A stretch of 64,000 nt of DNA from Oryzomicrobium sp. (GTDB lineage: Bacteria; Pseudomonadota; Gammaproteobacteria; Burkholderiales; Rhodocyclaceae): assembly GCF_021287045.1 (NCBI RefSeq), contig NZ_JAJTBG010000002.1, positions 248,001 to 312,000 of the forward strand, given 5' to 3'. Made by a program: the position numbers and the translations under genes. Below the pieces are notes generated by a model. The model made no database searches and had not been told where the DNA came from. It saw nothing but the letters and a program-made list of their open reading frames with translations. Below are positions 1-64,000 of the stretch, in pieces. Position 1 is the stretch's first letter; every line of letters begins with the position of its first letter.

Positions 1-1
1 G

Positions 2-130
2 GAGTTGGCGTTCACCCTGGAGCCCGGCGCCTTCCTCCTGCACCTGTGGGCCCCGGGACGTCCCCTGACCACCCACTGCGTACCCTGCGCCCCCGCGCCG
101 GCCTACCGCTACGCCGCCCTGGGCGGCTGA
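2..130 (+). CDS. C-terminal end of an unrecognised protein (partial)
   Basis: The window opens inside an open frame that runs 42 codons and stops with TGA at 128-130. The visible tail reads ELAFTLEPGAFLLHLWAPGR and continues with a proline/alanine-rich stretch holding two cysteines (HCVPCAP), ending YAALGG. Codon use is GC-rich at third positions, like the neighbours. I do not recognise a family from this fragment. It converges on purU, with a strong shared-spacer hairpin between them at 176-199. Confidence 0.5.
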   Translation, partial: ELAFTLEPGAFLLHLWAPGRPLTTHCVPCAPAPAYRYAALGG

Positions 131-175
131 TCGGCCGGCACGGCCGGTAGTTGCGCACGCTGCGCCGCAAACGAA

Positions 176-199
176 CAAGGGGCGCCGAAGCGCCCCTTG
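176..199 (-). terminator. Rho-independent terminator downstream of purU
   Basis: A perfect 10-bp inverted repeat (CAAGGGGCGC / GCGCCCCTTG) encloses the tetraloop CGAA on the plus strand. Read on the minus strand, the stem is followed by a T-rich tract (TTGTTCGTTTG). It lies 25 bp beyond the purU stop and may also stop convergent transcription from the left. Confidence 0.75.
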
Positions 200-223
200 T
201 GCAGTGCCGTGCCGAAGCGACGA

Positions 224-1096
224 TCAGCGGAAGACGATGGTCTTGTTGCCGTGGGTCAGCACCCGGTCTTCCAGGTGGTAGCGCAGGCCCCGTGCCAGCA
301 CGGTCTTCTCGATGTCCTTGCCGTAGCGCACCAGGTCGTCCGGGGTGTCCGAGTGGTCTACCCGGATCACGTCCTGCTCGATGATCGGGCCCTGGTCCAG
401 GTCGGCGGTGACGTAGTGGCAGGTGGCACCGATCAGCTTTACCCCCTTGGTGTAGGCCTGGTGGTAAGGCTTGGCGCCGACGAAGCTGGGCAGGAAGCTG
501 TGGTGGATGTTGATGATGCGCCCCGGGTAGGCGGCGCACAGTTCCGGCGAGAGGATCTGCATGTAGCGCGCCAGCACCATGGTGTCGCCCTTCACCTCCT
601 CGAAGATGCGCTGGATTTCCTTGAAGGCGGCGACCTTGTTGTCCGCCGTCACCGGGATGTGGTGGAAGGGGATGCCGTGCCACTCGACGAAGCCCTTGAA
701 GGTGTCGTGGTTGGAGATGATGCAGGGAATCTCCACGTCCAGCTCCTTGGCCTGCCAGCGCGCCAGCAGGTCGTACAGGCAGTGCTCCTGCTTGGACACC
801 AGCAGCACCACCCGCTTCTTCACCGCGCTGTCGGTGATGCGCCAGTCCATGTTCAGCTCGGCGGCCAGGGGGGCGAAGCGCTCGCGCAGTTCGGCGAGCA
901 TGAAGGGCAAGGAATCGGCCTTCACTTCCAGGCGCATGAAGTAGCGCCCCGGGGCGGCCTCGGAATCGGGCTCGGCGTGCAGCGCCGTCTCCAGGATCCA
1001 GCCTTTGTGCTGGGCAAAGAACCCTGACACGGTGGCGACGATGCCGACCCGGTCGGGACAGGAGGCAGTCAGCGTATAGAAGCGTTCGCGGTGCAT
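224..1096 (-). CDS. purU: Formyltetrahydrofolate deformylase
   Basis: Hydrolyses 10-formyl-THF to formate and THF, balancing one-carbon pools and feeding formate to purine synthesis. The 290-residue product has an N-terminal ACT regulatory domain (about residues 5-85, starting FYTLTASCPDRVGIV) and a C-terminal formyltransferase-fold hydrolase domain (about 93-290). The catalytic triad is visible: Asn196 and His198 in NIHHSFLPSF, and Asp234 in ADLDQGPI. Length is close to the family norm of 280-290. The ATG at 1096 begins directly before the ACT domain. It is followed by a good hairpin terminator and is probably monocistronic or the last gene behind thrH. Confidence 0.95.
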   Translation of the reverse strand: MHRERFYTLTASCPDRVGIVATVSGFFAQHKGWILETALHAEPDSEAAPGRYFMRLEVKADSLPFMLAELRERFAPLAAELNMDWRITDSAVKKRVVLLVSKQEHCLYDLLARWQAKELDVEIPCIISNHDTFKGFVEWHGIPFHHIPVTADNKVAAFKEIQRIFEEVKGDTMVLARYMQILSPELCAAYPGRIINIHHSFLPSFVGAKPYHQAYTKGVKLIGATCHYVTADLDQGPIIEQDVIRVDHSDTPDDLVRYGKDIEKTVLARGLRYHLEDRVLTHGNKTIVFR

Positions 1097-1172
1097 GGCG
1101 GTACGGTCGGGAATGCGGCGGGTGGCAGAGGCGGCGCAGCGTAATGGCCGCGACCGCCCCGGAGGGCGCGCC

Positions 1173-1781
1173 TCAGATGCGGGCGCTGGCCTTGAGGATT
1201 TCGTCCTGCAGCTGGGCGTAGTCGAGCACCACCGGATACTGGGGGAACTCGCGGATGACGTTGTCCGGCGGGCAGAAGAGGATGCCGGCGTGGGCTTCGC
1301 CGAGCATGGTGGTGTCGTTGTAGGAGTCGCCGGAGGCGATCACCTTGAAGTTCAGCTCCTTGAAGCGCTTCACCGCCTCCTGCTTCTGGTTGGGCATGCG
1401 CAGGTGGTAGTTCACCAGGAAGCCCTGGGCGTCGGCTTCGAGCTTGTGGCAGAACAGGGTGGGGAAGCCGAGCTGCTCCATCAGGGGCATGGCGAATTCG
1501 TAGAAGGTGTCGGACAGGATCACCACCTGGAAGCGCGGACGCAGCCACTCGATGAATTCCTTGGCGCCGGGCAGGGGGCCCATTTCGGCGATGACCTTCT
1601 GGATGTCCGGCAGGCCCAGGCCGTGCTGCTTGAGGATGCCCAGGCGGTACTGCATCAGCACGTCGTAGTTGGGCTCGTCCCGGGTGGTGCGCTTGAGTTC
1701 GGGGATGCCGGTACGCTCGGCGAATTCGACCCAGATTTCGGGGACCAGGACACCTTCCAGGTCAAGACAGACGATTTGCAC
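1173..1781 (-). CDS. thrH: Bifunctional phosphoserine phosphatase/homoserine phosphotransferase ThrH
   Basis: A 202-residue HAD-superfamily enzyme of the ThrH type, which dephosphorylates phosphoserine and can transfer the phosphate to homoserine. The nucleophile motif is DLEG (residues 7-10; the DxEG variant marks ThrH rather than the DxDx(T/V) of SerB). Ser90-Asp91 (ILSDTF) is motif II, Lys133 is near motif III, and GDSYND (151-156) is motif IV. The start is GTG at 1781, chosen because GGGAG lies about 9 bp upstream and the HAD motif follows at once. It lies 76 bp upstream of purU on the same strand. Confidence 0.93.
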   Translation of the reverse strand: MQIVCLDLEGVLVPEIWVEFAERTGIPELKRTTRDEPNYDVLMQYRLGILKQHGLGLPDIQKVIAEMGPLPGAKEFIEWLRPRFQVVILSDTFYEFAMPLMEQLGFPTLFCHKLEADAQGFLVNYHLRMPNQKQEAVKRFKELNFKVIASGDSYNDTTMLGEAHAGILFCPPDNVIREFPQYPVVLDYAQLQDEILKASARI

Positions 1782-1826
1782 GGAACACTCCCTGTTTTAG
1801 CTGCGCCCGGGGGCGAAAAAACGGGG

Positions 1827-1832
1827 ATTCTA
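1827..1832 (-). promoter_or_regulatory. Possible -10 element for thrH
   Basis: The minus strand reads TAGAAT here, about 45 nt upstream of the thrH GTG, inside an otherwise GC-rich spacer. I see no good -35 hexamer at 16-18 bp, so this is a weak call from the -10 match alone. Confidence 0.3.
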
Positions 1833-1888
1833 GCATCGCCACCCCGGTTCCTCGCCCCTGCCCCCCGACCCGGCCGGGGGCGTTCCGC

Positions 1889-3781
1889 TCACTTGGACAG
1901 GACCCGGTCCAGGGAGGCGGCAAACTTTTCGGCGCTCTGGAAGCCCACCACCTTGTGGCCGCGCACTTCCTCACCGGCGGCGTCGAAGAACAGGATGCCC
2001 GGCGGGCCGAACAGGTTGAAGCGGGCGAGCAGGGCCTTGTCCGCCGCGCTGTTGGCGGTGACGTCAGCCTGGAGCAGCAGAAACTGGTCGAGCCGCGCGC
2101 GCACCTTGGGATCGGTGAAGGTGAAGCGCTCCATCTCCTTGCAGCTGACGCACCAGTCGGCATAGAAGTCGAGCATCACCGGCCGGTCGGTGGTGCGCAG
2201 CCGGGCGTCCAGCTCGGCCAGGCTGGCCACCCGCTCGAAGCGCGGCCCTTCGCTGGCGGCAGCCTGGACGGTGCCGACCGCCCCCGCCGGGGCGGCGAAA
2301 GGCTTGAGCGGCTGGAGCGGGTCGCGCCCGCCGGCCAAGGCGCCCACCAGCACCGCCGCGCCGTAGACCAGCAGCACCACCCCCAGGCCCTTCCAGAAGC
2401 GCTGCCAGGGGCGGGTGCCGGCGGGCAGGGGATCGAGGGCATGCAGGTAGATGGCCGGCACCAGGGCGAGCAGGCCCCAGCCGATCATCACCAGGGCTTC
2501 GGGCAGCACCGGCCCCACCAGCCACAGGGCGGTGGCCAGCAGCAGCACGCCGAAAGTCTGGTTGACCCGGGCCATCCACGGGCCGGCCTTGACCAGCAAG
2601 GTGCCGGCGGAAGCGCCCAGGGCGATCAGGGGGGCCCCCATGCCCAGGGCCAGGGTGAACAGGGCGGCGCCGCCGAGCAGGGCGTCCCGGGTCTGGCCGA
2701 TATAGAGCAGGGCGCCGGCCAGGGGCGCGGCGACGCAGGGGCCGACGATCAGGGCCGACAAGGCGCCCATGGCCGCCACCCCGGGCAGGGAGCCGCCCTT
2801 GAGGTGGGACGCCTCTTCCGACACCTTGCTTTGCAGAAAGGCCGGCATCTGCAGTTCGTAGAAGCCGAACATGGCCAGGGACAGGGCGATGAACACCAGG
2901 GCGAAGAAGCCGAGCACCCAGGGGTTCTGCATCAGGGCCGAGAGCAGGGTGCCGGTGAGGCCGGCGGCCACCCCGGCCAGGGCGTAGGTCACCGCCATGC
3001 CCAGCACGTAGGCCACGGCCAGGGCGGTGGCCCGGCCCCGGGCCGGCTTGACCTTGCCCGAGCCGACGATGATGCCGGACAGGATCGGCACCATGGGCAG
3101 CATGCAGGGGGTCAGCGACAGCCCCAGGCCGGCGACGAAGAAGGCCGCCAGGTTGGCCCAGAAGCCGGCGTGGCGCAGCATGCGGGCGATGGCGCCGCTC
3201 TCGTCGCCGTCTGCCGCGTCGGCGGCAGCCGTGTTTTTTTCCGGTGCCGCCGGGGTATCGGCCGAAGATCCAGCATTGGCGCCACTCTCCGGGGTGCTGA
3301 TGCCGGACGCCGCGCCAGACGCGGCATTCGCGCCCGCCCCCTTGGTGAAGGCCGCCAGCCCTGGGCCTCCGGCCTGGGCCACCGCCACGTCCATTTCCTG
3401 GGGCGGATAGCAGATGCCGCCCTCGGCGCAGCCCTGGGAGGTGACGGTGATCGTGGCCGGCAGCGTCCCCTGCACCGGCAGGCGGATCGTCACCTGGTCG
3501 TGGAACACCTCCACATCGCCGAACAGGTCGTCCTTCTTCATCTGCCCCTTGGGGAAGGCTGGCGTGCCGAAGGTGGCGCCCGGGGCCGCGAAGCGGAACT
3601 TGTCCCGGTACAGGTAGTAGCCCTTGGCGATGGTGAAGCGCACCTCGACGCTGGCCGCATCCACCTTGCTGGCGCTGGGCTGGAAGGCGACCTGGGGATC
3701 GAGGAATTCCTGGGCGGCGGCGGGGGCCGCCAGGGCGAGGGCCAGGAGGAACAGGGCGGTGAGGCGGGCGAGCATGGGCAT
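1889..3781 (-). CDS. dsbD: Thiol:disulfide interchange protein DsbD
   Basis: Carries electrons from cytoplasmic thioredoxin across the inner membrane to periplasmic partners such as DsbC. The 630-residue product has a signal peptide (MPMLARLTALFLLALALAAP), a periplasmic nDsbD domain with Cys118 and Cys124 (GCAEGGIC), a low-complexity Ala/Gly linker (about 135-195), and an eight-helix membrane domain with the redox cysteines Cys226 (TPCMLPMVPILSG) and Cys349 (GPCVAAP). A C-terminal thioredoxin domain carries CVSC at about 544-547. All three cysteine pairs are intact. The ATG at 3781 shares bases with the cutA stop (TGATG), implying translational coupling. A longer upstream reading frame lacks a signal peptide and is rejected. 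Confidence 0.95.
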   Translation of the reverse strand: MPMLARLTALFLLALALAAPAAAQEFLDPQVAFQPSASKVDAASVEVRFTIAKGYYLYRDKFRFAAPGATFGTPAFPKGQMKKDDLFGDVEVFHDQVTIRLPVQGTLPATITVTSQGCAEGGICYPPQEMDVAVAQAGGPGLAAFTKGAGANAASGAASGISTPESGANAGSSADTPAAPEKNTAAADAADGDESGAIARMLRHAGFWANLAAFFVAGLGLSLTPCMLPMVPILSGIIVGSGKVKPARGRATALAVAYVLGMAVTYALAGVAAGLTGTLLSALMQNPWVLGFFALVFIALSLAMFGFYELQMPAFLQSKVSEEASHLKGGSLPGVAAMGALSALIVGPCVAAPLAGALLYIGQTRDALLGGAALFTLALGMGAPLIALGASAGTLLVKAGPWMARVNQTFGVLLLATALWLVGPVLPEALVMIGWGLLALVPAIYLHALDPLPAGTRPWQRFWKGLGVVLLVYGAAVLVGALAGGRDPLQPLKPFAAPAGAVGTVQAAASEGPRFERVASLAELDARLRTTDRPVMLDFYADWCVSCKEMERFTFTDPKVRARLDQFLLLQADVTANSAADKALLARFNLFGPPGILFFDAAGEEVRGHKVVGFQSAEKFAASLDRVLSK

Positions 3782-4158
3782 CAGCAGGAAAAAGTAGAGC
3801 CGGAGGAACCGGGCACGGGGGCGACTTCCGCCGCCAACCAGGCCAGGTAATCGGGCAGGCCCCGGACCATCGGCACGGCGACGATCTCGGGCACGTCGTA
3901 GGGGTGGGCGGCGCGCAGGGCCGACTCCAGGGCCGGGTAGGCGGCGGCGGTGGTCTTGATCAGCAGCGGCACTTCCTCGGCCCGCTCCACCGCGCCCTGC
4001 CAGCGATACACCGAACGGCACGGGGCGAGCACATTGACGCAGGCGGCCAGGCGCGCCTCCACCACCGCGGCCGCCAGCGCGTCGGCGGTGGCGGTGTCGG
4101 GGCAGTTGCACAGGACCAGCAGGCAGTCGGCGGACGGAGGGGCGGTCATGGCGTCCAT
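3781..4158 (-). CDS. cutA: Divalent-cation tolerance protein CutA
   Basis: Small trimeric CutA1-family protein of 125 residues. Family features seen are an N-terminal beta strand (DCLLVLCNCPD), AACVNVLAPCRSVYRW, LIKTT, and the C-terminal HPYDVPEIVAVPM motif that ends the ferredoxin-like fold. The family is linked to metal tolerance, but its biochemical role is unsettled. Two ATGs are possible (4158 and 4149). A TACAAT hexamer ends 7 nt before the second, and neither has a strong ribosome-binding site. Its stop overlaps the dsbD start, a gene pair common in proteobacteria. The extra C-terminal Ser/Gly/Cys tail has no known function. Confidence 0.9.
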   Translation of the reverse strand: MDAMTAPPSADCLLVLCNCPDTATADALAAAVVEARLAACVNVLAPCRSVYRWQGAVERAEEVPLLIKTTAAAYPALESALRAAHPYDVPEIVAVPMVRGLPDYLAWLAAEVAPVPGSSGSTFSC

Positions 4159-4171
4159 TGTACGGCGGGCC

Positions 4172-5017
4172 TTACTTGAGCAACCTGCGCCGGGTCAAAA
4201 CCGTGGCGACCCAGAAGGCCACACCGGTGATCGCCAGCAGCGCCGCCAGGTGGGTGAAGGCCGCCGCCGGCCACTGCCCGGCGAGCAGGGGGCGGATCAG
4301 CTTGACCGCGTGGGACAGGGGCAGCACCTCGCCCACCGCCGCCACCACCGGAGGCAGTTCGGCGGCGGGAAAGAACACCCCGGAAATCAAGGTCATCGGC
4401 GTGACGAACAGGGTGAAGTAATACATGAAGAAGTCGTAGCCCTTGGCCAGGGCGTTCCAGATCAGCCCCAGGGCGGCGAAGGCCAGGCCAGTGAGGAAGA
4501 TCACCGGCACCGCCAGCAGGGCCAGGGGCGAGGTGATCAGGCCGAGCACCGTGGCCACCACAAGGATCGCCACGCCCGAGAGCAGGCTCTTGCACGCTGC
4601 CCAGACCAGCTCGGCGGTGAGCACGTCGTCCAGGGCCAGGGGGGTGTTGAGGATCGCCTCCCAGGTCTTCTGCACGTGCATGCGCGAGAAGGCCGAGTAG
4701 AGGGCCTCGAAGGTGGCGGCATTCATGGTCGAGGCGCACACCGTGCCTGCGGCCAGGAACATCACGTAGGGCTGGCCCTCGATCTGCGGCAGCAGACGCC
4801 CCAGGCCGTAGCCCAGGCCGAGCATGTAGATGAGCGGGTCGGCCAGGTTGCCGAGCACCGAGGTGAAAGCCAACTTCTTCCATACCAGGAAGTTGCGCCG
4901 CCACACCGGCAGGAAGCGCAGCGAAAAGCGCGGCGGCCCCAGGTCGAGGCCGGACTGGCGCGCCGGGCGCCCCAGGCGGGATTGGGCCGCATTGGCGGCA
5001 TTCGATTCGAACGGCAT
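4172..5017 (-). CDS. nodJ: ABC-2 type transporter permease, NodJ family
   Basis: A 281-residue inner-membrane permease of the DrrB/NodJ ABC-2 family, the membrane half of an exporter whose substrate here is unknown. It has about six hydrophobic helices and the characteristic stretch FDFFMYY-like/TLFVTPMTLISGVFFP before the last helices. The N-terminus (FLPVWRRNFLVWKKLAFTSVLGNLADPLIYMLGLGYGLG) is typical of NodJ. The ATG at 5017 is preceded by GAGG at a suitable distance; upstream in-frame codons lack membrane character. The matching ATPase (5604-6560) is on the same strand but separated by a gene of opposite orientation, so the two subunits are probably not in one transcript. Confidence 0.85.
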   Translation of the reverse strand: MPFESNAANAAQSRLGRPARQSGLDLGPPRFSLRFLPVWRRNFLVWKKLAFTSVLGNLADPLIYMLGLGYGLGRLLPQIEGQPYVMFLAAGTVCASTMNAATFEALYSAFSRMHVQKTWEAILNTPLALDDVLTAELVWAACKSLLSGVAILVVATVLGLITSPLALLAVPVIFLTGLAFAALGLIWNALAKGYDFFMYYFTLFVTPMTLISGVFFPAAELPPVVAAVGEVLPLSHAVKLIRPLLAGQWPAAAFTHLAALLAITGVAFWVATVLTRRRLLK

Positions 5018-5125
5018 ACTGACAACCTCGTTTGTGCGCGCCAGCCCGGTGTCCGACCCGGGCCGCGGCGCCTGTTCCGGCCTGCTGTTCCGGCCTGCAT
5101 TTTCATCTTCCGCGAGCCACCCGCC

Positions 5126-5587
5126 ATGCCCGACCGCTCCTGGCTGATCGACCACGTCGCCCTGCTGCGCGCCAGCTACCGCCGCCTCACCGGCGACGAT
5201 CTGGTGCCGCCCCATCTGTCGCCGACGCAAGCCTTGGCAGCGGTATTGACCGCCCCCTACGCCCTGCTTTCCCACGACAACCGGGACGATCCGCTGTTCA
5301 ACTTCGCCAACCCGACGGCCCAGGCCTTGTTCGCCATGGATTGGCCGACCTTGGTCGCCCTGCCGTCACGCTTTTCCGCCGAGGCGCCGAACCGGGAGGA
5401 ACGGGCCCGGCTGCTGCAACGGGTCGCCGACCACGGCTACATCGCCGACTACCAAGGCATCCGCATCGCCAGCACCGGCCAGCGCTTCCGCATCAGCGGC
5501 GCCACGGTGTGGAACCTGGTGGACGAGACCGGCGCCTACCGGGGCCAGGCCGCCCGTCTGCCGCACTGGGAGCCGTTGCCGAACTGA
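5126..5587 (+). CDS. MEKHLA-domain protein
   Basis: A 153-residue single-domain protein of the MEKHLA type, a PAS-like fold found at the C-terminus of plant HD-ZIP III factors and as stand-alone bacterial proteins. Seen here are FNFANPTAQALFAMDW (the PAS-like core), a central amphipathic helix, and the C-terminal YRGQAARLPHWEPL. No signal peptide or membrane segment is present. Its ligand and function are unknown. It is transcribed divergently from nodJ and convergently with nodI, so it sits backwards between two exporter genes. The only good start is the ATG at 5126. Confidence 0.75.
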   Translation: MPDRSWLIDHVALLRASYRRLTGDDLVPPHLSPTQALAAVLTAPYALLSHDNRDDPLFNFANPTAQALFAMDWPTLVALPSRFSAEAPNREERARLLQRVADHGYIADYQGIRIASTGQRFRISGATVWNLVDETGAYRGQAARLPHWEPLPN

Positions 5588-5603
5588 AGCGGCCGGACTG
5601 TCC

Positions 5604-6560
<957 letters not shown>

Positions 6561-6564
6561 GGCC

Positions 6565-7218
6565 TCAGTCCCTCCAGGCCCGCACGATGATGTCCTTGAG
6601 GATGTGCAGGCGGCGGTGGAAGAAATGGTCGGCGCCGGGCACCACGATCACCGGCAGCTCCAGGGGCTCGGCCCAGGCCAGCACGTTGGCCAGGGGCACG
6701 GTCTCGTCGGCGGAACCGTGGATGACGATGGTGTCGGGCGCCACCGCGTCGGTGACGTAGTGGCGGGCGCCTTCCACGTGGCCGGAAGCGGTGCCCACCA
6801 GCACCATGCGCAGCACCGGGGTGCCGGCCTCCTTGAGGCGGGAGGCCACCCGGGCCTGGACGTAGGCGCCGAAGGAAAAGCCCCCCAGCACCACCGGCAG
6901 CGCCCCTGCCGGATCGTACTGGCGGCGCGCCCAGTCGAGCACCGCCAGCATGTCGTCGCTCTCGCCCTGGCCGTTGTCGTGGCTGCCGGCACTCTTGCCG
7001 ACGCCGCGAAAGTTGGGGCGCAGGGCGATGTAGCCGAGCTGGACGAAGGTGCGCGCCAGGGTCTGGGCCACCTTGTTGGTGTTGGCGCCGCCGAACAGGG
7101 GATGGGGATGGCCCACCAGGGCGATGCCCCGGGCCTCGCCGCGGGGCAGGTCGACCAGGGTGTCGATGTCCCCGATCGGGCCGGGGATCAGCACGGCGCT
7201 GGCAGCGGTCGGGCTCAT
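6565..7218 (-). CDS. Alpha/beta hydrolase, small COG2945-like type
   Basis: A 217-residue cytoplasmic alpha/beta-hydrolase. The nucleophile elbow is GGFSFGA (Ser115). The likely acid is the Asp in [10 protein letters not shown] and the base is the His in [10 protein letters not shown], giving a complete Ser-Asp-His triad. The oxyanion-side motif [10 protein letters not shown] (36-44) is typical of the short COG2945 group, annotated only as predicted hydrolases. No signal peptide is present. The ATG at 7218 overlaps the stop of the upstream [2Fe-2S] gene by 4 bp, so the two are translationally coupled. Substrate unknown. Confidence 0.8.
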
Positions 7219-7523
7219 ACCTTGAGGCGCTCCACGACGCGGCCGTGGATCAGGTGCTCCTCGATGATCTCGTCGATGTCGGACTTGTCCACGTAGGTGT
7301 ACCAGACGGCTTCCGGATAGACCACCATCACCGGGCCCGCGTCGCAGCGGTCGAGGCAGCCGGCCTTGTTGATGCGCACCTTGCCCGGCCCCTTCAGCTT
7401 GAGTTCGGCGACCCGCTCCTTGGCGTAGGTCTGCAGGTCGGAGGCGCCGTGGTTGTTGCAGCAGGTTTCACCGGGGCCGCGCTGGTTGCAGCAGAAAAAG
7501 ACGTGGTGCTTGAAGTAGCTCAC
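7215..7523 (-). CDS. Thioredoxin-like [2Fe-2S] ferredoxin
   Basis: A 102-residue protein with the Aquifex-type thioredoxin-like [2Fe-2S] ferredoxin layout. Candidate cluster ligands are Cys11/12 in HVFFCCNQR, Cys21/22 in GETCC, and Cys56 and Cys60 in KAGCLDRCDAGP. The ATG at 7523 follows a clear GGAG-like site. It leads the operon with the hydrolase and the NodI-like ATPase, with which it shares a 4-bp overlap and a 4-bp gap respectively. The electron partner cannot be inferred. The same fold occurs as the NuoE domain, but this stand-alone form is widespread in beta- and gammaproteobacteria. Confidence 0.85.
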   Translation of the reverse strand: MSYFKHHVFFCCNQRGPGETCCNNHGASDLQTYAKERVAELKLKGPGKVRINKAGCLDRCDAGPVMVVYPEAVWYTYVDKSDIDEIIEEHLIHGRVVERLKV

Positions 7524-7634
7524 CGAAAGACTCCTGGAACGATGGGGCCCGGCCTTCTCGGGACGCCGGACCCGACGATTATACGGGCGGCGCGCGGTCA
7601 GGGAGGCGGCAGGGGAAGTAGGAACGGCCGGCGG

Positions 7635-8741
7635 CTAGAGCTTGCGCCCGGCCAGCATCAGGAAGGGCAGGGCGACGAAGGGCCACAGCCCGCCGGCCAA
7701 CCGGGTCAGGCCGTTGAAGTTGAGGAAGTGGCCCTGGCGCCAGACGTTGAGCGCCGCCGGGGAATAGGGGTTCTCCGGCGCGATGTTGACCAGGGCCACC
7801 GCCATCGTGAGCAGGAAGGCGGCCAGGATCGCCCGGGGCACCGGCGGCAGCCAGACCAGCACGAACAGGGCGACGGCGCCCCACTTGAGCCCCGCCAGCG
7901 CTCCCGGGGTGGCCCAGGCCAGGGCCTCGGCGGGGGAGAGGATCAGGGCCGTGGCCAGGGTGCGGGTGAGCAGGCCGAAGACGAGCAGCAGCAATACCGC
8001 CAGGGGGCCGCCCCACCAGGGCAGGCGCGGCCCGCCGAACAGGGTGCGGGCGAACAGCCCCACCGCCGCCACGTTGAGCCCGGTGATCACCGATTCGAGC
8101 ACCCGGAACAGGGGCACGTCGAAGGGCAGGGCCGGAGGCAGGGGCAGGAAGGCGCGCAGGTCGCCGGTGGCGAACAGGGTGAATTCCGGCGACAGCTGGG
8201 TGACGCACCACACCATCAACAGGGTCAGCCCCACCTCGGCGTAAGGCACCGGGGCCAGTAGCCGGTTGCGGAAGCGGGCCAGGGCGATCAGCCAGCGGGC
8301 GCCGCCGAACAGGCCGATCAGGGCGCCGATCGCGGCCCCCAGGGTGTTGGTGCCCCAGTCCACGTTGGACGGCACCCGGGTGGGCAACCAGTTCTGCAAC
8401 ACTTCCATGGAAAGCGACAGGCCGCAGCCGAGCAGGGCTGCCATCAGGGCGGGCAGCACCCGGGTGGGCAGCCGGTCCAGGGCCAGGGTGAGCAGCAGGC
8501 CGAGGGGAATGTAGGCCGCCACGTTGACCGCCAGGTCGAACACGGTCCAGTAGCGCGGCCAGGCGGCACCGAGAAAGGCCAGGGGCGGCACGCCCCGGTC
8601 GGTCCAGCCGGAGAAGGGATGCAGGCTGGCGTAGACCACCAGGGCCAGGTAGGCCAGGGCGAGGGGCACCGCCAGCTTGTGCCCGTCCCGGGGCGAGGGG
8701 GCCGGCGCGGCGGGGGGCGTTGCGGCGGGAGCGGCGTTCAT
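7635..8741 (-). CDS. VanZ-family integral membrane protein
   Basis: A 368-residue polytopic membrane protein with a Pro/Ala-rich N-terminal tail (about 1-20) and roughly nine or ten hydrophobic segments. The N-terminal half carries the VanZ signature region (YASLHPFSGW, then DLAVNVAAYIPLGLLL and SMEVLQNWLPTRVPSNVDWGTNTLGAAIGAL). VanZ confers low-level teicoplanin resistance in enterococci by an unknown mechanism. The proteobacterial versions are longer and are not resistance genes as far as known. It is 36 bp downstream of the symporter gene and probably co-transcribed with it. Confidence 0.8.
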   Translation of the reverse strand: MNAAPAATPPAAPAPSPRDGHKLAVPLALAYLALVVYASLHPFSGWTDRGVPPLAFLGAAWPRYWTVFDLAVNVAAYIPLGLLLTLALDRLPTRVLPALMAALLGCGLSLSMEVLQNWLPTRVPSNVDWGTNTLGAAIGALIGLFGGARWLIALARFRNRLLAPVPYAEVGLTLLMVWCVTQLSPEFTLFATGDLRAFLPLPPALPFDVPLFRVLESVITGLNVAAVGLFARTLFGGPRLPWWGGPLAVLLLLVFGLLTRTLATALILSPAEALAWATPGALAGLKWGAVALFVLVWLPPVPRAILAAFLLTMAVALVNIAPENPYSPAALNVWRQGHFLNFNGLTRLAGGLWPFVALPFLMLAGRKL

Positions 8742-8777
8742 GGCCTGGCGGGCGCCGCCGGCCGCGGCGCCACGGGG

Positions 8778-10229
8778 TCAATAGACATGGCTACGCGCCG
8801 CCTCCGGGGAGAAGCGGCCGACGCGCTGGGGCAGCAGGGAACCGGCCACCATGCCGGCCAGGGCGGCCAGCAGCCCGGCGAACTGCACCGGCAGGAAGCC
8901 GTCCAGGTAGCCCTCGGGGGCCAGCATCTCGCCAGCCAGCCACACGCCGACGCCGCCGACGATCGAGCACAGGGCGCCCTGGGTGGTGGCCCGGGGCCAG
9001 TACACCCCGGCGGCCAGGGGGATGAAGGCGGCCACCAGGGTCACCTTGTAGGCGTTCTCGACCATTTCGAAGATCGAGTTGTCGGAGGCCAGGGCGAAGG
9101 TCAGCACCGCCATGCCGAAGACGAATACCACGATGCGCATGGCCCGCAGCAGCTGGCCGTCGGTGATGTCGGGCAGGAAGGGGCGCAGGATGTTTTCGGT
9201 GAAGGTCACCGAGGGGGCCAGCAGGGTGGCCGAGGAACAGCTCATGATCGCCGCCAGCAGGGCGCCGAAGAACAGCACCTGGGCGATGAACGGGGTGTGC
9301 TGGATGATCAGCTGGGGCAGGATGAACTGGGCATCGGCCTCCAGGTAGCGGGCCACCAGCTGGGGGTCGATCAGGGTCGCCGAATAGACCAGGAACATGG
9401 GCACGAAGGCGAACACGAAGTAGATGCTGCCACCGAGCACCGAGCCCACGGCGCCGACGTTCTCGCTCTTGGCCGAGGAGACGCGCTGGAACACGTCCTG
9501 CTGGGGGATCGAGCCGAAGCCCATGGTCACCAGGGCGGCGATGAAGGCCACCATGTCACGGGCCTCGAAGCGGGGCAGGAAATTGAGCTTGCCGGCGGCC
9601 TCGGCGTGGGCCACCACGGTGCCCACGCCGCCGGCCAGGCCGGCGACGATCCAGGCGATGAAGAGCAGGCCGCCGATGACCACGGTCATCTGGAAGGCAT
9701 CGGTCATGGCCACCGCCCACATGCCGCCCATCAGGGTGTAGACCAGCACGATGGCGATGCCGATGAACATGCCCTGCTCGGGCGTCACCGCCCCCTGGGT
9801 AACCACCGAGAAGACCAGGCCCATGGCCTTGATCTGGGCCGACACCCAGCCCAGGTAGGAGATGACGATGGCGATGGCGGTGAGCAGTTCCACGGTGCGG
9901 TTGTAGCGGCCGCGGAAGAAGTCGCCGATGGTCAGCAGCTTGAGGCGGTAGAGGGGCCGGGCGAAGAACAGGCCCACCAGGATCAGGCACATCGACGAGC
10001 CGAAGGGGTCGGCCACCACGCCGCGCAGGCCGTCCTTGACGAAGGCGGCGGGGATACCGAGCACGGTTTCCGAGCCGAACCAGGTGGCGAACACGGTGGC
10101 CACGATCACCGGCAGGGGCAGGTGGCGCCCGGCCACGACGAAGTCCGCGGCGTTCTTCACCTTGGAGGCGGCGTAGAGGCCGATGGAAATGGTGACGAGC
10201 AGGTAGAGTCCGACGAACCAGACGAGCAT
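8778..10229 (-). CDS. Sodium:solute symporter family transporter
   Basis: A 483-residue inner-membrane transporter of the SSS (SLC5) family with about 13 helices. Family marks include FVVAGRHLPL near the N-terminus, ATWFGSETVLGIP in helix 2, SYLGWVSAQIKAMG, and the conserved helix-5/6 region GGMWAVAMTDAFQMTVV. The C-terminal block PRATTQGALCSIVGGVGVWL is also typical. Substrate cannot be deduced; the closest types handle carboxylates, proline or pantothenate. The ATG at 10229 is chosen because it opens helix 1 (MLVWFVGLYLLVTISIGLY). A longer frame upstream contains no membrane or signal sequence. A TATAAT promoter lies about 145 bp upstream. Confidence 0.87.
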   Translation of the reverse strand: MLVWFVGLYLLVTISIGLYAASKVKNAADFVVAGRHLPLPVIVATVFATWFGSETVLGIPAAFVKDGLRGVVADPFGSSMCLILVGLFFARPLYRLKLLTIGDFFRGRYNRTVELLTAIAIVISYLGWVSAQIKAMGLVFSVVTQGAVTPEQGMFIGIAIVLVYTLMGGMWAVAMTDAFQMTVVIGGLLFIAWIVAGLAGGVGTVVAHAEAAGKLNFLPRFEARDMVAFIAALVTMGFGSIPQQDVFQRVSSAKSENVGAVGSVLGGSIYFVFAFVPMFLVYSATLIDPQLVARYLEADAQFILPQLIIQHTPFIAQVLFFGALLAAIMSCSSATLLAPSVTFTENILRPFLPDITDGQLLRAMRIVVFVFGMAVLTFALASDNSIFEMVENAYKVTLVAAFIPLAAGVYWPRATTQGALCSIVGGVGVWLAGEMLAPEGYLDGFLPVQFAGLLAALAGMVAGSLLPQRVGRFSPEAARSHVY

Positions 10230-10556
10230 GATTCCAGGGCCTAGGCGAAGGGCAGCGGCAGGTGGGGGACCCGACGGGCCGGCCGGGCAGCCGGGCGCCG
10301 CGCGGCCAAAGGAGCAGCTGGACGATGCCAAACCGGGCCGGCGGAGGGGGTGTCGAGCGGGGAAAGAGCGGATTATAGCCATACCCCGAAAACCCGGGGC
10401 AATCCCGCGCCCTGCCTGGGGCGGCGACGTCTTTCCGCCCATGGCGCAGTCAGGGGAAAACGTGCGGAAACACCGGCCGCCCGGGCCTTCTCGACGGCGC
10501 GCCCCGATATGGGGCACTCTTCCGACCGGCCCCGGCCAGGCCCGCCGCCCCGCCGC
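10230..10556. other. Intergenic region between spoVR and the symporter gene
   Basis: This 327-bp spacer separates the end of the yeaG-yeaH-spoVR operon from the symporter start. Apart from the TATAAT promoter at 10372-10402 it holds GC-rich sequence with several short inverted repeats. I see no credible gene and no T-tailed terminator for spoVR. A CCCGCGCCCTGCC stretch near 10406 may be a decayed copy of the dispersed repeat described elsewhere. Confidence 0.5.
10372..10402 (-). promoter_or_regulatory. Putative sigma-70 promoter for the symporter/VanZ operon
   Basis: On the minus strand a perfect TATAAT occupies 10377-10372, and TTGCCC lies upstream at 10402-10397 with a 19-bp spacer, slightly long. 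The predicted start is about 135 bp before the symporter ATG. The spacer overlaps a short inverted repeat (CCCCG / CGGGG) that could be an operator. Confidence 0.55.
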
Positions 10557-12128
10557 TCAGGGAGAAGGAGTGCGCCGCGCGCGGCAGCACTCGGCCACCG
10601 GAGCGACGCTGCCGTCCTCGGCCTGGGTCTCCAGGGTGACCGGGAAGCCCCACAGGGTGGCCACGTGGGACAGCACCGCCTCCGCCGTCTCCACGGCCAC
10701 GGGCCGGCGCCGGTACTGGAAGTGGCGCAGGGTCAGGGAGCGGTCGCCGCGCAGGTTCACGTTCCACACCTGGATGTTGGGTTCCCGGGAATGGACGTTG
10801 TACTGGTCGGCCAGGGTCTGGCGCAGCTGGCGGTAACCCTGCTCGTCGTGGATCGGCCCCACCGCCAAGTGCTCCCGCTGGTCGTCATCCACCAGGGTGA
10901 ACAGGCGGAACTCGCGCATCAGCCGGGGCGAGAGGAACTGGGCGATGAAGCTTTCGTCCTTGTAGTTGCGCATGGCGAAGTCGAAGGTGGCGCGCCAGTC
11001 GGACCCGGCGATCTCGGGAAACCACTCCCGGTCCTCGTCGTCCGGCTCCTCGCAGATGCGGCGCAGGTCGCGCCACAGGGCGAAGCCCAGGGCGTAGGGG
11101 TTGATGCCGGAAAACCAGGGGTGGTTGTAGGGCGGCTGCAGCACCACGTTGCTGTGGTGCTGGAGGAATTCGAGCATGAAGCCGTCGGACAGGCGCCCCT
11201 CGTCGTACAGGGTGTTGAGCAGGGTGTAGTGCCAGAAGCAGGCCCAACCCTCGTTCATCACCTGGGTCTGGCGCTGCGGGTAGAAGTACTGGGCCACCTT
11301 GCGCACGATGCGCACGATCTCGCGCTGCCAGGGTTCCAGCAGGGGGGCGTGCTTCTCGATGAAGTAGAGCAGGTTCTCTTCCGGCTCTTCGGGAAAGCGC
11401 CGCGCCGCCTCCACCGTCCGGTCACCGCCCTTGGCCGGCAGGGTGCGCCACAGGTCGTTGACCTGCTGTTGCAGGTACTCGGCCCGCTCGCGGATGCGCA
11501 CCCGCTCCTGGTCGGTGGACAGCTTGGGCGGCCGCCGGTAGCGGTCCACCCCCACGTTCATCAGGGCGTGGCAGGCATCGAGCAGTTGCTCCACCTCGTC
11601 GGCGCCGTAGCGCTCCTCGCACTCGGCGATGTAGTGCCGGGCGAACACCAGGTAGTCGATGATGGCGTCCGGGCTGGTCCACTGGCGGAACAGGTAGTTG
11701 CCCTTGAAGAAGCTGTTGTGGCCGTAGGCGGCGTGGGCGATCACCAGGGCCTGCATGGTCAGGGTGTTCTCTTCCATGAGGTAGGCGATGCAGGGGTCGG
11801 AGTTGATCACGATCTCGTAGGCCAACCCCATCTGGCCGCGCTTGTAGCGCCGCTCGGTGGCCAGGAACTGCTTGCCGAAGGACCAGTGGTGGTAGAACAC
11901 GGGCATGCCGATGGAGGCGTAGGCGTCCATCATCTGCTCGGCGGTGATCACCTCGATCTGGTGCGGGTAGCAGTCCAGGGCGTAGCGGGCGGCCACCTTG
12001 CCGATCTCCTCGTCGTAGAGGGTGAGCAGTTCCTCGGTCCATTCCGAGCCGTCGGGCAGGAACTGGCCGCTGCCGGGAGCCGCCAGGGGCGGGGTTTCGG
12101 GGGGCGGGGAGAGGAGGGGGATGTCCAT
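10557..12128 (-). CDS. SpoVR family protein (YcgB-like)
   Basis: A 523-residue soluble protein of the SpoVR/YcgB family, required for spore cortex formation in Bacillus and linked in enterobacteria to the YeaG/YeaH stress system. The N-terminus EWTEELLTLYDEEIGKVAARY, the motif GMPVFYHHWSFGKQF, and NSDPCIAYLMEENT/HAAYGHNSFFKGNYLF are strongly conserved in the family. His- and Glu-rich clusters (HAAYGHNSFF, NEGWACFWHYTLLNTLYDEG) suggest a metal site, by inference. It is the third gene of the yeaG-yeaH-spoVR operon, 45 bp after yeaH. Length is normal. Confidence 0.92.
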   Translation of the reverse strand: MDIPLLSPPPETPPLAAPGSGQFLPDGSEWTEELLTLYDEEIGKVAARYALDCYPHQIEVITAEQMMDAYASIGMPVFYHHWSFGKQFLATERRYKRGQMGLAYEIVINSDPCIAYLMEENTLTMQALVIAHAAYGHNSFFKGNYLFRQWTSPDAIIDYLVFARHYIAECEERYGADEVEQLLDACHALMNVGVDRYRRPPKLSTDQERVRIRERAEYLQQQVNDLWRTLPAKGGDRTVEAARRFPEEPEENLLYFIEKHAPLLEPWQREIVRIVRKVAQYFYPQRQTQVMNEGWACFWHYTLLNTLYDEGRLSDGFMLEFLQHHSNVVLQPPYNHPWFSGINPYALGFALWRDLRRICEEPDDEDREWFPEIAGSDWRATFDFAMRNYKDESFIAQFLSPRLMREFRLFTLVDDDQREHLAVGPIHDEQGYRQLRQTLADQYNVHSREPNIQVWNVNLRGDRSLTLRHFQYRRRPVAVETAEAVLSHVATLWGFPVTLETQAEDGSVAPVAECCRARRTPSP

Positions 12129-12173
12129 GGCGACTTCCTCGGGGATGCGTGGGCGCCGCGACGTCGGTGCCGG

Positions 12174-13451
12174 CTAGGCCAGCTTCTTCCTGAACAGTTC
12201 GCGGAATACCGGGTAGATGTCCTCCAGCCCCTCGATGCGCTGCATGGCGAAGCGGCCGGGGAAGCGGGGCTCCAGGCCCTGGTATTCCTTCCACAGGTTC
12301 TGGGGCTCCCCGGGGGTGATCTCGATGTAGGCGAAATACTGCACCCCGGGCAGGATGCGTTCGGCCAGCAGCTCGGCGCAGCGCGGCGAATCGTTTTCCC
12401 AGTTGTCGCCGTCGGAGGCCTGGGCGGCGTAGATGTTCCACAGGGACGAGGAGTAGCGCTCGGCCATGATCTTCTGCATCAGGTCCAGGGCGCTGGACAC
12501 CACGGTGCCGCCGGATTCCCGGGAGTGGAAGAAGTCGTCCTCGTTCACCTCGGTGGCGGTGGTGTGGTGGCGGATGAAGACCAGCTCGATCTTCTCGTAG
12601 CTGCGCTGCAAGAACAGGTAGAGCAGCATGAAGAAGCGCTTGGCGGTCTGCTTCTTCTGCTCGTCCATGGAGCCGGACACGTCCATCAGGCAGAACATCA
12701 CCGCCTGAGTGGAGGGCTGGGGAATGCGGATGCGGTTGTTGTAGCGCAAGTCGAAATCGTCGATGAAGGGTATCGCCTCGATGCGCAGCTTGAGCCGGGC
12801 GATCTCCTTGCGCAGGGCCACCACCTCCGGGTCGATCTCGGTGCGGTGGTCGCGCAGCAATTCGTCGAGGCGCGCCTGCAACTCGCGGATCTTGGCCCGG
12901 TAGGGCGCACTGGCGGCGATGCGCCGGCCGGTGGCGTCGCGCATGGTGCGCACGATGTTGATGTTGGTGGGCACCCCGCTGTGGGTGAAGCCGGCGCGCA
13001 CCCGCTTGAATTCCTCCAGCTTGGCGAGTTGGCGCTTGACCAGGTTGGGCAGAGCCAGGTCGTCGAAGAAGATGTCGAGGAACTCGTCCCGGGACAGGGT
13101 GAACACGAAGTCGTCCAGATGCTCGCCTTCGTTGCTGGCACCGCCGCCCCGGCCCTTGCCCGAACCGCCCCCGGCCGGGCGCTCGATCTCGTCGCCGGAG
13201 TGGAAGCGGTCGTTGCCCGGCTGCACTCCTTCCCACACGCCGCCTTGGCCGTGCTGGAACTGGGGCTCGGAAATATCCTTGCCGGGGATGGCGATGTTCT
13301 CGCCGGAGTCGATGTCGGTAATGCCGCGGCGGGTGATGGCGTCGGCCACCGCCTTGCGGATCTGCCCCTTGAAACGGCGAATGAAGCGCTGGCGATTGAC
13401 CGCGCTCTTGTGCTTGCTGTCGAACCGCCGATCGATGATGCGGACGGTCAT
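12174..13451 (-). CDS. yeaH: YeaH/YhbH family protein (DUF444) with VWA-like domain
   Basis: A 425-residue DUF444 protein. The C-terminal half is a von Willebrand A-like domain with a MIDAS-type DVSGSM motif (257-262). The N-terminus is basic (RIIDRRFDSKHKSAVNRQRFIRRFKGQIRKAV) and is followed by a Gly/Ser-rich linker at about 93-108. Family members are co-expressed with the YeaG kinase under nitrogen and stationary stress and are thought to act in the same pathway; YeaH may be a partner or target of YeaG. It lies between prkA (111 bp upstream) and spoVR. Length agrees with E. coli YeaH (427 aa). Confidence 0.93.
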   Translation of the reverse strand: MTVRIIDRRFDSKHKSAVNRQRFIRRFKGQIRKAVADAITRRGITDIDSGENIAIPGKDISEPQFQHGQGGVWEGVQPGNDRFHSGDEIERPAGGGSGKGRGGGASNEGEHLDDFVFTLSRDEFLDIFFDDLALPNLVKRQLAKLEEFKRVRAGFTHSGVPTNINIVRTMRDATGRRIAASAPYRAKIRELQARLDELLRDHRTEIDPEVVALRKEIARLKLRIEAIPFIDDFDLRYNNRIRIPQPSTQAVMFCLMDVSGSMDEQKKQTAKRFFMLLYLFLQRSYEKIELVFIRHHTTATEVNEDDFFHSRESGGTVVSSALDLMQKIMAERYSSSLWNIYAAQASDGDNWENDSPRCAELLAERILPGVQYFAYIEITPGEPQNLWKEYQGLEPRFPGRFAMQRIEGLEDIYPVFRELFRKKLA

Positions 13452-13562
13452 GGTGCCTCCTTGGGCTGTTCTATGTCGCGGGTGCCGCGTCCGGCCGCCC
13501 GGGGCGGGTGCGGGCGCGCGAACGCGCCGCCGCCCCGGGGGCAGGCCGCCACAGGGCCGGGC

Positions 13563-15485
13563 TCACGACGACTTGCGCACCCGCAGGTACCACTCGGTGA
13601 GCAGCCGGACCTGGCGCTCGGTGTAGCCCTTTTCCATCATGCGATTGACGAAGTCCTGGTGCTTCTTGTGCTCCTCGGTGCTGCCCTTGGTGTTGAAGGA
13701 GATCACCGGCAGCAGCTCCTCGGTGTTGGAGAACATCTTCTTCTCGATCACCGCGCGCAGCTTCTCGTAGGAGGTCCAGGCCGGATTGCGCCCGTCGTGC
13801 TTGGCGCGGGCGCGCAGCACGAAGTTCACCACCTCGTTGCGGAAGTCCTTGGGATTGCTGATGCCCGCCGGCTTCTCGATCTTCTCCAGTTCCTCGTTGA
13901 GGGCCCCCCGGTCGAGGATCTCGCCGGTGTTGGGGTCGCGGAATTCCTGGTCCTGGATCCAGAAGTCGGCATAGGTGACGTAGCGGTCGAAGATGTTCTG
14001 GCCGTACTCGGAATAGCTCTCCAGGTAGGCGGTCTGGATCTCCTTGCCGATGAACTCGGCGTAGCGCGGCGCCAGGTACTCCTTGAGGTAGCGCAGGTAC
14101 TTCTCTTCCACCTCGGGGGGGAACTGCTCCTGGGCGATCTGCTGCTCCAGCACATACATCAGGTGCACCGGGTTGGCGGCGATCTCCTTGTGCTCGAAGT
14201 TGAACACCTTGGACAGGATCTTGAAGGCGAAGCGGGTGGAAAGCCCGGTCATGCCCTCGTCCACCCCGGCGTAGTCCCGGTACTCCTGAAAGCTCTTGGC
14301 CTTGGGGTCGGTGTCCTTCAGGTTCTCGCCGTCATAGACCCGCATCTTGCTGTAGATGCTGGAATTCTCCGGGTCCTTGAGCCGCGACAGCACCGAGAAC
14401 TGGGCCATCATGCGCAAGGTGTCCGGGGCGCAGGGCGCCTTGGCCAGGGACGAGTTGGCGATCAGCTTGTCGTAGATCTTCACCTCCTCGCCGACCCGCA
14501 GGCAGTAGGGCACCTTGACGATGTAGATGCGGTCGAGGAAGGCCTCGTTGTTGCGGTTGTTCTTGAAGGCGGTCCATTCCGCCTCGTTGGAGTGGGCCAG
14601 GATCTGGCCGTCGAAGGGGATCGCACCGAAGCCCTCGGTACCCTTGTAGTTGCCTTCCTGGGTGGCGGTCAGCAGGGGGTGCAGCACCTTGATCGGCGCC
14701 TTGAACATCTCGACGAATTCCAGGATGCCCCGGTTGGCCAGGCACAGGCCGCCGGAGTAGCTGTAGGCGTCCGGATCGTCCTGGGAGTAGTTCTCCAGCT
14801 TGCGGATGTCGATCTTGCCCACCAGGGACGAGATGTCCTGGTTGTTCTCATCCCCCGGCTCGGTCTTGGCGATGGCGATCTGGGACAGCACCGAGGGGCG
14901 CAGCTTGACCACCCGGAACTTGGTGATGTCGCCGCCGAACTCGTGCAGGCGCTTCACCGCCCAGGGGCTCATGATGCTGTTGAGGTAGCGGCGCGGGATG
15001 CCGTAGTCCTCTTCCAGGATCGGCCCGTCCTCTTCCAGGTTGAACAAGGCCAGGGGCGTCTCGTGCACCGGGCTGCCCTTGACCGAGTAGAACGGCACCT
15101 TCTCCACCAGTTGCTTCAGGCGCTCGGCCAGGCTCGATTTGCCGCCGCCCACCGGGCCCAGCAGGTAGAGGATCTGCTTCTTCTCCTCCAGGCCCTGGGC
15201 GGCGTGGCGGAAGTAGGCGACGATCGACTCGATCACCTCCTCCATGCCGTAGAACTCGCGGAAGGCCGGGTAGATGCGGATCAGCTTGTTGGCGAACAGC
15301 CGCGACAGACGTGGGTCCTGACGGGTGTCGACGACCTCCGGGTCGCCGATCGCCATCAGCATGCGCTGGGCGATGCTGGCATAGGCCGACTTGTCGCTGC
15401 GACACAACTCCAGATACTCCTGGAGCGACATTTCCTCTTCCTGCGCCGCTTCGTAGCGACTCTGGTACTTGGCGAAGATGGACAT
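13563..15485 (-). CDS. yeaG: PrkA family serine protein kinase (YeaG)
   Basis: A 640-residue PrkA/YeaG protein: an N-terminal AAA+ domain with Walker A LLGPVGGGKSSL (about 108-119), then a C-terminal PrkA kinase-like domain. Family blocks such as CPDTLRMMAQFSVLSRL, DPKAKSFQEYRDYAGVDEGMTGLSTRFAFKIL and ISNPKDFRNEVVNFVLRARA are intact. In E. coli YeaG responds to nitrogen starvation and, with YeaH, limits RpoS-dependent responses. Recent work on Bacillus PrkA shows ATP-dependent protease activity, so the kinase label may be incomplete. It heads the yeaG-yeaH-spoVR operon, and a strong AGGAGG precedes the ATG. Confidence 0.95.
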   Translation of the reverse strand: MSIFAKYQSRYEAAQEEEMSLQEYLELCRSDKSAYASIAQRMLMAIGDPEVVDTRQDPRLSRLFANKLIRIYPAFREFYGMEEVIESIVAYFRHAAQGLEEKKQILYLLGPVGGGKSSLAERLKQLVEKVPFYSVKGSPVHETPLALFNLEEDGPILEEDYGIPRRYLNSIMSPWAVKRLHEFGGDITKFRVVKLRPSVLSQIAIAKTEPGDENNQDISSLVGKIDIRKLENYSQDDPDAYSYSGGLCLANRGILEFVEMFKAPIKVLHPLLTATQEGNYKGTEGFGAIPFDGQILAHSNEAEWTAFKNNRNNEAFLDRIYIVKVPYCLRVGEEVKIYDKLIANSSLAKAPCAPDTLRMMAQFSVLSRLKDPENSSIYSKMRVYDGENLKDTDPKAKSFQEYRDYAGVDEGMTGLSTRFAFKILSKVFNFEHKEIAANPVHLMYVLEQQIAQEQFPPEVEEKYLRYLKEYLAPRYAEFIGKEIQTAYLESYSEYGQNIFDRYVTYADFWIQDQEFRDPNTGEILDRGALNEELEKIEKPAGISNPKDFRNEVVNFVLRARAKHDGRNPAWTSYEKLRAVIEKKMFSNTEELLPVISFNTKGSTEEHKKHQDFVNRMMEKGYTERQVRLLTEWYLRVRKSS

Positions 15486-15588
15486 GGTGGCCTCCTGTGC
15501 GGTGCGCGGTCCCGTTAGCTCTTTCCCGGAATCGCTTGTGAGATTGGGCTACCCCCCGGCGAAAAAGTTTTGCCTTTTTTCTGCAACA

Positions 15589-17061
15589 TCAACCGCCCGG
15601 CAGGAAAAAACGCACACCTTGGGCAAGTGGCAGGGCGGCGCCGTCGTTGATTACATTGGTCTGGCGGCGCATGTAGGCCTTCCAGCTGTCGGAACCGGCC
15701 TCCCGGCCGCCGCCGGTGTCCTTCTCGCCGCCGAAGGCCGCGCCGATCTCGGCCCCCGAAGTGCCGGTGTTGACGTTGGCCAGCCCGGTGTCGGCCCCCG
15801 CCGCCGAGAGAAAGCGCTCGGCCCGGCCCAGGTCCCGGGTGAACAGGGCGCCGGAGAGGCCCTGGGGCACGTCGTTGTGGGAGGCGATGGCGGCGGCGAA
15901 ATCGTCGTAGGGAAAGAGGGTGAGGAGCGGCCCGAACACCTCGTCCCGGTGCCGGGCCGCCATGGCCTCGGCGCGGAACAGGGCCGGGGTGACGAAGTGG
16001 CCCGGGCCGGGCAGGGCCCGGCCGCCGGTCAGGCGCGTTTCGCCGGCCGCCTCCCGGGCCGCCACGGCGGCGAGGAAACGCTGCCGCGCCGCCTCGTCGA
16101 TGAGGGGCCCCACCAGGGTGGCCGGATCGGCCGGATCGCCCACCGGCGCCGCCTGACAGGCCGCCGCCAGGCGCGCTTCCAGGGCGGGCAGCACGGCGCG
16201 GTGCACGAAGGCCCGCCGGGTGCTGGTGCAGCGCTGCCCGGCGGTGCCCATGGCACCGAAGAAGAGGGCCTGGGCAGCCAGTTCCAGGTCGGCCGTCTCG
16301 TCCACGATCACCCCGTTGTTGCCGCTGCATTCGAGCAGGCTGCGGCCCAGGCGCCGGGCCACCGCCACGGCGACGTGGCGGCCGGTGGCCGAAGAGCCGG
16401 TAAACGACACCAGGGGCAGGCGCCCGTCGCCCACCAGGCCGTCCAGGGTGGCCGGCTCGTCGGAATAGACCGTGGCAAACACGCCCCGGCCATCCACCTC
16501 GGCCACTCGGGCGTCCACCACCTCTTCCACCAGGGCGGAAACGGCCTGGGCGGTCAGGGGCGCCTTGGAGCTGGGCTTCCACACCACCGTGTCGCCGCAC
16601 ACGGCGGCGATGAAGGCGTTCCACGCCCACACCGCGGCGGGGAAGTTGAAGGCGGTGACGACCAGCACCGGGCCGAGGGGATGCCACTGCTCCAGCAGCC
16701 GGTGGCCGGGCCGCTCCGAGGGCAGGGTCAGACCGTGCAGCTGGCGCGACAGGCCCACGGCGTAGTCGGCCATGTCGATCATTTCCTGGATCTCGCCCTC
16801 GGCTTCGCTCCTGATCTTGCCCACCTCGGCGCCGAGCAGGGCGGCCAGGCGCGCCTTGTCGCGGCGCAGGGCGTCGGCGATGGCGCGCACCAACAGGCCG
16901 CGCCGCGGCGCCGGCACCTCGCGCCAGCGGCGGAAGGCGGCGGCGCTCACCGCCACCCGGTCGGCGGCCTCTTCCGCCGAAGTCACCGCCACCCGGCCCA
17001 GATCGTGGCCGGTGGCCGGATTCACCGAGAGCAGCTGGCGCGGCCCGCCCGGGACATTCAT
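15589..17061 (-). CDS. Aldehyde dehydrogenase, ALDH7 (antiquitin-like) family
   Basis: A 490-residue NAD(P)-dependent aldehyde dehydrogenase. The catalytic Cys is in GTAGQRCTSTRR and the general-base Glu is in RSLLECSGNNG. The C-terminus FGGEKDTGGGREAGSDSWK, followed by YMRRQTNVIN, is the hallmark of ALDH7 (antiquitin, AmaB), which oxidises aminoadipate semialdehyde/piperideine-6-carboxylate. Its ATG overlaps the stop of the arginase-ornithine aminotransferase fusion by 4 bp, so here it is well placed to oxidise glutamate semialdehyde (in equilibrium with pyrroline-5-carboxylate) to glutamate. The substrate is therefore inferred from context, and a lysine-pathway role is the alternative. Confidence 0.88.
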   Translation of the reverse strand: MNVPGGPRQLLSVNPATGHDLGRVAVTSAEEAADRVAVSAAAFRRWREVPAPRRGLLVRAIADALRRDKARLAALLGAEVGKIRSEAEGEIQEMIDMADYAVGLSRQLHGLTLPSERPGHRLLEQWHPLGPVLVVTAFNFPAAVWAWNAFIAAVCGDTVVWKPSSKAPLTAQAVSALVEEVVDARVAEVDGRGVFATVYSDEPATLDGLVGDGRLPLVSFTGSSATGRHVAVAVARRLGRSLLECSGNNGVIVDETADLELAAQALFFGAMGTAGQRCTSTRRAFVHRAVLPALEARLAAACQAAPVGDPADPATLVGPLIDEAARQRFLAAVAAREAAGETRLTGGRALPGPGHFVTPALFRAEAMAARHRDEVFGPLLTLFPYDDFAAAIASHNDVPQGLSGALFTRDLGRAERFLSAAGADTGLANVNTGTSGAEIGAAFGGEKDTGGGREAGSDSWKAYMRRQTNVINDGAALPLAQGVRFFLPGG

Positions 17062-19316
17062 GGCCGCGCCTCCATCTCCAGCCCGGCCAGCACCCGCTCC
17101 AGGGCATCCGCCGCCTGGGCCAGGGTGGCCTCGTCGATGGTCAGGGGCGGGGCCAGGCGGATCACCGTGCCGTGAGTGTCCTTGGTCACCACCCCGGCGG
17201 CGAGCAGGCCGTCCACCACCGCCCGGGCGCTCACACCCTGGACCTCGACGCCGACGAACAGGCCCCGGCCGCGCACTTCCTTGATCAACGGCGAGGCGAT
17301 GCCTTGCAGGCGCGCCAGCAGCCAGGCGCCGAGCCGGGCCGAACGGGCCGGCAGATCCTCGTCGAGCAGCAGTTCCAGGGCCTCCAGGGCCACCGTGGCG
17401 GCCAAGGGGTTGCCGCCGAAGGTGGAGCCGTGGTCGCCGGGCTTGAGCACGCCGAGCACCTCGCGCCGGGCGAGGAAGGCCGACACCGGCAGCAGGCCGC
17501 CGCCCAGGGCCTTGCCCAGGCACAGGCCGTCGGGGCGCACGCCCTCGTGCTCGCAGGCGAGCAGCCGGCCGGTGCGGCCCAGGCCGGTCTGCACCTCGTC
17601 GGCGATGAGCAGCACGTTGCGGCGCCGGCAAATCTCGGCGCAGGCCGCCAGGTAGCCCGGCGGCGGCACGACGATGCCGCCCTCGCCCTGGATCGGCTCC
17701 ACCAGGAAGGCGGCGGTGTTGGGGGTGATGGCCGCCTCCAGGGCCGCCGCGTCGCCGTAGGGAATGGTCAGCAGCCCCCCCGGGAAGGGGCCGAAGCCGG
17801 CCCGGTACTGGGGTTCGGTGGACAGGCCGACGATGGCGATGGAGCGGCCGTGGAAGTTGCCTGCGCAGGCGATGATCTCGGCGTCGCCGTCGGGCACGCC
17901 CTTGACCACGTGGGCCCACTTGCGCGCCACCTTGAGGGCGGTTTCCACCGCCTCCAGGCCGGTGTTGGCGGGCAGGGCCAGGTCGAAGCCGGTGATCTCG
18001 GTGAGGCGCTTCAGCAGCACCGGCAGCCGGTCGTTGGAAAAGGCCCGGGACGTCACCGCCAGGCGCCGGGCCTGGGCGGCGAGAGTCGCCACCAGGCGCG
18101 GGTGGCTATGGCCGAAGGACACCGCCGAGTAGGCGGCCATCATGTCGATGTAGCGGCGCCCCTCGGTATCCACCAGCCAGGGCCCCTCGCCGTGACTCAC
18201 CACCAGGGGCAGGGGCTCGTAGTTGTGGGCGCCGTGGGCCATTTCCCAATCGGCCAGGGTGGCGGCGTCCGGGGCCAGGGCCGTTTCCACCAGGTCCACC
18301 GCCAGGCGGCCGGTGCGCAGGTCCCGGTCCAGGCCGGGACGGTATTCGACGATCTCCAGGGCCACCGCCCCGGGGCGGCGCAGCACGCCGCGCAGGGCTG
18401 GCAGCACCTCTCCGGCGGCCAGGCCGAGGGGGGCCGGCACGGTGGTGGCCGGGGCGTCCTCCGGATCGAAGGCGTCCAGGTCGATGGTCACGCCGAAGGG
18501 CGCGGTGCCGTGGCGGCCGGCCCGGGCCACGGCGTCGGCGAAGACCCGGGCGAAGCCCAGCCTGGCCAGGTCGTCCGGGGGCACTACCTTGACCCCGAGG
18601 CGCACCAGATGGCGCAACTCGGCGGCCTCGAAGCTGCGCGCACCGATCACCGTGATGCGCTGCGGGTCGAGCACCGGCCCGTCCACCCAGGCCAATTCCG
18701 GGCTACCCAGACCGAGCAGGGCGGCCAGGGGCATGCCGTGGGGGTTGCCGGTGGGGGAGGATTCGGCCACGTGGGCGTCCAGGTGGGCGTCGATCCACAC
18801 CAGGCCCGGGGCCTCGCCCAGCGCCTGGCCGACGCCGCGCCAAGTGCCGGCGGCGACGCTGTGATCGCCGCCCAGGATCACCAGCCGGCCGCCCCCGCCC
18901 GCCGCCTGGCCGACCGCCGCCGCCAGCCGGCGCAGGTAGCCGCCCAGCCGGGCCAGGCGGCCGGCGTCCGCCGGGGCGTCCTCGGCCACCGGCGCAATCC
19001 GTTCGACAGCACCGACCCGGCCGCCGGCACGACGCACCGCCCCGGCCACGCCAAGATGCGCCAGGGCGGCGGGGCCGGCGGCCAGGTCGTCCTCGGCCGC
19101 CGGGGGGCCGCCCAGGCCGCAGGCGGCGTCGATCAGGACCACCGGGGGCAGATCGCCCCCCGTGGCCCGGGTGGCGGAATGCGTGGCCGGATGAGTGGCC
19201 GGATGGCCCGGGGAAGAATCAGAAGAATCGGGCGAGCGGGCCGGCGCCGCTGCGGGCGCGGGGTCGGCGACATGGGCGGGGCGCTCTTGTGGAGCCGCCT
19301 TGAGTCGGTCGTTCAT
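17058..19316 (-). CDS. Fused arginase-ornithine aminotransferase
   Basis: One 752-residue frame joins two complete enzymes. Residues 57-348 are a ureohydrolase of arginase type, with manganese ligands in GGDHS (His152), DAHLD (Asp176, His178, Asp180) and DLD (Asp279, Asp281), plus His193 in SPTGNPHG and the EIVEY motif (Glu324). Residues 359-752 are a class-III aminotransferase matching ornithine aminotransferase (AHNYEPLPLVV, NTGLEAVETALKVARKW, DEVQTGLGRTG, PLP lysine Lys602 in LGKALGGGLLP, GDHGSTFGGNPL). The first 56 residues are a low-complexity Ala/Pro/Thr tail. Expected chemistry: arginine to ornithine plus urea, then glutamate semialdehyde. An AGGAGGT site 7 bp before the ATG at 19316 supports the start. 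No good ribosome site precedes Met359, so separate internal translation looks unlikely. Confidence 0.9.
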   Translation of the reverse strand: MNDRLKAAPQERPAHVADPAPAAAPARSPDSSDSSPGHPATHPATHSATRATGGDLPPVVLIDAACGLGGPPAAEDDLAAGPAALAHLGVAGAVRRAGGRVGAVERIAPVAEDAPADAGRLARLGGYLRRLAAAVGQAAGGGGRLVILGGDHSVAAGTWRGVGQALGEAPGLVWIDAHLDAHVAESSPTGNPHGMPLAALLGLGSPELAWVDGPVLDPQRITVIGARSFEAAELRHLVRLGVKVVPPDDLARLGFARVFADAVARAGRHGTAPFGVTIDLDAFDPEDAPATTVPAPLGLAAGEVLPALRGVLRRPGAVALEIVEYRPGLDRDLRTGRLAVDLVETALAPDAATLADWEMAHGAHNYEPLPLVVSHGEGPWLVDTEGRRYIDMMAAYSAVSFGHSHPRLVATLAAQARRLAVTSRAFSNDRLPVLLKRLTEITGFDLALPANTGLEAVETALKVARKWAHVVKGVPDGDAEIIACAGNFHGRSIAIVGLSTEPQYRAGFGPFPGGLLTIPYGDAAALEAAITPNTAAFLVEPIQGEGGIVVPPPGYLAACAEICRRRNVLLIADEVQTGLGRTGRLLACEHEGVRPDGLCLGKALGGGLLPVSAFLARREVLGVLKPGDHGSTFGGNPLAATVALEALELLLDEDLPARSARLGAWLLARLQGIASPLIKEVRGRGLFVGVEVQGVSARAVVDGLLAAGVVTKDTHGTVIRLAPPLTIDEATLAQAADALERVLAGLEMEARP

Positions 19317-19389
19317 GGCACACCTCCTGGTGGGATGCAGCCGTAGCCGTATGCAATATGCCCATTGGACAAGGGCCGGCCCGGCGGGG

Positions 19390-19417
19390 TTCGTCCCGGC
19401 CCGGCGTGCGCTATACT
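19390..19417 (+). promoter_or_regulatory. Promoter of the Mn-riboswitch transcript
   Basis: TATACT at 19412-19417 lies a few bases before the first conserved riboswitch bases. TTCGTC at 19390-19395 is a weak -35 with a 16-bp spacer. The predicted start, about 19424, coincides with the beginning of the conserved riboswitch helix. Confidence 0.55.
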
Positions 19418-19423
19418 GCGCCC

Positions 19424-19557
19424 GCTCTTTGGGGAGTAGCCGCCCCGCCGCAACGGTGGGGGCGCCGGTCAACATGCTGGAAGCGCGGTCATCGCCGCCT
19501 CCTGGCCGGTGCGGGCCCGCAGGCGCGTCTGCGCCGCCGGGTCTGGCGAGACCAGGG
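19424..19557 (+). ncRNA. yybP-ykoY family manganese riboswitch
   Basis: The hallmark bases of this aptamer are all present in order: the 5' segment CTTTGGGGAGTAGCC (19427-19441), the internal GTCAACATGCTGG (19468-19480), and the 3' segment GGTCTGGCGAGACCAGGGA near 19540-19558. A GC-rich variable arm lies between the first two. This class binds Mn2+ and activates Mn2+ exporters. The element sits 100 bp before a TMEM165/GDT1-family gene, one of its classic targets, with its own TATACT promoter. The remaining leader up to 19655 is the expression platform, and I cannot decide between transcriptional and translational control. Confidence 0.92.
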
Positions 19558-19655
19558 ACGATGCGGCCTTCTTCCAGGAAACCCCGGGGAGCCGGTGGCC
19601 GTGGCGTTCCTGCGTTCCGTCCGACCACCCCTACCGGCCCCCATCTCCCGACCCC

Positions 19656-20234
19656 ATGGAAGCCTTCCTCGTCTCCACCGGCATCGTCGCCCTGGCCGAA
19701 ATCGGCGATAAGACCCAGCTGCTGTCCTTCGTCCTGGCCGCCCGCTTCAAGCGCCCCTGGCCGATCGTCGCCGGCATCTTCGTCGCCACCGTCTTCAACC
19801 ACGCCGCCGCCGGCGCGGTGGGGGCCTGGCTGACCCACCTGATCGGCCCGGACACCATGCGCTGGATTTTGGGCCTGTCCTTCCTGGCCATGGCCGGCTG
19901 GATCCTGGTGCCGGACAAGCTCGACGACGACGAGGCGCCGCAAGCCCGCTACGGCGCCTTCGCCACCACCCTGATCGCCTTCTTCCTTGCCGAAATGGGC
20001 GACAAGACCCAGGTGGCCACGGTGGCCCTGGCGGCCCGCTTCGACTCCCTGGCGGCGGTGGTGCTGGGCACCACCTTCGGCATGATGCTGGCCAACGTGC
20101 CGGCGGTGCTGGTGGGCGACAAGCTGGCCCACAAGCTGCCGGTGAAGGCCATCCACGTAGTCTGCGCCCTGATCTTCGCCGCCCTCGGCGTGGCCGCCCT
20201 GGCCGGGGCCGATTTCGCCGCCTGGCTGGGCTGA
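19656..20234 (+). CDS. TMEM165/GDT1 (UPF0016) family cation transporter, putative Mn2+ exporter
   Basis: A 192-residue membrane protein with six hydrophobic segments arranged as two repeats. Each repeat opens with the signature ExGDKT: EIGDKTQ at 15-21 and EMGDKTQ at 113-119. These acidic motifs form the cation path in the GDT1/MneA/MntX family, whose bacterial members export Mn2+. The riboswitch directly upstream supports this function. The ATG at 19656 is chosen because helix 1 and the first motif begin at once; an upstream in-frame extension would read through the riboswitch. A strong hairpin with a T tail follows the stop. Confidence 0.92.
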   Translation: MEAFLVSTGIVALAEIGDKTQLLSFVLAARFKRPWPIVAGIFVATVFNHAAAGAVGAWLTHLIGPDTMRWILGLSFLAMAGWILVPDKLDDDEAPQARYGAFATTLIAFFLAEMGDKTQVATVALAARFDSLAAVVLGTTFGMMLANVPAVLVGDKLAHKLPVKAIHVVCALIFAALGVAALAGADFAAWLG

Positions 20235-20241
20235 ACCGGCG

Positions 20242-20268
20242 CGGCGGCGCCCCCGCCGCCGGCCTTTT
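20242..20268 (+). terminator. Rho-independent terminator after the TMEM165/GDT1 gene
   Basis: An 8-bp perfect GC stem (20242-20249 with 20254-20261) and a CCCC loop are followed by GCCTTTT, 8 bp after the stop codon. This cleanly ends the Mn-riboswitch transcript before the corA leader begins. Confidence 0.75.
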
Positions 20269-20331
20269 CCGGGCTGTTCCGGCCTGTTCCCGGCACCACG
20301 ACCCCGGCCCCGCAAGCCGGGGCAAGCGGCC

Positions 20332-20360
20332 TTGGCGCAGTGCAGCAAGCGTGCTAACCT
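20332..20360 (+). promoter_or_regulatory. Putative sigma-70 promoter of the corA leader
   Basis: TTGGCG at 20332-20337 and TAACCT at 20355-20360 are separated by exactly 17 bp. The predicted start, about 20367, gives a 300-nt untranslated region before corA. Confidence 0.55.
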
Positions 20361-20391
20361 CGCGCCCGTTTTCATCTCCGGAGATTCCGAC

Positions 20392-20475
20392 GTGGGCAGT
20401 TGCCTGGGTGGCTCGGACGGTGGCAGTTGCCGCACCGCCGATACGCCGCTCCCGCTGACCGCCACGACGGGGTGA
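20392..20475 (+). CDS. Possible leader peptide upstream of corA
   Basis: A 27-codon frame starts with GTG at 20392 and ends with TGA at 20473-20475. GGAG lies 8 nt before the GTG, good spacing for a ribosome site, and is itself part of a 12-bp palindrome (20374-20385). The peptide begins VGSCLGGSDGGSC and so repeats Gly-Ser-Cys; the repeat is exact at DNA level (GGCAGTTGCC at 20395-20404 and 20422-20431, 27 bp apart). A terminator hairpin follows 42 bp after the stop. The layout resembles an attenuation leader, but the repeated DNA could instead be an operator or an RNA structure. I do not recognise the peptide. Confidence 0.35.
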   Translation: MGSCLGGSDGGSCRTADTPLPLTATTG

Positions 20476-20517
20476 CCGCCTCCCCGGGCCTGCGCCAGAA
20501 CGCGCCGCCCGCCTAGC

Positions 20518-20542
20518 GTCCCCCGTCCTGGGGGACACTTTT
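20518..20542 (+). terminator. Intrinsic terminator inside the corA leader (possible attenuator)
   Basis: A perfect 7-bp stem GTCCCCC/GGGGGAC with a 5-nt loop is followed by ACTTTT. It lies between the leader promoter and corA, so it would cut most leader transcripts short unless overridden. The alternative is that it ends an independent small RNA of about 175 nt. Confidence 0.6.
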
Positions 20543-20672
20543 ACACCGCTTCCTCACCCGCTTTCGCTGGCCTGTGGCCGCGAGGGTGGCGCGATCGTTG
20601 CCGGTTGCCAGTCAGCGCCGAGCGCATGCCGCCGTGCCCCGTCACTCCGGACCACTCCGGTAAGGCGCGAGC

Positions 20673-21635
20673 ATGATCAACATCTTCGAACTGCTGAATG
20701 GCCGCCTGCGTCAGACCCAGGCCATCCGCCACAGCGACCTGGCGGGCAAGGCGCCGATCTGGATCGACATCGTCGAGCCCACCGAGGAGGAATCCGCCTG
20801 GGCCCACGAACAGTGGGGCCTGGACCTGGAGACGCCGGAGGACTTGACCGACATCGAGGCGTCGGCACGCTTCTACGAGACCGACGACGGGGCCCTGCAC
20901 CTGCGCTCGGACTTTCTGCTCGACAAGGACGACGACGACCACAACGTGCCGGTGCGCTTCGTGCTGCGCGGCGGGCTGCTGTTTTCGATCCGCGACGACG
21001 ACCTGCCGGTGTTCCGCCTGTCGCGCATGCGCGCCCGCACCCAGCCGGGCCACGTTTCCGACGCCATGGACGTGCTGCTCGACCTGTACGCCACCGACGT
21101 GGAGTATTCCGCCGACGCCCTGGAGGAAATCTACGGGGCCCTAGACGAGGTGAGCCGCCACGTGCTCGGCAACCAGCTCTCGGACGAGGCCGCCGGCGAG
21201 GTGCTGTCGTCGATCGCCAAGGAAGAGGACACCAACGGGCGCATCCGCCGCAACGTGATGGACACCCGCCGCGCCGTGTCCTTCCTGATGCGCGGCAAGC
21301 GCCTGACCAACGAGCAGTTCGAGGAGGCGCGCCAGATCCTGCGCGACATCGACTCCCTGGACGGCCACACCACCTTCCTGTTCGACAAGATCAACTTCCT
21401 GATGGACGCCACCGTCGGCTTCATCAACATCAACCAGAACAAGATCATCAAGATCTTCTCGGTGGCCTCGGTGGCCCTGCTGCCGCCGACCCTGATCGCC
21501 AGTGTGTACGGCATGAACTTCGGGCGCATGCCCGAGCTGCAATGGGAGTACGGCTACCCCTTCTCCCTGATCCTGATGATCCTGTCGGTGATCGCCCCGT
21601 TCACCTACTTCCGCCGCCGCGGCTGGCTGAAGTAG
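20673..21635 (+). CDS. corA: CorA family magnesium/cobalt transporter
   Basis: A 320-residue member of the CorA (MIT) family, a pentameric Mg2+ (Co2+, Ni2+) channel. The N-terminal two thirds are the cytoplasmic funnel, rich in acidic residues (e.g. DKDDDDHNVP). Two C-terminal helices flank the invariant YGMNF signature (in LIASVYGMNFGRMPEL), and the tail ends with the basic FRRRGWLK. All expected parts are present. The ATG at 20673 has only a weak ribosome site. Regulation probably involves the terminated leader at 20366-20542. Confidence 0.95.
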   Translation: MINIFELLNGRLRQTQAIRHSDLAGKAPIWIDIVEPTEEESAWAHEQWGLDLETPEDLTDIEASARFYETDDGALHLRSDFLLDKDDDDHNVPVRFVLRGGLLFSIRDDDLPVFRLSRMRARTQPGHVSDAMDVLLDLYATDVEYSADALEEIYGALDEVSRHVLGNQLSDEAAGEVLSSIAKEEDTNGRIRRNVMDTRRAVSFLMRGKRLTNEQFEEARQILRDIDSLDGHTTFLFDKINFLMDATVGFININQNKIIKIFSVASVALLPPTLIASVYGMNFGRMPELQWEYGYPFSLILMILSVIAPFTYFRRRGWLK

Positions 21636-21650
21636 GGAGGGGTCGCAAAT

Positions 21651-21780
21651 GGGCGGGATTTCAGGCGCTATCTGAAACCCCGCGCCAATAGGGCATCTTC
21701 ACGGGGTGCGGCGGGAACGCCGCGCCCCATCTTGCTTTTGGGGCATACCCTGTGGAGATCGGCGCCCCGCCTGGGGTTTG
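21651..21780. repeat. Dispersed palindromic repeat, copy A
   Basis: Just after corA an imperfect 12-bp inverted repeat (21653-21664 with 21672-21683, one mismatch) contains the family core CTGAAACCCCGCGCCA. A second hairpin follows at about 21704-21727 and continues into CCGCGCCCCATCTTGCTTTTGG (split as CCGCGCCCC and CTTGCTTTT), the second module of the family. It may also act as the corA terminator. No gene is visible in this spacer. Confidence 0.6.
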
Positions 21781-21840
21781 GCGGGGCCGGGCAGGATGAA
21801 GCGCCGCCGGGGGCGGGAATCGGGAACCAGCCCGGGGGAA

Positions 21841-23361
21841 TCAGCCCAGGGCGCGGCTCGCCTCCAGCGCCAGGGCGGCGGCGGCGACGAGGGCGATCAG
21901 CAGCAGGGCGACGCGCTGGCGGCGCTGTTCGGCGAGCAGCAGCTTGAGGGCGGAATCGTCACGGCGCGGCTCCTCGGCCAGGCGCCGGTAGATCAGGCGC
22001 GGCAACTGGGGCAGCTCCTTGGCCCAGTAGGGGCCCTCGTGCTTGAGGCCGTCCACCAGGGCGCGCCAGCCGATCTGGCGGCTCATCCAGCGCTCCAGGA
22101 AGGGCTTGGCGGTCTTCCACAGGTCCAGCTCCGGGTCGAGCTGGCGGCCCAGGCCCTCGATGTTGAGCAGGGTCTTTTGCAGCATCACCAGCTGGGGCTG
22201 GATTTCCACGTTGAAGCGGCGGCTGGTCTGGAACAGGCGCAGCAAGAGCTTGCCGAAGGAGATGTCCTTCAGGGGCCGGTCGAAGATCGGCTCGCAGACG
22301 GTGCGCACCGCCGCCTCCAGCTCGTCCACCCGGGTGTCCGCCGGGGCCCAGCCGGATTCGATGTGTGCCTCGGCCACCCGCTTGTAGTCACGGCGGAAGA
22401 AGGCCAGGAAGTTCTGCGCCAGGTAGTTCTTGTCGACTTCGTTGAGGGTGCCGACGATGCCGAAGTCCAGGGCGATGTAGCGGCCGTCGTCGGCCACCAG
22501 GATGTTGCCCGGGTGCATGTCGGCGTGGAAGAAGCCGTCGCGGAACACCTGGGTGAAGAAGATTTCCACCCCGGCCCGGGACAGGGCCTTCAGGTCGATC
22601 CCCTTGGCCAGCAGCACGTCGGTCTGGGAAATGGGCGTGCCGTGCATGCGCTCCATGGTCATCACCGTGGTGGCGCAGTAGTCCCAGTACACCTCGGGCA
22701 CCACCAGCAGCGGCGAATGCTCGAAGTTGCGCCGCAATTGCGAGCAGTTGGCCGCCTCGTGCATCAGGTCCAGCTCGTCGTAAAGGTACTTGGCGAACTC
22801 GGCCACCACCTCCCGGGGCTTCAAGCGCCGACCGTCCACGGAGACGGCCTCGACCAGCCGGGCCAGGGTGTCCATCAGCGCCAGGTCGTGGGCGATCACC
22901 GGGCGCATGCCCGGGCGCAGCACCTTGACCGCCACTTCGCGGCCATCCGGCAGCTTGGCGAAGTGCACCTGGGCCACCGAGGCCGAGGCCACCGGGGTGA
23001 GGTCGAATTCGGGAAAGACCTGGTTGAGGGGCCGGCCGAAGGCGGCCTCGATCTCGGCCACCGCCTGCTCGGAGGGGAAGGGCGGCACCCGGTCCTGCAA
23101 CTTGGCCAGTTCCTCGGCCACGTCCGGCGGCAGCAGGTCGCGGCGGGTGGACAGCACCTGGCCGAACTTGACGAAGATCGGCCCGAGGGCTTCCAGGGCC
23201 TTGCGCAGGCGCACCGCCCGGGGCTCGGAAAAACGCCGCCAGCGCAGCAGGGGCGCCAGCCAGCGGGCGGCCCGGCCGGTGGGCTCGGCCTCGATGAGCA
23301 TGCCATCCAGGCCGTGGCGGAGCGCGACGGAAACGATGCGGGCGAGTCGGAAGAGGCGCAT
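21841..23361 (-). CDS. ubiB: UbiB, ubiquinone biosynthesis kinase-like protein
   Basis: A 506-residue atypical kinase of the UbiB/ABC1/COQ8 family, needed for aerobic ubiquinone synthesis and thought to extract or deliver lipid precursors using ATPase activity. The family-specific KFGQ motif (about 65-68), the Ala-rich loop ASASVAQVH, the catalytic HADMHPGN and the metal-binding ALDFG are all seen. The C-terminus has a hydrophobic segment ([16 protein letters not shown]). I chose the ATG at 23361 ([19 protein letters not shown]), which matches the usual UbiB N-terminus. A TTG five codons upstream is possible. It is not in the ubiE-ubiJ-ubiB cluster common in gammaproteobacteria. Confidence 0.93.
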
Positions 23362-23508
23362 GGGCGCGATCGGCAATCGAAGGAGGTAAGAAAGCAGCCC
23401 GGCGCGGCCCTGCCGGCGCCGGGGGAAAGGCCGGAGTTTACCGGGATTGGCGCCCCCCCGCTCAAGCGCCCCGGGACGGTCTGGCGCCCCGGGGCGGCAG
23501 GCCCGGCC

Positions 23509-23979
23509 TTACTCGGCCTCGGCCACGGTGGTGGCAGGCAATCCAGCCGCCTGGCGGCTGGCGGCGAACAGGGGATCGGTGAGCTTGCGCAGCTTGCCGG
23601 CGGTGGGACCGAACTTGTCCGGCCGGCCGCCGCCGTAGCGTGCATCGTAGGTGGCCTCGCCGATCAGCCGGTTGCTCTCGAACACGCGCAGCTGGGCATA
23701 ACGCAGAAACATAGCCAGGTCCCAGCGCCACGAGGCGGTGTATTCCAGGTAGGCGCCGCAGTCGGCCGGGAGCGCGCCCTTGTAGGTGCGGGTGGCAATG
23801 CCGGCGCTACGGATCTGGGCGTCCAACTCGGGGTGGAAGCCATCCATCAACACGTCGTCGTTGTACTGCAGGCAGAGGGCGGTCAGCGGCTTCTCCACCG
23901 GCTTGACGGTGGTGCTGATCGAACAGGCGGCGCAGGCCAGGGCCAGCGCCCCAATGGGGATGAGTCGGTGCAGCGTCAT
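23509..23979 (-). CDS. Small outer-envelope lipoprotein, Sbal_3080-like
   Basis: A 156-residue predicted lipoprotein. The signal peptide MTLHRLIPIGALALACAAC ends in a lipobox-like LACAAC; the mature protein would start at one of the adjacent cysteines. The rest is soluble, with Cys residues in ALCLQYN and ADCGAYLEYTA and a WRWDLAMFLRYAQLRVF segment. This resembles the Sbal_3080 family of uncharacterised lipoproteins, from memory of the family pattern only. Function unknown. It is divergent from gshA with a 204-bp spacer, and its ATG at 23979 is preceded by a GGGAG site. Confidence 0.65.
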   Translation of the reverse strand: MTLHRLIPIGALALACAACSISTTVKPVEKPLTALCLQYNDDVLMDGFHPELDAQIRSAGIATRTYKGALPADCGAYLEYTASWRWDLAMFLRYAQLRVFESNRLIGEATYDARYGGGRPDKFGPTAGKLRKLTDPLFAASRQAAGLPATTVAEAE

Positions 23980-24183
23980 TGAAACTCCCTGATGTCGTTG
24001 TCGTGAGCCGCGATGCGGCGGGGCCGGAGCATGCCCGGAGAAGTTCCCAGCGGCAAGGATGCCCGTCCCGGCCGCACCCGGACGTGCTACGCCCGGGGCG
24101 CTCGGGGTAACATCTGCCCCTCACCGACTTTCCCATCGGGCGGCCCCGGTTCTACCACCCCGCACCGCCGCCCCGGAGACACC

Positions 24184-25476
24184 ATGGTTCCTCACCTCAC
24201 CACCGCGCTGACCGGCCCGATCCTGGAGCTGGAGCAGCGTTTCCTCGACGAGAGCGCCCGCATCGAACAATGGCTGCGGGGCAAGTGGCAGGACCACACC
24301 CCGCCCTTCTACGGCTCGGTGGACCTGCGCAACGCCGGCTTCAAGCTGGCCCCGGTGGACACCAACCTCTTTCCCGGCGGCTTCAACAACCTCACCGCCG
24401 CCTTCCACCCGCTGTGCGTCCAGGCCGCCCAGGTGGCGGTGGAAAAGCTCTGCCCCGAGGCGCGCAACCTGCTGCTGGTGCCGGAAAACCACACCCGCAA
24501 CCTGTTTTACCTGCAAAACGTGGCCCAGCTCGCCGGCATCCTCAAGCACGCCGGGCTGAACGTGCGCATCGGCTCCCTCAACCCGGAGATCGCCGAGCCC
24601 ACCGCCATCGACCTGCACAACGGCCACGCCCTGCTGCTCGAACCCCTGAAGCGGGTCGGCAACCGGCTCACCCTGGAGGGCTTCGACCCCTGCGTGGTGC
24701 TGCTCAACAACGACCTGTCGGCAGGCATCCCGGAGATTCTCACCAACCTGCACGAGCAGTGGCTGCTGCCGCCGCTGCACGCCGGCTGGTCCACCCGGCG
24801 CAAGTCGCACCATTTCGCCGCCTACGACGACGTGGCCAACGAGTTCGCCGAACTGCTCGGCATCGATCCGTGGCGCCTCAACCCCTACTTCGCGGTGTGC
24901 GAGCAGATCAACTTCCACGAGCGCACCGGCGAGGAATGCCTGGCCGGCAACGTGGACATGATGCTGGCGCGCATCCGCGCCAAGTACCAGGAATACGGCA
25001 TCGACGAGAAGCCCTACGTGGTGGTCAAGGCCGACGCCGGCACCTACGGCATGGGGGTGATGACGGTGCACGACGCCTCCGAGGTGGTGGGCCTGAACCG
25101 CAAGCAGCGCAACAAGATGAGCGTCATCAAGGAGGGCCTGGAGGTCTCGGCGGTGCTGATCCAGGAAGGGGTGCACACCGTGGAGCGGGTCGCCGAGCAG
25201 GTGGCCGAGCCGGTGGTGTACATGATCGACCGCTACGTGGTCGGCGGCTTCTACCGGGTCCACGGCGGCCGCGGCAAGGACGAGAACCTCAACGCCCCGG
25301 GCATGCACTTCACCCCCCTGGCCTTCGACACCTGCTGCAACCAGCCCGAGTACGGCGGCAACCCGGACGCCCCGCCCAACCGCTTCTACGCCTACGGCGT
25401 GGTGGCCCGGCTGGCCCTGCTGGCCGCGTCCCTGGAGCTGGAGCGGACCGCCCCGGCCGACGCCCTGGCGGCCTGA
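24184..25476 (+). CDS. gshA: Glutamate-cysteine ligase, proteobacterial GshA type
   Basis: Makes gamma-glutamylcysteine, the first step of glutathione synthesis. The 430-residue product belongs to the beta-/alphaproteobacterial family of about 430 residues that is unrelated in length to E. coli GshA. Seen are YGSVDLRNAGFKLAPVDTNLFPGGFNNL, EQINFHERTGEE, the ATP-binding VVVKADAGTYGMGVM, and the C-terminal FYRVHGGRGKDENLNAPG. The ATG at 24184 follows CCGGAGACACC, a usable ribosome site; an upstream frame extension has no support. gshB, its usual neighbour in related genomes, is not found here. A repeat-rich spacer follows. Confidence 0.93.
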   Translation: MVPHLTTALTGPILELEQRFLDESARIEQWLRGKWQDHTPPFYGSVDLRNAGFKLAPVDTNLFPGGFNNLTAAFHPLCVQAAQVAVEKLCPEARNLLLVPENHTRNLFYLQNVAQLAGILKHAGLNVRIGSLNPEIAEPTAIDLHNGHALLLEPLKRVGNRLTLEGFDPCVVLLNNDLSAGIPEILTNLHEQWLLPPLHAGWSTRRKSHHFAAYDDVANEFAELLGIDPWRLNPYFAVCEQINFHERTGEECLAGNVDMMLARIRAKYQEYGIDEKPYVVVKADAGTYGMGVMTVHDASEVVGLNRKQRNKMSVIKEGLEVSAVLIQEGVHTVERVAEQVAEPVVYMIDRYVVGGFYRVHGGRGKDENLNAPGMHFTPLAFDTCCNQPEYGGNPDAPPNRFYAYGVVARLALLAASLELERTAPADALAA

Positions 25477-25526
25477 ACGGAGCCTCTTCCCCAGCGTTTT
25501 TCCCCGCTTCACCCCGGCCCTCGCCG

Positions 25527-25630
25527 GAACCCCGCGCCCCGCCTCGCTTTCCGCCCCCCCATCGCGGAGGCCAAGGCGGGGCGCGGCTTTTGCGGGCCAT
25601 GCCGCCAGGATCGAGCACTGGCGCGGCCCT
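25527..25630. repeat. Dispersed palindromic repeat, copy B
   Basis: In the 269-bp spacer after gshA, a 12-bp perfect inverted repeat (CCGCGCCCCGCC at 25532-25543, GGCGGGGCGCGG at 25575-25586) forms a long hairpin. It begins GAACCCCGCGCCCCGCCTCG and is nearly identical, in reverse, to a stretch in copy E at 62270-62289. A further core ACTGGCGCGG is at 25617-25626. The hairpin may also terminate gshA transcription. Confidence 0.6.
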
Positions 25631-25745
25631 CCGCCCGGGGCGCCGCTTCCCGGCCTCGGTGCCGCGTCTGGGAATCGTCATGACGAGCCGGTAAGATCGG
25701 CGCGATCCCCGCCTCCGCCCCCGGGCCCTCTTTCCCCACCCCGCC

Positions 25746-28265
25746 ATGAGTCCGAGCCAACCCGCCTCCCGCACCCTCACCCTGCACCCCGGCACCTTCC
25801 GCCACGCTCCCGACGGCGACCAGATCGCCCTGCGCGCCGGCGACACCCTGCACATCGTCTGCCGCGAGGGCCTGACCCCGGTGGAACTGCTGCGCGGCCT
25901 GGACCGGGCCCACCACGCCCACGGCGGCAGCGGCCGCGTCGGCGCCGGCCTGGTCGAAATCTCGGGCATGCTGCTCACCAGCCTGGTGTTCCTGCTCACC
26001 CTGGGCATCCTCGACATCTTTGGCAATTCGCTGCATCACGTGATCGGCGAGTGGGTGCACGAAGAGGGCGCCAACCACGACGACGCCATCCGCGAAGGGC
26101 GCCTGCTGCTCCTCTCGACCCTGCTGTTCTTCGGCGGCATGGTGGCGGTGCGCCTGTTCCGCCGCCTGCCCCTGTTCGAGGAGAACCTGGAAAGCGTCGG
26201 CCACACCGTGCGCCTGGTGGTGGAGGATTTCCTCAACAGCAAGCGCCGCCAACGCCGCCGCCTGCGCCAGCGCTTGAAGCGCCTGGGCGCCGACCAGGTG
26301 GCCCGCATCGAGGTGTGGAACCCCCAGAGCGCCCCGGGCGCCACCGGTAGCGCCGGCCACGGCGCAGCCCCCACCGACCCCCTGGCCTGGAGCATCCTGC
26401 TGCCGGCCCTGGTGGACGTCAGCCGCCCCGACTGCGCCCTGGCCCTGCACATCCGCCAGGACGAAACCGCCGACGTGCGCGCCGCCGCCCAGGCCCTGCC
26501 CGGCCTGGCGGTGGACATGGCCGCCCAGGCGGCGCCCACCGCGACAGCTGCCGGTGCCGCCCCGCGCAACCTGATCCCCGCCGCCGAACAGGCTTGGCTG
26601 CCGCTGCTGGCCCTGGCCGCCTTCGACCCGGAAGCCCTCACGCCCCTGGCTCCGGCCGGCGCCGCCCGCGTCTTCAGCGAGAACGCCTTCCACCGCCTGC
26701 TGCCCCTGGCCGGCAACGGCGTCACCCGGGCCGAGGCAAGCCGCTTCCTCAACCGCTGCCTGAACGACTACGGCCTGCTGCGCGACGATCCGGACAGCGG
26801 CCTGTGGTTCCTGGCCGGCGATGCCGACGCCCCCCCGGCCCGCCAGGGCGCCCTGTGGACCGCCCTGTTCCACGCCCTCACCGCCAACGCCCAGGCCTTC
26901 GTGGACGGGGACGATCCCCTCACCCACCTGGTCGCCAGCGGCGCCCTGTGCGCCCTGCTGCACGACCTGCCCCCCGCCTCGGCCGGCACCCGGCGGCGCC
27001 TTGCCCAACAATTGCTGGAGGTGGTCGGCGGCTTCATCGCCGCGGTCGAGAAGAGCGAGCGCTACGACCTGATGAAGCGGGTTCTGGCCGGCCCCGGGCG
27101 GCGCAATCTGCAGGACCTGGGCCGCTACCTGCCCCGGGTGGTGGACGCCGGCGAGGAACGCGGCGACGCCGACGCCGCCTTCACCCTGGATCTGGCCGAA
27201 ACCGCCCGCTTCAACGCCTTCGGCTACGACACCCTGGCCCGCCTGGCCCGGCTGTTCGAAGTGGTCGGCGCCTATCCGGAAGCCATCGCCATCTGGACCA
27301 AGCTCGCCCCCCTGGACCCGACCCGGGCCCGGGTGCGCCTAGCCCGCCTCGAAGAACGCAGCGGCGATCCCCAGGCCGCCGCCCGGGCCATCGACCCGCT
27401 GCTCGCCGAACTGGACGCCGCCGCGGACGCCGGCGGCGAAGTGCTGGCCGTGCCGCCCCTGCTGCGCGCCGAGGCCTACCTGGAAGGGGCCTGGATCATC
27501 TACTCGGTGCTCGACGACGCCCGCCGCGATGAGGGCCTGCAGCGCCTCGCCACCGCCCGCCGCTGGCTCCTGGCCAGCCCGCCGGACGCCGCCGCAGCCA
27601 ATGCCGTCGCCATCGCCTACTGGCGCTACCACAACTACCTGGCCCTCTACCTGGACTGGGCCGGGGACTACGCCGCCGCCCTGGCCGAGCACCGCCGGGC
27701 CCTGGCCATTCCCGGGGTGAGCGGCAAGTGGTACAGCGGCACCCTGAGCAACATCGCCTACGTGGCGCGCAAGGCGGCCCTGGCCGCGGCCAACGACGCA
27801 CCGGCCGCGCGCCGCCACCGCCTCGACGATGCGGTCACCGCCGCCGGCCTGGCCGCCGACCTCAAGGAGCGCCTCGGCGACGAGGACGAGTTGCCGGTGG
27901 CCCTGCACAACCTGGCCGTGTCGCGCTACTGCCGCGCCGCTCTGGACGAGGCTGGCGCCGCCCGGGACGAGCGCCTCGGCGCCGCCGCCGCCGCCGCCCG
28001 GGAAGGGCTGGCCTGGTTGGACAAGGCCGATTCGGACAAGAAGCGCGGCGCCCTGCTGCTGGAAACCCTGCTGGCCGGCCGGGCGGCCGGCGCCGACGCG
28101 GACCCGGCCGCCCTGGCGGCCCTGCTTGCCCTGCCCGACAGCGCCCTGGCGCCGGCCGAGCGGCGCGCCCGGGACCTGCTCGCCGCCGCCCCGGACGAGG
28201 CCGCCCGCGCCACCGCCCTGGACGAGCTGGGCCGCCGCGTGCAGTGCCTGGAGCTGCTGGCATGA
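25746..28265 (+). CDS. Unrecognised 839-residue membrane-anchored helical-repeat protein
   Basis: I do not recognise this protein. Residues 1-70 are a small N-terminal domain; two membrane segments follow at about 74-93 (MLLTSLVFLLTLGILDIFG) and 119-137 (LLLLSTLLFFGGMVAV), then a very basic stretch at 165-180 (SKRRQRRRLRQRLKRL). The remaining 650 residues are Ala/Leu-rich and look all-helical, with tetratricopeptide-like spacing from about 470 to 800 (e.g. EVVGAYPEAIAIWTKLAPLDPTRARVRLARL broken into helix pairs). The predicted topology puts both termini in the cytoplasm. Its last 4 bp overlap the gamma-glutamylcyclotransferase-like gene, implying coupled translation. Codon use matches the neighbours, so there is no sign of recent transfer. 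Confidence 0.8.
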   Translation: MSPSQPASRTLTLHPGTFRHAPDGDQIALRAGDTLHIVCREGLTPVELLRGLDRAHHAHGGSGRVGAGLVEISGMLLTSLVFLLTLGILDIFGNSLHHVIGEWVHEEGANHDDAIREGRLLLLSTLLFFGGMVAVRLFRRLPLFEENLESVGHTVRLVVEDFLNSKRRQRRRLRQRLKRLGADQVARIEVWNPQSAPGATGSAGHGAAPTDPLAWSILLPALVDVSRPDCALALHIRQDETADVRAAAQALPGLAVDMAAQAAPTATAAGAAPRNLIPAAEQAWLPLLALAAFDPEALTPLAPAGAARVFSENAFHRLLPLAGNGVTRAEASRFLNRCLNDYGLLRDDPDSGLWFLAGDADAPPARQGALWTALFHALTANAQAFVDGDDPLTHLVASGALCALLHDLPPASAGTRRRLAQQLLEVVGGFIAAVEKSERYDLMKRVLAGPGRRNLQDLGRYLPRVVDAGEERGDADAAFTLDLAETARFNAFGYDTLARLARLFEVVGAYPEAIAIWTKLAPLDPTRARVRLARLEERSGDPQAAARAIDPLLAELDAAADAGGEVLAVPPLLRAEAYLEGAWIIYSVLDDARRDEGLQRLATARRWLLASPPDAAAANAVAIAYWRYHNYLALYLDWAGDYAAALAEHRRALAIPGVSGKWYSGTLSNIAYVARKAALAAANDAPAARRHRLDDAVTAAGLAADLKERLGDEDELPVALHNLAVSRYCRAALDEAGAARDERLGAAAAAAREGLAWLDKADSDKKRGALLLETLLAGRAAGADADPAALAALLALPDSALAPAERRARDLLAAAPDEAARATALDELGRRVQCLELLA

Positions 28266-28858
28266 GTCCAGCCACGCCGACGCCGGCCACCGCTCCATCC
28301 CCGCGCGTTCTGCGCGTCTTCGCCTACGGTTCCCTGATGAACCCGGCCAGTGCCGAACGGGCCTTGCAACGCCCCCTGGCGCCCCATGAAATCCAGGCGA
28401 TGGAGCTGCCCGGCTACGTGCGGGTGTGGGATTCGCGCCACCGGGTGTTCTGCGAAGCCCTGGGGCGGGAAACCGACGCCGCCTTCCTCAACCTGGCCGC
28501 CGCCCCGGGCGAATCGGCCATCGGCATGGTCTACACCGTCAGCCCGGCCGAACTGGAACGCCTGGCGGCCCGGGAGAAGGGCTACGGGCGGGTGGACGTG
28601 GGTCCGGCCCTGGGCTTTCCCCCGGACGAACCGGTATGGACCTTCATCGACCCCCGGGGGCTGGGGGAGGGCAGCGCCGGCGACGGCGACTGTGTTTTCC
28701 TCGACGCCTACGAGGCCAAGGTGCTGACCGCCTGCGCGCCCCTGGGCGAGGCTTTCATCGCCCGCTACCGGGCCAGCACCCGGCCCCCGGCGGCCCACCT
28801 GCCCCGGGTGCCCGGCGCCTACCGCTTCGCCGACCCGGTGCAGCGCAGCCTGACCTGA
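28262..28858 (+). CDS. Gamma-glutamylcyclotransferase-like (AIG2/GGCT fold) protein
   Basis: A 198-residue protein of the GGCT/AIG2 superfamily. The substrate-binding loop FAYGSLMNP (27-35) is the family signature, and the likely catalytic Glu is in LAAREKGYGRVDV. Members cleave gamma-glutamyl amines or glutathione-related peptides to 5-oxoproline, but many remain uncharacterised. A short Pro/Thr tail precedes the domain. It overlaps the stop of the 839-residue gene (ATGA). gshA lies just upstream of that gene, so a role in gamma-glutamyl or glutathione turnover is plausible but inferred. Confidence 0.8.
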   Translation: MSPATPTPATAPSPRVLRVFAYGSLMNPASAERALQRPLAPHEIQAMELPGYVRVWDSRHRVFCEALGRETDAAFLNLAAAPGESAIGMVYTVSPAELERLAAREKGYGRVDVGPALGFPPDEPVWTFIDPRGLGEGSAGDGDCVFLDAYEAKVLTACAPLGEAFIARYRASTRPPAAHLPRVPGAYRFADPVQRSLT

Positions 28859-28943
28859 CCCTGGGCCTGCCCGGCAGGGGGCGCTACACTGTGGGGCTCC
28901 GCCTTCACCGCCGGCGCCGTCCCCGCGCCGGCCGCGCCACGCC

Positions 28944-30095
28944 ATGCCGCAGTCTCAGTCCCTGCCGTTCCTCCCCACCGCCCGCCGCCTCTGCCTTGCC
29001 CTGGCCGCCGCCCTGCTGCTCGCCGCCTGCGGCGCGCCGTCCACGGTGCAACGCGAAGCCTTCGTCTTTGGCACCCGGGTCGAGGTGCTGGTGGCCGAAC
29101 CCAAGGTCTCCAAGGGCGAGGCCGAGGACGCCATCGGCGCCGTGCTGGCCGAGTTCGACCGGCTGCACCGCACCTACCACGCCTGGCAGCCCTCGCCCCT
29201 GACCGAGCTGAACCAGGCCTTTGCCGCCGAGCGGCCGGCACCGGTGAATGCCGAGATGGCCGGCCTCATCCAGGAATCCCAGCGCCTCTCCGCCCTGGGC
29301 AACGGCTTGTTCGACCCGGGCATCGGCAAGCTGGTGGCCCTGTGGGGCTTCCATTCCGACACCTTCGCGCCGCGCCTGCCCGACCCGGGCCAGGTGGCCG
29401 GCTGGCTGGCCTCGCGCCCCTCGGTGGCCGACGTGACCGTCACCCCCACGGCCAACGGCTTCGAGGTGCGCAGCCGCAAGGGCAGCGTCGCCCTGGACTT
29501 CGGCGGCTACCTGAAGGGCGTGGCCCTCGACCGCGCCGCCGCCATCCTGCGCCAGCACGGCGTGAGCCACGCCCTGGTGAACATCGGCGGCAACGTCATG
29601 GCCCTTGGCGACAAGTTCGGCCAGCCCTGGCGGGTCGGCATCCAGCACCCGCGCCAACCCGGCCCCCTGGCGGCCCTGACCTTGAAGGACGGGGAGGCCA
29701 TCGGCACCTCCGGCGACTATCAGCGCTTCTTCGAAGTGGACGGGCACCGGTATAGTCACCTTCTCGACCCGCGCACCGGCCGGCCGGTGACCCATACCCA
29801 GGCGGTGACCGTGCTGGTCAGCCCGGGGCCGGGCCTGCCCGCTGGGGTGGGCGCCCTGTCGGACGCCGCCTCCAAGCCGGTGTTCATCGCCGGGCCCAAG
29901 GAATGGCGTGCCCAGGCGGCCCGTTTCGGCCTGACTCAGGTACTGCGGGTGGACCAGAACGGGGCCATCGAGGTCACCCGGCCCCTGGCGGCCCGCTTGC
30001 AGTGGGTACCCGGCGCAGACGGCAAGACCCTGCCGGCCCATACCGAGGTCGACCTGCCCGGCGCCGGGAAACCTCCCGCCGCCGCCACGAACTAA
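28944..30095 (+). CDS. apbE: FAD:protein FMN transferase (ApbE)
   Basis: A periplasmic lipoprotein of 383 residues that attaches FMN to Thr/Ser of target flavoproteins such as NqrB/C or RnfG. The signal peptide ends with the lipobox LLLAAC (Cys29). Family motifs: FGTRVEV, the FAD-binding YHAWQPSPLTELNQ, DFGGYLKGVALD, VNIGGNVMALG, and the C-terminal YSHLLDPRTGRPV with its Mg-binding Asp and GALSDAASKPVFI. All are intact. It lies 85 bp after the GGCT-like gene and 38 bp before the PTS EIIA gene; no target flavoprotein gene is in the window. Confidence 0.92.
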   Translation: MPQSQSLPFLPTARRLCLALAAALLLAACGAPSTVQREAFVFGTRVEVLVAEPKVSKGEAEDAIGAVLAEFDRLHRTYHAWQPSPLTELNQAFAAERPAPVNAEMAGLIQESQRLSALGNGLFDPGIGKLVALWGFHSDTFAPRLPDPGQVAGWLASRPSVADVTVTPTANGFEVRSRKGSVALDFGGYLKGVALDRAAAILRQHGVSHALVNIGGNVMALGDKFGQPWRVGIQHPRQPGPLAALTLKDGEAIGTSGDYQRFFEVDGHRYSHLLDPRTGRPVTHTQAVTVLVSPGPGLPAGVGALSDAASKPVFIAGPKEWRAQAARFGLTQVLRVDQNGAIEVTRPLAARLQWVPGADGKTLPAHTEVDLPGAGKPPAAATN

Positions 30096-30133
30096 TTTGG
30101 AGCATCCGCCCCGCGCTGTTGCATGAAAACGGA

Positions 30134-30547
30134 ATGACTGCTGGAATCTTGATCGTTGCCCACGGCGACCAGGGACGCGCCCTGATCGACTGCGCCACCC
30201 ACGTCTACGGCACCCCGCCGGAGCGGCTCGACGCCGTTTCCGCCGGCCAGGACGAGCCCCATGACGCCATGCTCGTGCGCCTGCGCGCCGAAGTGGCCAA
30301 GCTCGACGACGGGGCCGGGGTGCTGGTGCTCACCGACCTGTTCGGGGCCACGCCCTGCAACCTGGTGCGGGAGCTGCTCGTGCCGGGCAAGGTGGCGGCC
30401 CTCTCCGGGGTGAACCTGCCCATGGTGCTGCGCGCCATCCGTTTCCGCGACCAGCCACTGGCCACCCTGATCGAACGGGTCCAGGCCGCCGCCGTGGAAT
30501 GCACCGTGGCCGTGCCGGCGCCGGAGGCGGCCGACCCCCAGCCGTGA
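30134..30547 (+). CDS. PTS mannose-type EIIA protein (ManX-like)
   Basis: A 137-residue EIIA of the mannose class. The phosphoryl-accepting residue is His10 in GILIVAHGD, the same number as in E. coli ManX. DLFGATPCNLVREL and GVNLPMVLRAI complete the fold. No IIB, IIC or IID permease gene follows; instead HPr and EI genes complete a soluble phosphorelay, a known regulatory PTS arrangement in betaproteobacteria. The ATG at 30134 starts the EIIA fold directly. Residues after about 125 are a short Ala/Pro tail. Confidence 0.92.
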   Translation: MTAGILIVAHGDQGRALIDCATHVYGTPPERLDAVSAGQDEPHDAMLVRLRAEVAKLDDGAGVLVLTDLFGATPCNLVRELLVPGKVAALSGVNLPMVLRAIRFRDQPLATLIERVQAAAVECTVAVPAPEAADPQP

Positions 30548-30592
30548 CCGTTTTTCGCCATCGATAACAACACTCGAACAGGACTTCGAACC

Positions 30593-30871
30593 ATGACCCA
30601 GGCGATCCGCACCGAAACGGAAATCGTCAACAAACTCGGCCTGCACGCCCGCGCCTCGGCCAAGCTGACCCAGACCGCCGGCCGCTTCCAGTGCGAGGTG
30701 TGGATGGAGAAGAGCGGCAAGCGCATCAACGCCAAGAGCATCATGGGGGTGATGATGCTGGCCGCCGGCAAGGGCTCCAAGGTGACCCTGGAGACCATCG
30801 GCGGCGACGCCCCCCAGGCCATGGAGGCGCTGCTGGCCCTGATTGCCGACAAGTTCGGCGAAGGAGAATAA
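30593..30871 (+). CDS. ptsH: Phosphocarrier protein HPr
   Basis: A 92-residue HPr. The EI-dependent phosphorylation site is His18 in NKLGLHARASAKL, and the HPr-kinase site is Ser49 in NAKSIMGVMML. With both sites intact, the protein could take part in PTS transfer and in HprK control. It is 45 bp behind the EIIA gene and 43 bp before the EI ATG. CAGGA upstream of the ATG serves as ribosome site. Confidence 0.95.
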   Translation: MTQAIRTETEIVNKLGLHARASAKLTQTAGRFQCEVWMEKSGKRINAKSIMGVMMLAAGKGSKVTLETIGGDAPQAMEALLALIADKFGEGE

Positions 30872-30914
30872 GCTGCCCGCCCCCGCCGCACCGACCCGCC
30901 CGGCGGCCGCCGAG

Positions 30915-32657
30915 ATGAGCTTCACCCTGCATGGACTGGGGGTGTCCGGCGGCATCGCCATCGGCTACGCCCAGCTGATGTCCCACGCCACCCTGGAGGT
31001 GGCGCACCTGACCATCGCTCCGCGCATGGTCGAGAAGGAAGTGGCGCGCCTGAAGGCGGCCGTTGCCGCGGTGCATGCCGAGCTGGAGGAACTGCGCGAG
31101 GAAACCGCCAGCGCCGCCCCCGAGTTGCAGGCCTTCGTGGACATCCACGCCCTGCTCCTGGCCGATCCGGAACTGGCCGAGGTGCCCCTGGAGATCATCC
31201 GCGAGCGGCGCTGCAACGCCGAATGGGCCATGGTGCAGCAGATGGAGTCCCTGGTGGCCCAGTTCGACGCCATCGACGACCCCTACCTGCGCGAGCGCCG
31301 CGCCGACGTGCGCCAAGTGGTGGAGCGGGTGATCAAGGAGCTGATGGGCCGCCCCGGCCGGGCGGCGATGAAATCGGCCAAGGGGGTGCGCGAGGAGGAC
31401 CAGATCATCGTCGCCCACGACCTGTCGCCGGCGGACGTGATCACCTTCAAGGAACACCGCTTCGCCTCGTTCATCACCGACGTGGGCGGGGCTACCTCCC
31501 ACACCGCCATCCTGTCGCGCAGCATGGCCATTCCGGCCATCGTCGGCCTGCGCGACGCACGCTCGGCGATCCGCGACAACGAACTGGTGATCATCGACGG
31601 CACCCGGGGCGTGGTGATCGTCAATCCTGACCCCCGGGTGCTGGAGGAATACCGGCTGCGCAAGTCGGAGCGGGAGATCGAGCGCTCAAAGCTGAAGCGC
31701 CTGAAGACCGCCGAATCCGAAACCCTGGACGGGGTGAAGATCGAGCTGCTGGCCAACATCGAGTTGCCCGAGGACGTGGAGGCGGCCATGGAGGCCGGCG
31801 CCCAGGGCGTGGGCCTGTTCCGCACCGAGTTCCTGTTCCTCAACCGGGGCGACATGCCCGACGAGGACGAACAGTTCGAGGCCTACCGCAAGGTGGTGAA
31901 GGGCATGGAAGGCCGCCCGGTGACCATCCGCACCTTCGACCTGGGGGCCGACAAGGCCCTCGACACCTCGCGCCACTCGACCAACCCGGCCCTGGGCCGG
32001 CGCGCCATCCGCCTGTCCCTGTCCGAGCCGAAGATGTTCCAGGTGCAGCTGCGCGCCCTGCTGCGCGCCTCGCGCTACGGCCGGCTGAAGATCCTGGTGC
32101 CGATGCTCGCCCATGCTAGCGAGATCGACGCCACCCTGGCCGCCCTGGCCCAGGCCAAGGCCACCCTGCGCGAGAAGAAGATTGCCTTCGACGAGTCGGT
32201 ACCCATCGGCGGCATGATCGAGATTCCCGCCGCGGCCCTGGCCATCAACATGTTCCTCAAGCGCCTGGACTTCCTCTCCATCGGCACCAACGACCTGATC
32301 CAGTACACCCTGGCGATCGACCGGGCCGACGAGGAAGTGGCCCACCTGTACGACCCGCTGCATCCGGCGGTGACCATGCTGATGGCCCACACCCTGGCCT
32401 CCGGCGAAAAGGCCGGGGTGCCGGTGTCGGTGTGCGGCGAACTGGCCGGCGACATTGCCCTGACCCGGCTGCTGCTGGGCATGGGCCTGCGCCAGTTTTC
32501 GATGCACCCGGCCCAGATCCTGGAAGTGAAGCAGCGGGTACTCAAGTCCGACGTGAGCGAACTCACCCCCCAGGTGCGGCGCATGCTGCGCCTGGAAGAG
32601 CCGGGCAAGATCCGCGAGGCCCTGGACCGGCTCAACGCCCCGCCGGCGAGCGACTGA
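30915..32657 (+). CDS. ptsI: PEP-protein phosphotransferase, enzyme I
   Basis: Takes phosphate from PEP and passes it to HPr. The 580-residue product has an N-terminal HPr-binding/swivelling domain with the active-site His196 in GGATSHTAIL, and a C-terminal PEP-binding TIM barrel with LFRTEFLFLNR, RTFDLGADK, SIGTNDLIQYTLAIDR and the late active-site Cys in VPVSVCGELAGD. I chose the ATG at 30915 because it opens the canonical fold, though its ribosome site is weak. An AAGGAG closer to the HPr stop leaves a non-ATG upstream start possible. It completes the EIIA-HPr-EI set. Confidence 0.94.
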   Translation: MSFTLHGLGVSGGIAIGYAQLMSHATLEVAHLTIAPRMVEKEVARLKAAVAAVHAELEELREETASAAPELQAFVDIHALLLADPELAEVPLEIIRERRCNAEWAMVQQMESLVAQFDAIDDPYLRERRADVRQVVERVIKELMGRPGRAAMKSAKGVREEDQIIVAHDLSPADVITFKEHRFASFITDVGGATSHTAILSRSMAIPAIVGLRDARSAIRDNELVIIDGTRGVVIVNPDPRVLEEYRLRKSEREIERSKLKRLKTAESETLDGVKIELLANIELPEDVEAAMEAGAQGVGLFRTEFLFLNRGDMPDEDEQFEAYRKVVKGMEGRPVTIRTFDLGADKALDTSRHSTNPALGRRAIRLSLSEPKMFQVQLRALLRASRYGRLKILVPMLAHASEIDATLAALAQAKATLREKKIAFDESVPIGGMIEIPAAALAINMFLKRLDFLSIGTNDLIQYTLAIDRADEEVAHLYDPLHPAVTMLMAHTLASGEKAGVPVSVCGELAGDIALTRLLLGMGLRQFSMHPAQILEVKQRVLKSDVSELTPQVRRMLRLEEPGKIREALDRLNAPPASD

Positions 32658-32714
32658 CCCGAAGCGCAACCGCTGGGCCGTGACCGCTGGCGGCCCGGCC
32701 CCGGGGGATGCCGC

Positions 32715-33065
32715 TCAGCGCGGCGGGTAGAAATCCTTGGCCGCTTCCCACAGCACCGGCTCGTCCTTCTCCCGGGCCCGGCCGAGCATGTTGATGAGGG
32801 GCTGGGCGCGGATACCCAAGCCCACCAGCTCGTGGGGCTCGATGCCCACTTCGGGCACTTCCACCGCCGCCTCGTGGCCCTTTTCCTTGAGGGCCTTGTC
32901 GTGGGCCACCACCGCCGCCAGGCGCTCCAGGGCCTCGGGCACCTCCTCGGCGAGGATGATGCCCCGGGCCACCGGCTCCTTGCCCAGGACGGTAAGAAGC
33001 TTGCGGGCAACATCGTCGAACATGATGAGATCGGCGGCGTTCTTGCAGAAAAACTTGACGATCAT
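32715..33065 (-). CDS. DUF1840 family protein
   Basis: A 116-residue soluble protein of the DUF1840 family, which is largely restricted to betaproteobacteria. The family start MIVKFFCKNAADLIMF and the block ARGIILAEEVPEALERLAAVV are clear. There is no known function and no membrane segment. It converges with ptsI and is divergent from the carbonic anhydrase gene. AGGAG lies 6-8 bp upstream of the ATG, and a TAGAAT hexamer lies about 30 bp before the start. Confidence 0.85.
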   Translation of the reverse strand: MIVKFFCKNAADLIMFDDVARKLLTVLGKEPVARGIILAEEVPEALERLAAVVAHDKALKEKGHEAAVEVPEVGIEPHELVGLGIRAQPLINMLGRAREKDEPVLWEAAKDFYPPR

Positions 33066-33091
33066 GGCATTTTCTCCTGGCTGATCGCACC

Positions 33092-33142
33092 ATTCTACCC
33101 GAGCGCCGCCGCCCCGACCCGCCGCCCCCCCTGGGGTAGAAT
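33092..33142. promoter_or_regulatory. Divergent -10 elements between DUF1840 and carbonic anhydrase genes
   Basis: Two copies of GGGTAGAATG face away from each other: TAGAAT on the minus strand at 33097-33092 (toward DUF1840) and TAGAAT on the plus strand at 33137-33142 (toward can). Neither has an obvious -35 hexamer. The mirrored context suggests paired promoters with shared control. Confidence 0.4.
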
Positions 33143-33220
33143 GAATTCCATTCCATCATTCCGCGTCCTGCCCCGGCCACCCGGCCTTGGCGCAGCGGCG
33201 CCTCCCGGAGCGTCCCCATC

Positions 33221-33892
33221 ATGCCCAGCCTTGACCACCTCTTCGAACGCAACCGGAGTTGGGCGGAAAAGATCCGCGCCGAAGACCCGGAGTTTTTCGA
33301 CCGCCTAGCCAAGCAGCAGGCCCCCGAGTACCTGTGGATCGGCTGCTCCGACTCCCGCGTGCCGGCCAACCAGATCACCGGCCTGGACCCGGGCGAGGTG
33401 TTCGTGCACCGCAACGTCGGCAACGTGGTGGTGCACTCCGACCTGAACTGCCTGTCGGTGTTGCAGTACGCCGTAGACGTGCTGCGCGTGAAGCACGTGC
33501 TGGTGGTGGGCCACTACGGCTGCGGCGGCGTCAAGGCCGCCCTGCACGGCCTGCGCGTCGGCCTGGTGGACAACTGGCTGCGCCACATCCAGGACGTGCG
33601 CCAGAAGCACGCCGCCCTGATCGACGCCGCCGCCCCCGAGGTACGCCACGACCGCCTGTGCGAACTGAACGTGATCGAGCAGGTGTTCAACGTCAGCCAC
33701 ACCACCATCGTCCGCGACGCCTGGGACCGGGGCCAGGACCTGACCGTGCACGGCTGGGTGTACAGCCTGGAGAACGGCCTGGCCCACGACATGGGCATCT
33801 CCGTCGCCCAGCACGACGACGTGCACAGCGCCTACGAGAGCGCCCTGGCCCGCCTCGGCACCTTCCCCCCGGCCCAGCCTACCCAGGAATGA
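33221..33892 (+). CDS. can: Beta-class carbonic anhydrase
   Basis: A 223-residue zinc enzyme that interconverts CO2 and bicarbonate. The zinc ligands and catalytic dyad fall at the same numbers as in E. coli Can: Cys42, Asp44 and Arg46 in GCSDSRVPAN, His98 and Cys101 in GHYGCGG. The fold-closing VHGWVYSLENG is also present. Length matches E. coli Can (220 aa). The stop overlaps the first possible ATG of the metal exporter gene, so the two are likely co-transcribed. Confidence 0.95.
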   Translation: MPSLDHLFERNRSWAEKIRAEDPEFFDRLAKQQAPEYLWIGCSDSRVPANQITGLDPGEVFVHRNVGNVVVHSDLNCLSVLQYAVDVLRVKHVLVVGHYGCGGVKAALHGLRVGLVDNWLRHIQDVRQKHAALIDAAAPEVRHDRLCELNVIEQVFNVSHTTIVRDAWDRGQDLTVHGWVYSLENGLAHDMGISVAQHDDVHSAYESALARLGTFPPAQPTQE

Positions 33893-33894
33893 CC

Positions 33895-34845
33895 ATGGCC
33901 CCGCCGCCGAACGCCCCGGGCTGCGCCCACTCCCACGCCTTCGTCGTCGCCAGCGGCGCCGCCGAGCAGCGCACCCGTTGGGTCACCTACCTGACCCTGG
34001 CGATGATGGTGGTGGAGATCGCCGTCGGCTACCTGAGCCAGTCCATGGCCCTGCTCGCCGACGGCTGGCACATGGGCACCCACGCCTTCGCCCTGGGCCT
34101 GGCCGCCCTGGCCTATGCCCTGGCGCGGCGCCACCGGGACAACCCGCGCTTCGCCTTCGGCACCTGGAAGATCGAGGTGCTGGGCGGCTACACCAGCGCC
34201 CTGTTCCTGCTGGTGGTGGCGGTGACCATGGTCTGGGAATCGGTGGAGCGCCTGCGCAATCCCCTGGACGTGCATTACGGCGAAGCCCTGGTGGTGGCGG
34301 TGGTTGGCCTGCTGGTGAACCTGGGCAGCGCCTGGCTGCTGGAAGGGGGGCACGGCCACGACCACGCCGGACACGACCACCACGGCCATGACCATGACCA
34401 CGATCACGCCCATCATGGCGACCTCAATTTGCGCGCCGCCTACGTGCATGTGGTGGCCGATGCCGCCACCTCGGTGCTGGCCATCGTCGCCCTGCTGGGC
34501 GGCCTGTACTTCGGCTGGGTTTGGCTCGACCCGGTGATGGGTCTGGTCGGCTCGGCGATCATCACCGTCTGGGCCGTGGGCCTGGTGCGCGACACCGGCC
34601 GGGTGCTGCTCGACGCCGAGATGGATTCCCCGGTGGTGGCCAAGATTCTCGACGACCTGCGCCACGACCCGGAGCACCCGGCCCAGCTCACCGACCTGCA
34701 CGTGTGGCGGGTCAGCCGCAACCAGTACGCGGTGATCGTCGCCCTCTCCAACGCCTCCGGCGCTGGCCCCGACCACTACCGGCGGCGCCTCGCCCGGCGC
34801 AAGGAGTTGGCCCACATCACCGTCGAGGTGAGCCACCGCGCCTGA
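33895..34845 (+). CDS. dmeF: CDF family metal exporter, DmeF-like (Co2+/Ni2+)
   Basis: A 316-residue cation diffusion facilitator with six helices. MALLADGWHMGTHAFALGLAALAYALAR matches the DmeF subgroup (Asp-Gly-Trp-His-Met in helix 2), which exports Co2+ and Ni2+ by proton antiport. A His-rich cytoplasmic loop (about 155-180, GHDHAGHDHHGHDHDHDHAH) separates helices 4 and 5. The second site HVVADAATSVLAI and the C-terminal domain (QLTDLHVWRVSRNQYAVIV) are intact. Two adjacent ATGs exist; I prefer 33895 because AGGA is correctly spaced, while 33889 would overlap the can stop. No DmeR-type repressor gene is adjacent. Confidence 0.88.
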   Translation: MAPPPNAPGCAHSHAFVVASGAAEQRTRWVTYLTLAMMVVEIAVGYLSQSMALLADGWHMGTHAFALGLAALAYALARRHRDNPRFAFGTWKIEVLGGYTSALFLLVVAVTMVWESVERLRNPLDVHYGEALVVAVVGLLVNLGSAWLLEGGHGHDHAGHDHHGHDHDHDHAHHGDLNLRAAYVHVVADAATSVLAIVALLGGLYFGWVWLDPVMGLVGSAIITVWAVGLVRDTGRVLLDAEMDSPVVAKILDDLRHDPEHPAQLTDLHVWRVSRNQYAVIVALSNASGAGPDHYRRRLARRKELAHITVEVSHRA

Positions 34846-34953
34846 CGCCGGTGGAACCAGCCTGCGGAATGGGCACAACCAATGGGCGCAACCCATTGCC
34901 AGGCGGGCCGCGGCGGCATCTAATGCCGTCCTCCCCTTTTGCCTTTTTCTTCC

Positions 34954-35868
34954 ATGCTGCGCATCGGCATCGACCTCGGCGGCACCAAGATCGAAGCCAT
35001 CGCCCTGGCCGCCGACGGCCGGGCGGTGGCGCGTCGCCGCGTGCCCACCCCCCAGGGGGACTACCCGGCCACCGTGGGTGCCGTGGCCACCCTGGTGGAG
35101 GCCATCGAGCACGAGTGCCGCGCCCGCGCGACTGTGGGCGTGGGCCACCCCGGCGCCCTGGACCACCGGGGGTTGATCAAGAACGCCAACTCCACCTGCC
35201 TGATCGGCCATCCCCTCAAGCGCGACCTGCAAGCCCTGTTGCAGCGCGAAGTGCGCCTGGCCAACGACGCCAACTGCTTTGCCCTGTCCGAGGCCATCGA
35301 CGGCGCGGGGCAGGGCGCCGCCAGCGTGTTCGGGGTGATCCTGGGCACCGGCGTGGGCGGCGGCATCGTCCTTAACGGCCAGCCCCTGACGGGGGCCAAC
35401 GGCATCGCCGGGGAATGGGGCCACATGCCCCTGCCGCTGCCCGCCGGCGACGACCTGCCCCTGCCGGCCTGCTACTGCGGCCGTGCCGGCTGCATCGAGA
35501 CCTACCTGTCCGGCCCCGGGCTGGCCGCCGACCACCTGCGCCATAATCCTCACGCTCCCGGCCAGCCCCTGGACGCCCCGGCCATCGTCGCTCGGGCCGA
35601 AGCCGGCGATCCGGCCTGCGCCGCCACCCTGGCCCGTTATGAGGAACGCCTGGCCCGGGGCCTGGCCCAGGTGATCAACCTGCTCGACCCGGAGGTGATC
35701 GTCCTCGGCGGCGGCCTCTCGGCCATCGCCCGGCTGTACGAGAACGTGCCCCGGCTGTGGCTGCCCCACGTCTTCTCCAACCGGGTGGTGACCCGCCTCG
35801 TGCCGCCGGTGCATGGCGATTCGTCCGGGGTGCGCGGTGCCGCCTGGCTGTGGCCCCTGACCGCCTGA
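34954..35868 (+). CDS. ROK family sugar kinase (fructokinase/glucokinase-like)
   Basis: A 304-residue ROK kinase. ATP-binding DLGGTKIEAIAL is at the N-terminus; catalytic Asp is in VRLANDANCFALSEA; GTGVGGGIV is the second phosphate motif; and the ROK zinc site is ACYCGRAGCIETYLSG, with GEWGHMPLP supplying the His. This pattern fits the Mak/fructokinase branch. With no sugar pathway genes around it the substrate is open (fructose, glucose or mannose). The ATG at 34954 is chosen over a TTG five codons upstream. It is followed 45 bp later by a MOSC gene. Confidence 0.88.
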   Translation: MLRIGIDLGGTKIEAIALAADGRAVARRRVPTPQGDYPATVGAVATLVEAIEHECRARATVGVGHPGALDHRGLIKNANSTCLIGHPLKRDLQALLQREVRLANDANCFALSEAIDGAGQGAASVFGVILGTGVGGGIVLNGQPLTGANGIAGEWGHMPLPLPAGDDLPLPACYCGRAGCIETYLSGPGLAADHLRHNPHAPGQPLDAPAIVARAEAGDPACAATLARYEERLARGLAQVINLLDPEVIVLGGGLSAIARLYENVPRLWLPHVFSNRVVTRLVPPVHGDSSGVRGAAWLWPLTA

Positions 35869-35913
35869 CGCGCCGATTCCCGGCCGCCCCTTGACCCTTT
35901 CGACGCAACCGCC

Positions 35914-36666
35914 ATGACCGCTCCTCTGGAAACCCGCATCTTCGTCGGCGCCATCCGCCCCCTGCCGCCGGAAGGCCAACCCACCGGCATCTTCAAGGCC
36001 CCCCTGGCGGCGCCGGCGGCCGTCGGCCCCCTGGGCATCGCCGGCGACCAGCAGGCCGACCTGCGGGTGCACGGCGGGGTGGAAAAGGCGGTACACCAGT
36101 ACTGCGCCGACCACTATCCCCGACTGGCCGCCGCCTTTCCCCAAGCCGAGGCCCCCTTCGTACCGGGCAGCCTGGGGGAGAACCTGTCGGTGGCCGGCCT
36201 CGACGAGGCCGCCGTGTGCATCGGCGACCGCTTTCGCCTCGGCACGGCGCTGCTCGAAGTGAGCCAGCCCCGCTCGCCGTGCTGGAAGATCGACGCCCGC
36301 TTCGGCATCGACTCGGGGCGCCACGGGCTGGCCCGCTACATCGCCCAGCACGGCCTGACCGGCTGGTACTACCGGGTGGTGGAAGCCGGCACGGTGCAGC
36401 CCGGCGACGCCCTGACGCAGGTGGCGGAGGGCGCCGGACGCCTCAGCCTGGCGGCCCTGTGGAACGGCTGGCACGGCCTGCCGGAGGGCAGCGCCGATCC
36501 TTCGCCGGCTTGGCTGCGCCACCTGGTGGCGACGGTACCGGCCCTGCCGGCGAGCTGGCAGAAGAAGCTGACCGAACGAGCCGCCTGGCTGGAGGCCAAC
36601 CGGCCCGCCAGCGCCCAGCCTGCGGTCGCCGCGCCGCCCCTGTGGCACAACCGTCCGGCGGACTGA
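35914..36666 (+). CDS. MOSC domain protein, YiiM-like
   Basis: A 250-residue protein with an N-terminal beta-barrel MOSC domain and a C-terminal extension of the YiiM type. Seen are GIAGDQQADLRVHGGVEKAVHQY, PGSLGENLSVAGLDE, and the conserved Cys-containing SQPRSPCWKID, the presumed molybdenum-cofactor contact. YiiM in E. coli participates in reduction of N-hydroxylated bases with the molybdenum cofactor. The last 30 residues are low-complexity. It is convergent with the EF-hand-like gene, with only 16 bp between the stops, including a short GCCCG/CGGGC palindrome. Confidence 0.85.
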   Translation: MTAPLETRIFVGAIRPLPPEGQPTGIFKAPLAAPAAVGPLGIAGDQQADLRVHGGVEKAVHQYCADHYPRLAAAFPQAEAPFVPGSLGENLSVAGLDEAAVCIGDRFRLGTALLEVSQPRSPCWKIDARFGIDSGRHGLARYIAQHGLTGWYYRVVEAGTVQPGDALTQVAEGAGRLSLAALWNGWHGLPEGSADPSPAWLRHLVATVPALPASWQKKLTERAAWLEANRPASAQPAVAAPPLWHNRPAD

Positions 36667-36682
36667 ACGCCCGCCGGCGGGC

Positions 36683-37819
36683 CTAAACCGCCAGATCCAC
36701 CTGTTGCAGGCTACCGGGCCGGCCGTCTTCCATCAGGTACAGCCCGGAGGCGCGCAACCGGCCTTGGACGTCGCCCAGGGGATCGTCGCTGCTGGCCGCG
36801 CCGCGGTAGAGGAAGGGGGTGGCCACGCTGCCCAATGCCAGGGCACCGATGCCCGCGTCCTTGAGGCTGGTCAGCTTGTCCGTCGCCACGCCGTTCTCCA
36901 GCTGGCGCTGCCACAACACCAACTGGCCCCAGACCGGATCGGATTCGTCGATCCAGCCGTTGTGGTCGCTGTCCAAGGCCGCCAGCTCGGCGAAGCCGTC
37001 GCCGCTGACAGCGCCGAACAGCTCCCGCCCGTCGTCGATGCAGCCGTTGCCGTTACGATCCCAGGCGAGCAGGGCACAGCCGGGGCCGACGAAGGGGATC
37101 GACTCCCGCGTGCCATCCCCGTCCAGATCGAAGCGCAGCCCGGGGCCGTCCAGGTTGGCGGTGCCGCCGGGCAGGGTGAGCACCAGGGGGTCCTTGAAGG
37201 CGTAGGCCTTGCCGTCCTGCTCGACCCGGCTCACCGCCACGCTCTCCCGGGCCAGGGCGAAGTCCATGGATACGTCGATCTTCCGGCCGTCGGCGGTGCA
37301 TACCTGGCCCCGGGCGCAGTAGCTGACCGATTCGCTCTCATAGCGGGCAGCGGTGGTGGTGCTATGCCATTCCACCGCCACCGCCGGGCGCTGGTCGAGC
37401 ACGCTGGCGGTGGTGCCGGTGCCGCCCGCCTTGGCCGGCCACAGGTCGGTGAGGGTGAGGGGGGCCGAGCCCTCCGCCCCATCCGTTCCCTCGCCGCGCA
37501 GGATGGCCAGCAGGTCGGCGAGCAGCCGCTCCAGGATCTTGCTCAGGCGCAGGCCGTCGCCCTGGTTCGTGGACTCCGCCCCACGGGCGGCACTGATGGA
37601 GAAAAAGCCCGGGGGCAGGGCATCGCTGCCGGTCGCCGCGCCATCGTCGGCGCCTTGCGCCGTGGCCGTGGCGCCGCCGGTGTTGCGGGCCAGGCCGTCG
37701 GCCATCAGGGCACCGAACAGTCCGGTGCGTACGGCGTAGCGGGTTTCCTGGCTCAGTTCGGTCCGGGACGATTCCCGGTGGGCTGCACTTTGCTGCAGCT
37801 GGCTGTCGGTGATCTTCAT
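36683..37819 (-). CDS. Hypothetical protein with EF-hand-like calcium loops
   Basis: A 378-residue protein of unknown role. The N-terminal third is polar and low in structure (QLQQSAAHRESSRTELSQETRY at the start). The centre and C-terminus have three calcium-loop-like segments: DLDGDGTRES (231-240), DRNGNGCIDDGRELFG (254-269) and DSDHNGWIDESD (283-294). There is no signal peptide, so secretion by a type I system is possible but unsupported: no RTX nonapeptides are seen. Similar proteins are often annotated as VCBS/FG-GAP-like. The ATG at 37819 has an ideal AGGAGG 6 bp upstream. It lies 56 bp downstream of priA. Confidence 0.75.
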   Translation of the reverse strand: MKITDSQLQQSAAHRESSRTELSQETRYAVRTGLFGALMADGLARNTGGATATAQGADDGAATGSDALPPGFFSISAARGAESTNQGDGLRLSKILERLLADLLAILRGEGTDGAEGSAPLTLTDLWPAKAGGTGTTASVLDQRPAVAVEWHSTTTAARYESESVSYCARGQVCTADGRKIDVSMDFALARESVAVSRVEQDGKAYAFKDPLVLTLPGGTANLDGPGLRFDLDGDGTRESIPFVGPGCALLAWDRNGNGCIDDGRELFGAVSGDGFAELAALDSDHNGWIDESDPVWGQLVLWQRQLENGVATDKLTSLKDAGIGALALGSVATPFLYRGAASSDDPLGDVQGRLRASGLYLMEDGRPGSLQQVDLAV

Positions 37820-37874
37820 GGGCGCCTCCTCGTGGGTGGGCCCGTTCATTTGCAACCGCCGTGCCAGCCGGTTT

Positions 37875-39893
37875 TCAGCACTCCAGGGGGTCCACCTCCA
37901 GGTGCCAGCGCAGCCGGCCGGGGGCGGGCAGGGCCGCCAGGGCCGGGGTGAAATCGGCCAGGAAGGCTTGCAGGGCGGGGCGGGCGCCGCATTCGAAGAG
38001 CAACTGGCCCCGTTCCAGGTTGGCCAGGCGGGCCATGCGCATCGGCACCGGGTCGTAGGCAAAAACCGCCGGATGGGCGGCCAGGATGGGCAGGGCCTTT
38101 GCCGCCTTGAGGAAGGCCAGGGAATCGGCCATGTCCGGCGCCTCGGCGCGCAGCATGGCCTGGTAGGTGTAGGGCGGGAAGCCGGCCTGGCGGCGCTCTT
38201 CCAGCTCCCGGGCGGCGAAGGCCGGGTAGTCGTGGGCGAGCAGGGCGGCGAACAGGGGATGGCCGGGCTGCTCGGTCTGGATCAGCACCTCGCCGGCCAG
38301 CTCGGCCCGGCCGGCCCGCCCCGCCACCTGCATGAGCATGGCGAAGAGCCGCTCCGGGGCGCGGAAGTCGGCGGCGAACAGGCCGGAATCGGCCCCCACC
38401 ACGCCGACAAAGGTGAGGTGGGGGAAGTCGTGGCCCTTGGCCAGCATCTGGGTGCCCACCAGGATGTCGGCCCGGGGCGTGCCCGCGGCCTCGTCCGGGT
38501 GGATCTGTTCGAGCAGGGCTTCCCACTGCTTGCGGCTGCGCGCCGCGTCCCGGTCCACGCGCAGGATGCGGGCCTCGGGAAAGCGTGCCACGAGCCGTTC
38601 TTCGAGGCGCTGGGTGCCCCGGCCGAAGGGGTGGATGTCCTGGTTGCCGCAGGACGGGCAGGCCCGCGGGATGCCGGCCTCCAGGCCGCAGTGGTGGCAG
38701 CGCAGGCGCCGGTCCTTGAGGTGCAGCACCAGGTTGGCGGCGCAGCGCTTGCAGCGCGACACCCAGCCGCAGGAGGGGCAGGCCAGCACCGGGGCGTAGC
38801 CGCGCCGGTTGAGGAACACCAGACTCTGCTCGCCCCGGGCCAGGCGCGCCTCCAGGGCGGCGATGAGGGCCGGGGACAGGCCGTCCTCCAGGGTCTCGCG
38901 GCGGGTGTCCACCAGGCGGATGTCCGGCAACCGGGCGCCGGCCACGGCTCGCGCCGCCAGGGTGAGCAGGCGGTAGCGCTGCTGCGGCCCGGGCTGGGCG
39001 TTGGCCCAGGATTCCAGGGACGGGGTGGCCGAGCCGAGCAGCACCGGGATGCCCAGGCCGCGGGCGCGCAGCACCGCCACGTCCCGGGCCGAGTAGCGCA
39101 TGCCGTCCTGCTGTTTGAAGGAGGGGTCGTGTTCTTCATCGACCACGATCAGCCCCAGTTCGGGCATGGGGGTGAACACCGCCAGCCGGGTGCCGACGAC
39201 GATGCGGGCGCTGCCCTCGAAGGCCGCCTTCCAGTGGCGCAGCCGGGCCGCCTCGGTCAGTTCCGAGTGCAGGCTGACCAGGGGCACGCCAGGGAAACGG
39301 GCGGCGATGCGCGCCTCCAGCTGGGGCGTGAGGTTGATCTCCGGCACCAGCAGCAGGGCCTGGCGGCCCGCCGCCAGGGTGTCGGCGATCAGGCGCAGGT
39401 ACACCTCGGTCTTGCCGCTGCCGGTGACCCCGTGCAGCAGCCAGCCGGCAAAGCCCGGCGGCGCGGCGCCCAGGGCGTCGAGGGCGGCCTGCTGGTCGGC
39501 GGTCAGCTCCGGCAGGGCCGGGGCGGTAGCGGCCTTGGCCGCCTTGGGCTTGATCGCCCGGGCCTTGGGCGGGTCGGTGCGGCGCAGGGCGGTGGGCAGG
39601 GTTTGCAGCATCACTTCGCCGAGGGGCGCCTGGTAGTAGGCGGCGGCGAACTCGCACAGGCGGAACCAGTCCGCCGGCAGGGCCGGCAGGTCGCGCAGGA
39701 TGCCATCCACCGGCTTCAACTGGTGGCGCGGCAGGTCGCTGTCCTCGCCCACGGCGACGACGATGCCGACCTTGCGCCCGCGCCCGAAGGACACCTTGAC
39801 CCGGCAGCCGACGTCCGCCGCCGTGGCGTCGTCGGCCAGGTAGTCGAAGGTGCGGTAGAGGGGTACGTCGAGGGCGACGCGGACTACCGGCAC
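37875..39893 (-). CDS. priA: Primosomal protein N' (replication restart helicase)
   Basis: A 672-residue superfamily-2 helicase that reloads the replisome at collapsed forks. The order is an N-terminal DNA-binding domain, Walker A GVTGSGKTEVYL, DEEH box (VVDEEHDPSFKQQDGMRYSARD), GSATPSLES, then the PriA zinc domain with paired cysteines (CPSCGWVSRCKRC, CHHC, CPSCG), and the C-terminal helicase motif QVAGRAGR. The start is GTG at 39893 with GGAG about 8 bp upstream. The spacer upstream carries DnaA-box-like sequences. Somewhat shorter than E. coli PriA (732 aa) but complete. Confidence 0.95.
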   Translation of the reverse strand: MPVVRVALDVPLYRTFDYLADDATAADVGCRVKVSFGRGRKVGIVVAVGEDSDLPRHQLKPVDGILRDLPALPADWFRLCEFAAAYYQAPLGEVMLQTLPTALRRTDPPKARAIKPKAAKAATAPALPELTADQQAALDALGAAPPGFAGWLLHGVTGSGKTEVYLRLIADTLAAGRQALLLVPEINLTPQLEARIAARFPGVPLVSLHSELTEAARLRHWKAAFEGSARIVVGTRLAVFTPMPELGLIVVDEEHDPSFKQQDGMRYSARDVAVLRARGLGIPVLLGSATPSLESWANAQPGPQQRYRLLTLAARAVAGARLPDIRLVDTRRETLEDGLSPALIAALEARLARGEQSLVFLNRRGYAPVLACPSCGWVSRCKRCAANLVLHLKDRRLRCHHCGLEAGIPRACPSCGNQDIHPFGRGTQRLEERLVARFPEARILRVDRDAARSRKQWEALLEQIHPDEAAGTPRADILVGTQMLAKGHDFPHLTFVGVVGADSGLFAADFRAPERLFAMLMQVAGRAGRAELAGEVLIQTEQPGHPLFAALLAHDYPAFAARELEERRQAGFPPYTYQAMLRAEAPDMADSLAFLKAAKALPILAAHPAVFAYDPVPMRMARLANLERGQLLFECGARPALQAFLADFTPALAALPAPGRLRWHLEVDPLEC

Positions 39894-39950
39894 GGCCGTC
39901 TCCGTCTGGAGAAACCGTGGGAAAGGCCGCCGCTGCGGGCTTGGCGGAGG

Positions 39951-39973
39951 TTGTTCACAGAACCTGTGGATAA
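39951..39973. promoter_or_regulatory. DnaA-box-like inverted pair upstream of priA
   Basis: TGTGGATAA (39965-39973) is a perfect DnaA box read on the minus strand. TTGTTCACA (39951-39959) is a two-mismatch box in the opposite orientation, 5 bp away. The pair lies about 60 bp upstream of the priA start, so DnaA control of priA is conceivable. Confidence 0.4.
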
Positions 39974-40219
39974 CTCTGTGGGGAAAGGCCGAAAAATCCG
40001 GCGAAAGCCCGGTAGGGCAAGGCTTGCTGTCATATTGCCGAAAAAACCGGCAAAATTAAATCCGTTATTTTTCAATGCGTTGGAAACGCACCCCGGATTT
40101 ACGTCATAAAACCGTCAACAACGCACCAGTCCTGGGCATGACATGGCGGACTGTGCATAAGTCCGGACTGAAACGACCGTTTTCCTGACGTTTTTATCGC
40201 CCTTCTCCCCAGTTTGGTG

Positions 40220-40246
40220 CCCGGAACCCGAGGGACGGGTTCCGGG
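40220..40246 (-). terminator. Strong inverted repeat downstream of hemE
   Basis: A perfect 10-bp stem CCCGGAACCC/GGGTTCCGGG with a 7-nt loop, extendable by two or three pairs, lies 42 bp after the hemE stop. There is no T tract after it, so it may act as a weak terminator or as an RNA-stabilising structure. Confidence 0.45.
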
Positions 40247-40287
40247 TACGGGGCAAGGGCGACGCCGGTGGCTGGTGCGCTTGAGCC

Positions 40288-41370
40288 TCAGGCGACCTGG
40301 CGGCGCCGGCGGCTTTCGGCGTGGACCGTGTCCACCAGGGTCTTGACCACGTCGGGCGGGGTGAACTGGGAGATGCCGTGGCCCAGGTTGAAGACGTGGC
40401 CGGTGTTGCTCGGCCCCGGGCGGTCGAAGGAGGCCAGCACCTTGACGGCCTCGGCGGCCACCACCTCGGCCGGGGCGAACAGCACCGACGGGTCCAGGTT
40501 GCCCTGCAGGGCGACCTTGTCGCCGACGCGGCGGCGGGCTTCGCCCAGGTCGATGGTCCAGTCCAGGCCGACGCCGTCGGCGCCGATGGCGGCGATGGAT
40601 TCGAGCCACAGGCCGCCGCCCTTGGTGAATACGATCACCGGCACCTTCTCGCCGTCCTTCTCGCGCTTCAGCCCGGCGACGATGCGCTCCATGTAGCGCA
40701 GCGAGAATTCCTGGTAAGCCGCCGCCGACAGGCCGCCGCCCCAGGAGTCGAAGATCATCACCGCCTGGGCGCCGGAATCGATCTGGGCGTTCAGGTAGGC
40801 GGTCACCGCGTCCGCCGTCACCGCCAGGATGTGGTGCAGCAGGTCGGGGCGGGAGTACAGCATGGTCTTGATCTTGCGGTAGTCGTCGCTGGAACCGCCT
40901 TCGACCATGTAGCAGGCCAGGGTGTAGGGGCTGCCGGAAAAACCGATCAGGGGCACCCGGTTATTGAGCGCTCCGCGAATCTCGGACACTGCGTCCATGA
41001 CGTACTTCAGCTCGCCGTAGGGGTCCGGCACCTTGAGCGCCTTGATCGCCGCCTCGTCGGCCAGGGGGCGCTCGAAGCGCGGCCCCTCGCCCTCGGCGAA
41101 GTACAGCCCCAGGCCCATGGCGTCGGGCACGGTGAGGATGTCGGAAAAGAGGATGGCCGCATCCAGGTCGTAGCGCTCCAGGGGTTGCAGGGTCACCTCG
41201 CAGGCCGCCCGGGGGTTTTTGCACAGGTTGAGGAAGCTGCCGGCCTGCTTGCGCGTGGCACAGTACTCGGGCAGGTAGCGGCCGGCCTGGCGCATCAGCC
41301 AGACCGGGGTGTACTCGGTGGGCTCACGCAGCAGGGCGCGGAGGAAGGTGTCGTTCTGCGGGCGGGCCAT
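40288..41370 (-). CDS. hemE: Uroporphyrinogen decarboxylase
   Basis: Converts uroporphyrinogen III to coproporphyrinogen III in haem synthesis. The 360-residue product starts with the expected [24 protein letters not shown], and has [16 protein letters not shown] (catalytic Asp region), [17 protein letters not shown], and [21 protein letters not shown]. All are intact. GGAG precedes the ATG, and GATAAT on the minus strand (41405-41400) lies about 30 bp upstream as a possible -10. The upstream spacer contains dispersed repeats. Confidence 0.96.
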
Positions 41371-41502
41371 GGGGCACTCCGAAAAGAGGCAAAAGGGGGA
41401 TTATCCCAAAACCGCCGGGGCGAGACACCGGTTGGGTCAAAAAGGCGGCGGGCCAGGGCCGCCGGCGGACCGGGCGGAAATTACCCCGCCCCGGCAAACC
41501 CC

Positions 41503-41607
41503 GCGCCAGTATTGGCTTTCCAGGCATGTGGCGTGAAGATCGGCCACTGGCGCGGACCTTCACGTAGGGCTGCCGGAAACCCGCGCCAATGCTCGATTTC
41601 GCCCCCC
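41503..41607. repeat. Dispersed palindromic repeat, copy C
   Basis: In the 244-bp spacer between hemE and trkH, CCGCGCCAGT (41511-41520) and ACTGGCGCGG (41546-41555) form a perfect 10-bp inverted repeat with a 25-bp spacer. A third core, GGAAACCCGCGCCAATGCTC, begins at 41575. The sequence GATCGGCCACTGGCGCGG resembles copy B at 25609-25626. No gene is visible. Confidence 0.6.
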
Positions 41608-41614
41608 CGGACAG

Positions 41615-43222
41615 TCAGCGCCGCCAGAACGCCGGGGAGAGCACCACCAGCAGGGTGAAGATTTCCAGCCGGCCGAGCAGCATGGTGAACGAGCAGATCC
41701 ACAGTTGCAGGTCGGTCAGCCCGCCGAAGTTGCCCGCCGGGCCGATCTCGTTCAGCCCCGGGCCGGTGTTGTTGATCATCGCCACCACGGCCGAAAAGGC
41801 GGTGAGGGGCTCCAGGCCGACCCCCACCAGCAGCATGGTGAGCAGGGCGGTGCTGGCCATGTACATGAAGGCGAAGGCCAGCACGGCGAACAGGATGGGG
41901 GAGGGCACCGAGGTGCCGGCCAGGCGCACCGGCACCACGGCGCTGGGGTAAAGGGCGCGCAGGATCTCGCGCTTGACCTGCTTGTAGAGGATCACCGCCC
42001 GGATCATCTTGAGGCCCCCGCCGGTGGAGCCGGCGCAGGTGGCGAAGCTGGACAGGAACAGCATCCACAGGGTGGCGAAATGGGGCCACTGGCCGTAGTC
42101 CACGGTGGCGAAGCCGGTGGTAGTGGCGATCGACACCACGTTGAAGGCGGCGTGGCGGAAGGCCGTCCAGGCGTCCGGATAGACGCCCCGGGCGAGCAGG
42201 AAGAGGGTGATGCCGACCACGCTGCCCAGCATCAGGCCGAGAAACCAGCCGGCCTCCGGGTCGTGGCGGTAGGCGCTCAGGGAGAGGCGGCGTAGGGCCA
42301 GGTAGTGGGTGGCGAAGTTGAGGCCGGCCACCAGCATGAAGACCACCGCCACCGCCTCGATGGCCGGGTTGTTCCAGTAGCCGTAGCTGGCGTCGTGGCT
42401 GGAATAGCCGCCCAGGCCCAGGGTGGAGAAGCCGTGCATCACCGCGTCCAGCCAGGTCATGCCGGCCCAGCGGTAGGCGCCCACGCACAGGGCGGTGAGC
42501 AGCACGTAGACGCCCCACAGGCCCTTGGCCGTCTCGGCGATGCGCGGCGTCAGGTTGCGCTCCTTCATCGGCCCCGGAGTCTCAGCCTTGAACATCTGCC
42601 GGCCGCCGATGCCGAGCAGGGGCAGGATCGCCACCGCCAGCACGATCAGGCCCATGCCACCGACCCAGGCCAGCTGGCAGCGCCACAGGTTGATCGACGG
42701 CGGCAGGCCGTCCAGCCCGGAGAGCACCGTGGCGCAGGTGGTGGTAAGGCCCGAGGCCGCCTCGAAATAGGCGCCGGTGAAGCTCGTGCCCAGTTGCAGC
42801 ATCAGGGGTAGGGCGGCGAACACCGGCAGCACCGCCCAGGTCAGCACCACCAGCAGAAAGCCGTCGCGCACCGTCAGCTCGCCGCCGGCCCGACGGGTGG
42901 CGAGAAACAGCAGGGCGGCGGCGCCCAGCCCCATCCCCAGGCTGGCGCCCAGGGCGCCCAGGGCCCCGTCGTCCAGCCCCCAGGACAGGCCCAGGGGCAG
43001 CAGCAGGGTGAGGGTGAAGAAGAACAGGATCAGGGAAAACACCCGCAGCACCGGCAGGTAGGGAAACCAGCCCCGGGACTGGCGCGGCCGGGACAGCTCA
43101 CCGGCGAACAGCAGGCGCAGGCGACGGCGCACCCGGCGCCGCACCGGCTGGCTGGGGGCATCGGCGTCGGCGACGGAGGCGGCCGGGTGACGGGGGCGGC
43201 CGGCGAGGGTGGCGTCGGTCAT
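41615..43222 (-). CDS. trkH: Trk-type potassium uptake membrane protein
   Basis: A 535-residue K+ channel subunit with four pore-loop repeats. Filter-like segments seen are ASGLTTTCATVLSG, HGFSTLGLGGYSSHD, IATTTGFATVDYG and NNTGPGLNEIGPAGN, plus SFATCAGSTGGGLKMIR near the gating loop. The N-terminus has an extra basic, cytoplasmic segment of about 50 residues (RRRVRRRLRLLFAGE) before the first helix. The ATG at 43222 fits the TrkH start; an upstream frame would extend into the trkA end. It is 44 bp downstream of trkA and is the last gene of ntrY-ntrX-trkA-trkH. Confidence 0.93.
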   Translation of the reverse strand: MTDATLAGRPRHPAASVADADAPSQPVRRRVRRRLRLLFAGELSRPRQSRGWFPYLPVLRVFSLILFFFTLTLLLPLGLSWGLDDGALGALGASLGMGLGAAALLFLATRRAGGELTVRDGFLLVVLTWAVLPVFAALPLMLQLGTSFTGAYFEAASGLTTTCATVLSGLDGLPPSINLWRCQLAWVGGMGLIVLAVAILPLLGIGGRQMFKAETPGPMKERNLTPRIAETAKGLWGVYVLLTALCVGAYRWAGMTWLDAVMHGFSTLGLGGYSSHDASYGYWNNPAIEAVAVVFMLVAGLNFATHYLALRRLSLSAYRHDPEAGWFLGLMLGSVVGITLFLLARGVYPDAWTAFRHAAFNVVSIATTTGFATVDYGQWPHFATLWMLFLSSFATCAGSTGGGLKMIRAVILYKQVKREILRALYPSAVVPVRLAGTSVPSPILFAVLAFAFMYMASTALLTMLLVGVGLEPLTAFSAVVAMINNTGPGLNEIGPAGNFGGLTDLQLWICSFTMLLGRLEIFTLLVVLSPAFWRR

Positions 43223-43266
43223 GGCGAAGGCGGGGGGCGAGGTTGAGCGGGGAGCGGGGAGCGGGA

Positions 43267-44697
43267 TCAGAGGAAGCCGAAGGCCACCTGGAACAGGCGC
43301 ACCACCTTGGGCACCAGCTCCTTGCGGGTGCAGAACAGGATGACGTGGTCGCCGGCCTGCACCACCGTGTCGTGGTGGGCCATGATCACCTGGCCGAAGC
43401 GGGTTTCCACCTCGTCCTCGGTTTCCACCAGCACCTCGGGGATTTCCATGTTGCGCACCAGGGCGGCCACCGAGACGCCCTCGGGCAGGTCCAGGTCGGC
43501 GATGCGCCGGCCCACCACCTTGGAGGTGCGGGCGTCGCCGTGCACCACCAGTTCCAGAGCCTCGGCGGCGCCCCGGCGCAGGCGGTGCACCTGGACCACG
43601 TCGCCCTGGCGCACGTGGGCGAGGAAGGCGCCGGCGGACACCTCGGCCGGGGACAGGGCGATGTCGATGGGGCCACCCTGGACCATGTCGGCATAGACAC
43701 GGCGGTTGATCAGGGCCAGCACCCGGCGGCTGCCCAGGCGCTTGGCCAGGCTGGCGGCCAGGATGTTGTCCTCGTCGTCGTTGGTCAGGGCCAGGAACAG
43801 GTCGGCCTCGGCGATGTTGGCCTGCTCCAACACGTCCTCGTCGCTGGCGCCCCCGCACAACACCAGGGCGTCGTCGAGCCGGTCGGCCACCTCCTCGGCG
43901 CGCTGGCGGCTGGCTTCCACCACCGTCACCCGGCAGCGGCCCTGGAGGGCAGCGGCGACCCGGGCGCCGATGTTACCGGCCCCGGCCACCACCACCTGGC
44001 GCACCGGCTGCTCTTCGCGGCGCAGCTCGCGCAGCACCGCCGGCAGGTGCTCGGTGGGGGCGATGAAGAACACCTCGTCTCCCACCTCGATACGGGTGTC
44101 GCCGTCCGGCATCAGGGGCCGGTCGCGCCGGTATAGGGCGGCGATGCGGGCGTCGATGTCCGGGGGCAGGTGGCGGCGCATCTCGCGGATCGGGTGGCCC
44201 ACCAGCAGCCCGCCCTCGTAGGCGCGCACGCCGACCAGGGTCAGCCGTCCCGCGCCGAACTCCAGCACCTGCAAGGCCCGGGGGAATTCCACTAGGCGGA
44301 CGATGGTGTCGGTGACCTCCTGCTCGGGGCACAGGGCCTCGGTGACGGCGAAGTGCTCCGGGGCGAACAGGCCGGGATCGGCGAAGAAGTCGGCGCTGCG
44401 CAGGCGGGCCACCCGGCGCGGCACGTTGAAGCGGCTGTGGGCAAGCTTGCAGGCCACCAGGTTGGCCGGGTCACTGCGGGTCGCCGCCACCAGCAGGTCG
44501 GCGTCCCCGGTGCCGGCGGCGTCGAGCACCGCCGGGGTGGCGGCGTCGCCGACCACGGTGCGCAGGTCGTAGCGGTCCTGGAGCAGGACCAGCCGCTCCC
44601 GGTCGGTGTCCACCACCGTGATGTCGTTGGCTTCGGACGCCAGGTGCTCGACCAGGCTGGCGCCGACCTGTCCGGCGCCGAGGATGACGATCTTCAC
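43267..44697 (-). CDS. trkA: Trk potassium uptake protein TrkA
   Basis: A 476-residue cytosolic regulator of TrkH with two RCK units. Each has an NAD-binding Rossmann motif (ILGAGQVGASL near residue 5 and VVAGAGNIGARV near 235) followed by an RCK_C domain. The start is GTG at 44697 because the Rossmann fold begins at once and GGGAGAG lies upstream at good spacing. A further-upstream in-frame ATG would add 29 basic residues with no family support. It sits between ntrX and trkH. Confidence 0.94.
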   Translation of the reverse strand: MKIVILGAGQVGASLVEHLASEANDITVVDTDRERLVLLQDRYDLRTVVGDAATPAVLDAAGTGDADLLVAATRSDPANLVACKLAHSRFNVPRRVARLRSADFFADPGLFAPEHFAVTEALCPEQEVTDTIVRLVEFPRALQVLEFGAGRLTLVGVRAYEGGLLVGHPIREMRRHLPPDIDARIAALYRRDRPLMPDGDTRIEVGDEVFFIAPTEHLPAVLRELRREEQPVRQVVVAGAGNIGARVAAALQGRCRVTVVEASRQRAEEVADRLDDALVLCGGASDEDVLEQANIAEADLFLALTNDDEDNILAASLAKRLGSRRVLALINRRVYADMVQGGPIDIALSPAEVSAGAFLAHVRQGDVVQVHRLRRGAAEALELVVHGDARTSKVVGRRIADLDLPEGVSVAALVRNMEIPEVLVETEDEVETRFGQVIMAHHDTVVQAGDHVILFCTRKELVPKVVRLFQVAFGFL

Positions 44698-44868
44698 GGG
44701 GCTCTCCCTCCCAGCCCACCCGGTATGCGGGCGTGGCGGCCATTGGCGGCCGCTGCGGCGGCCTGTCGGTTTGTTCTTCGCCATGCCGCGAGCCTGGGGC
44801 TCGATGCGGCGTGGGTTGCATGGCGCACGTGTGCTGCGGGCGGCGCTGTCGCCCGGCCGCTGGTTCGT

Positions 44869-46131
44869 TTATTCCTTGCTGCGTCCCACGGGCAGGCCCA
44901 GTTGCTTGAGTTTGCGGTAGAGGTGGGTGCGCTCCAGGCCGGTCTGCTCGGCCACCCGGGTCATGTTGCCGCCAGCCACCGCCAGGTGGTGGGCGAAGTA
45001 GGCTTTTTCGAAAGCTTCCCGGGCCTCGCGCAGGGGCTCGCCGAAGAGGGCGGCCAGGGCCTGCCCCGGGCCGTCGTTGCCGCTGCTTTCGGCGGTGAGC
45101 AGGCGTCCCACCTCCTCGGCGCTGATCTCGTCGTCGAGGGCGGTGAGGGCCAGGTTCTTGACCGTGGCGGAAAGGGCCGACCAGCCGCCGTCGTCGCCGG
45201 GCCAGCGCTGCTGGCGCAGCAGGTTGAGGGCGCCGCTGGACAGGCGCTTGTGCGGCACCTCGCCGCGCTCGGCGAGCAAGGTGAGGAGCAGGGTGGCGAT
45301 CTCGGGCACTTCGTCGCCCCGGTCGGCGAGGGGTGGCAGGGCCAGGCGCACCTCGGCCAAGCGGCTGACCAGGGCCGGGTCCCAGCCGGCCTCGGGCAGG
45401 GTGGTGGCGGACTTGCTGCTGGCGGCCACCAGCATCAGCTTGTGGCGCTCCAGCCGCTCCAGGGCGAAGGCCAGGTTCATCTGCTGCAAACGTCCCAGGC
45501 TGGGTAGCTCGGGGACGAACAGCAGGCCGCCGGCCACTTCCTGGAGGCGCTCCTGGGTGAGGGGGCCGGATTCGACGGACAGGTCGAGCCAGGGCGCCTG
45601 GGGCGCCTGCAAGGTGCGGGCGCAGACTTCGGCCATGCCGCCGGCGGGACAGCGCAGCAGCACCGCCCGGGTGCGGGCGGCGGCCTGCTCCAGGCGCTTG
45701 CGGAATTCCTTAAGCAGGGGCACGTGGGCGAAGGCTTCCAGGGTCATCACCGGCTTGGCCGCCGGGGTCTCGTGCTTGAGCACGCGCTTGACCGTAGCCA
45801 GCAGCTTTTGCAGGGCGATGGGTTTTTCCAGGAAGTCGGCGGCGCCGAAACGGGTGGCCTCGACAGCGGTATCGATGGTGCCGTGGCCGGACATCATGAT
45901 CACCGGCATGGTCAGCTGCCCTGCCGCCGCCCATTCCTTGAGCAGGCTGATGCCGTCGGTGTCGGGCATCCAGATGTCGAGCAGCACCAGGTCGGGGCGG
46001 CGCTCGGCGCGTGCCCGCCGGGCGGCGGCGGCGTTTTCCGCCAGCAGCACGGCGTGCCCCTCGTCGGCGAGGATTTCGGAGAGGAGCTCGCGGATGCCGA
46101 CTTCGTCGTCGACTACGAGGATCTGGGCCAT
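44869..46131 (-). CDS. ntrX: NtrX-like response regulator with degenerate sigma-54 ATPase domain
   Basis: A 420-residue response regulator paired with NtrY. The receiver domain is intact (VVDDE, phospho-acceptor Asp in LVLLDIWMPDTDG, Ser/Thr in VIMMSGHG, Lys in FLEKPIALQKLL). The middle region aligns with the AAA+ domain of NtrC proteins but has lost the working parts: no Walker A (the place reads LLRCPAGGMAEV) and no GAFTGA loop. The C-terminal Fis-type helix-turn-helix (VAEQTGLERTHLYRKLKQLGL) is intact. It probably regulates transcription without activating sigma-54. The gene follows ntrY by 30 bp; trkA lies 171 bp downstream. Confidence 0.88.
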   Translation of the reverse strand: MAQILVVDDEVGIRELLSEILADEGHAVLLAENAAAARRARAERRPDLVLLDIWMPDTDGISLLKEWAAAGQLTMPVIMMSGHGTIDTAVEATRFGAADFLEKPIALQKLLATVKRVLKHETPAAKPVMTLEAFAHVPLLKEFRKRLEQAAARTRAVLLRCPAGGMAEVCARTLQAPQAPWLDLSVESGPLTQERLQEVAGGLLFVPELPSLGRLQQMNLAFALERLERHKLMLVAASSKSATTLPEAGWDPALVSRLAEVRLALPPLADRGDEVPEIATLLLTLLAERGEVPHKRLSSGALNLLRQQRWPGDDGGWSALSATVKNLALTALDDEISAEEVGRLLTAESSGNDGPGQALAALFGEPLREAREAFEKAYFAHHLAVAGGNMTRVAEQTGLERTHLYRKLKQLGLPVGRSKE

Positions 46132-46161
46132 GGGAGTACTCGGTTCGTCCAGTTCAGGGGG

Positions 46162-48333
46162 TCAGGCGGCGGCCGCCAGGGGGATGCGCACCCGGATCAG
46201 GGCGCCCCGGGGCGCCCGGTTGGCCAGGGTCACGTCGCCACCATGCTCGTCGGCGATCTTGCGCACGATGGCCAGGCCCAGGCCGGTACCCTTGGCCTTG
46301 GTGGTGGTGTAGGGCTCGAAAGCCCGGGCCAGGACCTCGGCGGGGAAGCCGCAGCCGTTGTCGGCCACCACCAGTTCGGCGTAGCGGCCGGCGATAGTGG
46401 TGCTCAGTTCGATGCGCGGCGCCGGAGGCGGTTCGGCGGGAGAATCGCCCCCCGCTCCGCTATCCGGCGCCGCCGGGTCGCCCAGGCCCTCCACCGCATC
46501 CTGGGCGTTGCGCAACAGGTTGTGGATCACCTGGCGCAGTTGGGTGGCATCCCCCAGCACCGGCGGCAGGTCCGGGGCCAGCTCGGCCACCACCGGAGCC
46601 TGGGAGGCCTCGTAGAGGCCCAGCACCTCGCCCACCAGGGCATTCAGGTCGAGGGGTTTCAGTTCCGGCGGCGGCAAGCGGGCGTAGTCGCGGAAATCGT
46701 CCACCATGTGCTTCATCGCCTGAACCTGGTTGATGATGGTAGTGGTGGAACGTTGCAGCAGTTCGGCGTCGCCGTTGCCCAGCTTGTCGGCAAGCTTGAG
46801 TTGCAGGCGCTCGGCGGACAGCTGGATGGGGGTGAGGGGATTCTTGATCTCGTGGGCCAGACGCCGCGCCACTTCGCCCCAGGCGGCGGCGCGCTGGGCG
46901 GCGATGAGCTGGCTGACGTCGTCGAACACCACCACGTAGCCACCGCCGGACGCGGCCGGCAGGGATGAGCCGCGCACCAGCAGGATGCGGTGGGCGCCGT
47001 CGGCGCCGACCATGTTCACTTCCCGCTGCCAGTCCTCGTCCGGATGGGCGGCGAAGGATTCCCGGATGGCCTGGACGTATTCCCCCAGGCGCGGCCAGTC
47101 TTCCGCCGCCACGCCGATCAGCCCGACCAGGTCGTCGCCGAGGATGTGGCCGGCGCCCTGGTTGGCGGCGTGCAGGACGAAGCGGCGGTCGAAGGCCAGC
47201 ACCCCGGCGGACAGGTTGCCGAGGATTTCTTCCAGATAGGCCCGGGCCGATTCCAGTTCCGCCCGGTGCCGCTCGGTGTCGCGCCGGGCGTCGTCAAGCT
47301 GGCGGGTCATGCGCGAGAAGGACTGGGTCAGCACCCCCAGCTCGTCGCGGCTGTAGATGGCCTGGCGCGGCGTGAAGTCGCCGGCGGCCACCGCCTGGGT
47401 GCCTTCGGCCAGGATCGACAGGGGCGCCGATAGGCGCCGAGCCAGGACGAAGGCCAGGGCGATGGCGCCGAGCAGGGCGAGCAGCAGGGTCAGGGTCAGG
47501 GACAGGGCATACAGCCGGGTCAGGCCGGAGCGGGCCAGGGCCAGTTCCTGGTAGTCCCGGTACACCGCCTGTACCGCGTCGGCGTTGGCCGCCAGGGCGT
47601 TGGGCACCGGCTGGGTGAACTGCACGTAGCGCGGCTCCTCGCCCAGGTGGAAGGTGCTGATCGGCAGCACGATGCGCAGGGTCAGGTCCTGGCCGCTTTC
47701 CCCTTCCACCTCGGCCGTGCCCCGGTTGAGGCGGGCCTGCTTGAGCTGGGAAGGGGAGGGCAGGCTGGGCAGCAGGTTGGCCAGGCCGGCTGAGGACGAG
47801 GCCAGCAGCTGGCCCTGGGGGGTGACGAGCAGGGCGGTGTCTGCATCCACCTGCTCGCGCAGCCGATTGAGCATCACCCGGCGCTGGGCATCGGGGCGGT
47901 CCGCCAGTTCCTGGACGGCGGCGCGGCCCCGAGCGGAGAACTCGGCGAGGCGCGTATCGAGGGCGGAACGGCCCAGGTTGAGGCCGGCCTCCAGGGCTTT
48001 TTCCACCCGCACGTCGAACCAGCTCTCGATGCTCTTGGTGACGAAGCGCACCGACACCCCATAGACCAGGGCCCCGGGCACCACCGCCATCAGGCCGAAG
48101 AACAGCACCAGACGCAGCTTGAGCTTGGAGCCGAACACCTGGGCCCGGTGCTCCCGGGCCAGTTGGGCGATTTGCCACACCACCAGTCCGACCAGGCTCA
48201 GGGCCACCACCAGGTTGCCCACCAACAGCCAGGGGTACTGGCGAGTGAACAAGGGGGTGTTGCCCGAGGCCAGGGTGAGCAGCAGCAGCAGGAAGCCCCC
48301 CAAGGCGGCGGCGGCGGCGATCAACAGCTTCAT
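46162..48333 (-). CDS. ntrY: NtrY-like sensor histidine kinase
   Basis: A 723-residue membrane sensor kinase. It has two N-terminal membrane helices, a third near residue 80-100, an extracytoplasmic sensor region, then a fourth helix (LSLTLTLLLALLGAIALAFVLA), a HAMP linker, a PAS domain (LEEILGNLSAGVLAFDRRFV), and HisKA with the phosphorylated His in RRLAHEIKNPLTPIQ. HATPase_c carries the N-box HNLLRNAQDAVE, DNGCGFP and GTGLGLAIV. An insertion rich in Pro/Gly/Ser lies between the N-box and the D-box. It is coupled to DUF4390 by a 4-bp ATGA overlap and followed by ntrX. Confidence 0.93.
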   Translation of the reverse strand: MKLLIAAAAALGGFLLLLLTLASGNTPLFTRQYPWLLVGNLVVALSLVGLVVWQIAQLAREHRAQVFGSKLKLRLVLFFGLMAVVPGALVYGVSVRFVTKSIESWFDVRVEKALEAGLNLGRSALDTRLAEFSARGRAAVQELADRPDAQRRVMLNRLREQVDADTALLVTPQGQLLASSSAGLANLLPSLPSPSQLKQARLNRGTAEVEGESGQDLTLRIVLPISTFHLGEEPRYVQFTQPVPNALAANADAVQAVYRDYQELALARSGLTRLYALSLTLTLLLALLGAIALAFVLARRLSAPLSILAEGTQAVAAGDFTPRQAIYSRDELGVLTQSFSRMTRQLDDARRDTERHRAELESARAYLEEILGNLSAGVLAFDRRFVLHAANQGAGHILGDDLVGLIGVAAEDWPRLGEYVQAIRESFAAHPDEDWQREVNMVGADGAHRILLVRGSSLPAASGGGYVVVFDDVSQLIAAQRAAAWGEVARRLAHEIKNPLTPIQLSAERLQLKLADKLGNGDAELLQRSTTTIINQVQAMKHMVDDFRDYARLPPPELKPLDLNALVGEVLGLYEASQAPVVAELAPDLPPVLGDATQLRQVIHNLLRNAQDAVEGLGDPAAPDSGAGGDSPAEPPPAPRIELSTTIAGRYAELVVADNGCGFPAEVLARAFEPYTTTKAKGTGLGLAIVRKIADEHGGDVTLANRAPRGALIRVRIPLAAAA

Positions 48334-48971
48334 CGCGTCTCGCTCGGCAGGGCCGGGGGGACGAAGGACCAGCGCACCCAGTCGGAGGTGAGGGTCCAGT
48401 CCCGGTTGGCCAGGGCGCTGATCTGGAACGGCTTGGGCAGCTGGGAGGTATCCAGGCGCAGGCGCAGGGCGGCCTCGTAGGTCTCGCCCGGGCGCAGCTG
48501 GTGGCGGTCCAGCACCGGCCACTGGCGCAGGCGGGAAAGCAGGCGCAGGGCGTCGTCCAGGGAGGCGAAGCTCTGGTGCAGGGCGCCCACGGACAAGCGG
48601 TACTGGCGGGTCAGGGCGTGGTAGGAGAGGCGGAAGGTCTGGCTGCGGCTGGCCACGGTTTCGTCGAGCCACCACCAGCGCCGCCGGGTCACCTCGAAGT
48701 CGATGACGAAGGGCAGCACCACGCCCCGGGTCGCGGCTTCTTCAAGACGGGCGGGCAGCTCGAAGGCGAAGTCGGCGGACAGGACGTAGCCGTCGTCCCC
48801 GGCGCTCAGGGCCGGCTGGCGGATTTCAATTTCCGCCGCCGCTGCCGGCAGGACGGCGAGGCAGCACCAGGCGAGCAGGGCCAGCAGCGGCCCGGCGAAG
48901 CGGCGCCGCCAGCCGGCGTCCCCGCGGCGGGGGTCACAGCGGTTTGTGCAGGAGGGCGTAATAGAAGCCAT
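48330..48971 (-). CDS. DUF4390 family secreted protein
   Basis: A 213-residue protein with an N-terminal signal (basic RRRF, then LLALLAWCCLAVLPAAAA) and a DUF4390 domain (about 50-205; IEIRQPALSAGDDGYVLSADFAFELP). The domain has no known function, but the gene is regularly found between rsmB and ntrY in betaproteobacteria, as here. I chose the ATG at 48971, which overlaps the end of rsmB by 38 bp in another frame, because no in-frame ATG lies between it and the signal core. The stop overlaps the ntrY start (ATGA). Confidence 0.82.
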   Translation of the reverse strand: MASITPSCTNRCDPRRGDAGWRRRFAGPLLALLAWCCLAVLPAAAAEIEIRQPALSAGDDGYVLSADFAFELPARLEEAATRGVVLPFVIDFEVTRRRWWWLDETVASRSQTFRLSYHALTRQYRLSVGALHQSFASLDDALRLLSRLRQWPVLDRHQLRPGETYEAALRLRLDTSQLPKPFQISALANRDWTLTSDWVRWSFVPPALPSETR

Positions 48972-50340
48972 CGTGGTCGGGGCCGGGCAGCCAGGTTTCC
49001 TCGTGGAGCAGCGCCGCCTGGCCCTGGATGGCCGGGTCGGCAAGGAACGCGGCGATTTGTCCGGTGTTTTCCTCGGGGAAGACGGAGCAGGTGGCGTAGA
49101 GCATTTTTCCGCCCCGGGCCAGGGTCGGCCATAGGGCGCGCAGGATTTCGCCCTGGGTGCGGGCGAACGAGGCGATGTCCTCGGGGCGGCGCAGCCATTT
49201 GCTGTCGGGGTGGCGGCGGGCCACGCCGGAGGCGGAGCAAGGCACGTCGGCCAGGATGCGGTCGAAGGGCTTGCCGTCCCACCAGCGCGCCGTGTCGCGG
49301 CAATCCGCCGCCTTCACCGCCGCCGCCAGGCCGAGCCGCTCCAGGTTCTGCTCGATGCGTTGGCAGCGCTCCGGGGAAACGTCCAGGGCGAGCAGGCGCA
49401 CGTCGGCCAGTTCCAGGATATGGGCAGCCTTGCCCCCCGGGGCCGCGCAGGCGTCCAGGATGCGCTGGCCGGCGGCCAGTTCCAGCAGGTGGGCGGCGCG
49501 TTGGGCGCCCGGGTCCTGCACCGACACCAGGCCTTCGGCAAAGCCCGGAATGTCCTGGACCGGCCGGGGTCGCGCCAGGGCCAGGCCCTCGGCGCCGACG
49601 GGCGTGCTCGGGCAATCCACTGCCGCCAGCCGCTCCGCCATCTCCGCCACCGCGGCGCGGCGGCGGTTGACCCGCAGGGCCATGGGCGGCGCCAGATTGG
49701 CGGCGACGAGCAGCTCCTGCCAGCGGTCCGGATACGCCAGGCGCAGCTTGTCGCGCCACCAGGCCGGGTGCCAGGTCTGGGCATCCTCATTGCCGGCCAG
49801 GGCCTGAGCGAGCCGTTCGCGGCGGCGCAGGGCATTGCGCAGCACCCCGTTCACCAGGGCGCGGAAACGTCCGCCGGCCAGGTGGCCGGCTGCTTCCACC
49901 GCCTGGTCCACCGTCGTGTGGTTGTCCTCGGGCTCCGCCACCAGACGGTACAGGGCGAGCAGCAGCAGGGCATGGATATCTTCGCTGGGCAGCGGACGTT
50001 CGAGCAGCTCACCCAGGATGGCGTCGCCGATGCCGTAACGGCGCATGGTCCAGTAGATCATGTCCTGGGCCTGGGCCCGCACCGTGCCGGTGACGTCCCG
50101 CCCCCGGGGCACGGGCACGCCGCGCCCGAGCAGTTCGGCCAGGCTGCGCCCGGCGAGCACGCCGGCCACCACGGGCACGGCCAGCAGAAAAGCGGTGGCC
50201 AGGGCGTCGGCCGGCGGCCAGGGAGGTAGCCGCAGCGGCGCGGAATCGGTTCTGGGGCGACCGGGAGCCTGCGGGCGCGACGGAGCGGAACGGGACGGCG
50301 AACCGGCATGGGCCGGGGAACGGGTGGGACGTTTGAGCAT
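48934..50340 (-). CDS. rsmB: 16S rRNA (cytosine-967 C5)-methyltransferase RsmB
   Basis: A 468-residue methyltransferase with an N-terminal NusB-like RNA-binding domain (about 45-180, ending VNGVLRNALRRRERLA) and a C-terminal SAM-dependent domain. Seen are the SAM-binding LDACAAPGGKAAHILEL, DVPCSASGVARRHPDSKW with one catalytic Cys, and MLYATCSVFPEEN with the other. The first 40 residues are a Pro/Arg-rich extension. A TAAACT hexamer ends 6 nt before the ATG and there is no ribosome site, so transcription may start at the ATG itself (leaderless). Confidence 0.94.
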   Translation of the reverse strand: MLKRPTRSPAHAGSPSRSAPSRPQAPGRPRTDSAPLRLPPWPPADALATAFLLAVPVVAGVLAGRSLAELLGRGVPVPRGRDVTGTVRAQAQDMIYWTMRRYGIGDAILGELLERPLPSEDIHALLLLALYRLVAEPEDNHTTVDQAVEAAGHLAGGRFRALVNGVLRNALRRRERLAQALAGNEDAQTWHPAWWRDKLRLAYPDRWQELLVAANLAPPMALRVNRRRAAVAEMAERLAAVDCPSTPVGAEGLALARPRPVQDIPGFAEGLVSVQDPGAQRAAHLLELAAGQRILDACAAPGGKAAHILELADVRLLALDVSPERCQRIEQNLERLGLAAAVKAADCRDTARWWDGKPFDRILADVPCSASGVARRHPDSKWLRRPEDIASFARTQGEILRALWPTLARGGKMLYATCSVFPEENTGQIAAFLADPAIQGQAALLHEETWLPGPDHDGFYYALLHKPL

Positions 50341-50422
50341 GGGGGCAGTTTAGCATGCCCCTATGCCCGTCCCGCCCAGGCCGGCGGCCTGATTGGGCGG
50401 GTTTGCGGGGATAATCCGGGCC

Positions 50423-51376
50423 ATGCCGCGCTCCTTTCCCCGCCCTCGAATCCGCCCCTCCCTCCGGGCGCTGACCTGTGCCGTTCTCTTTCTGCCGTCG
50501 CCTCCGGCGGCCCTGGCCTGGAACGGCGCCGGGCACCGTCTGGTGGCCGCCATCGCCTGGCAGCACCTGGACCCCGCCGCCCGCGGCGAAGCGGTCCGCC
50601 TGCTGCGCCATCATCCGGACTGGCTGCGCTGGAGTGCTGGCAACGCCGGCCTGGACGATTCCGGGCGCAGCGCCTTCATCGCCGCCTCCACCTGGGCCGA
50701 CGAGTTGCGCCGCACGGCACCGCGCCACGAGCATTCGCCCGCCAAGGCCGATGGCAGCGCCGTTCTCGATCCGGCGGATGGCAGCGCCCATGGCGACTGG
50801 CACTATCTGAACCGCCCCCTCGACGCCCGCGGCCGGCTGCATTCCGGCACCCTGGGTGGCAACCTCGACCAGGCTCTGGAACAGCTGCCACGCGTTCTCG
50901 CCGATCCGACGCAATCCGACCTTCGCCGCGCCCATGCCCTGGCCTGGCTGATCCATCTGGTGGGCGACGCCCACCAGCCCCTGCACACCGTCACCCGGCT
51001 CAACCCCGATGGCGACGATGCCGGGGGCAACGGCCTGACCATCCACGACCCGAGCCATCCCCGCCTGACCCAGCAATCCCTGCACGCCTGGTGGGACGAC
51101 CGCCCCGGTCCACCCTGGCTGCGCGGCGACAAACTGCTCTCCCGGGCAGCTCGGTTGGACGAGGCCACCCCGGCCACCCCTCAGCGCACGCCCATCGAGT
51201 GGCTACGCGAAGCCCAGCAACTTGCCCGCACCGTCGCTTACCGGGACCTGGGTTCCGAGCCCATCACCTTGGACGACGCCTATCGCAGCGCAGCCCAACG
51301 CACCGCCGACCGCCAGATCGTGGCCGCCGGACGTCGCCTGGCCACCTGGCTCGATGCCTTGCTCCTGATCCGCTGA
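50423..51376 (+). CDS. S1/P1 family nuclease
   Basis: A 317-residue secreted nuclease. The signal peptide runs to Ala32, leaving the mature N-terminus at Trp33, as needed because the first-residue Trp binds zinc in S1/P1 enzymes. Other zinc ligands are seen: His38 (WNGAGH), Asp in STWADE, His in GDWHYLN, and HLVGDAHQPLH, plus GGN in DDAGGNGL. It should cleave single-stranded nucleic acids in the periplasm or outside the cell. The ATG at 50423 has no clear ribosome site, and GATAAT ends 7 nt before it. The gene is divergent from rsmB. Confidence 0.9.
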   Translation: MPRSFPRPRIRPSLRALTCAVLFLPSPPAALAWNGAGHRLVAAIAWQHLDPAARGEAVRLLRHHPDWLRWSAGNAGLDDSGRSAFIAASTWADELRRTAPRHEHSPAKADGSAVLDPADGSAHGDWHYLNRPLDARGRLHSGTLGGNLDQALEQLPRVLADPTQSDLRRAHALAWLIHLVGDAHQPLHTVTRLNPDGDDAGGNGLTIHDPSHPRLTQQSLHAWWDDRPGPPWLRGDKLLSRAARLDEATPATPQRTPIEWLREAQQLARTVAYRDLGSEPITLDDAYRSAAQRTADRQIVAAGRRLATWLDALLLIR

Positions 51377-51379
51377 CAA

Positions 51380-51395
51380 TGTTTCACGTGGAACA
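51380..51395. other. parS: parS site 1 (chromosome partition)
   Basis: TGTTTCACGTGGAACA matches the ParB-binding consensus TGTTNCACGTGAAACA with one difference and is a near-perfect palindrome. It begins 4 bp after the stop codon of the nuclease gene. Confidence 0.85.
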
Positions 51396-51417
51396 TTGAG
51401 GCAGGGTTTTGCCCCGA

Positions 51418-51433
51418 TGTTTCACGTGAAACA
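51418..51433. other. parS: parS site 2 (chromosome partition)
   Basis: TGTTTCACGTGAAACA is a perfect palindromic parS site, 22 bp after the first. Such sites cluster in the origin-proximal part of the chromosome and load ParB. parA and parB are not in this window. Confidence 0.93.
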
Positions 51434-51456
51434 AAAACCCCGGCACAAGGCCGGGG
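51431..51456 (-). terminator. Rho-independent terminator of htpX
   Basis: A perfect 7-bp stem CCCCGGC/GCCGGGG with loop ACAAG (51438-51456) is followed on the minus strand by TTTTTGT. It lies 24 bp after the htpX stop, and its T tract abuts the second parS site. Confidence 0.8.
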
Positions 51457-51479
51457 CGAATAGGGAAGAAGAGGAGACT

Positions 51480-52328
51480 TCACCGCCCCGCCAACTGCCG
51501 CAACCGTGCAATGCGTTCCTCGGTAGCCGGGTGGGTGCGGAACAGACCGGCCAGCCCTTCACCGGAAAGGGGATTCATGATCATCATCTGGGCGGTTTCC
51601 GGATGGGCCTCAGCGGTCGCCATGGGAATACCTCGGGCGTAGGCGTCGATCTTGGCCAGGGCATCGGCCAGGGCCAGGGGGTCGCCGCTGATCTCGGCGC
51701 CGCCGCGGTCGGCTTCGAATTCCCGGGCGCGGGAAATCGCCATCTGGATCAGGGACGCCGCCAAGGGCGCCAGCAGGGCCACCGCGATGCCGGCGATAGG
51801 ATTGGCCGGACGGCCTTCACTGTCGCGCCCGCCGAAGAACACGGCGAAGTTGGCCAGGGCGGAGATGGCGCCAGCCATGGTGGCGGAGATGGTCGAGATG
51901 AGGATGTCCCGATGGCGCACGTGGGCCAGCTCGTGAGCCATCACGCCGCGCAGCTCACGGGCCGAGAGCATTTGCAAGATGCCGGTGGTGGCGGCTACGG
52001 CGGCATTCTCAGGGTTGCGTCCGGTGGCGAAGGCGTTGGGCTGGGCCTCGTTGATGATGTACACCCGGGGCATGGGCAGGCCGGCACGGCCCGCCAGTTC
52101 CTTGACCATGTTGTAGAGGTAGGGGCTGGTGGTCTCGTCCACCTCCTGGGCGTCGTACATCTTCAGGACCATCTTGTCCGAGAACCAGTACGAAAACAGG
52201 TTCATGGCGCCGCCGAAGAGCAGCGCCAGAACCATCCCCTGCTTGCCGCCGATGAGACCGCCGATCACCCCGAACAGGGCGATGATGGCCGCCATCAGGA
52301 CGGACGTTTTCAACCAGTTTCCAAACAT
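51480..52328 (-). CDS. htpX: Membrane zinc metalloprotease HtpX
   Basis: A 282-residue inner-membrane M48 protease that degrades damaged membrane proteins together with FtsH. Two N-terminal helices ([18 protein letters not shown] and [16 protein letters not shown]) precede the zinc motif [12 protein letters not shown]. Two further helices follow, and the third ligand Glu is in [12 protein letters not shown]. The ATG at 52328 has AGGAG 8 bp upstream; the TTG two codons earlier is less likely. It is followed by a strong terminator next to the parS pair. Confidence 0.95.
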
Positions 52329-52411
52329 GTGCAATCTCCTTGATTTGGGCGACCGTAGGGTCGGCGGATCATCCGGGGATCATTCAATAAATGGGGCCTT
52401 CGCCCGGGCTT

Positions 52412-53353
52412 TCAAGCCTGGGGCAGGGCGAAGCGGTCGCCGGCGGCAATACGGAAGCCGGCCAGGAACTGTTCCGCCGGCAGGCGCTTGCCACCGGGTT
52501 TTTGCAGTTCGGTGAGCAGCAGCCCGCCCTCGCCGCAGGCCACCAGAATGCCGTCCTTGCCGGCGGACAGGACCGTGCCCGGTATTGCAGCCTCGGCCAT
52601 CTCCACATCCCGGGCGCCCCAGACCTTGAGGGGGGCGCCGGCCAGTTCGGCGGTGGACCCGGGGAAAGGATCGAAGGCGCGCACCTGGCGCTGCAAGTCA
52701 GCCGCCGGCCGGGCGAAGTCCAGGGGCGCTTCGCTCTTGGCCAACTTGGCGGCGTACGTCACCCCGGCCTCGGGCTGGGGCTCGGCGGGCAGGGGTCCGG
52801 CCGTCAGGCGGCCCAGAGTTTCCACCGCCAGCCGGGCGCCCAGGGCAGCCAGCTTGTCGTGCAGGCGACTGGCGTTGTCGTCGCCGGCAATCGGCAGGGC
52901 CGCCCGGGCCAGCACCGGGCCGGTGTCCAGTCCGGCCTCCATCTGCATGATGCACACCCCGGTCTCGTCGTCGCCGGCCAGGATCGCCCGATGGATCGGA
53001 GCCGCGCCGCGCCAGCGGGGCAGCAGCGAGGCATGGATGTTGATGCAGCCCAGCCGGGGCAGGTCGAGGACCGCCTGGGGCAGGATCAGGCCGTAGGCCG
53101 CCACCACCATCACGTCGGCACCGGCCGCGGCGACCCGCGCCTGGGCATCGGCGTCCTTGAGGGTGAGGGGCTGGAACACCGGCAGGCCGTGAGCCTCGGC
53201 CAGCTTCTTGACCGGCGAGGGCTGCAGGGCCAGGCCCCGGCCGGCGGGGCGATCGGGCTGGGTCAGCACCAGGGGGACGTCGAACCCGGCGGCAAGGATC
53301 GCCTCCAGGGCTACGGCGGCGAATTCCGGCGTACCGGCAAAGGCAACACGCAT
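52412..53353 (-). CDS. fmt: Methionyl-tRNA formyltransferase
   Basis: Formylates initiator Met-tRNA using 10-formyl-THF. The 313-residue product starts [16 protein letters not shown] and carries the formyl-transfer motif [20 protein letters not shown] with its Asn and His, the catalytic Asp in LDTGP, and a C-terminal OB-like tRNA-binding domain. The ATG at 53353 has AGGAG at ideal spacing. The def gene lies upstream in the same direction but is separated by two hairpins, so fmt may have its own promoter in the DnaA-box-containing spacer. Confidence 0.95.
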
Positions 53354-53384
53354 GGTTTCTCCTGCGGAGGTGACGGCCTCCACC

Positions 53385-53405
53385 TGTGGATAGTTTTGTG
53401 AATAA
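53385..53405. promoter_or_regulatory. Tandem DnaA-box-like sites upstream of fmt
   Basis: TGTGGATAG (53385-53393, one mismatch) and TGTGAATAA (53397-53405, fits TGTGNATAA) lie in tandem about 35-50 bp before the fmt ATG. The layout is similar to the sites upstream of priA. Confidence 0.35.
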
Positions 53406-53420
53406 GGCGGGGAAAAGCTG

Positions 53421-53454
53421 TGACAAAAAGTATCCGCCCGCCTTGCACGGGCGG
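53421..53454 (-). terminator. Rho-independent terminator of def
   Basis: A 7-bp stem CCGCCCG/CGGGCGG with a 7-nt loop (53434-53454) is followed on the minus strand by ATACTTTTTG. A second, longer GC hairpin without a T tail (53461-53469 with 53474-53482) lies between it and the def stop. Together they should separate def from fmt. Confidence 0.75.
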
Positions 53455-53494
53455 TCTGCGGCGCCCCGCTAGCGCGGGGCGCCCGGCCTTTGCG

Positions 53495-53998
53495 TCAGGC
53501 GGTGATGCGGGCCTGCTTGGCCAGCTTGGAGCGGATGCGCTCCTGCTTGAGGCGGGAGAGATGGTCCACGAAGACCTTGCCGTTGAGATGGTCGATCTCG
53601 TGCTGCACGCACACTGCCAGCAGGCCGTCGGTATCGAGGCTGCATTCCTGGCCGTCCAGATCCAGGTAGCGCACGGTCACGGTGGCGGCACGCTCAACCT
53701 TGTCATAGATGCCGGGCACCGACAGGCAGCCTTCCTCGTAGACCTGGTGGCCGTCGGCGACGACGATCGTCGGATTGATCAAGGTAAGCAATTCATCCCG
53801 GGTTTCGGAGATATCGATGACGATGAGCCGTTTATGCACATTCACCTGGGTCGCCGCCAGGCCGATGCCCGGGGCCTCGTACATGGTTTCGGCCATGTCA
53901 GCAGCCAGCCGGCGAATGTCGTCGTCAATATTCTCGACGGGAGCGGCGATTTTCGTCAGTCGGGGATCGGGGTAGCGCAAAATGGGTAGAAGGGCCAT
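53495..53998 (-). CDS. def: Peptide deformylase
   Basis: Removes the N-formyl group from nascent proteins. The 167-residue product has all three motifs: GIGLAATQ (45-51), EGCLS with metal ligand Cys91, and QHEIDHLNG with His133, Glu134 and His137. The ATG at 53998 ([14 protein letters not shown]) is the standard Def start; upstream in-frame sequence is not conserved-looking. GGAG lies somewhat far (12 bp) upstream. It is divergent from the LysM gene with a 239-bp spacer in which I recognise no clear promoter. Confidence 0.96.
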
Positions 53999-54237
53999 GG
54001 CAAGCTTGCTCCGGGCAGGGAATGGGGGCAGAATCGGCACAGACTCGGCGCCCGGCACCAGGGGGAAAAATAACGGTTGCGGCTGGGAACGGGGCGGTTT
54101 GCGCGGTCGTCCGCGCGGTTGATCCGGTTTGCACCATGATCGGCCGAAAACCGCCGCCTCCGGTTCGGGACGTCCGCCCCGCGTTTGCAGGGCCCCACGC
54201 CTTTCGGCCAAATCCGCCGTTCTCAAGGAACCGCTCG

Positions 54238-55290
54238 ATGAAACGAATTATAGCCGCCCTGACGCTGGGGATGATCGCGGCCACCGCTTCGGCCCAGGCC
54301 ACCGCTCCCCTGACCCTGGCCGACGGCGCCCCCGACCGGCATGTGGTGGTCAAGGGCGACACCCTGTGGGGCATCTCCGGCAAGTTCCTGCAGCAGCCCT
54401 GGCGCTGGCCGGAAATCTGGCGGCTCAACAAGGATGAGGTGAAGAACCCGCACCGCATCTACCCGGGGGACATCATCGTGCTGGGCAAGGGCGCCGACGG
54501 CCGGCCCCAGCTGATCCTGGCCCGGCGCATCGGCGAGGGCGGCAGCACGGCGCCCAAGACCCTCAAGCCCACTACCTACATCACCAACACCAAGGACGCC
54601 ATCCCGAGCATTCCGCCCCGGGAGATCGAGCCCTTCCTATCCAAGCCGATGGTGGTGACTGCCGACAGCCTGACCGAGGCGCCGCGCATCATCGCCCCCC
54701 AGGAAGGGCGGGTCATGCTCGGCGGAGGCGACAGCGCCATCGTCAGCGGCATCCCCGAAGGCAAGCACCAGTGGCTGATCTACCGCCCTGGCAAGAAGCT
54801 GATCGATCCGGACACCAAGGAGCTGCTCGGCTACGAAGCCATCTACCTGGGCACCGCCCGGGTGCGCAAGGAAGGCGAGCCGGCAGTGGTCGACATCGTC
54901 ACCGCCAACCAGGAAGTGGGCCGCGGCGACCGGCTGACCCCCTACGTCGAGCCGGACATCATCACCTACGCCCCTCGGGGCCCCGAGGCCAACGTCTCGG
55001 CCAAGGTCGTGGCGATCTATGGGGGCCTGGCCCAGGCCGGGCGCTACTCCATGATCGTGCTCAACAAGGGCAGCCAGGACGGCCTCGCAGTGGGCCACGT
55101 GCTCGCCCTCTACCGCAGCACCCAACTGGTCCAGCAACGCAACGAGGCCGGACGCAAGGAGACGGTGGAAATCCCCGAGAACCGCAACGGGCTGGCCTTC
55201 GTCTTCCGCGTCATGGACCGGGTGGCCTACGCCCTGGTGCTCGACGCCACCCTGCCCGTCGAGGCCAACGACACCCTGCGCAACCCCTGA
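54238..55290 (+). CDS. LysM-domain secreted protein
   Basis: A 350-residue exported protein with signal peptide [20 protein letters not shown] and one LysM peptidoglycan-binding motif (about 34-85, [20 protein letters not shown] through [12 protein letters not shown]). The remaining 260 residues have beta-rich character and contain [15 protein letters not shown], a pattern typical of proteins in this locus. The gene conventionally precedes dprA in betaproteobacteria, and the spacing here is 13 bp. A cell-wall-associated role is likely; the specific function is unknown. AAGGA lies 9 bp before the ATG at 54238. Confidence 0.88.
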
Positions 55291-55303
55291 CCCGGAGCGT
55301 GCC

Positions 55304-56419
55304 ATGGCCGACGCCACCCTGGCGGCATGGCTGCGGCTGACCCTGGCCCCCGGGGTCGGTCCCAAGACCCAGCGTGACCTGCTGGGGGCCTTCGGCGGGC
55401 CGGAGGCGGTCTTCGCCGCCGGATTCGCCGTGGTGGCCCGGGTGGCCGGCGACCCGGTGGCGCGGCAGCTGTTCGACAGCGACAACGCCGCCGCCGTGGA
55501 CGCCGCCTTGGCCTGGAACGAGCAGCCGGGCAACGCCCTGGTCACCCTGGCCGACCCGGACTACCCCCGGGCCCTGCTCGACACCCCCGATCCACCGAGC
55601 CTGCTCTATGTAAAAGGCGACGCCGGCCTGCTCAACACCCCGTCCCTGGCCATCGTCGGCGGACGCAATGCCACGCCCCAGGGGCTGCGCGACGCCGAAG
55701 CCTTCGCCGCCCACCTGGCGGGGCAGGGCATCACCGTTGTCAGCGGGCTGGCCCTGGGCATCGACGGCGCCGCCCATCGGGGCGCCCTGGCGGCGGAAGG
55801 CCCCACCGTGGCGGTGGTCGGCACCGGCGCCGACCGCATCTACCCGGCCCAGCACCGGGAACTGGCCCGGCTGGTGGCCGCCCGGGGCGCGGTGATCAGC
55901 GAATTCCCCCTGGGCATGCCGCCCCTGGCCCACAACTTCCCGCGCCGCAACCGCCTCATCGCCGGGCTGTCGGCCGGCTGCCTGGTGGTCGAGGCGGCCC
56001 TGGAAAGCGGCTCCCTGATCACCGCCCGGCTGGCCGGAGAACTGGGCCGGGAAGTGTTCGCCGTGCCCGGCTCGATCCACTCGCCCCTGGCCAAGGGCTG
56101 CCACCGCCTGATCAAGGACGGGGCCAAGCTGGTGGACGACGCCGCCGACATCCTGGAAGAACTGCGCTGGCCGGCCCACGCTGCCGCAACGCCCAGCGCC
56201 ACAGCCCTCCAGGCTTCCCCTTCCGCCCCGCCGGCAGACGACAACCCACTCCTGGCCGTTCTGGGCCACGGCCCCGCCACCCTGGACGAGCTCGTGGAAC
56301 GGCTGGCCGGCGGGGGCGCAAACTTGACGGGCGAGGGGGTTCTTGCGATGCTGGGGACGCTGGAACTGGACGGACGCATCGCGCGCCTGCCCGGCGGGCG
56401 CTACCAGCGCCTGGCCTGA
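55304..56419 (+). CDS. dprA: DNA-processing protein DprA
   Basis: Loads RecA on incoming single-stranded DNA during natural transformation. The 371-residue product has an N-terminal SAM-like helical region, the extended Rossmann domain with SLAIVGGRNATPQG and VVSGLALGIDGAAHRGAL, GTGADRIYPAQH, and FPRRNRLIAGLS, and a C-terminal winged helix (about 305-365). A low-complexity linker precedes the winged helix. It is followed by DUF494, the usual order. Its presence does not by itself prove competence. Confidence 0.95.
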   Translation: MADATLAAWLRLTLAPGVGPKTQRDLLGAFGGPEAVFAAGFAVVARVAGDPVARQLFDSDNAAAVDAALAWNEQPGNALVTLADPDYPRALLDTPDPPSLLYVKGDAGLLNTPSLAIVGGRNATPQGLRDAEAFAAHLAGQGITVVSGLALGIDGAAHRGALAAEGPTVAVVGTGADRIYPAQHRELARLVAARGAVISEFPLGMPPLAHNFPRRNRLIAGLSAGCLVVEAALESGSLITARLAGELGREVFAVPGSIHSPLAKGCHRLIKDGAKLVDDAADILEELRWPAHAAATPSATALQASPSAPPADDNPLLAVLGHGPATLDELVERLAGGGANLTGEGVLAMLGTLELDGRIARLPGGRYQRLA

Positions 56420-56507
56420 CCCCACCCGGGGCCAGCACCACCAGCGCGCAATCCCCCCGCAGCTTCCAGCAGCGCCCCGTATCACCGCACCACGTCACGA
56501 CCCAGCC

Positions 56508-56969
56508 ATGTTCGATATCCTCGTCTATCTCTTCCAGCACTACATGGAGTTCAGCGCCCGCCCGGAACCCGGGACCCTGGCCAAGAAGCTCTCGGCGGTG
56601 GGGTTCGAACAGGGCGAAATCGATGAAGCCCTGGCTTGGCTGAACGGGCTCAACGAGCAGGACGACCACGCCGCCGCCGATCCGGCCGGCACCACCCCGC
56701 ACCGAGTGTTCACCACCGAGGAGCAGCAACGCCTGGGCACCGAATGCCTGGGCTTCCTGCTGTTCCTGGAAAACTCCCGCATCGTCTCCCCGTTCCAGCG
56801 CGAGATCATCCTGGAGCGCGCCATCGCCTTGGCTGGCGGTGAGGAGGGCATGTCCCTGCCCGAGTTCAAGGTGATCGTGCTGATGGTGCTGTGGAGCCAG
56901 TCCGTGGAGCTCGACACCCTGCTGATCGAGGCCCTGCTGACCGACCCCGAGGACGAGGTCCTGCACTGA
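56508..56969 (+). CDS. smg: DUF494 family protein Smg
   Basis: A 153-residue protein of the DUF494 (Smg) family. It starts MFDILVYLFQHYMEF and has the conserved DEALAWLNGL, RVFTTEEQQRLGTECLGFLLFLE and the acidic C-terminal half. The function is unknown, but the gene is nearly always found between dprA and a topoisomerase gene in beta- and gammaproteobacteria, as here. No membrane segments. The ATG at 56508 is the only start that preserves the family N-terminus. Confidence 0.92.
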   Translation: MFDILVYLFQHYMEFSARPEPGTLAKKLSAVGFEQGEIDEALAWLNGLNEQDDHAAADPAGTTPHRVFTTEEQQRLGTECLGFLLFLENSRIVSPFQREIILERAIALAGGEEGMSLPEFKVIVLMVLWSQSVELDTLLIEALLTDPEDEVLH

Positions 56970-57110
56970 CCTGACCGTGCCGGGCGGGCTCGCCACCCCC
57001 CGCGCGCGCCGCATCCCTCGCGGTTCCCGCGCCCCCGCAGCGGGTCCGGGATTCCCTCCGCCATCCCCTGCCGTTGCCCCCGCCTGAGGCCCCTTGCCGC
57101 CGGTTCCGGT

Positions 57111-57138
57111 TGCCAGCCCCCAGGCGGCCGCATATCAT
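57111..57138 (+). promoter_or_regulatory. Putative promoter of topB
   Basis: TTGCCA (57111-57116) and TATCAT (57133-57138) are 16 bp apart. The predicted start is about 75 bp before the topB ATG. The -10 lies in the loop of a GGCCG/CGGCC inverted repeat, which might be an operator. Confidence 0.5.
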
Positions 57139-57220
57139 CGGCCGCAATTTCGCCGTTTACGGCTCACCGAACCCCCGTGGCCCGGCCATCGCCGCCGGGC
57201 CCGCACCCGAAGGTCCCCCC

Positions 57221-59785
57221 ATGGGCAAAAAGCTGATCATTGCCGAGAAACCCTCCGTCGCCAACGACATTGCCCGGGCACTGGGCGGGTTCACCAAGCA
57301 CGACGACTACTTCGAATCCGAGGACGCCGTCATCTCGTCGGCCATCGGCCACCTGCTCGAACTGACCCTGCCCGAAGGCGTCGAGGTCAAGCGCGGCAAA
57401 TGGTCCTTCGCCCACCTGCCGGTGATCCCGCCCCACTTCGAGCTGAAGCCGATCGAAAAGACCGAATCGCGCCTCAAGCTGCTGACCAAGCTGATCAAGC
57501 GCAAGGACGTGGACAGCCTGGTGAACGCCTGCGACGCGGGGCGCGAAGGGGAGCTGATCTTCAACTACATCGCCCGCCACGCCAAGACCGACAAGCCGGT
57601 GCAGCGGCTGTGGCTGCAATCCATGACGCCCCAGGCGATCCGCGACGGCTTCGCCAAGCTGCGCAGCGGCGAGGAGATGAACGGCCTGCGCGACGCCGCC
57701 GTGTGCCGCTCCGAATCCGACTGGCTGGTGGGCATCAACGGCACCCGGGCGATGACCGCCTTCAACTCCAAGACCGGCGGCTTCCACCTCACCACCGTCG
57801 GCCGGGTGCAGACCCCGACCCTGGCCATCGTGGTCGAGCGTGAAAAGGCCATCCGCGCTTTCAAGCCTCGGGACTACTGGGAAGTGGACGCCGACTTCGC
57901 CGCCCAGGCCGGCAGCTACGCCGGCAAGTGGTTCGACGAGACCTTCAAGAGCAAGGACCAGGACGACGAGCACGCCCGGGCCGACCGCATCTGGAACGCC
58001 GCCCAGGCCGAGGCCATCCGCGCCGCCTGCCAGGGCCAGAACGGCCAGGTGAGCGAGGAGTCCAAGCCCGAGACCCGCCTCTCGCCGCTGCTCTTCGACC
58101 TGACCAGCCTGCAACGCGAGGCCAACAGCCGCTTCGGCTTCTCGGCCAAGGCCACCCTGGGCCTGGCCCAGGCCCTCTACGAAAAGCACAAGGTCCTGAC
58201 CTACCCCCGGACCGACTCCCGCTACCTGCCGGAGGACTACCTGGCCACGGTCAAGGCCACCCTGGCCATGCTCACCGGCGACGACCTGGGCAAGGGCCAC
58301 GACGAAGCCCTGATCCACCGCTTCAGCCCCCACGCGCGCAAGATCCTGCACGCCGACTGGGTCAAGCCGAACAAGCGCATCTTCAACAACGCCAAAGTCT
58401 CCGACCACTTCGCCATCATCCCCACCCAGGCCGCGCCCAAGCACCTCTCCGAGCCGGAGCAGAAGCTTTACGACCTGGTGGTGAAGCGCTTCCTGGCGGT
58501 GTTCTTCCCCGCCGCCGAATACCTGGTCACCACCCGCATCACCCGGATCAATGGCGGTGGCGCCACCCACGCCTTCAAGACCGAGGGCAAGATTCTCACC
58601 CAGCCGGGCTGGCTGGCCATCTACGGCAAGGAAGCCGCCGGCGAGGACGACGCCACCCTGGTGCCGGTGACTGCCGGCGAGACCGTGGCCACCGAGGAGG
58701 TGCGCATCAAGGCCACCCAGACCCGCCCGCCGGCGCGCTATTCCGAAGCCACCCTGCTGTCGGCCATGGAAGGCGCCGGCAAGATGGTGGACGACGAGGA
58801 ACTGCGCGCCGCCATGGCCGGCCGCGGCCTGGGCACCCCGGCCACCCGCGCCCAGATCATCGAGAACCTGATCGCCGAAAACTACCTGCTGCGCGAAGAC
58901 CGGGTGCTGCTGCCCACCGCCAAGGCATTCTCCCTGTTCACCCTGCTCAACGGCCTGGGCGTAGCCGAACTGACCGCGCCGGAACTGACCGGCGAGTGGG
59001 AATGGAAGCTGGCGCGCATGGAGCGGGGCGACCTCTCCCGGGCCGCGTTCATGGACGAAATCACCGAGATGACCCGGCGCATCGTCGAACGGGCCAAGTC
59101 CTACGAGGCGGACACCATCCCCGGCGATTTCGGCGAGCTGGCCACCCCCTGCCCGCGCTGCGGCGGCAAGGTGAAGGAGACCTACAAGAAGTTCCAGTGC
59201 ACCGCCTGCGACTTCGCCCTGTGGAAGATCGTCGCCGGCCGCCAGTTCGAACCGGCCGAGATCGAGACCCTGCTGGAAAAGCGCGAGGTCGGCCCCCTGA
59301 TCGGCTTCCGCAACAAGATGGGCCGGCCCTTCGCCGCCGCCGTCAAGCTCAACGACAAGCTGGAGCCGGAGTTCGACTTCGGCAACGGCCCGGCGGGAGA
59401 AGAGGGTGGCGACGCCCCGGTGGACTTCTCCGGCCAGGAACCCCTGGGCACCTGCCCCAAGTGCAAGAGCCGGGTGTTCGAGCACGGCAACGCCTACGTC
59501 TGCGAAAAGAGCGTCGGGCCGGAACGCACCTGCGACTTCCGCTCCGGCAAGATCATCCTGCAACAGCCGGTGGACCGGGAGCAGATGAACAAGCTGCTGG
59601 CCACGGGCAAGACCGACCTGCTCAAGGACTTCGTCTCGGCCCGCACCCGGCGCAAGTTCTCGGCCTTCCTCAAGGTCGGCACCGACGGCAAGGTGGGCTT
59701 CGAGTTCGAGGCCAAGGCGCCCAAGGCCCCGAAAGCCGCCGCCAAGGCCCCGGCGAAGAAGGCACCCGCCAAGGCCGAAGGCTGA
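57221..59785 (+). CDS. topB: DNA topoisomerase III
   Basis: An 854-residue type IA topoisomerase. The Toprim domain has IAEKPSVANDIARAL (Glu9) and DAGREGE (Asp105 region); the active-site Tyr328 is in LTYPRTDSRYLP; and DHFAIIPT and GLGTPATRA follow. The C-terminal third has two zinc-ribbon-like modules (CPRCGG...CTAC at about 646-665, CPKCKS...C...C near 745-770) and ends in a Lys/Ala/Pro-rich basic tail (KAPKAPKAAAKAPAKKAPAK). The ATG at 57221 begins the Toprim fold. Betaproteobacteria often carry this topB-type enzyme after dprA-smg. Confidence 0.94.
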   Translation: MGKKLIIAEKPSVANDIARALGGFTKHDDYFESEDAVISSAIGHLLELTLPEGVEVKRGKWSFAHLPVIPPHFELKPIEKTESRLKLLTKLIKRKDVDSLVNACDAGREGELIFNYIARHAKTDKPVQRLWLQSMTPQAIRDGFAKLRSGEEMNGLRDAAVCRSESDWLVGINGTRAMTAFNSKTGGFHLTTVGRVQTPTLAIVVEREKAIRAFKPRDYWEVDADFAAQAGSYAGKWFDETFKSKDQDDEHARADRIWNAAQAEAIRAACQGQNGQVSEESKPETRLSPLLFDLTSLQREANSRFGFSAKATLGLAQALYEKHKVLTYPRTDSRYLPEDYLATVKATLAMLTGDDLGKGHDEALIHRFSPHARKILHADWVKPNKRIFNNAKVSDHFAIIPTQAAPKHLSEPEQKLYDLVVKRFLAVFFPAAEYLVTTRITRINGGGATHAFKTEGKILTQPGWLAIYGKEAAGEDDATLVPVTAGETVATEEVRIKATQTRPPARYSEATLLSAMEGAGKMVDDEELRAAMAGRGLGTPATRAQIIENLIAENYLLREDRVLLPTAKAFSLFTLLNGLGVAELTAPELTGEWEWKLARMERGDLSRAAFMDEITEMTRRIVERAKSYEADTIPGDFGELATPCPRCGGKVKETYKKFQCTACDFALWKIVAGRQFEPAEIETLLEKREVGPLIGFRNKMGRPFAAAVKLNDKLEPEFDFGNGPAGEEGGDAPVDFSGQEPLGTCPKCKSRVFEHGNAYVCEKSVGPERTCDFRSGKIILQQPVDREQMNKLLATGKTDLLKDFVSARTRRKFSAFLKVGTDGKVGFEFEAKAPKAPKAAAKAPAKKAPAKAEG

Positions 59786-59808
59786 CGCGGCTCTCCAGTC
59801 ACCCCCGC

Positions 59809-59872
59809 TGAAACCCCGCGCCAGTCGCGGAGTTTCAGCCACGCGCCCCGCTCAGTGAAGCGGGGCGCGGCG
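59809..59872 (+). repeat. Dispersed palindromic repeat, copy D (also terminator of topB)
   Basis: Two hairpins in a row after topB. The first is TGAAACCCCGCG/CGCGGAGTTTCA (59809-59820 with 59826-59837, one mismatch, loop CCAGT). The second is a perfect 11-bp stem CGCGCCCCGCT/AGCGGGGCGCG (59842-59852 with 59859-59869, loop CAGTGA) followed by GCGTTTC. They share the core with copies A, B, C and E and probably terminate topB. Confidence 0.65.
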
Positions 59873-59934
59873 TTTCAAGGGGTCGGTTTCAGGAGGGCCA
59901 TCCGCCAGACGGGCAGGGGAGGGCCGGCCAGCGC

Positions 59935-60894
59935 CTAGGAGCGCACCGGCGCGGCGCCGGGCAGGCCCTGGCTGACGCAGGCCAGCACGGCGGCCTTGAC
60001 CGCGTCCAGGGCCGGCGGGCGGGGGAAGGTGACGCGCCACACCAGACCGACGCGGCGGAAGGCCTCGGCGCCCGCGCCGGCCACGTCCTCGGCGAAGGGC
60101 AGCACCTTCACCAGGGGCTCCTTGTCGCGCAGCGGGTCGGCGGCGGTGGAAGGCATCACCGCCACCCCGGCGCCGGAAGCGACCATGTGGCGGATGGTTT
60201 CCAGGGAACTGCCCTCCAGGGTGCCGCCTTCGCCACCCTCGCCGGTACCGTGGGGGCAGGCTTCCAACACCTGGTCGCGGAAGCAGTTGCCCTGGCCGAG
60301 CAGCAGCAGGTGCTCGCCACTCAACTCGCCGCGCCCCACCGATTCGCGCGTGGCCCAGGGGTGGTCGGCCGGCACCACCACACGGAAGGGCTCGTCATAG
60401 ACCGGCTGGGCCACCAGGCCCGGCTCGTTGAACGGCGCACCCACCGGCAGGGCGATGACGATCACGTCCAGCTCGCCGCGCTTCAGGGCCGGGATCAGGT
60501 GGCCGGTGAAGTCTTCCTTGAGGAACAGGGGCATCTCCGGCGCCCGCTCGTGCAGGGCGGGGATCAGGGGGGGCAGCAGGTAGGGAGCGATGGTGTAGAT
60601 CACCCCCAGGCGCAACGGGCCCTTGAGCGGGTCCTTGCCCTGGTTGGCCAGTTCTTCGAGCTTGAGGGCCTCGGCCAGCACACGCTCGGCCTGGTCCACC
60701 AGCCGCTGGCCCACCTCGGTGATGCGGATTTCCGTGGCATTGCGCTCGAACAACAACACTCCGAGGCGTTCCTCCACCTTCTTGATGGCCACCGACAGGG
60801 TCGGCTGGGAGACGCGGCAGGTGGCGGCGGCGCGGCCGAAGTGGCGTTCCCGGGCCAGGGCGACCAGGTAGCGCATGTCGGTGAGAGTGAGCAT
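59935..60894 (-). CDS. oxyR: Hydrogen-peroxide sensor and LysR-type regulator OxyR
   Basis: A 319-residue LysR-family regulator. The N-terminal winged helix reads MRYLVALARERHFGRAAATCRVSQPTLS (split as usual helix-turn-helix at about 18-37). The redox pair is Cys204 in GQGNCFRDQVLEAC and Cys213, spaced 9 residues as in E. coli OxyR (199/208). Oxidation forms a disulfide that switches DNA binding. The ATG at 60894 has AAGGA 7 bp upstream; an ATG nine codons earlier lies in the operator and is unlikely. The promoter region carries an OxyR-type operator, so autoregulation is likely. Confidence 0.94.
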   Translation of the reverse strand: MLTLTDMRYLVALARERHFGRAAATCRVSQPTLSVAIKKVEERLGVLLFERNATEIRITEVGQRLVDQAERVLAEALKLEELANQGKDPLKGPLRLGVIYTIAPYLLPPLIPALHERAPEMPLFLKEDFTGHLIPALKRGELDVIVIALPVGAPFNEPGLVAQPVYDEPFRVVVPADHPWATRESVGRGELSGEHLLLLGQGNCFRDQVLEACPHGTGEGGEGGTLEGSSLETIRHMVASGAGVAVMPSTAADPLRDKEPLVKVLPFAEDVAGAGAEAFRRVGLVWRVTFPRPPALDAVKAAVLACVSQGLPGAAPVRS

Positions 60895-60919
60895 GGCAGT
60901 CCTTTCGGCAGGTGGTCTC

Positions 60920-60956
60920 ATAGGATGATTCTATAGCAATTATCCCGACATTCAAT
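60920..60956. promoter_or_regulatory. OxyR operator
   Basis: The site reads ATAG-N7-CTAT-N7-ATCC-N7-CAAT, the exact four-element spacing of the OxyR consensus ATAG-N7-CTAT-N7-ATAG-N7-CTAT. The first half is perfect and the second half is degenerate (one or two matches lost per element). It overlaps the oxyR promoter and ends right at the -35 of the divergent promoter. Confidence 0.7.
60928..60955 (-). promoter_or_regulatory. oxyR promoter
   Basis: On the minus strand TTGAAT (60955-60950) and TAGAAT (60933-60928) are 16 bp apart. The OxyR operator covers both hexamers, as expected for autorepression. Confidence 0.6.
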
Positions 60957-60985
60957 TTGAACAATAAATGACCACTGCCTATCAT
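60957..60985 (+). promoter_or_regulatory. Divergent promoter toward the small ORF and ZIP gene
   Basis: TTGAAC (60957-60962) and TATCAT (60980-60985) are exactly 17 bp apart. The OxyR operator abuts the -35, the typical arrangement for OxyR activation. The predicted start is about 60992, some 20 nt before the small ORF. Confidence 0.65.
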
Positions 60986-61012
60986 CGACTCAACGCTCGA
61001 TGCAGCAACGCT

Positions 61013-61144
61013 ATGAACCAATCCGCCCAACCCAGCGCCAGCCGCCTTCGGCGCCTTCAACAGTTCGCCCAGTGGGCCGGCGCCTGGCTCGATGCTCCGC
61101 TGCCCACCGCCGCCCAGGCGTTCATCCCCGTCCCCAGCCGTTGA
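61013..61144 (+). CDS. Small ORF, 43 residues, unknown
   Basis: A 43-codon frame (MNQSAQPSASRLRRLQQFAQ and then WAGAWLDAPLPTAAQAF to the end) starts about 20 nt after the predicted divergent promoter and stops 8 bp before the ZIP gene. Third codon positions are more than 80% G or C, like real genes here. The middle (LRRLQQFAQWAGAWLD) could form an amphipathic helix. The ribosome site is weak. I do not recognise the family. It could be a translated leader for the ZIP gene or a small stress protein. Confidence 0.45.
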   Translation: MNQSAQPSASRLRRLQQFAQWAGAWLDAPLPTAAQAFIPVPSR

Positions 61145-61152
61145 GGTTCGCC

Positions 61153-62124
61153 ATGCCGCCCACCGCCGTCATTGACTCCATCCCCGCTCCCGTTCCCGCC
61201 GCCGTCCTCGCCGTCGCGCCGCGCCGCCTCCTGGGCCTGGCCCTCTGGCTCGTCGGCGCTGGCCTGTTGGCGGTCCAGGGCGGCGATTGGCTGCTGGCAT
61301 GGCTGGCCGAGCGGCCCATGGTCGGCGCCGCCCTGCGCGACGGCACCCTGGCGGCCCTGGCCACCGCCGCCGGCACCTTGCCGGTGCTGTTCGCCCGGCG
61401 CCTGCCGGAAGCGGCCCACGACGGCCTGCTCGGCTTCGGCGCCGGGGTGATGCTCGGCGCCACCGCCTTCTCCCTGGTGCTGCCCGGCCTGGAATCGGCC
61501 AAAGCCCTGGGCCACGGCCCCTGGGGCGCCGGCACCCTGGTGGCCTTCGGCCTGGTCGGCGGCGCCCTGCTGCTGCTCGCCCTGGAGCGGATCATCCCCC
61601 ATGTGCATTTCGACCAGGCCGAGGACGACATAGCCAAAATCAGCGCCAACGCTGCCGGCGCCGCCCGGCCGGCCAATCCCCAAGTGCAGCGGGTGATGCT
61701 GTTCGTTCTGGCGGTGACCCTGCACAACCTGCCCGAAGGCCTGGCCATCGGCGTCGGCCACGGCGGCAGCGAGGCCGGCGCCACCGCCCTGGCCATGGGC
61801 ATCGCCCTCCAGGATATTCCGGAAGGCTTCGTGGTGGCCATGGCCCTGGCCAGCGTCGGGGTGGGGCGGGGCTGGGCAGCGGTGGCCGGCATCGCCAGCG
61901 GCCTGGTGGAACCGGTGATGGCGGCGGTGGGCGCCGCCGTGGTGGGCAGCGCCGCCATGGCCCTGCCTTGGGGGCTGGCCCTGGCCGGTGGCGCCATGCT
62001 GTTCGTGATCAGCCACGAAATCATCCCCGAATCCCACCGCCGCGGCCGGGAAACTCTGGCCACCCTGGGCCTGGTGGGCGGCTTCGCGGTGATGATGCTG
62101 CTCGACACCGCTCTGGGCGCCTGA
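61153..62124 (+). CDS. ZIP family metal transporter
   Basis: A 323-residue membrane protein of the ZIP family with about eight helices, importing or moving Zn2+/Fe2+-type ions. The metal-site motifs are intact: TLHNLPEGLAIGVGHGG in helix 4, ALQDIPEGFVVAMAL in helix 5, and ISHEIIPESHRRG near the end. The intracellular loop has HVHFDQAEDD, a modest metal-binding segment. The ATG at 61153 follows GAGG. It shares a probable transcript with the 43-codon ORF under the promoter next to the OxyR operator, suggesting peroxide-linked control, by inference. Confidence 0.9.
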   Translation: MPPTAVIDSIPAPVPAAVLAVAPRRLLGLALWLVGAGLLAVQGGDWLLAWLAERPMVGAALRDGTLAALATAAGTLPVLFARRLPEAAHDGLLGFGAGVMLGATAFSLVLPGLESAKALGHGPWGAGTLVAFGLVGGALLLLALERIIPHVHFDQAEDDIAKISANAAGAARPANPQVQRVMLFVLAVTLHNLPEGLAIGVGHGGSEAGATALAMGIALQDIPEGFVVAMALASVGVGRGWAAVAGIASGLVEPVMAAVGAAVVGSAAMALPWGLALAGGAMLFVISHEIIPESHRRGRETLATLGLVGGFAVMMLLDTALGA

Positions 62125-62150
62125 CCCAGCGAGGGCAGGGTAGGAGAGGC

Positions 62151-62175
62151 AAAAGGGCCGGACTTGCTCCGGCCC
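62151..62175 (-). terminator. Intrinsic terminator on the minus strand
   Basis: An 8-bp perfect stem GGGCCGGA/TCCGGCCC with loop CTTGC is followed on the minus strand by TTTTGCC. It could end transcription from the pseudouridine synthase gene, 160 bp upstream of it, and also block reads from ZIP as a simple hairpin. Confidence 0.6.
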
Positions 62176-62180
62176 CTCAG

Positions 62181-62295
62181 TGAAACGCCGCGTCAGGACT
62201 CGATCCTGGCGCGGCGTCGTTGCAGACCCGCATGGATGCTCGCTCTCCAGGGCCGATGCCCGGAAAGCAAGGCGGGGCGCGGGGTTTGGTTTTGG
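62181..62295. repeat. Dispersed palindromic repeat, copy E
   Basis: A 14-bp imperfect inverted repeat (62185-62198 with 62204-62217, one mismatch, loop CTCGA) begins GTGAAACGCCGCG and contains CCTGGCGCGG. The second module, GCAAGGCGGGGCGCGGGGTT (62267-62286), is nearly identical in reverse to copy B at 25527-25550. The rest of this 209-bp spacer between ZIP and the pseudouridine synthase gene holds no gene. Confidence 0.6.
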
Positions 62296-62333
62296 CGAAA
62301 AGAGCAGGGCAGGGGAAGGGCGCCCCTCCCGGA

Positions 62334-63035
62334 TCAGCCCTGGACCGCCGCCAGTTCCGCCTCGCCCAGCCAGCGCCACTCGCCCTCGGGCAGATCGTCG
62401 GGCAGGGCGAGGCCGCCCACCGCCACCCGGCACAGGGCCTCGACCCGGTTGCCGGCGGCGGCCACCATGCGCTTCACCTGGTGGTACTTGCCCTCGGTGA
62501 TGGTCAGCAGCAGCACCGTGGGCTCCACCAGCTCGGCGCCGGCGGCCTGGGTGGCCTCGGTCTCGTCGTTGAGCCACACCCCGTCGAGCAATTTCTGGGT
62601 AAAGGCCGCGTCGGCGGCGTGCTTCAGGCCGACCCGGTAGGTCTTGGGTACCTTGCGCTTGGGCGAGGTCAGGGCGTGGATGAACTGGCCGTCGTCGGAC
62701 ATCAGCAGCAGCCCGGTGGTGTCGCTGTCGAGCCGTCCCACAGGCTGCACGCCCCGCTCCACCAGGGGCTCGGGCAGCAGGGCGAACACACCCTTGTTGA
62801 ACATCGGGTCCCGGGAGCATTCATAGCCCTCGGGCTTGTTGACCATCAGGTAGGCCTTTTCCCGGTACTCCCAGGGCTCGTCGTCCACCTCGAAGCGCAG
62901 CCCGACCGGCTCCACCTCCAGGAAGGGGTCTTCGATCCGCTCGCCGTTAATCGTCAGCCAGCCGTTGCGCACCAGCTGGCGGCATTCCTTGCGGCTGCCG
63001 AAGCCCTGGCTCTGCAAGAGACGGTCGAGTTGCAT
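62334..63035 (-). CDS. rsuA: RsuA-family 16S rRNA pseudouridine synthase
   Basis: A 233-residue pseudouridine synthase with an N-terminal S4 RNA-binding domain (about 1-50, LDRLLQSQGFGSRKECRQLVRNG) and the RsuA/RluB/E/F catalytic domain. The catalytic Asp is in GRLDSDTTGLLL, and EGKYHQVKRMVAAAGNRV is the family C-terminal motif. It likely modifies U516 of 16S rRNA, as E. coli RsuA does, but RluB/E/F specificity cannot be excluded from sequence by eye. The ATG at 63035 has AAGGTGGG upstream. Confidence 0.87.
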   Translation of the reverse strand: MQLDRLLQSQGFGSRKECRQLVRNGWLTINGERIEDPFLEVEPVGLRFEVDDEPWEYREKAYLMVNKPEGYECSRDPMFNKGVFALLPEPLVERGVQPVGRLDSDTTGLLLMSDDGQFIHALTSPKRKVPKTYRVGLKHAADAAFTQKLLDGVWLNDETEATQAAGAELVEPTVLLLTITEGKYHQVKRMVAAAGNRVEALCRVAVGGLALPDDLPEGEWRWLGEAELAAVQG

Positions 63036-63172
63036 GGGCCCACCTTGTCAAAACAAATTCGGGCCGCAAGCTTACCAACAAGCGCGGCTGACAGGGAGAT
63101 GACAGGCAGGGCCACTAGACTCGGCCGACCGTCATTGCCACCCATAGTCACCGTTACTCCGGCCGCACCGCC

Positions 63173-63619
63173 ATGTCCGATCCGATCACGGGCCCCGCCT
63201 TCATCCCGCTCGCCACCAGCGGTTCCGACAACCGCTTCCAGGAAGCGGCGCTGAATGTCCTGGCCAAGCGCCAGTCCATGATCGCCTCCAACATCGCCAA
63301 TGCCGACACGCCCCAGTACAAGGCGGTGGACATCGACTTCGCCGAGGCCCTGCACACCGCGCTGAACAACGTGCAGCGCAAGCCGGTGGAGCTCAACCTC
63401 ACTGCCACCAGCCACATCCCGGCCCACGGCAGCCCGGCCCCCATCGGCCAGACCCTGCTCTACCACCAGCCCTACCAGGCGGCGGTGGACGGCAACACCG
63501 TCGAAATGGACGTGGAACGGGCCAAGTTCTCCGAGAACTCGATCCGCTACGAATTCGCCGTGCAGCAGGTGGGCAGCGACTTCAAGGAAATGATGCAGAT
63601 GCTCACGTCCCTGACGTAA
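63173..63619 (+). CDS. flgB: Flagellar basal-body rod protein FlgB (isolated copy)
   Basis: A 148-residue proximal rod protein. The family motif RQSMIASNIANADTPQYKAVDIDFAEAL (split around the ANxANxxTPxYK rod signature) and the C-terminal GNTVEMDVERAKFSENSIRYEFAVQQVGSDFK block (VEMDxERxxF) are clear. The N-terminus is about ten residues longer than usual. flgC normally follows at once, but here the next gene is OsmC-like and the preceding one is rsuA, so this copy stands alone. It could be a displaced rod gene or a paralogue. Confidence 0.85.
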   Translation: MSDPITGPAFIPLATSGSDNRFQEAALNVLAKRQSMIASNIANADTPQYKAVDIDFAEALHTALNNVQRKPVELNLTATSHIPAHGSPAPIGQTLLYHQPYQAAVDGNTVEMDVERAKFSENSIRYEFAVQQVGSDFKEMMQMLTSLT

Positions 63620-63698
63620 GCCGCATCGCCATGACGCCGCTGCCGGTAGCAGCGCATGAGGCTCAATCAAACTAAGCCTCACCCCCGAAAAAGATCGT

Positions 63699-63727
63699 TT
63701 TACGCTCCGGCGCCGTGCCCCTAGCAT
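63699..63727 (+). promoter_or_regulatory. Putative promoter of the OsmC-family gene
   Basis: TTTACG (63699-63704) and TAGCAT (63722-63727) are separated by 17 bp, with a C immediately before the -10 (CTAGCAT), which suits sigma-S or sigma-70. Predicted start is about 55 nt before the ATG. A 7-bp stem (63657-63663 with 63675-63681) after flgB lies just upstream. Confidence 0.5.
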
Positions 63728-63790
63728 GAACGGATCAGCGCAGGACGGGCCCACCACCCCGGTGGCCCCCGGCCCTGCAAGGAACCCGCC

Positions 63791-64000
63791 ATGTCCCAGC
63801 ACCACACCGCCATCGCCTGGCAGCGCGCGCCCCACGCCGCCGAGCCCGGCACCTACTCGCGCAACCACCTGGCCAGCCTCGCCGGCGGCCAGACCGTGGC
63901 CGTCTCGGCCTCCCCCGAATACAAGGGCGACCCGGCCTGCGCCGACCCGGAACAGCTGCTCCTCACCGCCCTGGCCAGCTGCCACATGCTCACCTTCCTG
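63791..64000 (+). CDS. OsmC-family peroxide reductase-like protein (partial)
   Basis: The first 70 codons of a gene cut by the window end. The product begins MSQHHTAIAWQR and contains SASPEYKGDPACADPEQLLLTALASCHMLTFL; the ASCHMLTF element holds the first redox-active cysteine of OsmC/Ohr/YhfA proteins. The PEQLLLTALASCHM pattern fits the YhfA-like/OsmC branch rather than Ohr. The second cysteine lies beyond the window. GGAA 8 bp before the ATG could be the ribosome site. A thiol-peroxidase role is expected from the family. Confidence 0.85.
   Translation, partial: MSQHHTAIAWQRAPHAAEPGTYSRNHLASLAGGQTVAVSASPEYKGDPACADPEQLLLTALASCHMLTFL

Follow-up and report, generated by a model that had tools for sequence, protein, structure and literature searches.

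A predicted arginase-ornithine aminotransferase fusion protein in Oryzomicrobium sp.

Introduction

Arginase and ornithine aminotransferase (OAT) act in succession in arginine breakdown. In Bacillus, the enzymes are the two separate proteins RocF and RocD according to the pathway text of PMC4569260, which agrees with the separate proteins of well-studied bacteria named in the original prediction for this locus. A gene in a 64,000-nucleotide stretch of an Oryzomicrobium sp. contig (the window) appears to encode both in one polypeptide, and the question is whether this fusion is real and what the fused protein would do. No description of an arginase-OAT fusion was found in a literature search of open-licence papers.

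Results

The fusion gene is a single frame with full-length homologues

Translation of the minus strand gave 752 residues from the ATG without an internal stop, and AGGAGGT was found immediately 5' of this ATG on the same strand (Table 1). The original prediction of one uninterrupted 752-codon frame had the correct coordinates and named no strand. The plus-strand ORFs across the gene are presumed to be shadow ORFs arising from its high GC content.

Table 1. Positions of the fusion gene, its parts and the neighbouring genes in the window.
Feature	Position	Strand	Remarks
Arginase-OAT fusion gene	17058..19316	minus	752 aa; ATG at 19316; TGA stop ending at 17058
N-terminal extension, residues 1-54	19155..19316	minus	low-complexity, Ala/Pro/Ser/Thr-rich, predicted disordered; pLDDT <50 for 1-53
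Arginase-family domain, about residues 55-349	18270..19154	minus	Pfam, 1cev alignment, AlphaFold2
Junction turn, residues 347-350, between two helices	18267..18278	minus	AlphaFold2 secondary structure; motif spacing
Ornithine aminotransferase domain, residues 351-752	17061..18266	minus	family score, human OAT alignment
ALDH7-type aldehyde dehydrogenase gene, 490 aa	15589..17061	minus	start overlaps fusion stop (ATGA); proposed glutamate semialdehyde dehydrogenase
prkA (PrkA AAA and C-terminal domains)	13563..15485	minus	downstream neighbour in 12/43 fusion loci
yeaH-type gene (DUF444)	12174..13451	minus	
spoVR-type gene	10557..12128	minus	
ABC1/UbiB-type kinase gene	21841..23376	minus	upstream neighbour in 14/43 fusion loci

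Pfam analysis of the fusion protein placed Arginase (PF00491) at residues 122-346 (163 bits, cut-off 22) and Aminotran_3 (PF00202) at residues 363-743 (384 bits, cut-off 30.5), with no third family at an E value of 0.001. The N-terminal extension is common to the window protein and that of a congener (L006) and is absent from four other aligned fusions, the start codons of which are provisional. In the AlphaFold2 model, the last arginase helix (334-346) and the first OAT helix (351-361) are separated by a predicted four-residue turn, consistent with the earlier description of almost no linker at about residues 348-359.

Full-length, stop-free homologues with 54-83% identity are present in other genomes. 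Sampling of 399 genomes from the order to which the window belongs yielded the full-length fusion in 12, the window's own genome among them, and it was also present in 28 of 80 named loci; both MAGs and isolates carry it. Because of these homologues, an assembly or frameshift artefact merging two genes was rejected as next to inconceivable, and nothing indicated the frameshift that the original prediction had named as a reason to abandon the fusion. Between two congeners, the synonymous and non-synonymous codon changes numbered 51 and 28 in the OAT part, 53 and 67 in the arginase part, 5 and 6 in the junction, and 9 and 28 in the N-terminal extension. This pair alone reveals clear constraint on the OAT part only, and the case for the joint thus rests on the wider homologue set. 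A separate OAT, made in addition to or in place of the fusion by internal initiation or proteolysis, could draw on an ATG that lies in frame four codons ahead of the OAT motif in the window protein and on the GTG or TTG codons that are frequent in the corresponding stretch of other fusions. However, when the 40 codons preceding the motif were read in the 40 fused loci in which it was found, 7 loci had an in-frame ATG and 13 had none of ATG, GTG and TTG. An internal start at the joint is not conserved and has no fixed position among these loci, and the model predicts helices flanking the joint (block pLDDT 94 and 84). We consider a separately made OAT very improbable.

The arginase half belongs to a clade with changed recognition residues

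The best solved relatives of the two halves are arginase 1cev and RocD 3ruy. Alignment to 1cev, with the ligand positions that we take to be those of this structure, assigned H152, D176, H178, D180, D279 and D281 as metal ligands; the catalytic residues are H193 and E324, and all eight positions are retained in 43 of 43 fused rows. The arginase half scored 130.1 bits against the RocF equivalog TIGR01229, below its cut-off of 227.6, and the three unfused members of the arginase clade that were tested were also below it (155, 185 and 201 bits). H182 and E230 occupy the positions of Asn130 and Asp183 (human numbering). The Asn130-to-His change was present in 93 of 96 clade rows and the Asp183-to-Glu change in all 96, whereas the comparison arginases carry Asn at 130 in 9 of 10 rows and Asp at 183 in 10 of 10. 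We know of no characterised member of this His/Glu clade.

In human arginase, Asn130 and Asp183 bind the alpha-groups of arginine, and loop A, which contains N130, is a specificity determinant in which the N130A substitution raised the Km 50-fold, as stated in the relevant part of PMC9224512, which quotes the latter work. The original prediction of a complete arginase with all metal ligands therefore stands for the ligands and catalytic residues and falls short at the RocF cut-off and the two replaced residues. Judged by its family score and its residues, the arginase half differs from a classical RocF. No other PF00491 match occurs in its own genome (98.66% complete). When viral contigs were scanned with the arginase alignment, one relative was returned.

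The OAT half retains the ornithine-recognising residues

The OAT half scored 473.8 bits against the OAT equivalog TIGR01885 (cut-off 378.4), and four further fusions tested also exceeded this cut-off (483-522 bits); for a second OAT model, NF003145, the score of 500.3 bits was below the cut-off of 656. Residues Y366, Y396, R491, E545, K602 and R720 aligned to Y55, Y85, R180, E235, K292 and R413 of human OAT, K602 being the PLP lysine; Y85 also has a role in the human enzyme, and a mutant of this residue is on record. The other five human residues comprise the PLP lysine and those of ornithine recognition in the section of PMC5372011 that describes them. The complete OAT with its PLP lysine that had been predicted is borne out by these results, and family score and residues point to an ornithine aminotransferase (EC 2.6.1.13). 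A lysine aminotransferase in its place was disfavoured on the same grounds. The family assignments of both domains also support the earlier view that they would catalyse two consecutive steps.

An ArgZ-like arginine dihydrolase, so assigned from one protein (L011) with a score of 379.7 that is below the cut-off of 450, adjoins related OATs of 52-62% identity at L011, L135, L144 and L152 and is fused to one at L137; L144 and L152 are in the other half of the OAT tree. This association supports arginine as the substrate. The ArgZ-like dihydrolase is a different arginine-to-ornithine enzyme.

The fusion is shared within a bacterial group

Most carriers of the fusion belong to the Rhodocyclales, with Azonexus, Thauera and Zoogloea as examples, and the genome of the window was the only carrier among the 398 genomes of the phylum sample. 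The architecture is thus shared among members of a bacterial group and rare across the phylum sample. The homologue search suggested with the original prediction recovered both fused and two-gene forms: in a non-redundant set of 79 rows drawn from the named loci, unfused arginases of the same clade lie beside an OAT gene in the order arginase-OAT in 10 cases and OAT-arginase in 5. The OAT tree places 42 of the 43 fused rows in one group, which has a single unfused member. The fusion state required 7 label changes on the arginase tree and 3 on the OAT tree, and a constraint of all fusions to one clade was not rejected in AU tests (P value, 0.309 and 0.151 for the arginase and OAT trees, respectively). 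A single origin is compatible with the trees, short of being demonstrated. An alphaproteobacterial origin was dropped, as sampling the order around a Dechloromonas genome gave the same matches as sampling the window's order, and a decayed fusion at L129 was discarded, as the fetched flank had no arginase match.

An ALDH7-type gene overlaps the fusion gene

The overlap of the ALDH7 start with the fusion stop suggests an arginine-to-glutamate operon in this genome. An ALDH7 homologue was found at 15 of 43 fused loci, on the same strand in 14. Among the 24 fused loci with more than 3 kb downstream, it was on the same strand in 7, on the opposite strand in 1 (L041) and absent from 16. In L036, L037 and L039, prkA directly follows the fusion. 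The ABC1/UbiB-type kinase gene is set apart from the fusion here by two plus-strand genes. The best named match of the ALDH7-type protein was NF050084 (L-piperidine-6-carboxylate dehydrogenase), at 635.1 bits and below the cut-off of 730; L-piperidine-6-carboxylate dehydrogenase is a lysine-pathway enzyme. The genome also encodes a PutA-like frame with both domains, the product of which could likewise oxidise glutamate semialdehyde. No urease match (PF00449) for the use of urea was found in the genome.

Discussion

The domain assignments make it likely that the fusion is a bifunctional arginine-catabolic enzyme. Its N-terminal Mn-type ureohydrolase domain would convert L-arginine to urea and ornithine, its C-terminal PLP domain would transaminate ornithine to glutamate 5-semialdehyde, and in this genome the product of the overlapping ALDH7-type gene probably oxidises the latter to glutamate. 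The fusion most likely holds the enzymes at a 1:1 ratio, with both active sites kept together, and it would favour ornithine degradation over re-use for arginine synthesis. Bacterial arginases and OATs each form hexamers of threefold symmetry, so that the two halves may share an assembly. That both domains are active, that arginine is the natural substrate, what the dehydrogenase acts on and any tie to nitrogen limitation are inferred. Enzymes for two successive steps of a well-known catabolic pathway have been joined in many betaproteobacteria from the environment, and have mostly stayed joined. Annotation of such genomes may miss the arginase activity, because the OAT half passes its equivalog cut-off and the arginase half does not reach that of RocF.

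If the first domain worked on a guanidino compound other than arginine, the protein would not strictly be an arginase-OAT fusion. Such a substrate, be it homoarginine, canavanine or a further guanidino acid with an alpha-amino group, would fit the near-invariant His and Glu of the clade at positions where other arginases have Asn and Asp, the specificity role of loop A, the scores of fused and unfused members below the RocF cut-off, and a downstream dehydrogenase nearest to a lysine-pathway family. Nevertheless, the OAT part retains the ornithine-recognising residues of the human enzyme, an ArgZ-like arginine dihydrolase is beside or fused to some related OATs, and both changes appear compatible with alpha-amino acid binding; a different substrate is considered unlikely. 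With its changed recognition residues, the clade could broaden what is known of arginase specificity. The bifunctional reading is compatible with a fusion that serves stoichiometry only, in which both enzymes work and ornithine leaves freely; this view competes with channelling alone, and we consider it about as likely as not. Unfused adjacent gene pairs exist elsewhere and no facing active sites were seen in the AlphaFold2 model, which came with no inter-domain error map, but the grouping of fused rows in the OAT tree indicates that the fusion is seemingly rarely undone, which suggests a benefit beyond co-expression. True ornithine channelling, which the original prediction had raised, is possible, and the fusion is a natural test object for it.

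A broader reading joins these observations: an uncharacterised His/Glu-clade arginase would be fused without a linker to an OAT to which ornithine is handed on; some members of the lineage, the window among them, would have taken over an ALDH7-type enzyme to oxidise glutamate semialdehyde, giving a one-operon route from arginine to glutamate; this block would work with the nitrogen-starvation genes prkA-yeaH-spoVR; the RocF model would miss the arginase half; and the same order would hold a second fusion, of OAT and an ArgZ-like dihydrolase, in the reverse domain order. We regard this reading as tentative and rather doubtful as a whole, and weighed it lower because an ALDH7 neighbour is missing from 16 of the 24 fused loci for which more than 3 kb downstream is available.

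DAPA aminotransferase is of the same kind as OAT, and the first domain of cyanobacterial AgrE/ArgZ (arginine dihydrolase-ornithine cyclodeaminase) is not known to be related to arginase. AgrE/ArgZ resembles the present protein in that an arginine-to-ornithine enzyme is fused to an ornithine consumer (PMC8262935); it differs in releasing CO2 and ammonium, not urea, and in a second reaction that leads to proline. BIO3-BIO1, described in part of PMC9309667 as dethiobiotin synthetase joined to DAPA aminotransferase, is likewise an aminotransferase fused to an enzyme of the same pathway, although pathway and partner are different. RocF and RocD share with the fusion the same two consecutive reactions by family, and differ in being two proteins and in the RocF score and recognition residues described above. 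In Azospirillum and Skermanella replicons (L117 and L118), arginase is directly upstream of OAT as in the fusion, but the genes are separate and the arginases are of the DAHxDFN type. No annotated plasmid record of the fusion was found, as none of 2039 matching plasmid records had one place covering 80% of the fusion protein. For a Rhizobium plasmid, a single match lists rocD as well as rocF.

An arginase and an ornithine aminotransferase joined in one frame

AGGAGGT lies a short distance ahead of the ATG of the fusion gene. In the encoded protein, Pfam identified an arginase domain (residues 122-346) and a class III aminotransferase domain (363-743), and no other family at E 0.001. An AlphaFold2 model based on 54 sequences had a mean pLDDT of 85.5 and a pTM of 0.80, with pLDDT below 50 for residues 1-53, and the helices flanking the junction spanned residues 334-346 and 351-361.

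Among the 18 of 43 fused rows readable by motif search, 39-44 residues (median 39) lay between the catalytic Glu of the arginase and the 'HNY' motif of the ornithine aminotransferase (OAT). Unfused arginases mostly end 24-46 residues past the catalytic Glu, and in arginase-then-OAT pairs (n = 4 readable by script) possible OAT starts lie 12-28 residues ahead of the motif. Compared with these ends and starts, the spacing in the fusions reveals no apparent addition, so that the joint seems to have formed without inserted sequence. The original prediction of a single-frame fusion with almost no linker was confirmed, and the arrangement is common to many relatives: two known enzyme families are joined in a true fusion, with an arginase from an unusual clade. 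The fusion was not named in the literature searched (titles, abstract starts and passages, mainly of open-licence papers).

Coordinates of the fusion gene, its neighbours and a second OAT fusion
Feature	Location	Strand	Basis
Arginase-OAT fusion gene, 752 codons from ATG	window 19316 to 17058	minus	translation, Pfam
prkA, DUF444 (yeaH-type) gene and spoVR-type gene in a row, 3' of the fusion	window 10557-15485	minus	
GDT1-type divalent cation antiporter and CorA-type transporter, divergent, upstream of the fusion	window 19659-21635	plus	
OAT then ArgZ-like arginine dihydrolase domain, one open frame, 786 codons	L137:1321-3678 (genome G316)		

Active-site residues of the two halves

All six metal ligands expected of the arginase were found by alignment to 1cev, as were the equivalents of H141 and E277 (human arginase numbering). 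The arginase half missed the RocF equivalog cut-off (130.1 vs 227.6 bits), as did the three unfused clade members tested (185, 155 and 201 bits). The alignment held 106 non-redundant rows, 96 from the clade of fusion-type arginases, fused or unfused, and 10 chosen for comparison; L115 (duplicate of L010), L118 (below 80 bits) and repeat loci were left out. The Asp183 position was Glu in 96/96 clade rows and Asp in 10/10 comparison rows, and the Asn130 position was His in 93/96 and Asn in 9/10, respectively. Residues other than His occurred at the H141 position in 4 and at the H101 position in 1 of the 53 unfused clade rows. According to PMC9224512, loop A of human arginase (N130, S137, N139) binds the alpha-carboxylate of the substrate and loop B (D181-P184) its alpha-amino group. 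The changes at these loops point to altered recognition, and the clade, fused and unfused alike, seems to bind the amino-acid end of its substrate in a modified way. Clade arginases were also seen in Chlamydiota/Verrucomicrobiota MAGs (L049, L062, L102 and L106, among the best 80 of 567 relatives), adjoined by an OAT at three of these four loci.

The aminotransferase half passed the TIGR01885 ornithine--oxo-acid transaminase cut-off (473.8 vs 378.4 bits) and fell short of the cut-off of NF003145, another OAT model (500.3 vs 656 bits). Among known structures it was matched best by RocD 3ruy, with 52% identity and a TM-score (target length) of 0.95, and the 50 best Foldseek matches of the fusion model were OATs and other PLP enzymes of the OAT fold. 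Alignment to human OAT placed equivalents of Y55, Y85, R180, E235, K292 and R413, among them the PLP lysine (K292) of the complete OAT that had been predicted; Y85 is also a functional residue of the human enzyme.

The functional roles of Y55, R180, K292, R413 and E235 in human OAT are described in PMC5372011.

Predicted arginine-to-ornithine enzymes beside related OATs

The protein adjoining the OAT of locus L011 matched the arginine dihydrolase model NF052232 with 379.7 bits, below the cut-off of 450, and its nearest solved proteins were Alr4995 and Sll1336. Its relatives (42-57% identity) adjoin the OATs of L135, L144 and L152 and share a frame with that of L137; assignment to the ArgZ-like family was profile-tested for the L011 protein alone. 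The OATs of these loci are 52-62% identical to the fused OAT; the OAT tree places those of L144 and L152 in its other half. Like the window fusion, the L137 frame joins an OAT to an arginine-to-ornithine type enzyme (DDAH_eukar by Pfam), in reversed domain order; a search with this protein matched 24/399 order genomes and covered both domains in G316 only. Judged from sequence, OATs of this family thus seem to be paired with two kinds of arginine-to-ornithine enzyme, and the ArgZ-like dihydrolases beside or fused to related OATs support arginine as the substrate of the fusion.

Distribution of the fusion

The full fusion was present in 6 of 41 genomes, comprising the window's own (G000) and 40 relatives (G001, G004, G018, G023 and G034 positive), and in 12/399 genomes of an even sample of the order, own included. 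The OAT part alone was matched (E 1e-90) in 12 further order genomes, two of which (L138, L139) carry a comparison-type arginase gene downstream of the OAT. An order sample built around a Dechloromonas genome (L039) gave matches identical to those of the window's sample, which places the window in the order of Dechloromonas. When the phylum was sampled evenly, the window's genome was the only one of 398 with the full fusion; 20 others matched the OAT part, with a comparison-group arginase upstream of the OAT at six loci. Patterns taken from fused sequences were used for a further scan, not a frequency sample, in which the best 80 of 567 relatives included 28 fused loci, named as Azonexus, Dechloromonas, Thauera, Azoarcus, Zoogloea, Azospira, Sulfuritalea, Sterolibacterium, Methyloversatilis and less precisely named Rhodocyclales and Betaproteobacteria. 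After removal of one duplicate, these best-80 loci gave 79 rows. Of these, 27 were fused, 10 had the arginase gene before the OAT gene and 5 the OAT gene before the arginase gene. No OAT neighbour was called for the remaining 37, but 5 of them had less than 350 bases of downstream sequence, too little to read the arrangement, and 2 (L077, L093) had a visible OAT frame below the counting thresholds.

Gene neighbourhood and predicted function

The fusion stop overlaps the ATG of the ALDH7-type aldehyde dehydrogenase gene by four bases. The window also carries prkA and an ABC1/UbiB-type kinase gene, the latter separated from the fusion by the two transporter genes. Across 43 fused loci with flanks of unequal length, an ALDH7 homologue occurred at 15 (14 on the same strand; L041 opposite), prkA at 12 and the kinase gene at 14. 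ALDH7 homologues accompanied 2/7 OAT-then-arginase loci, 1/17 arginase-then-OAT loci (opposite strand) and 0/39 arginases classed as alone. The dehydrogenase is a frequent, not constant, partner: with more than 3 kb downstream (n = 24), it was on the same strand at 7 loci, opposite at 1 and absent from 16, and fusions lacking it would need another semialdehyde dehydrogenase.

We consider it probable that the fusion is a bifunctional arginine-catabolic enzyme, as predicted from its two halves. A broader reading, in which a fusion of the His/Glu clade hands on ornithine, forms an operon with ALDH7 in part of the lineage and belongs with nitrogen-starvation genes, appears rather unlikely. Both are weakened by the absence of ALDH7 from most fused loci with long flanks. 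Nitrogen-fixing growth of Azoarcus olearius BH72 induces prkA and yeaH (PMC8467165, in passages that do not mention arginase), and E. coli requires yeaG to adapt to nitrogen starvation (PMC4664914). Gene order is the basis for hypothesizing a tie between the fusion and nitrogen limitation. A functional tie of the GDT1-type antiporter to the Mn-dependent arginase is doubtful, since only the two congeners among the 43 fused loci have the antiporter.

Evolutionary history

One group of the OAT tree (support 87) took in 42 of the 43 fused rows, with L129 as its single unfused member; the remaining fused row, L103, stood outside it. In the arginase tree, fused rows were spread over several groups (7 changes); the rows L040, L043 and L107, classed as alone inside the largest fused group, are truncated by contig ends. 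In these quick trees, made without bootstrap, a single fused clade was not rejected (OAT, p 0.151; arginase, p 0.309 with L040, L043 and L107 counted as fused). At L040:4983-6008, the arginase frame enters the start of OAT sequence and departs from it near the contig end, possibly through a frameshift or assembly error in the MAG.
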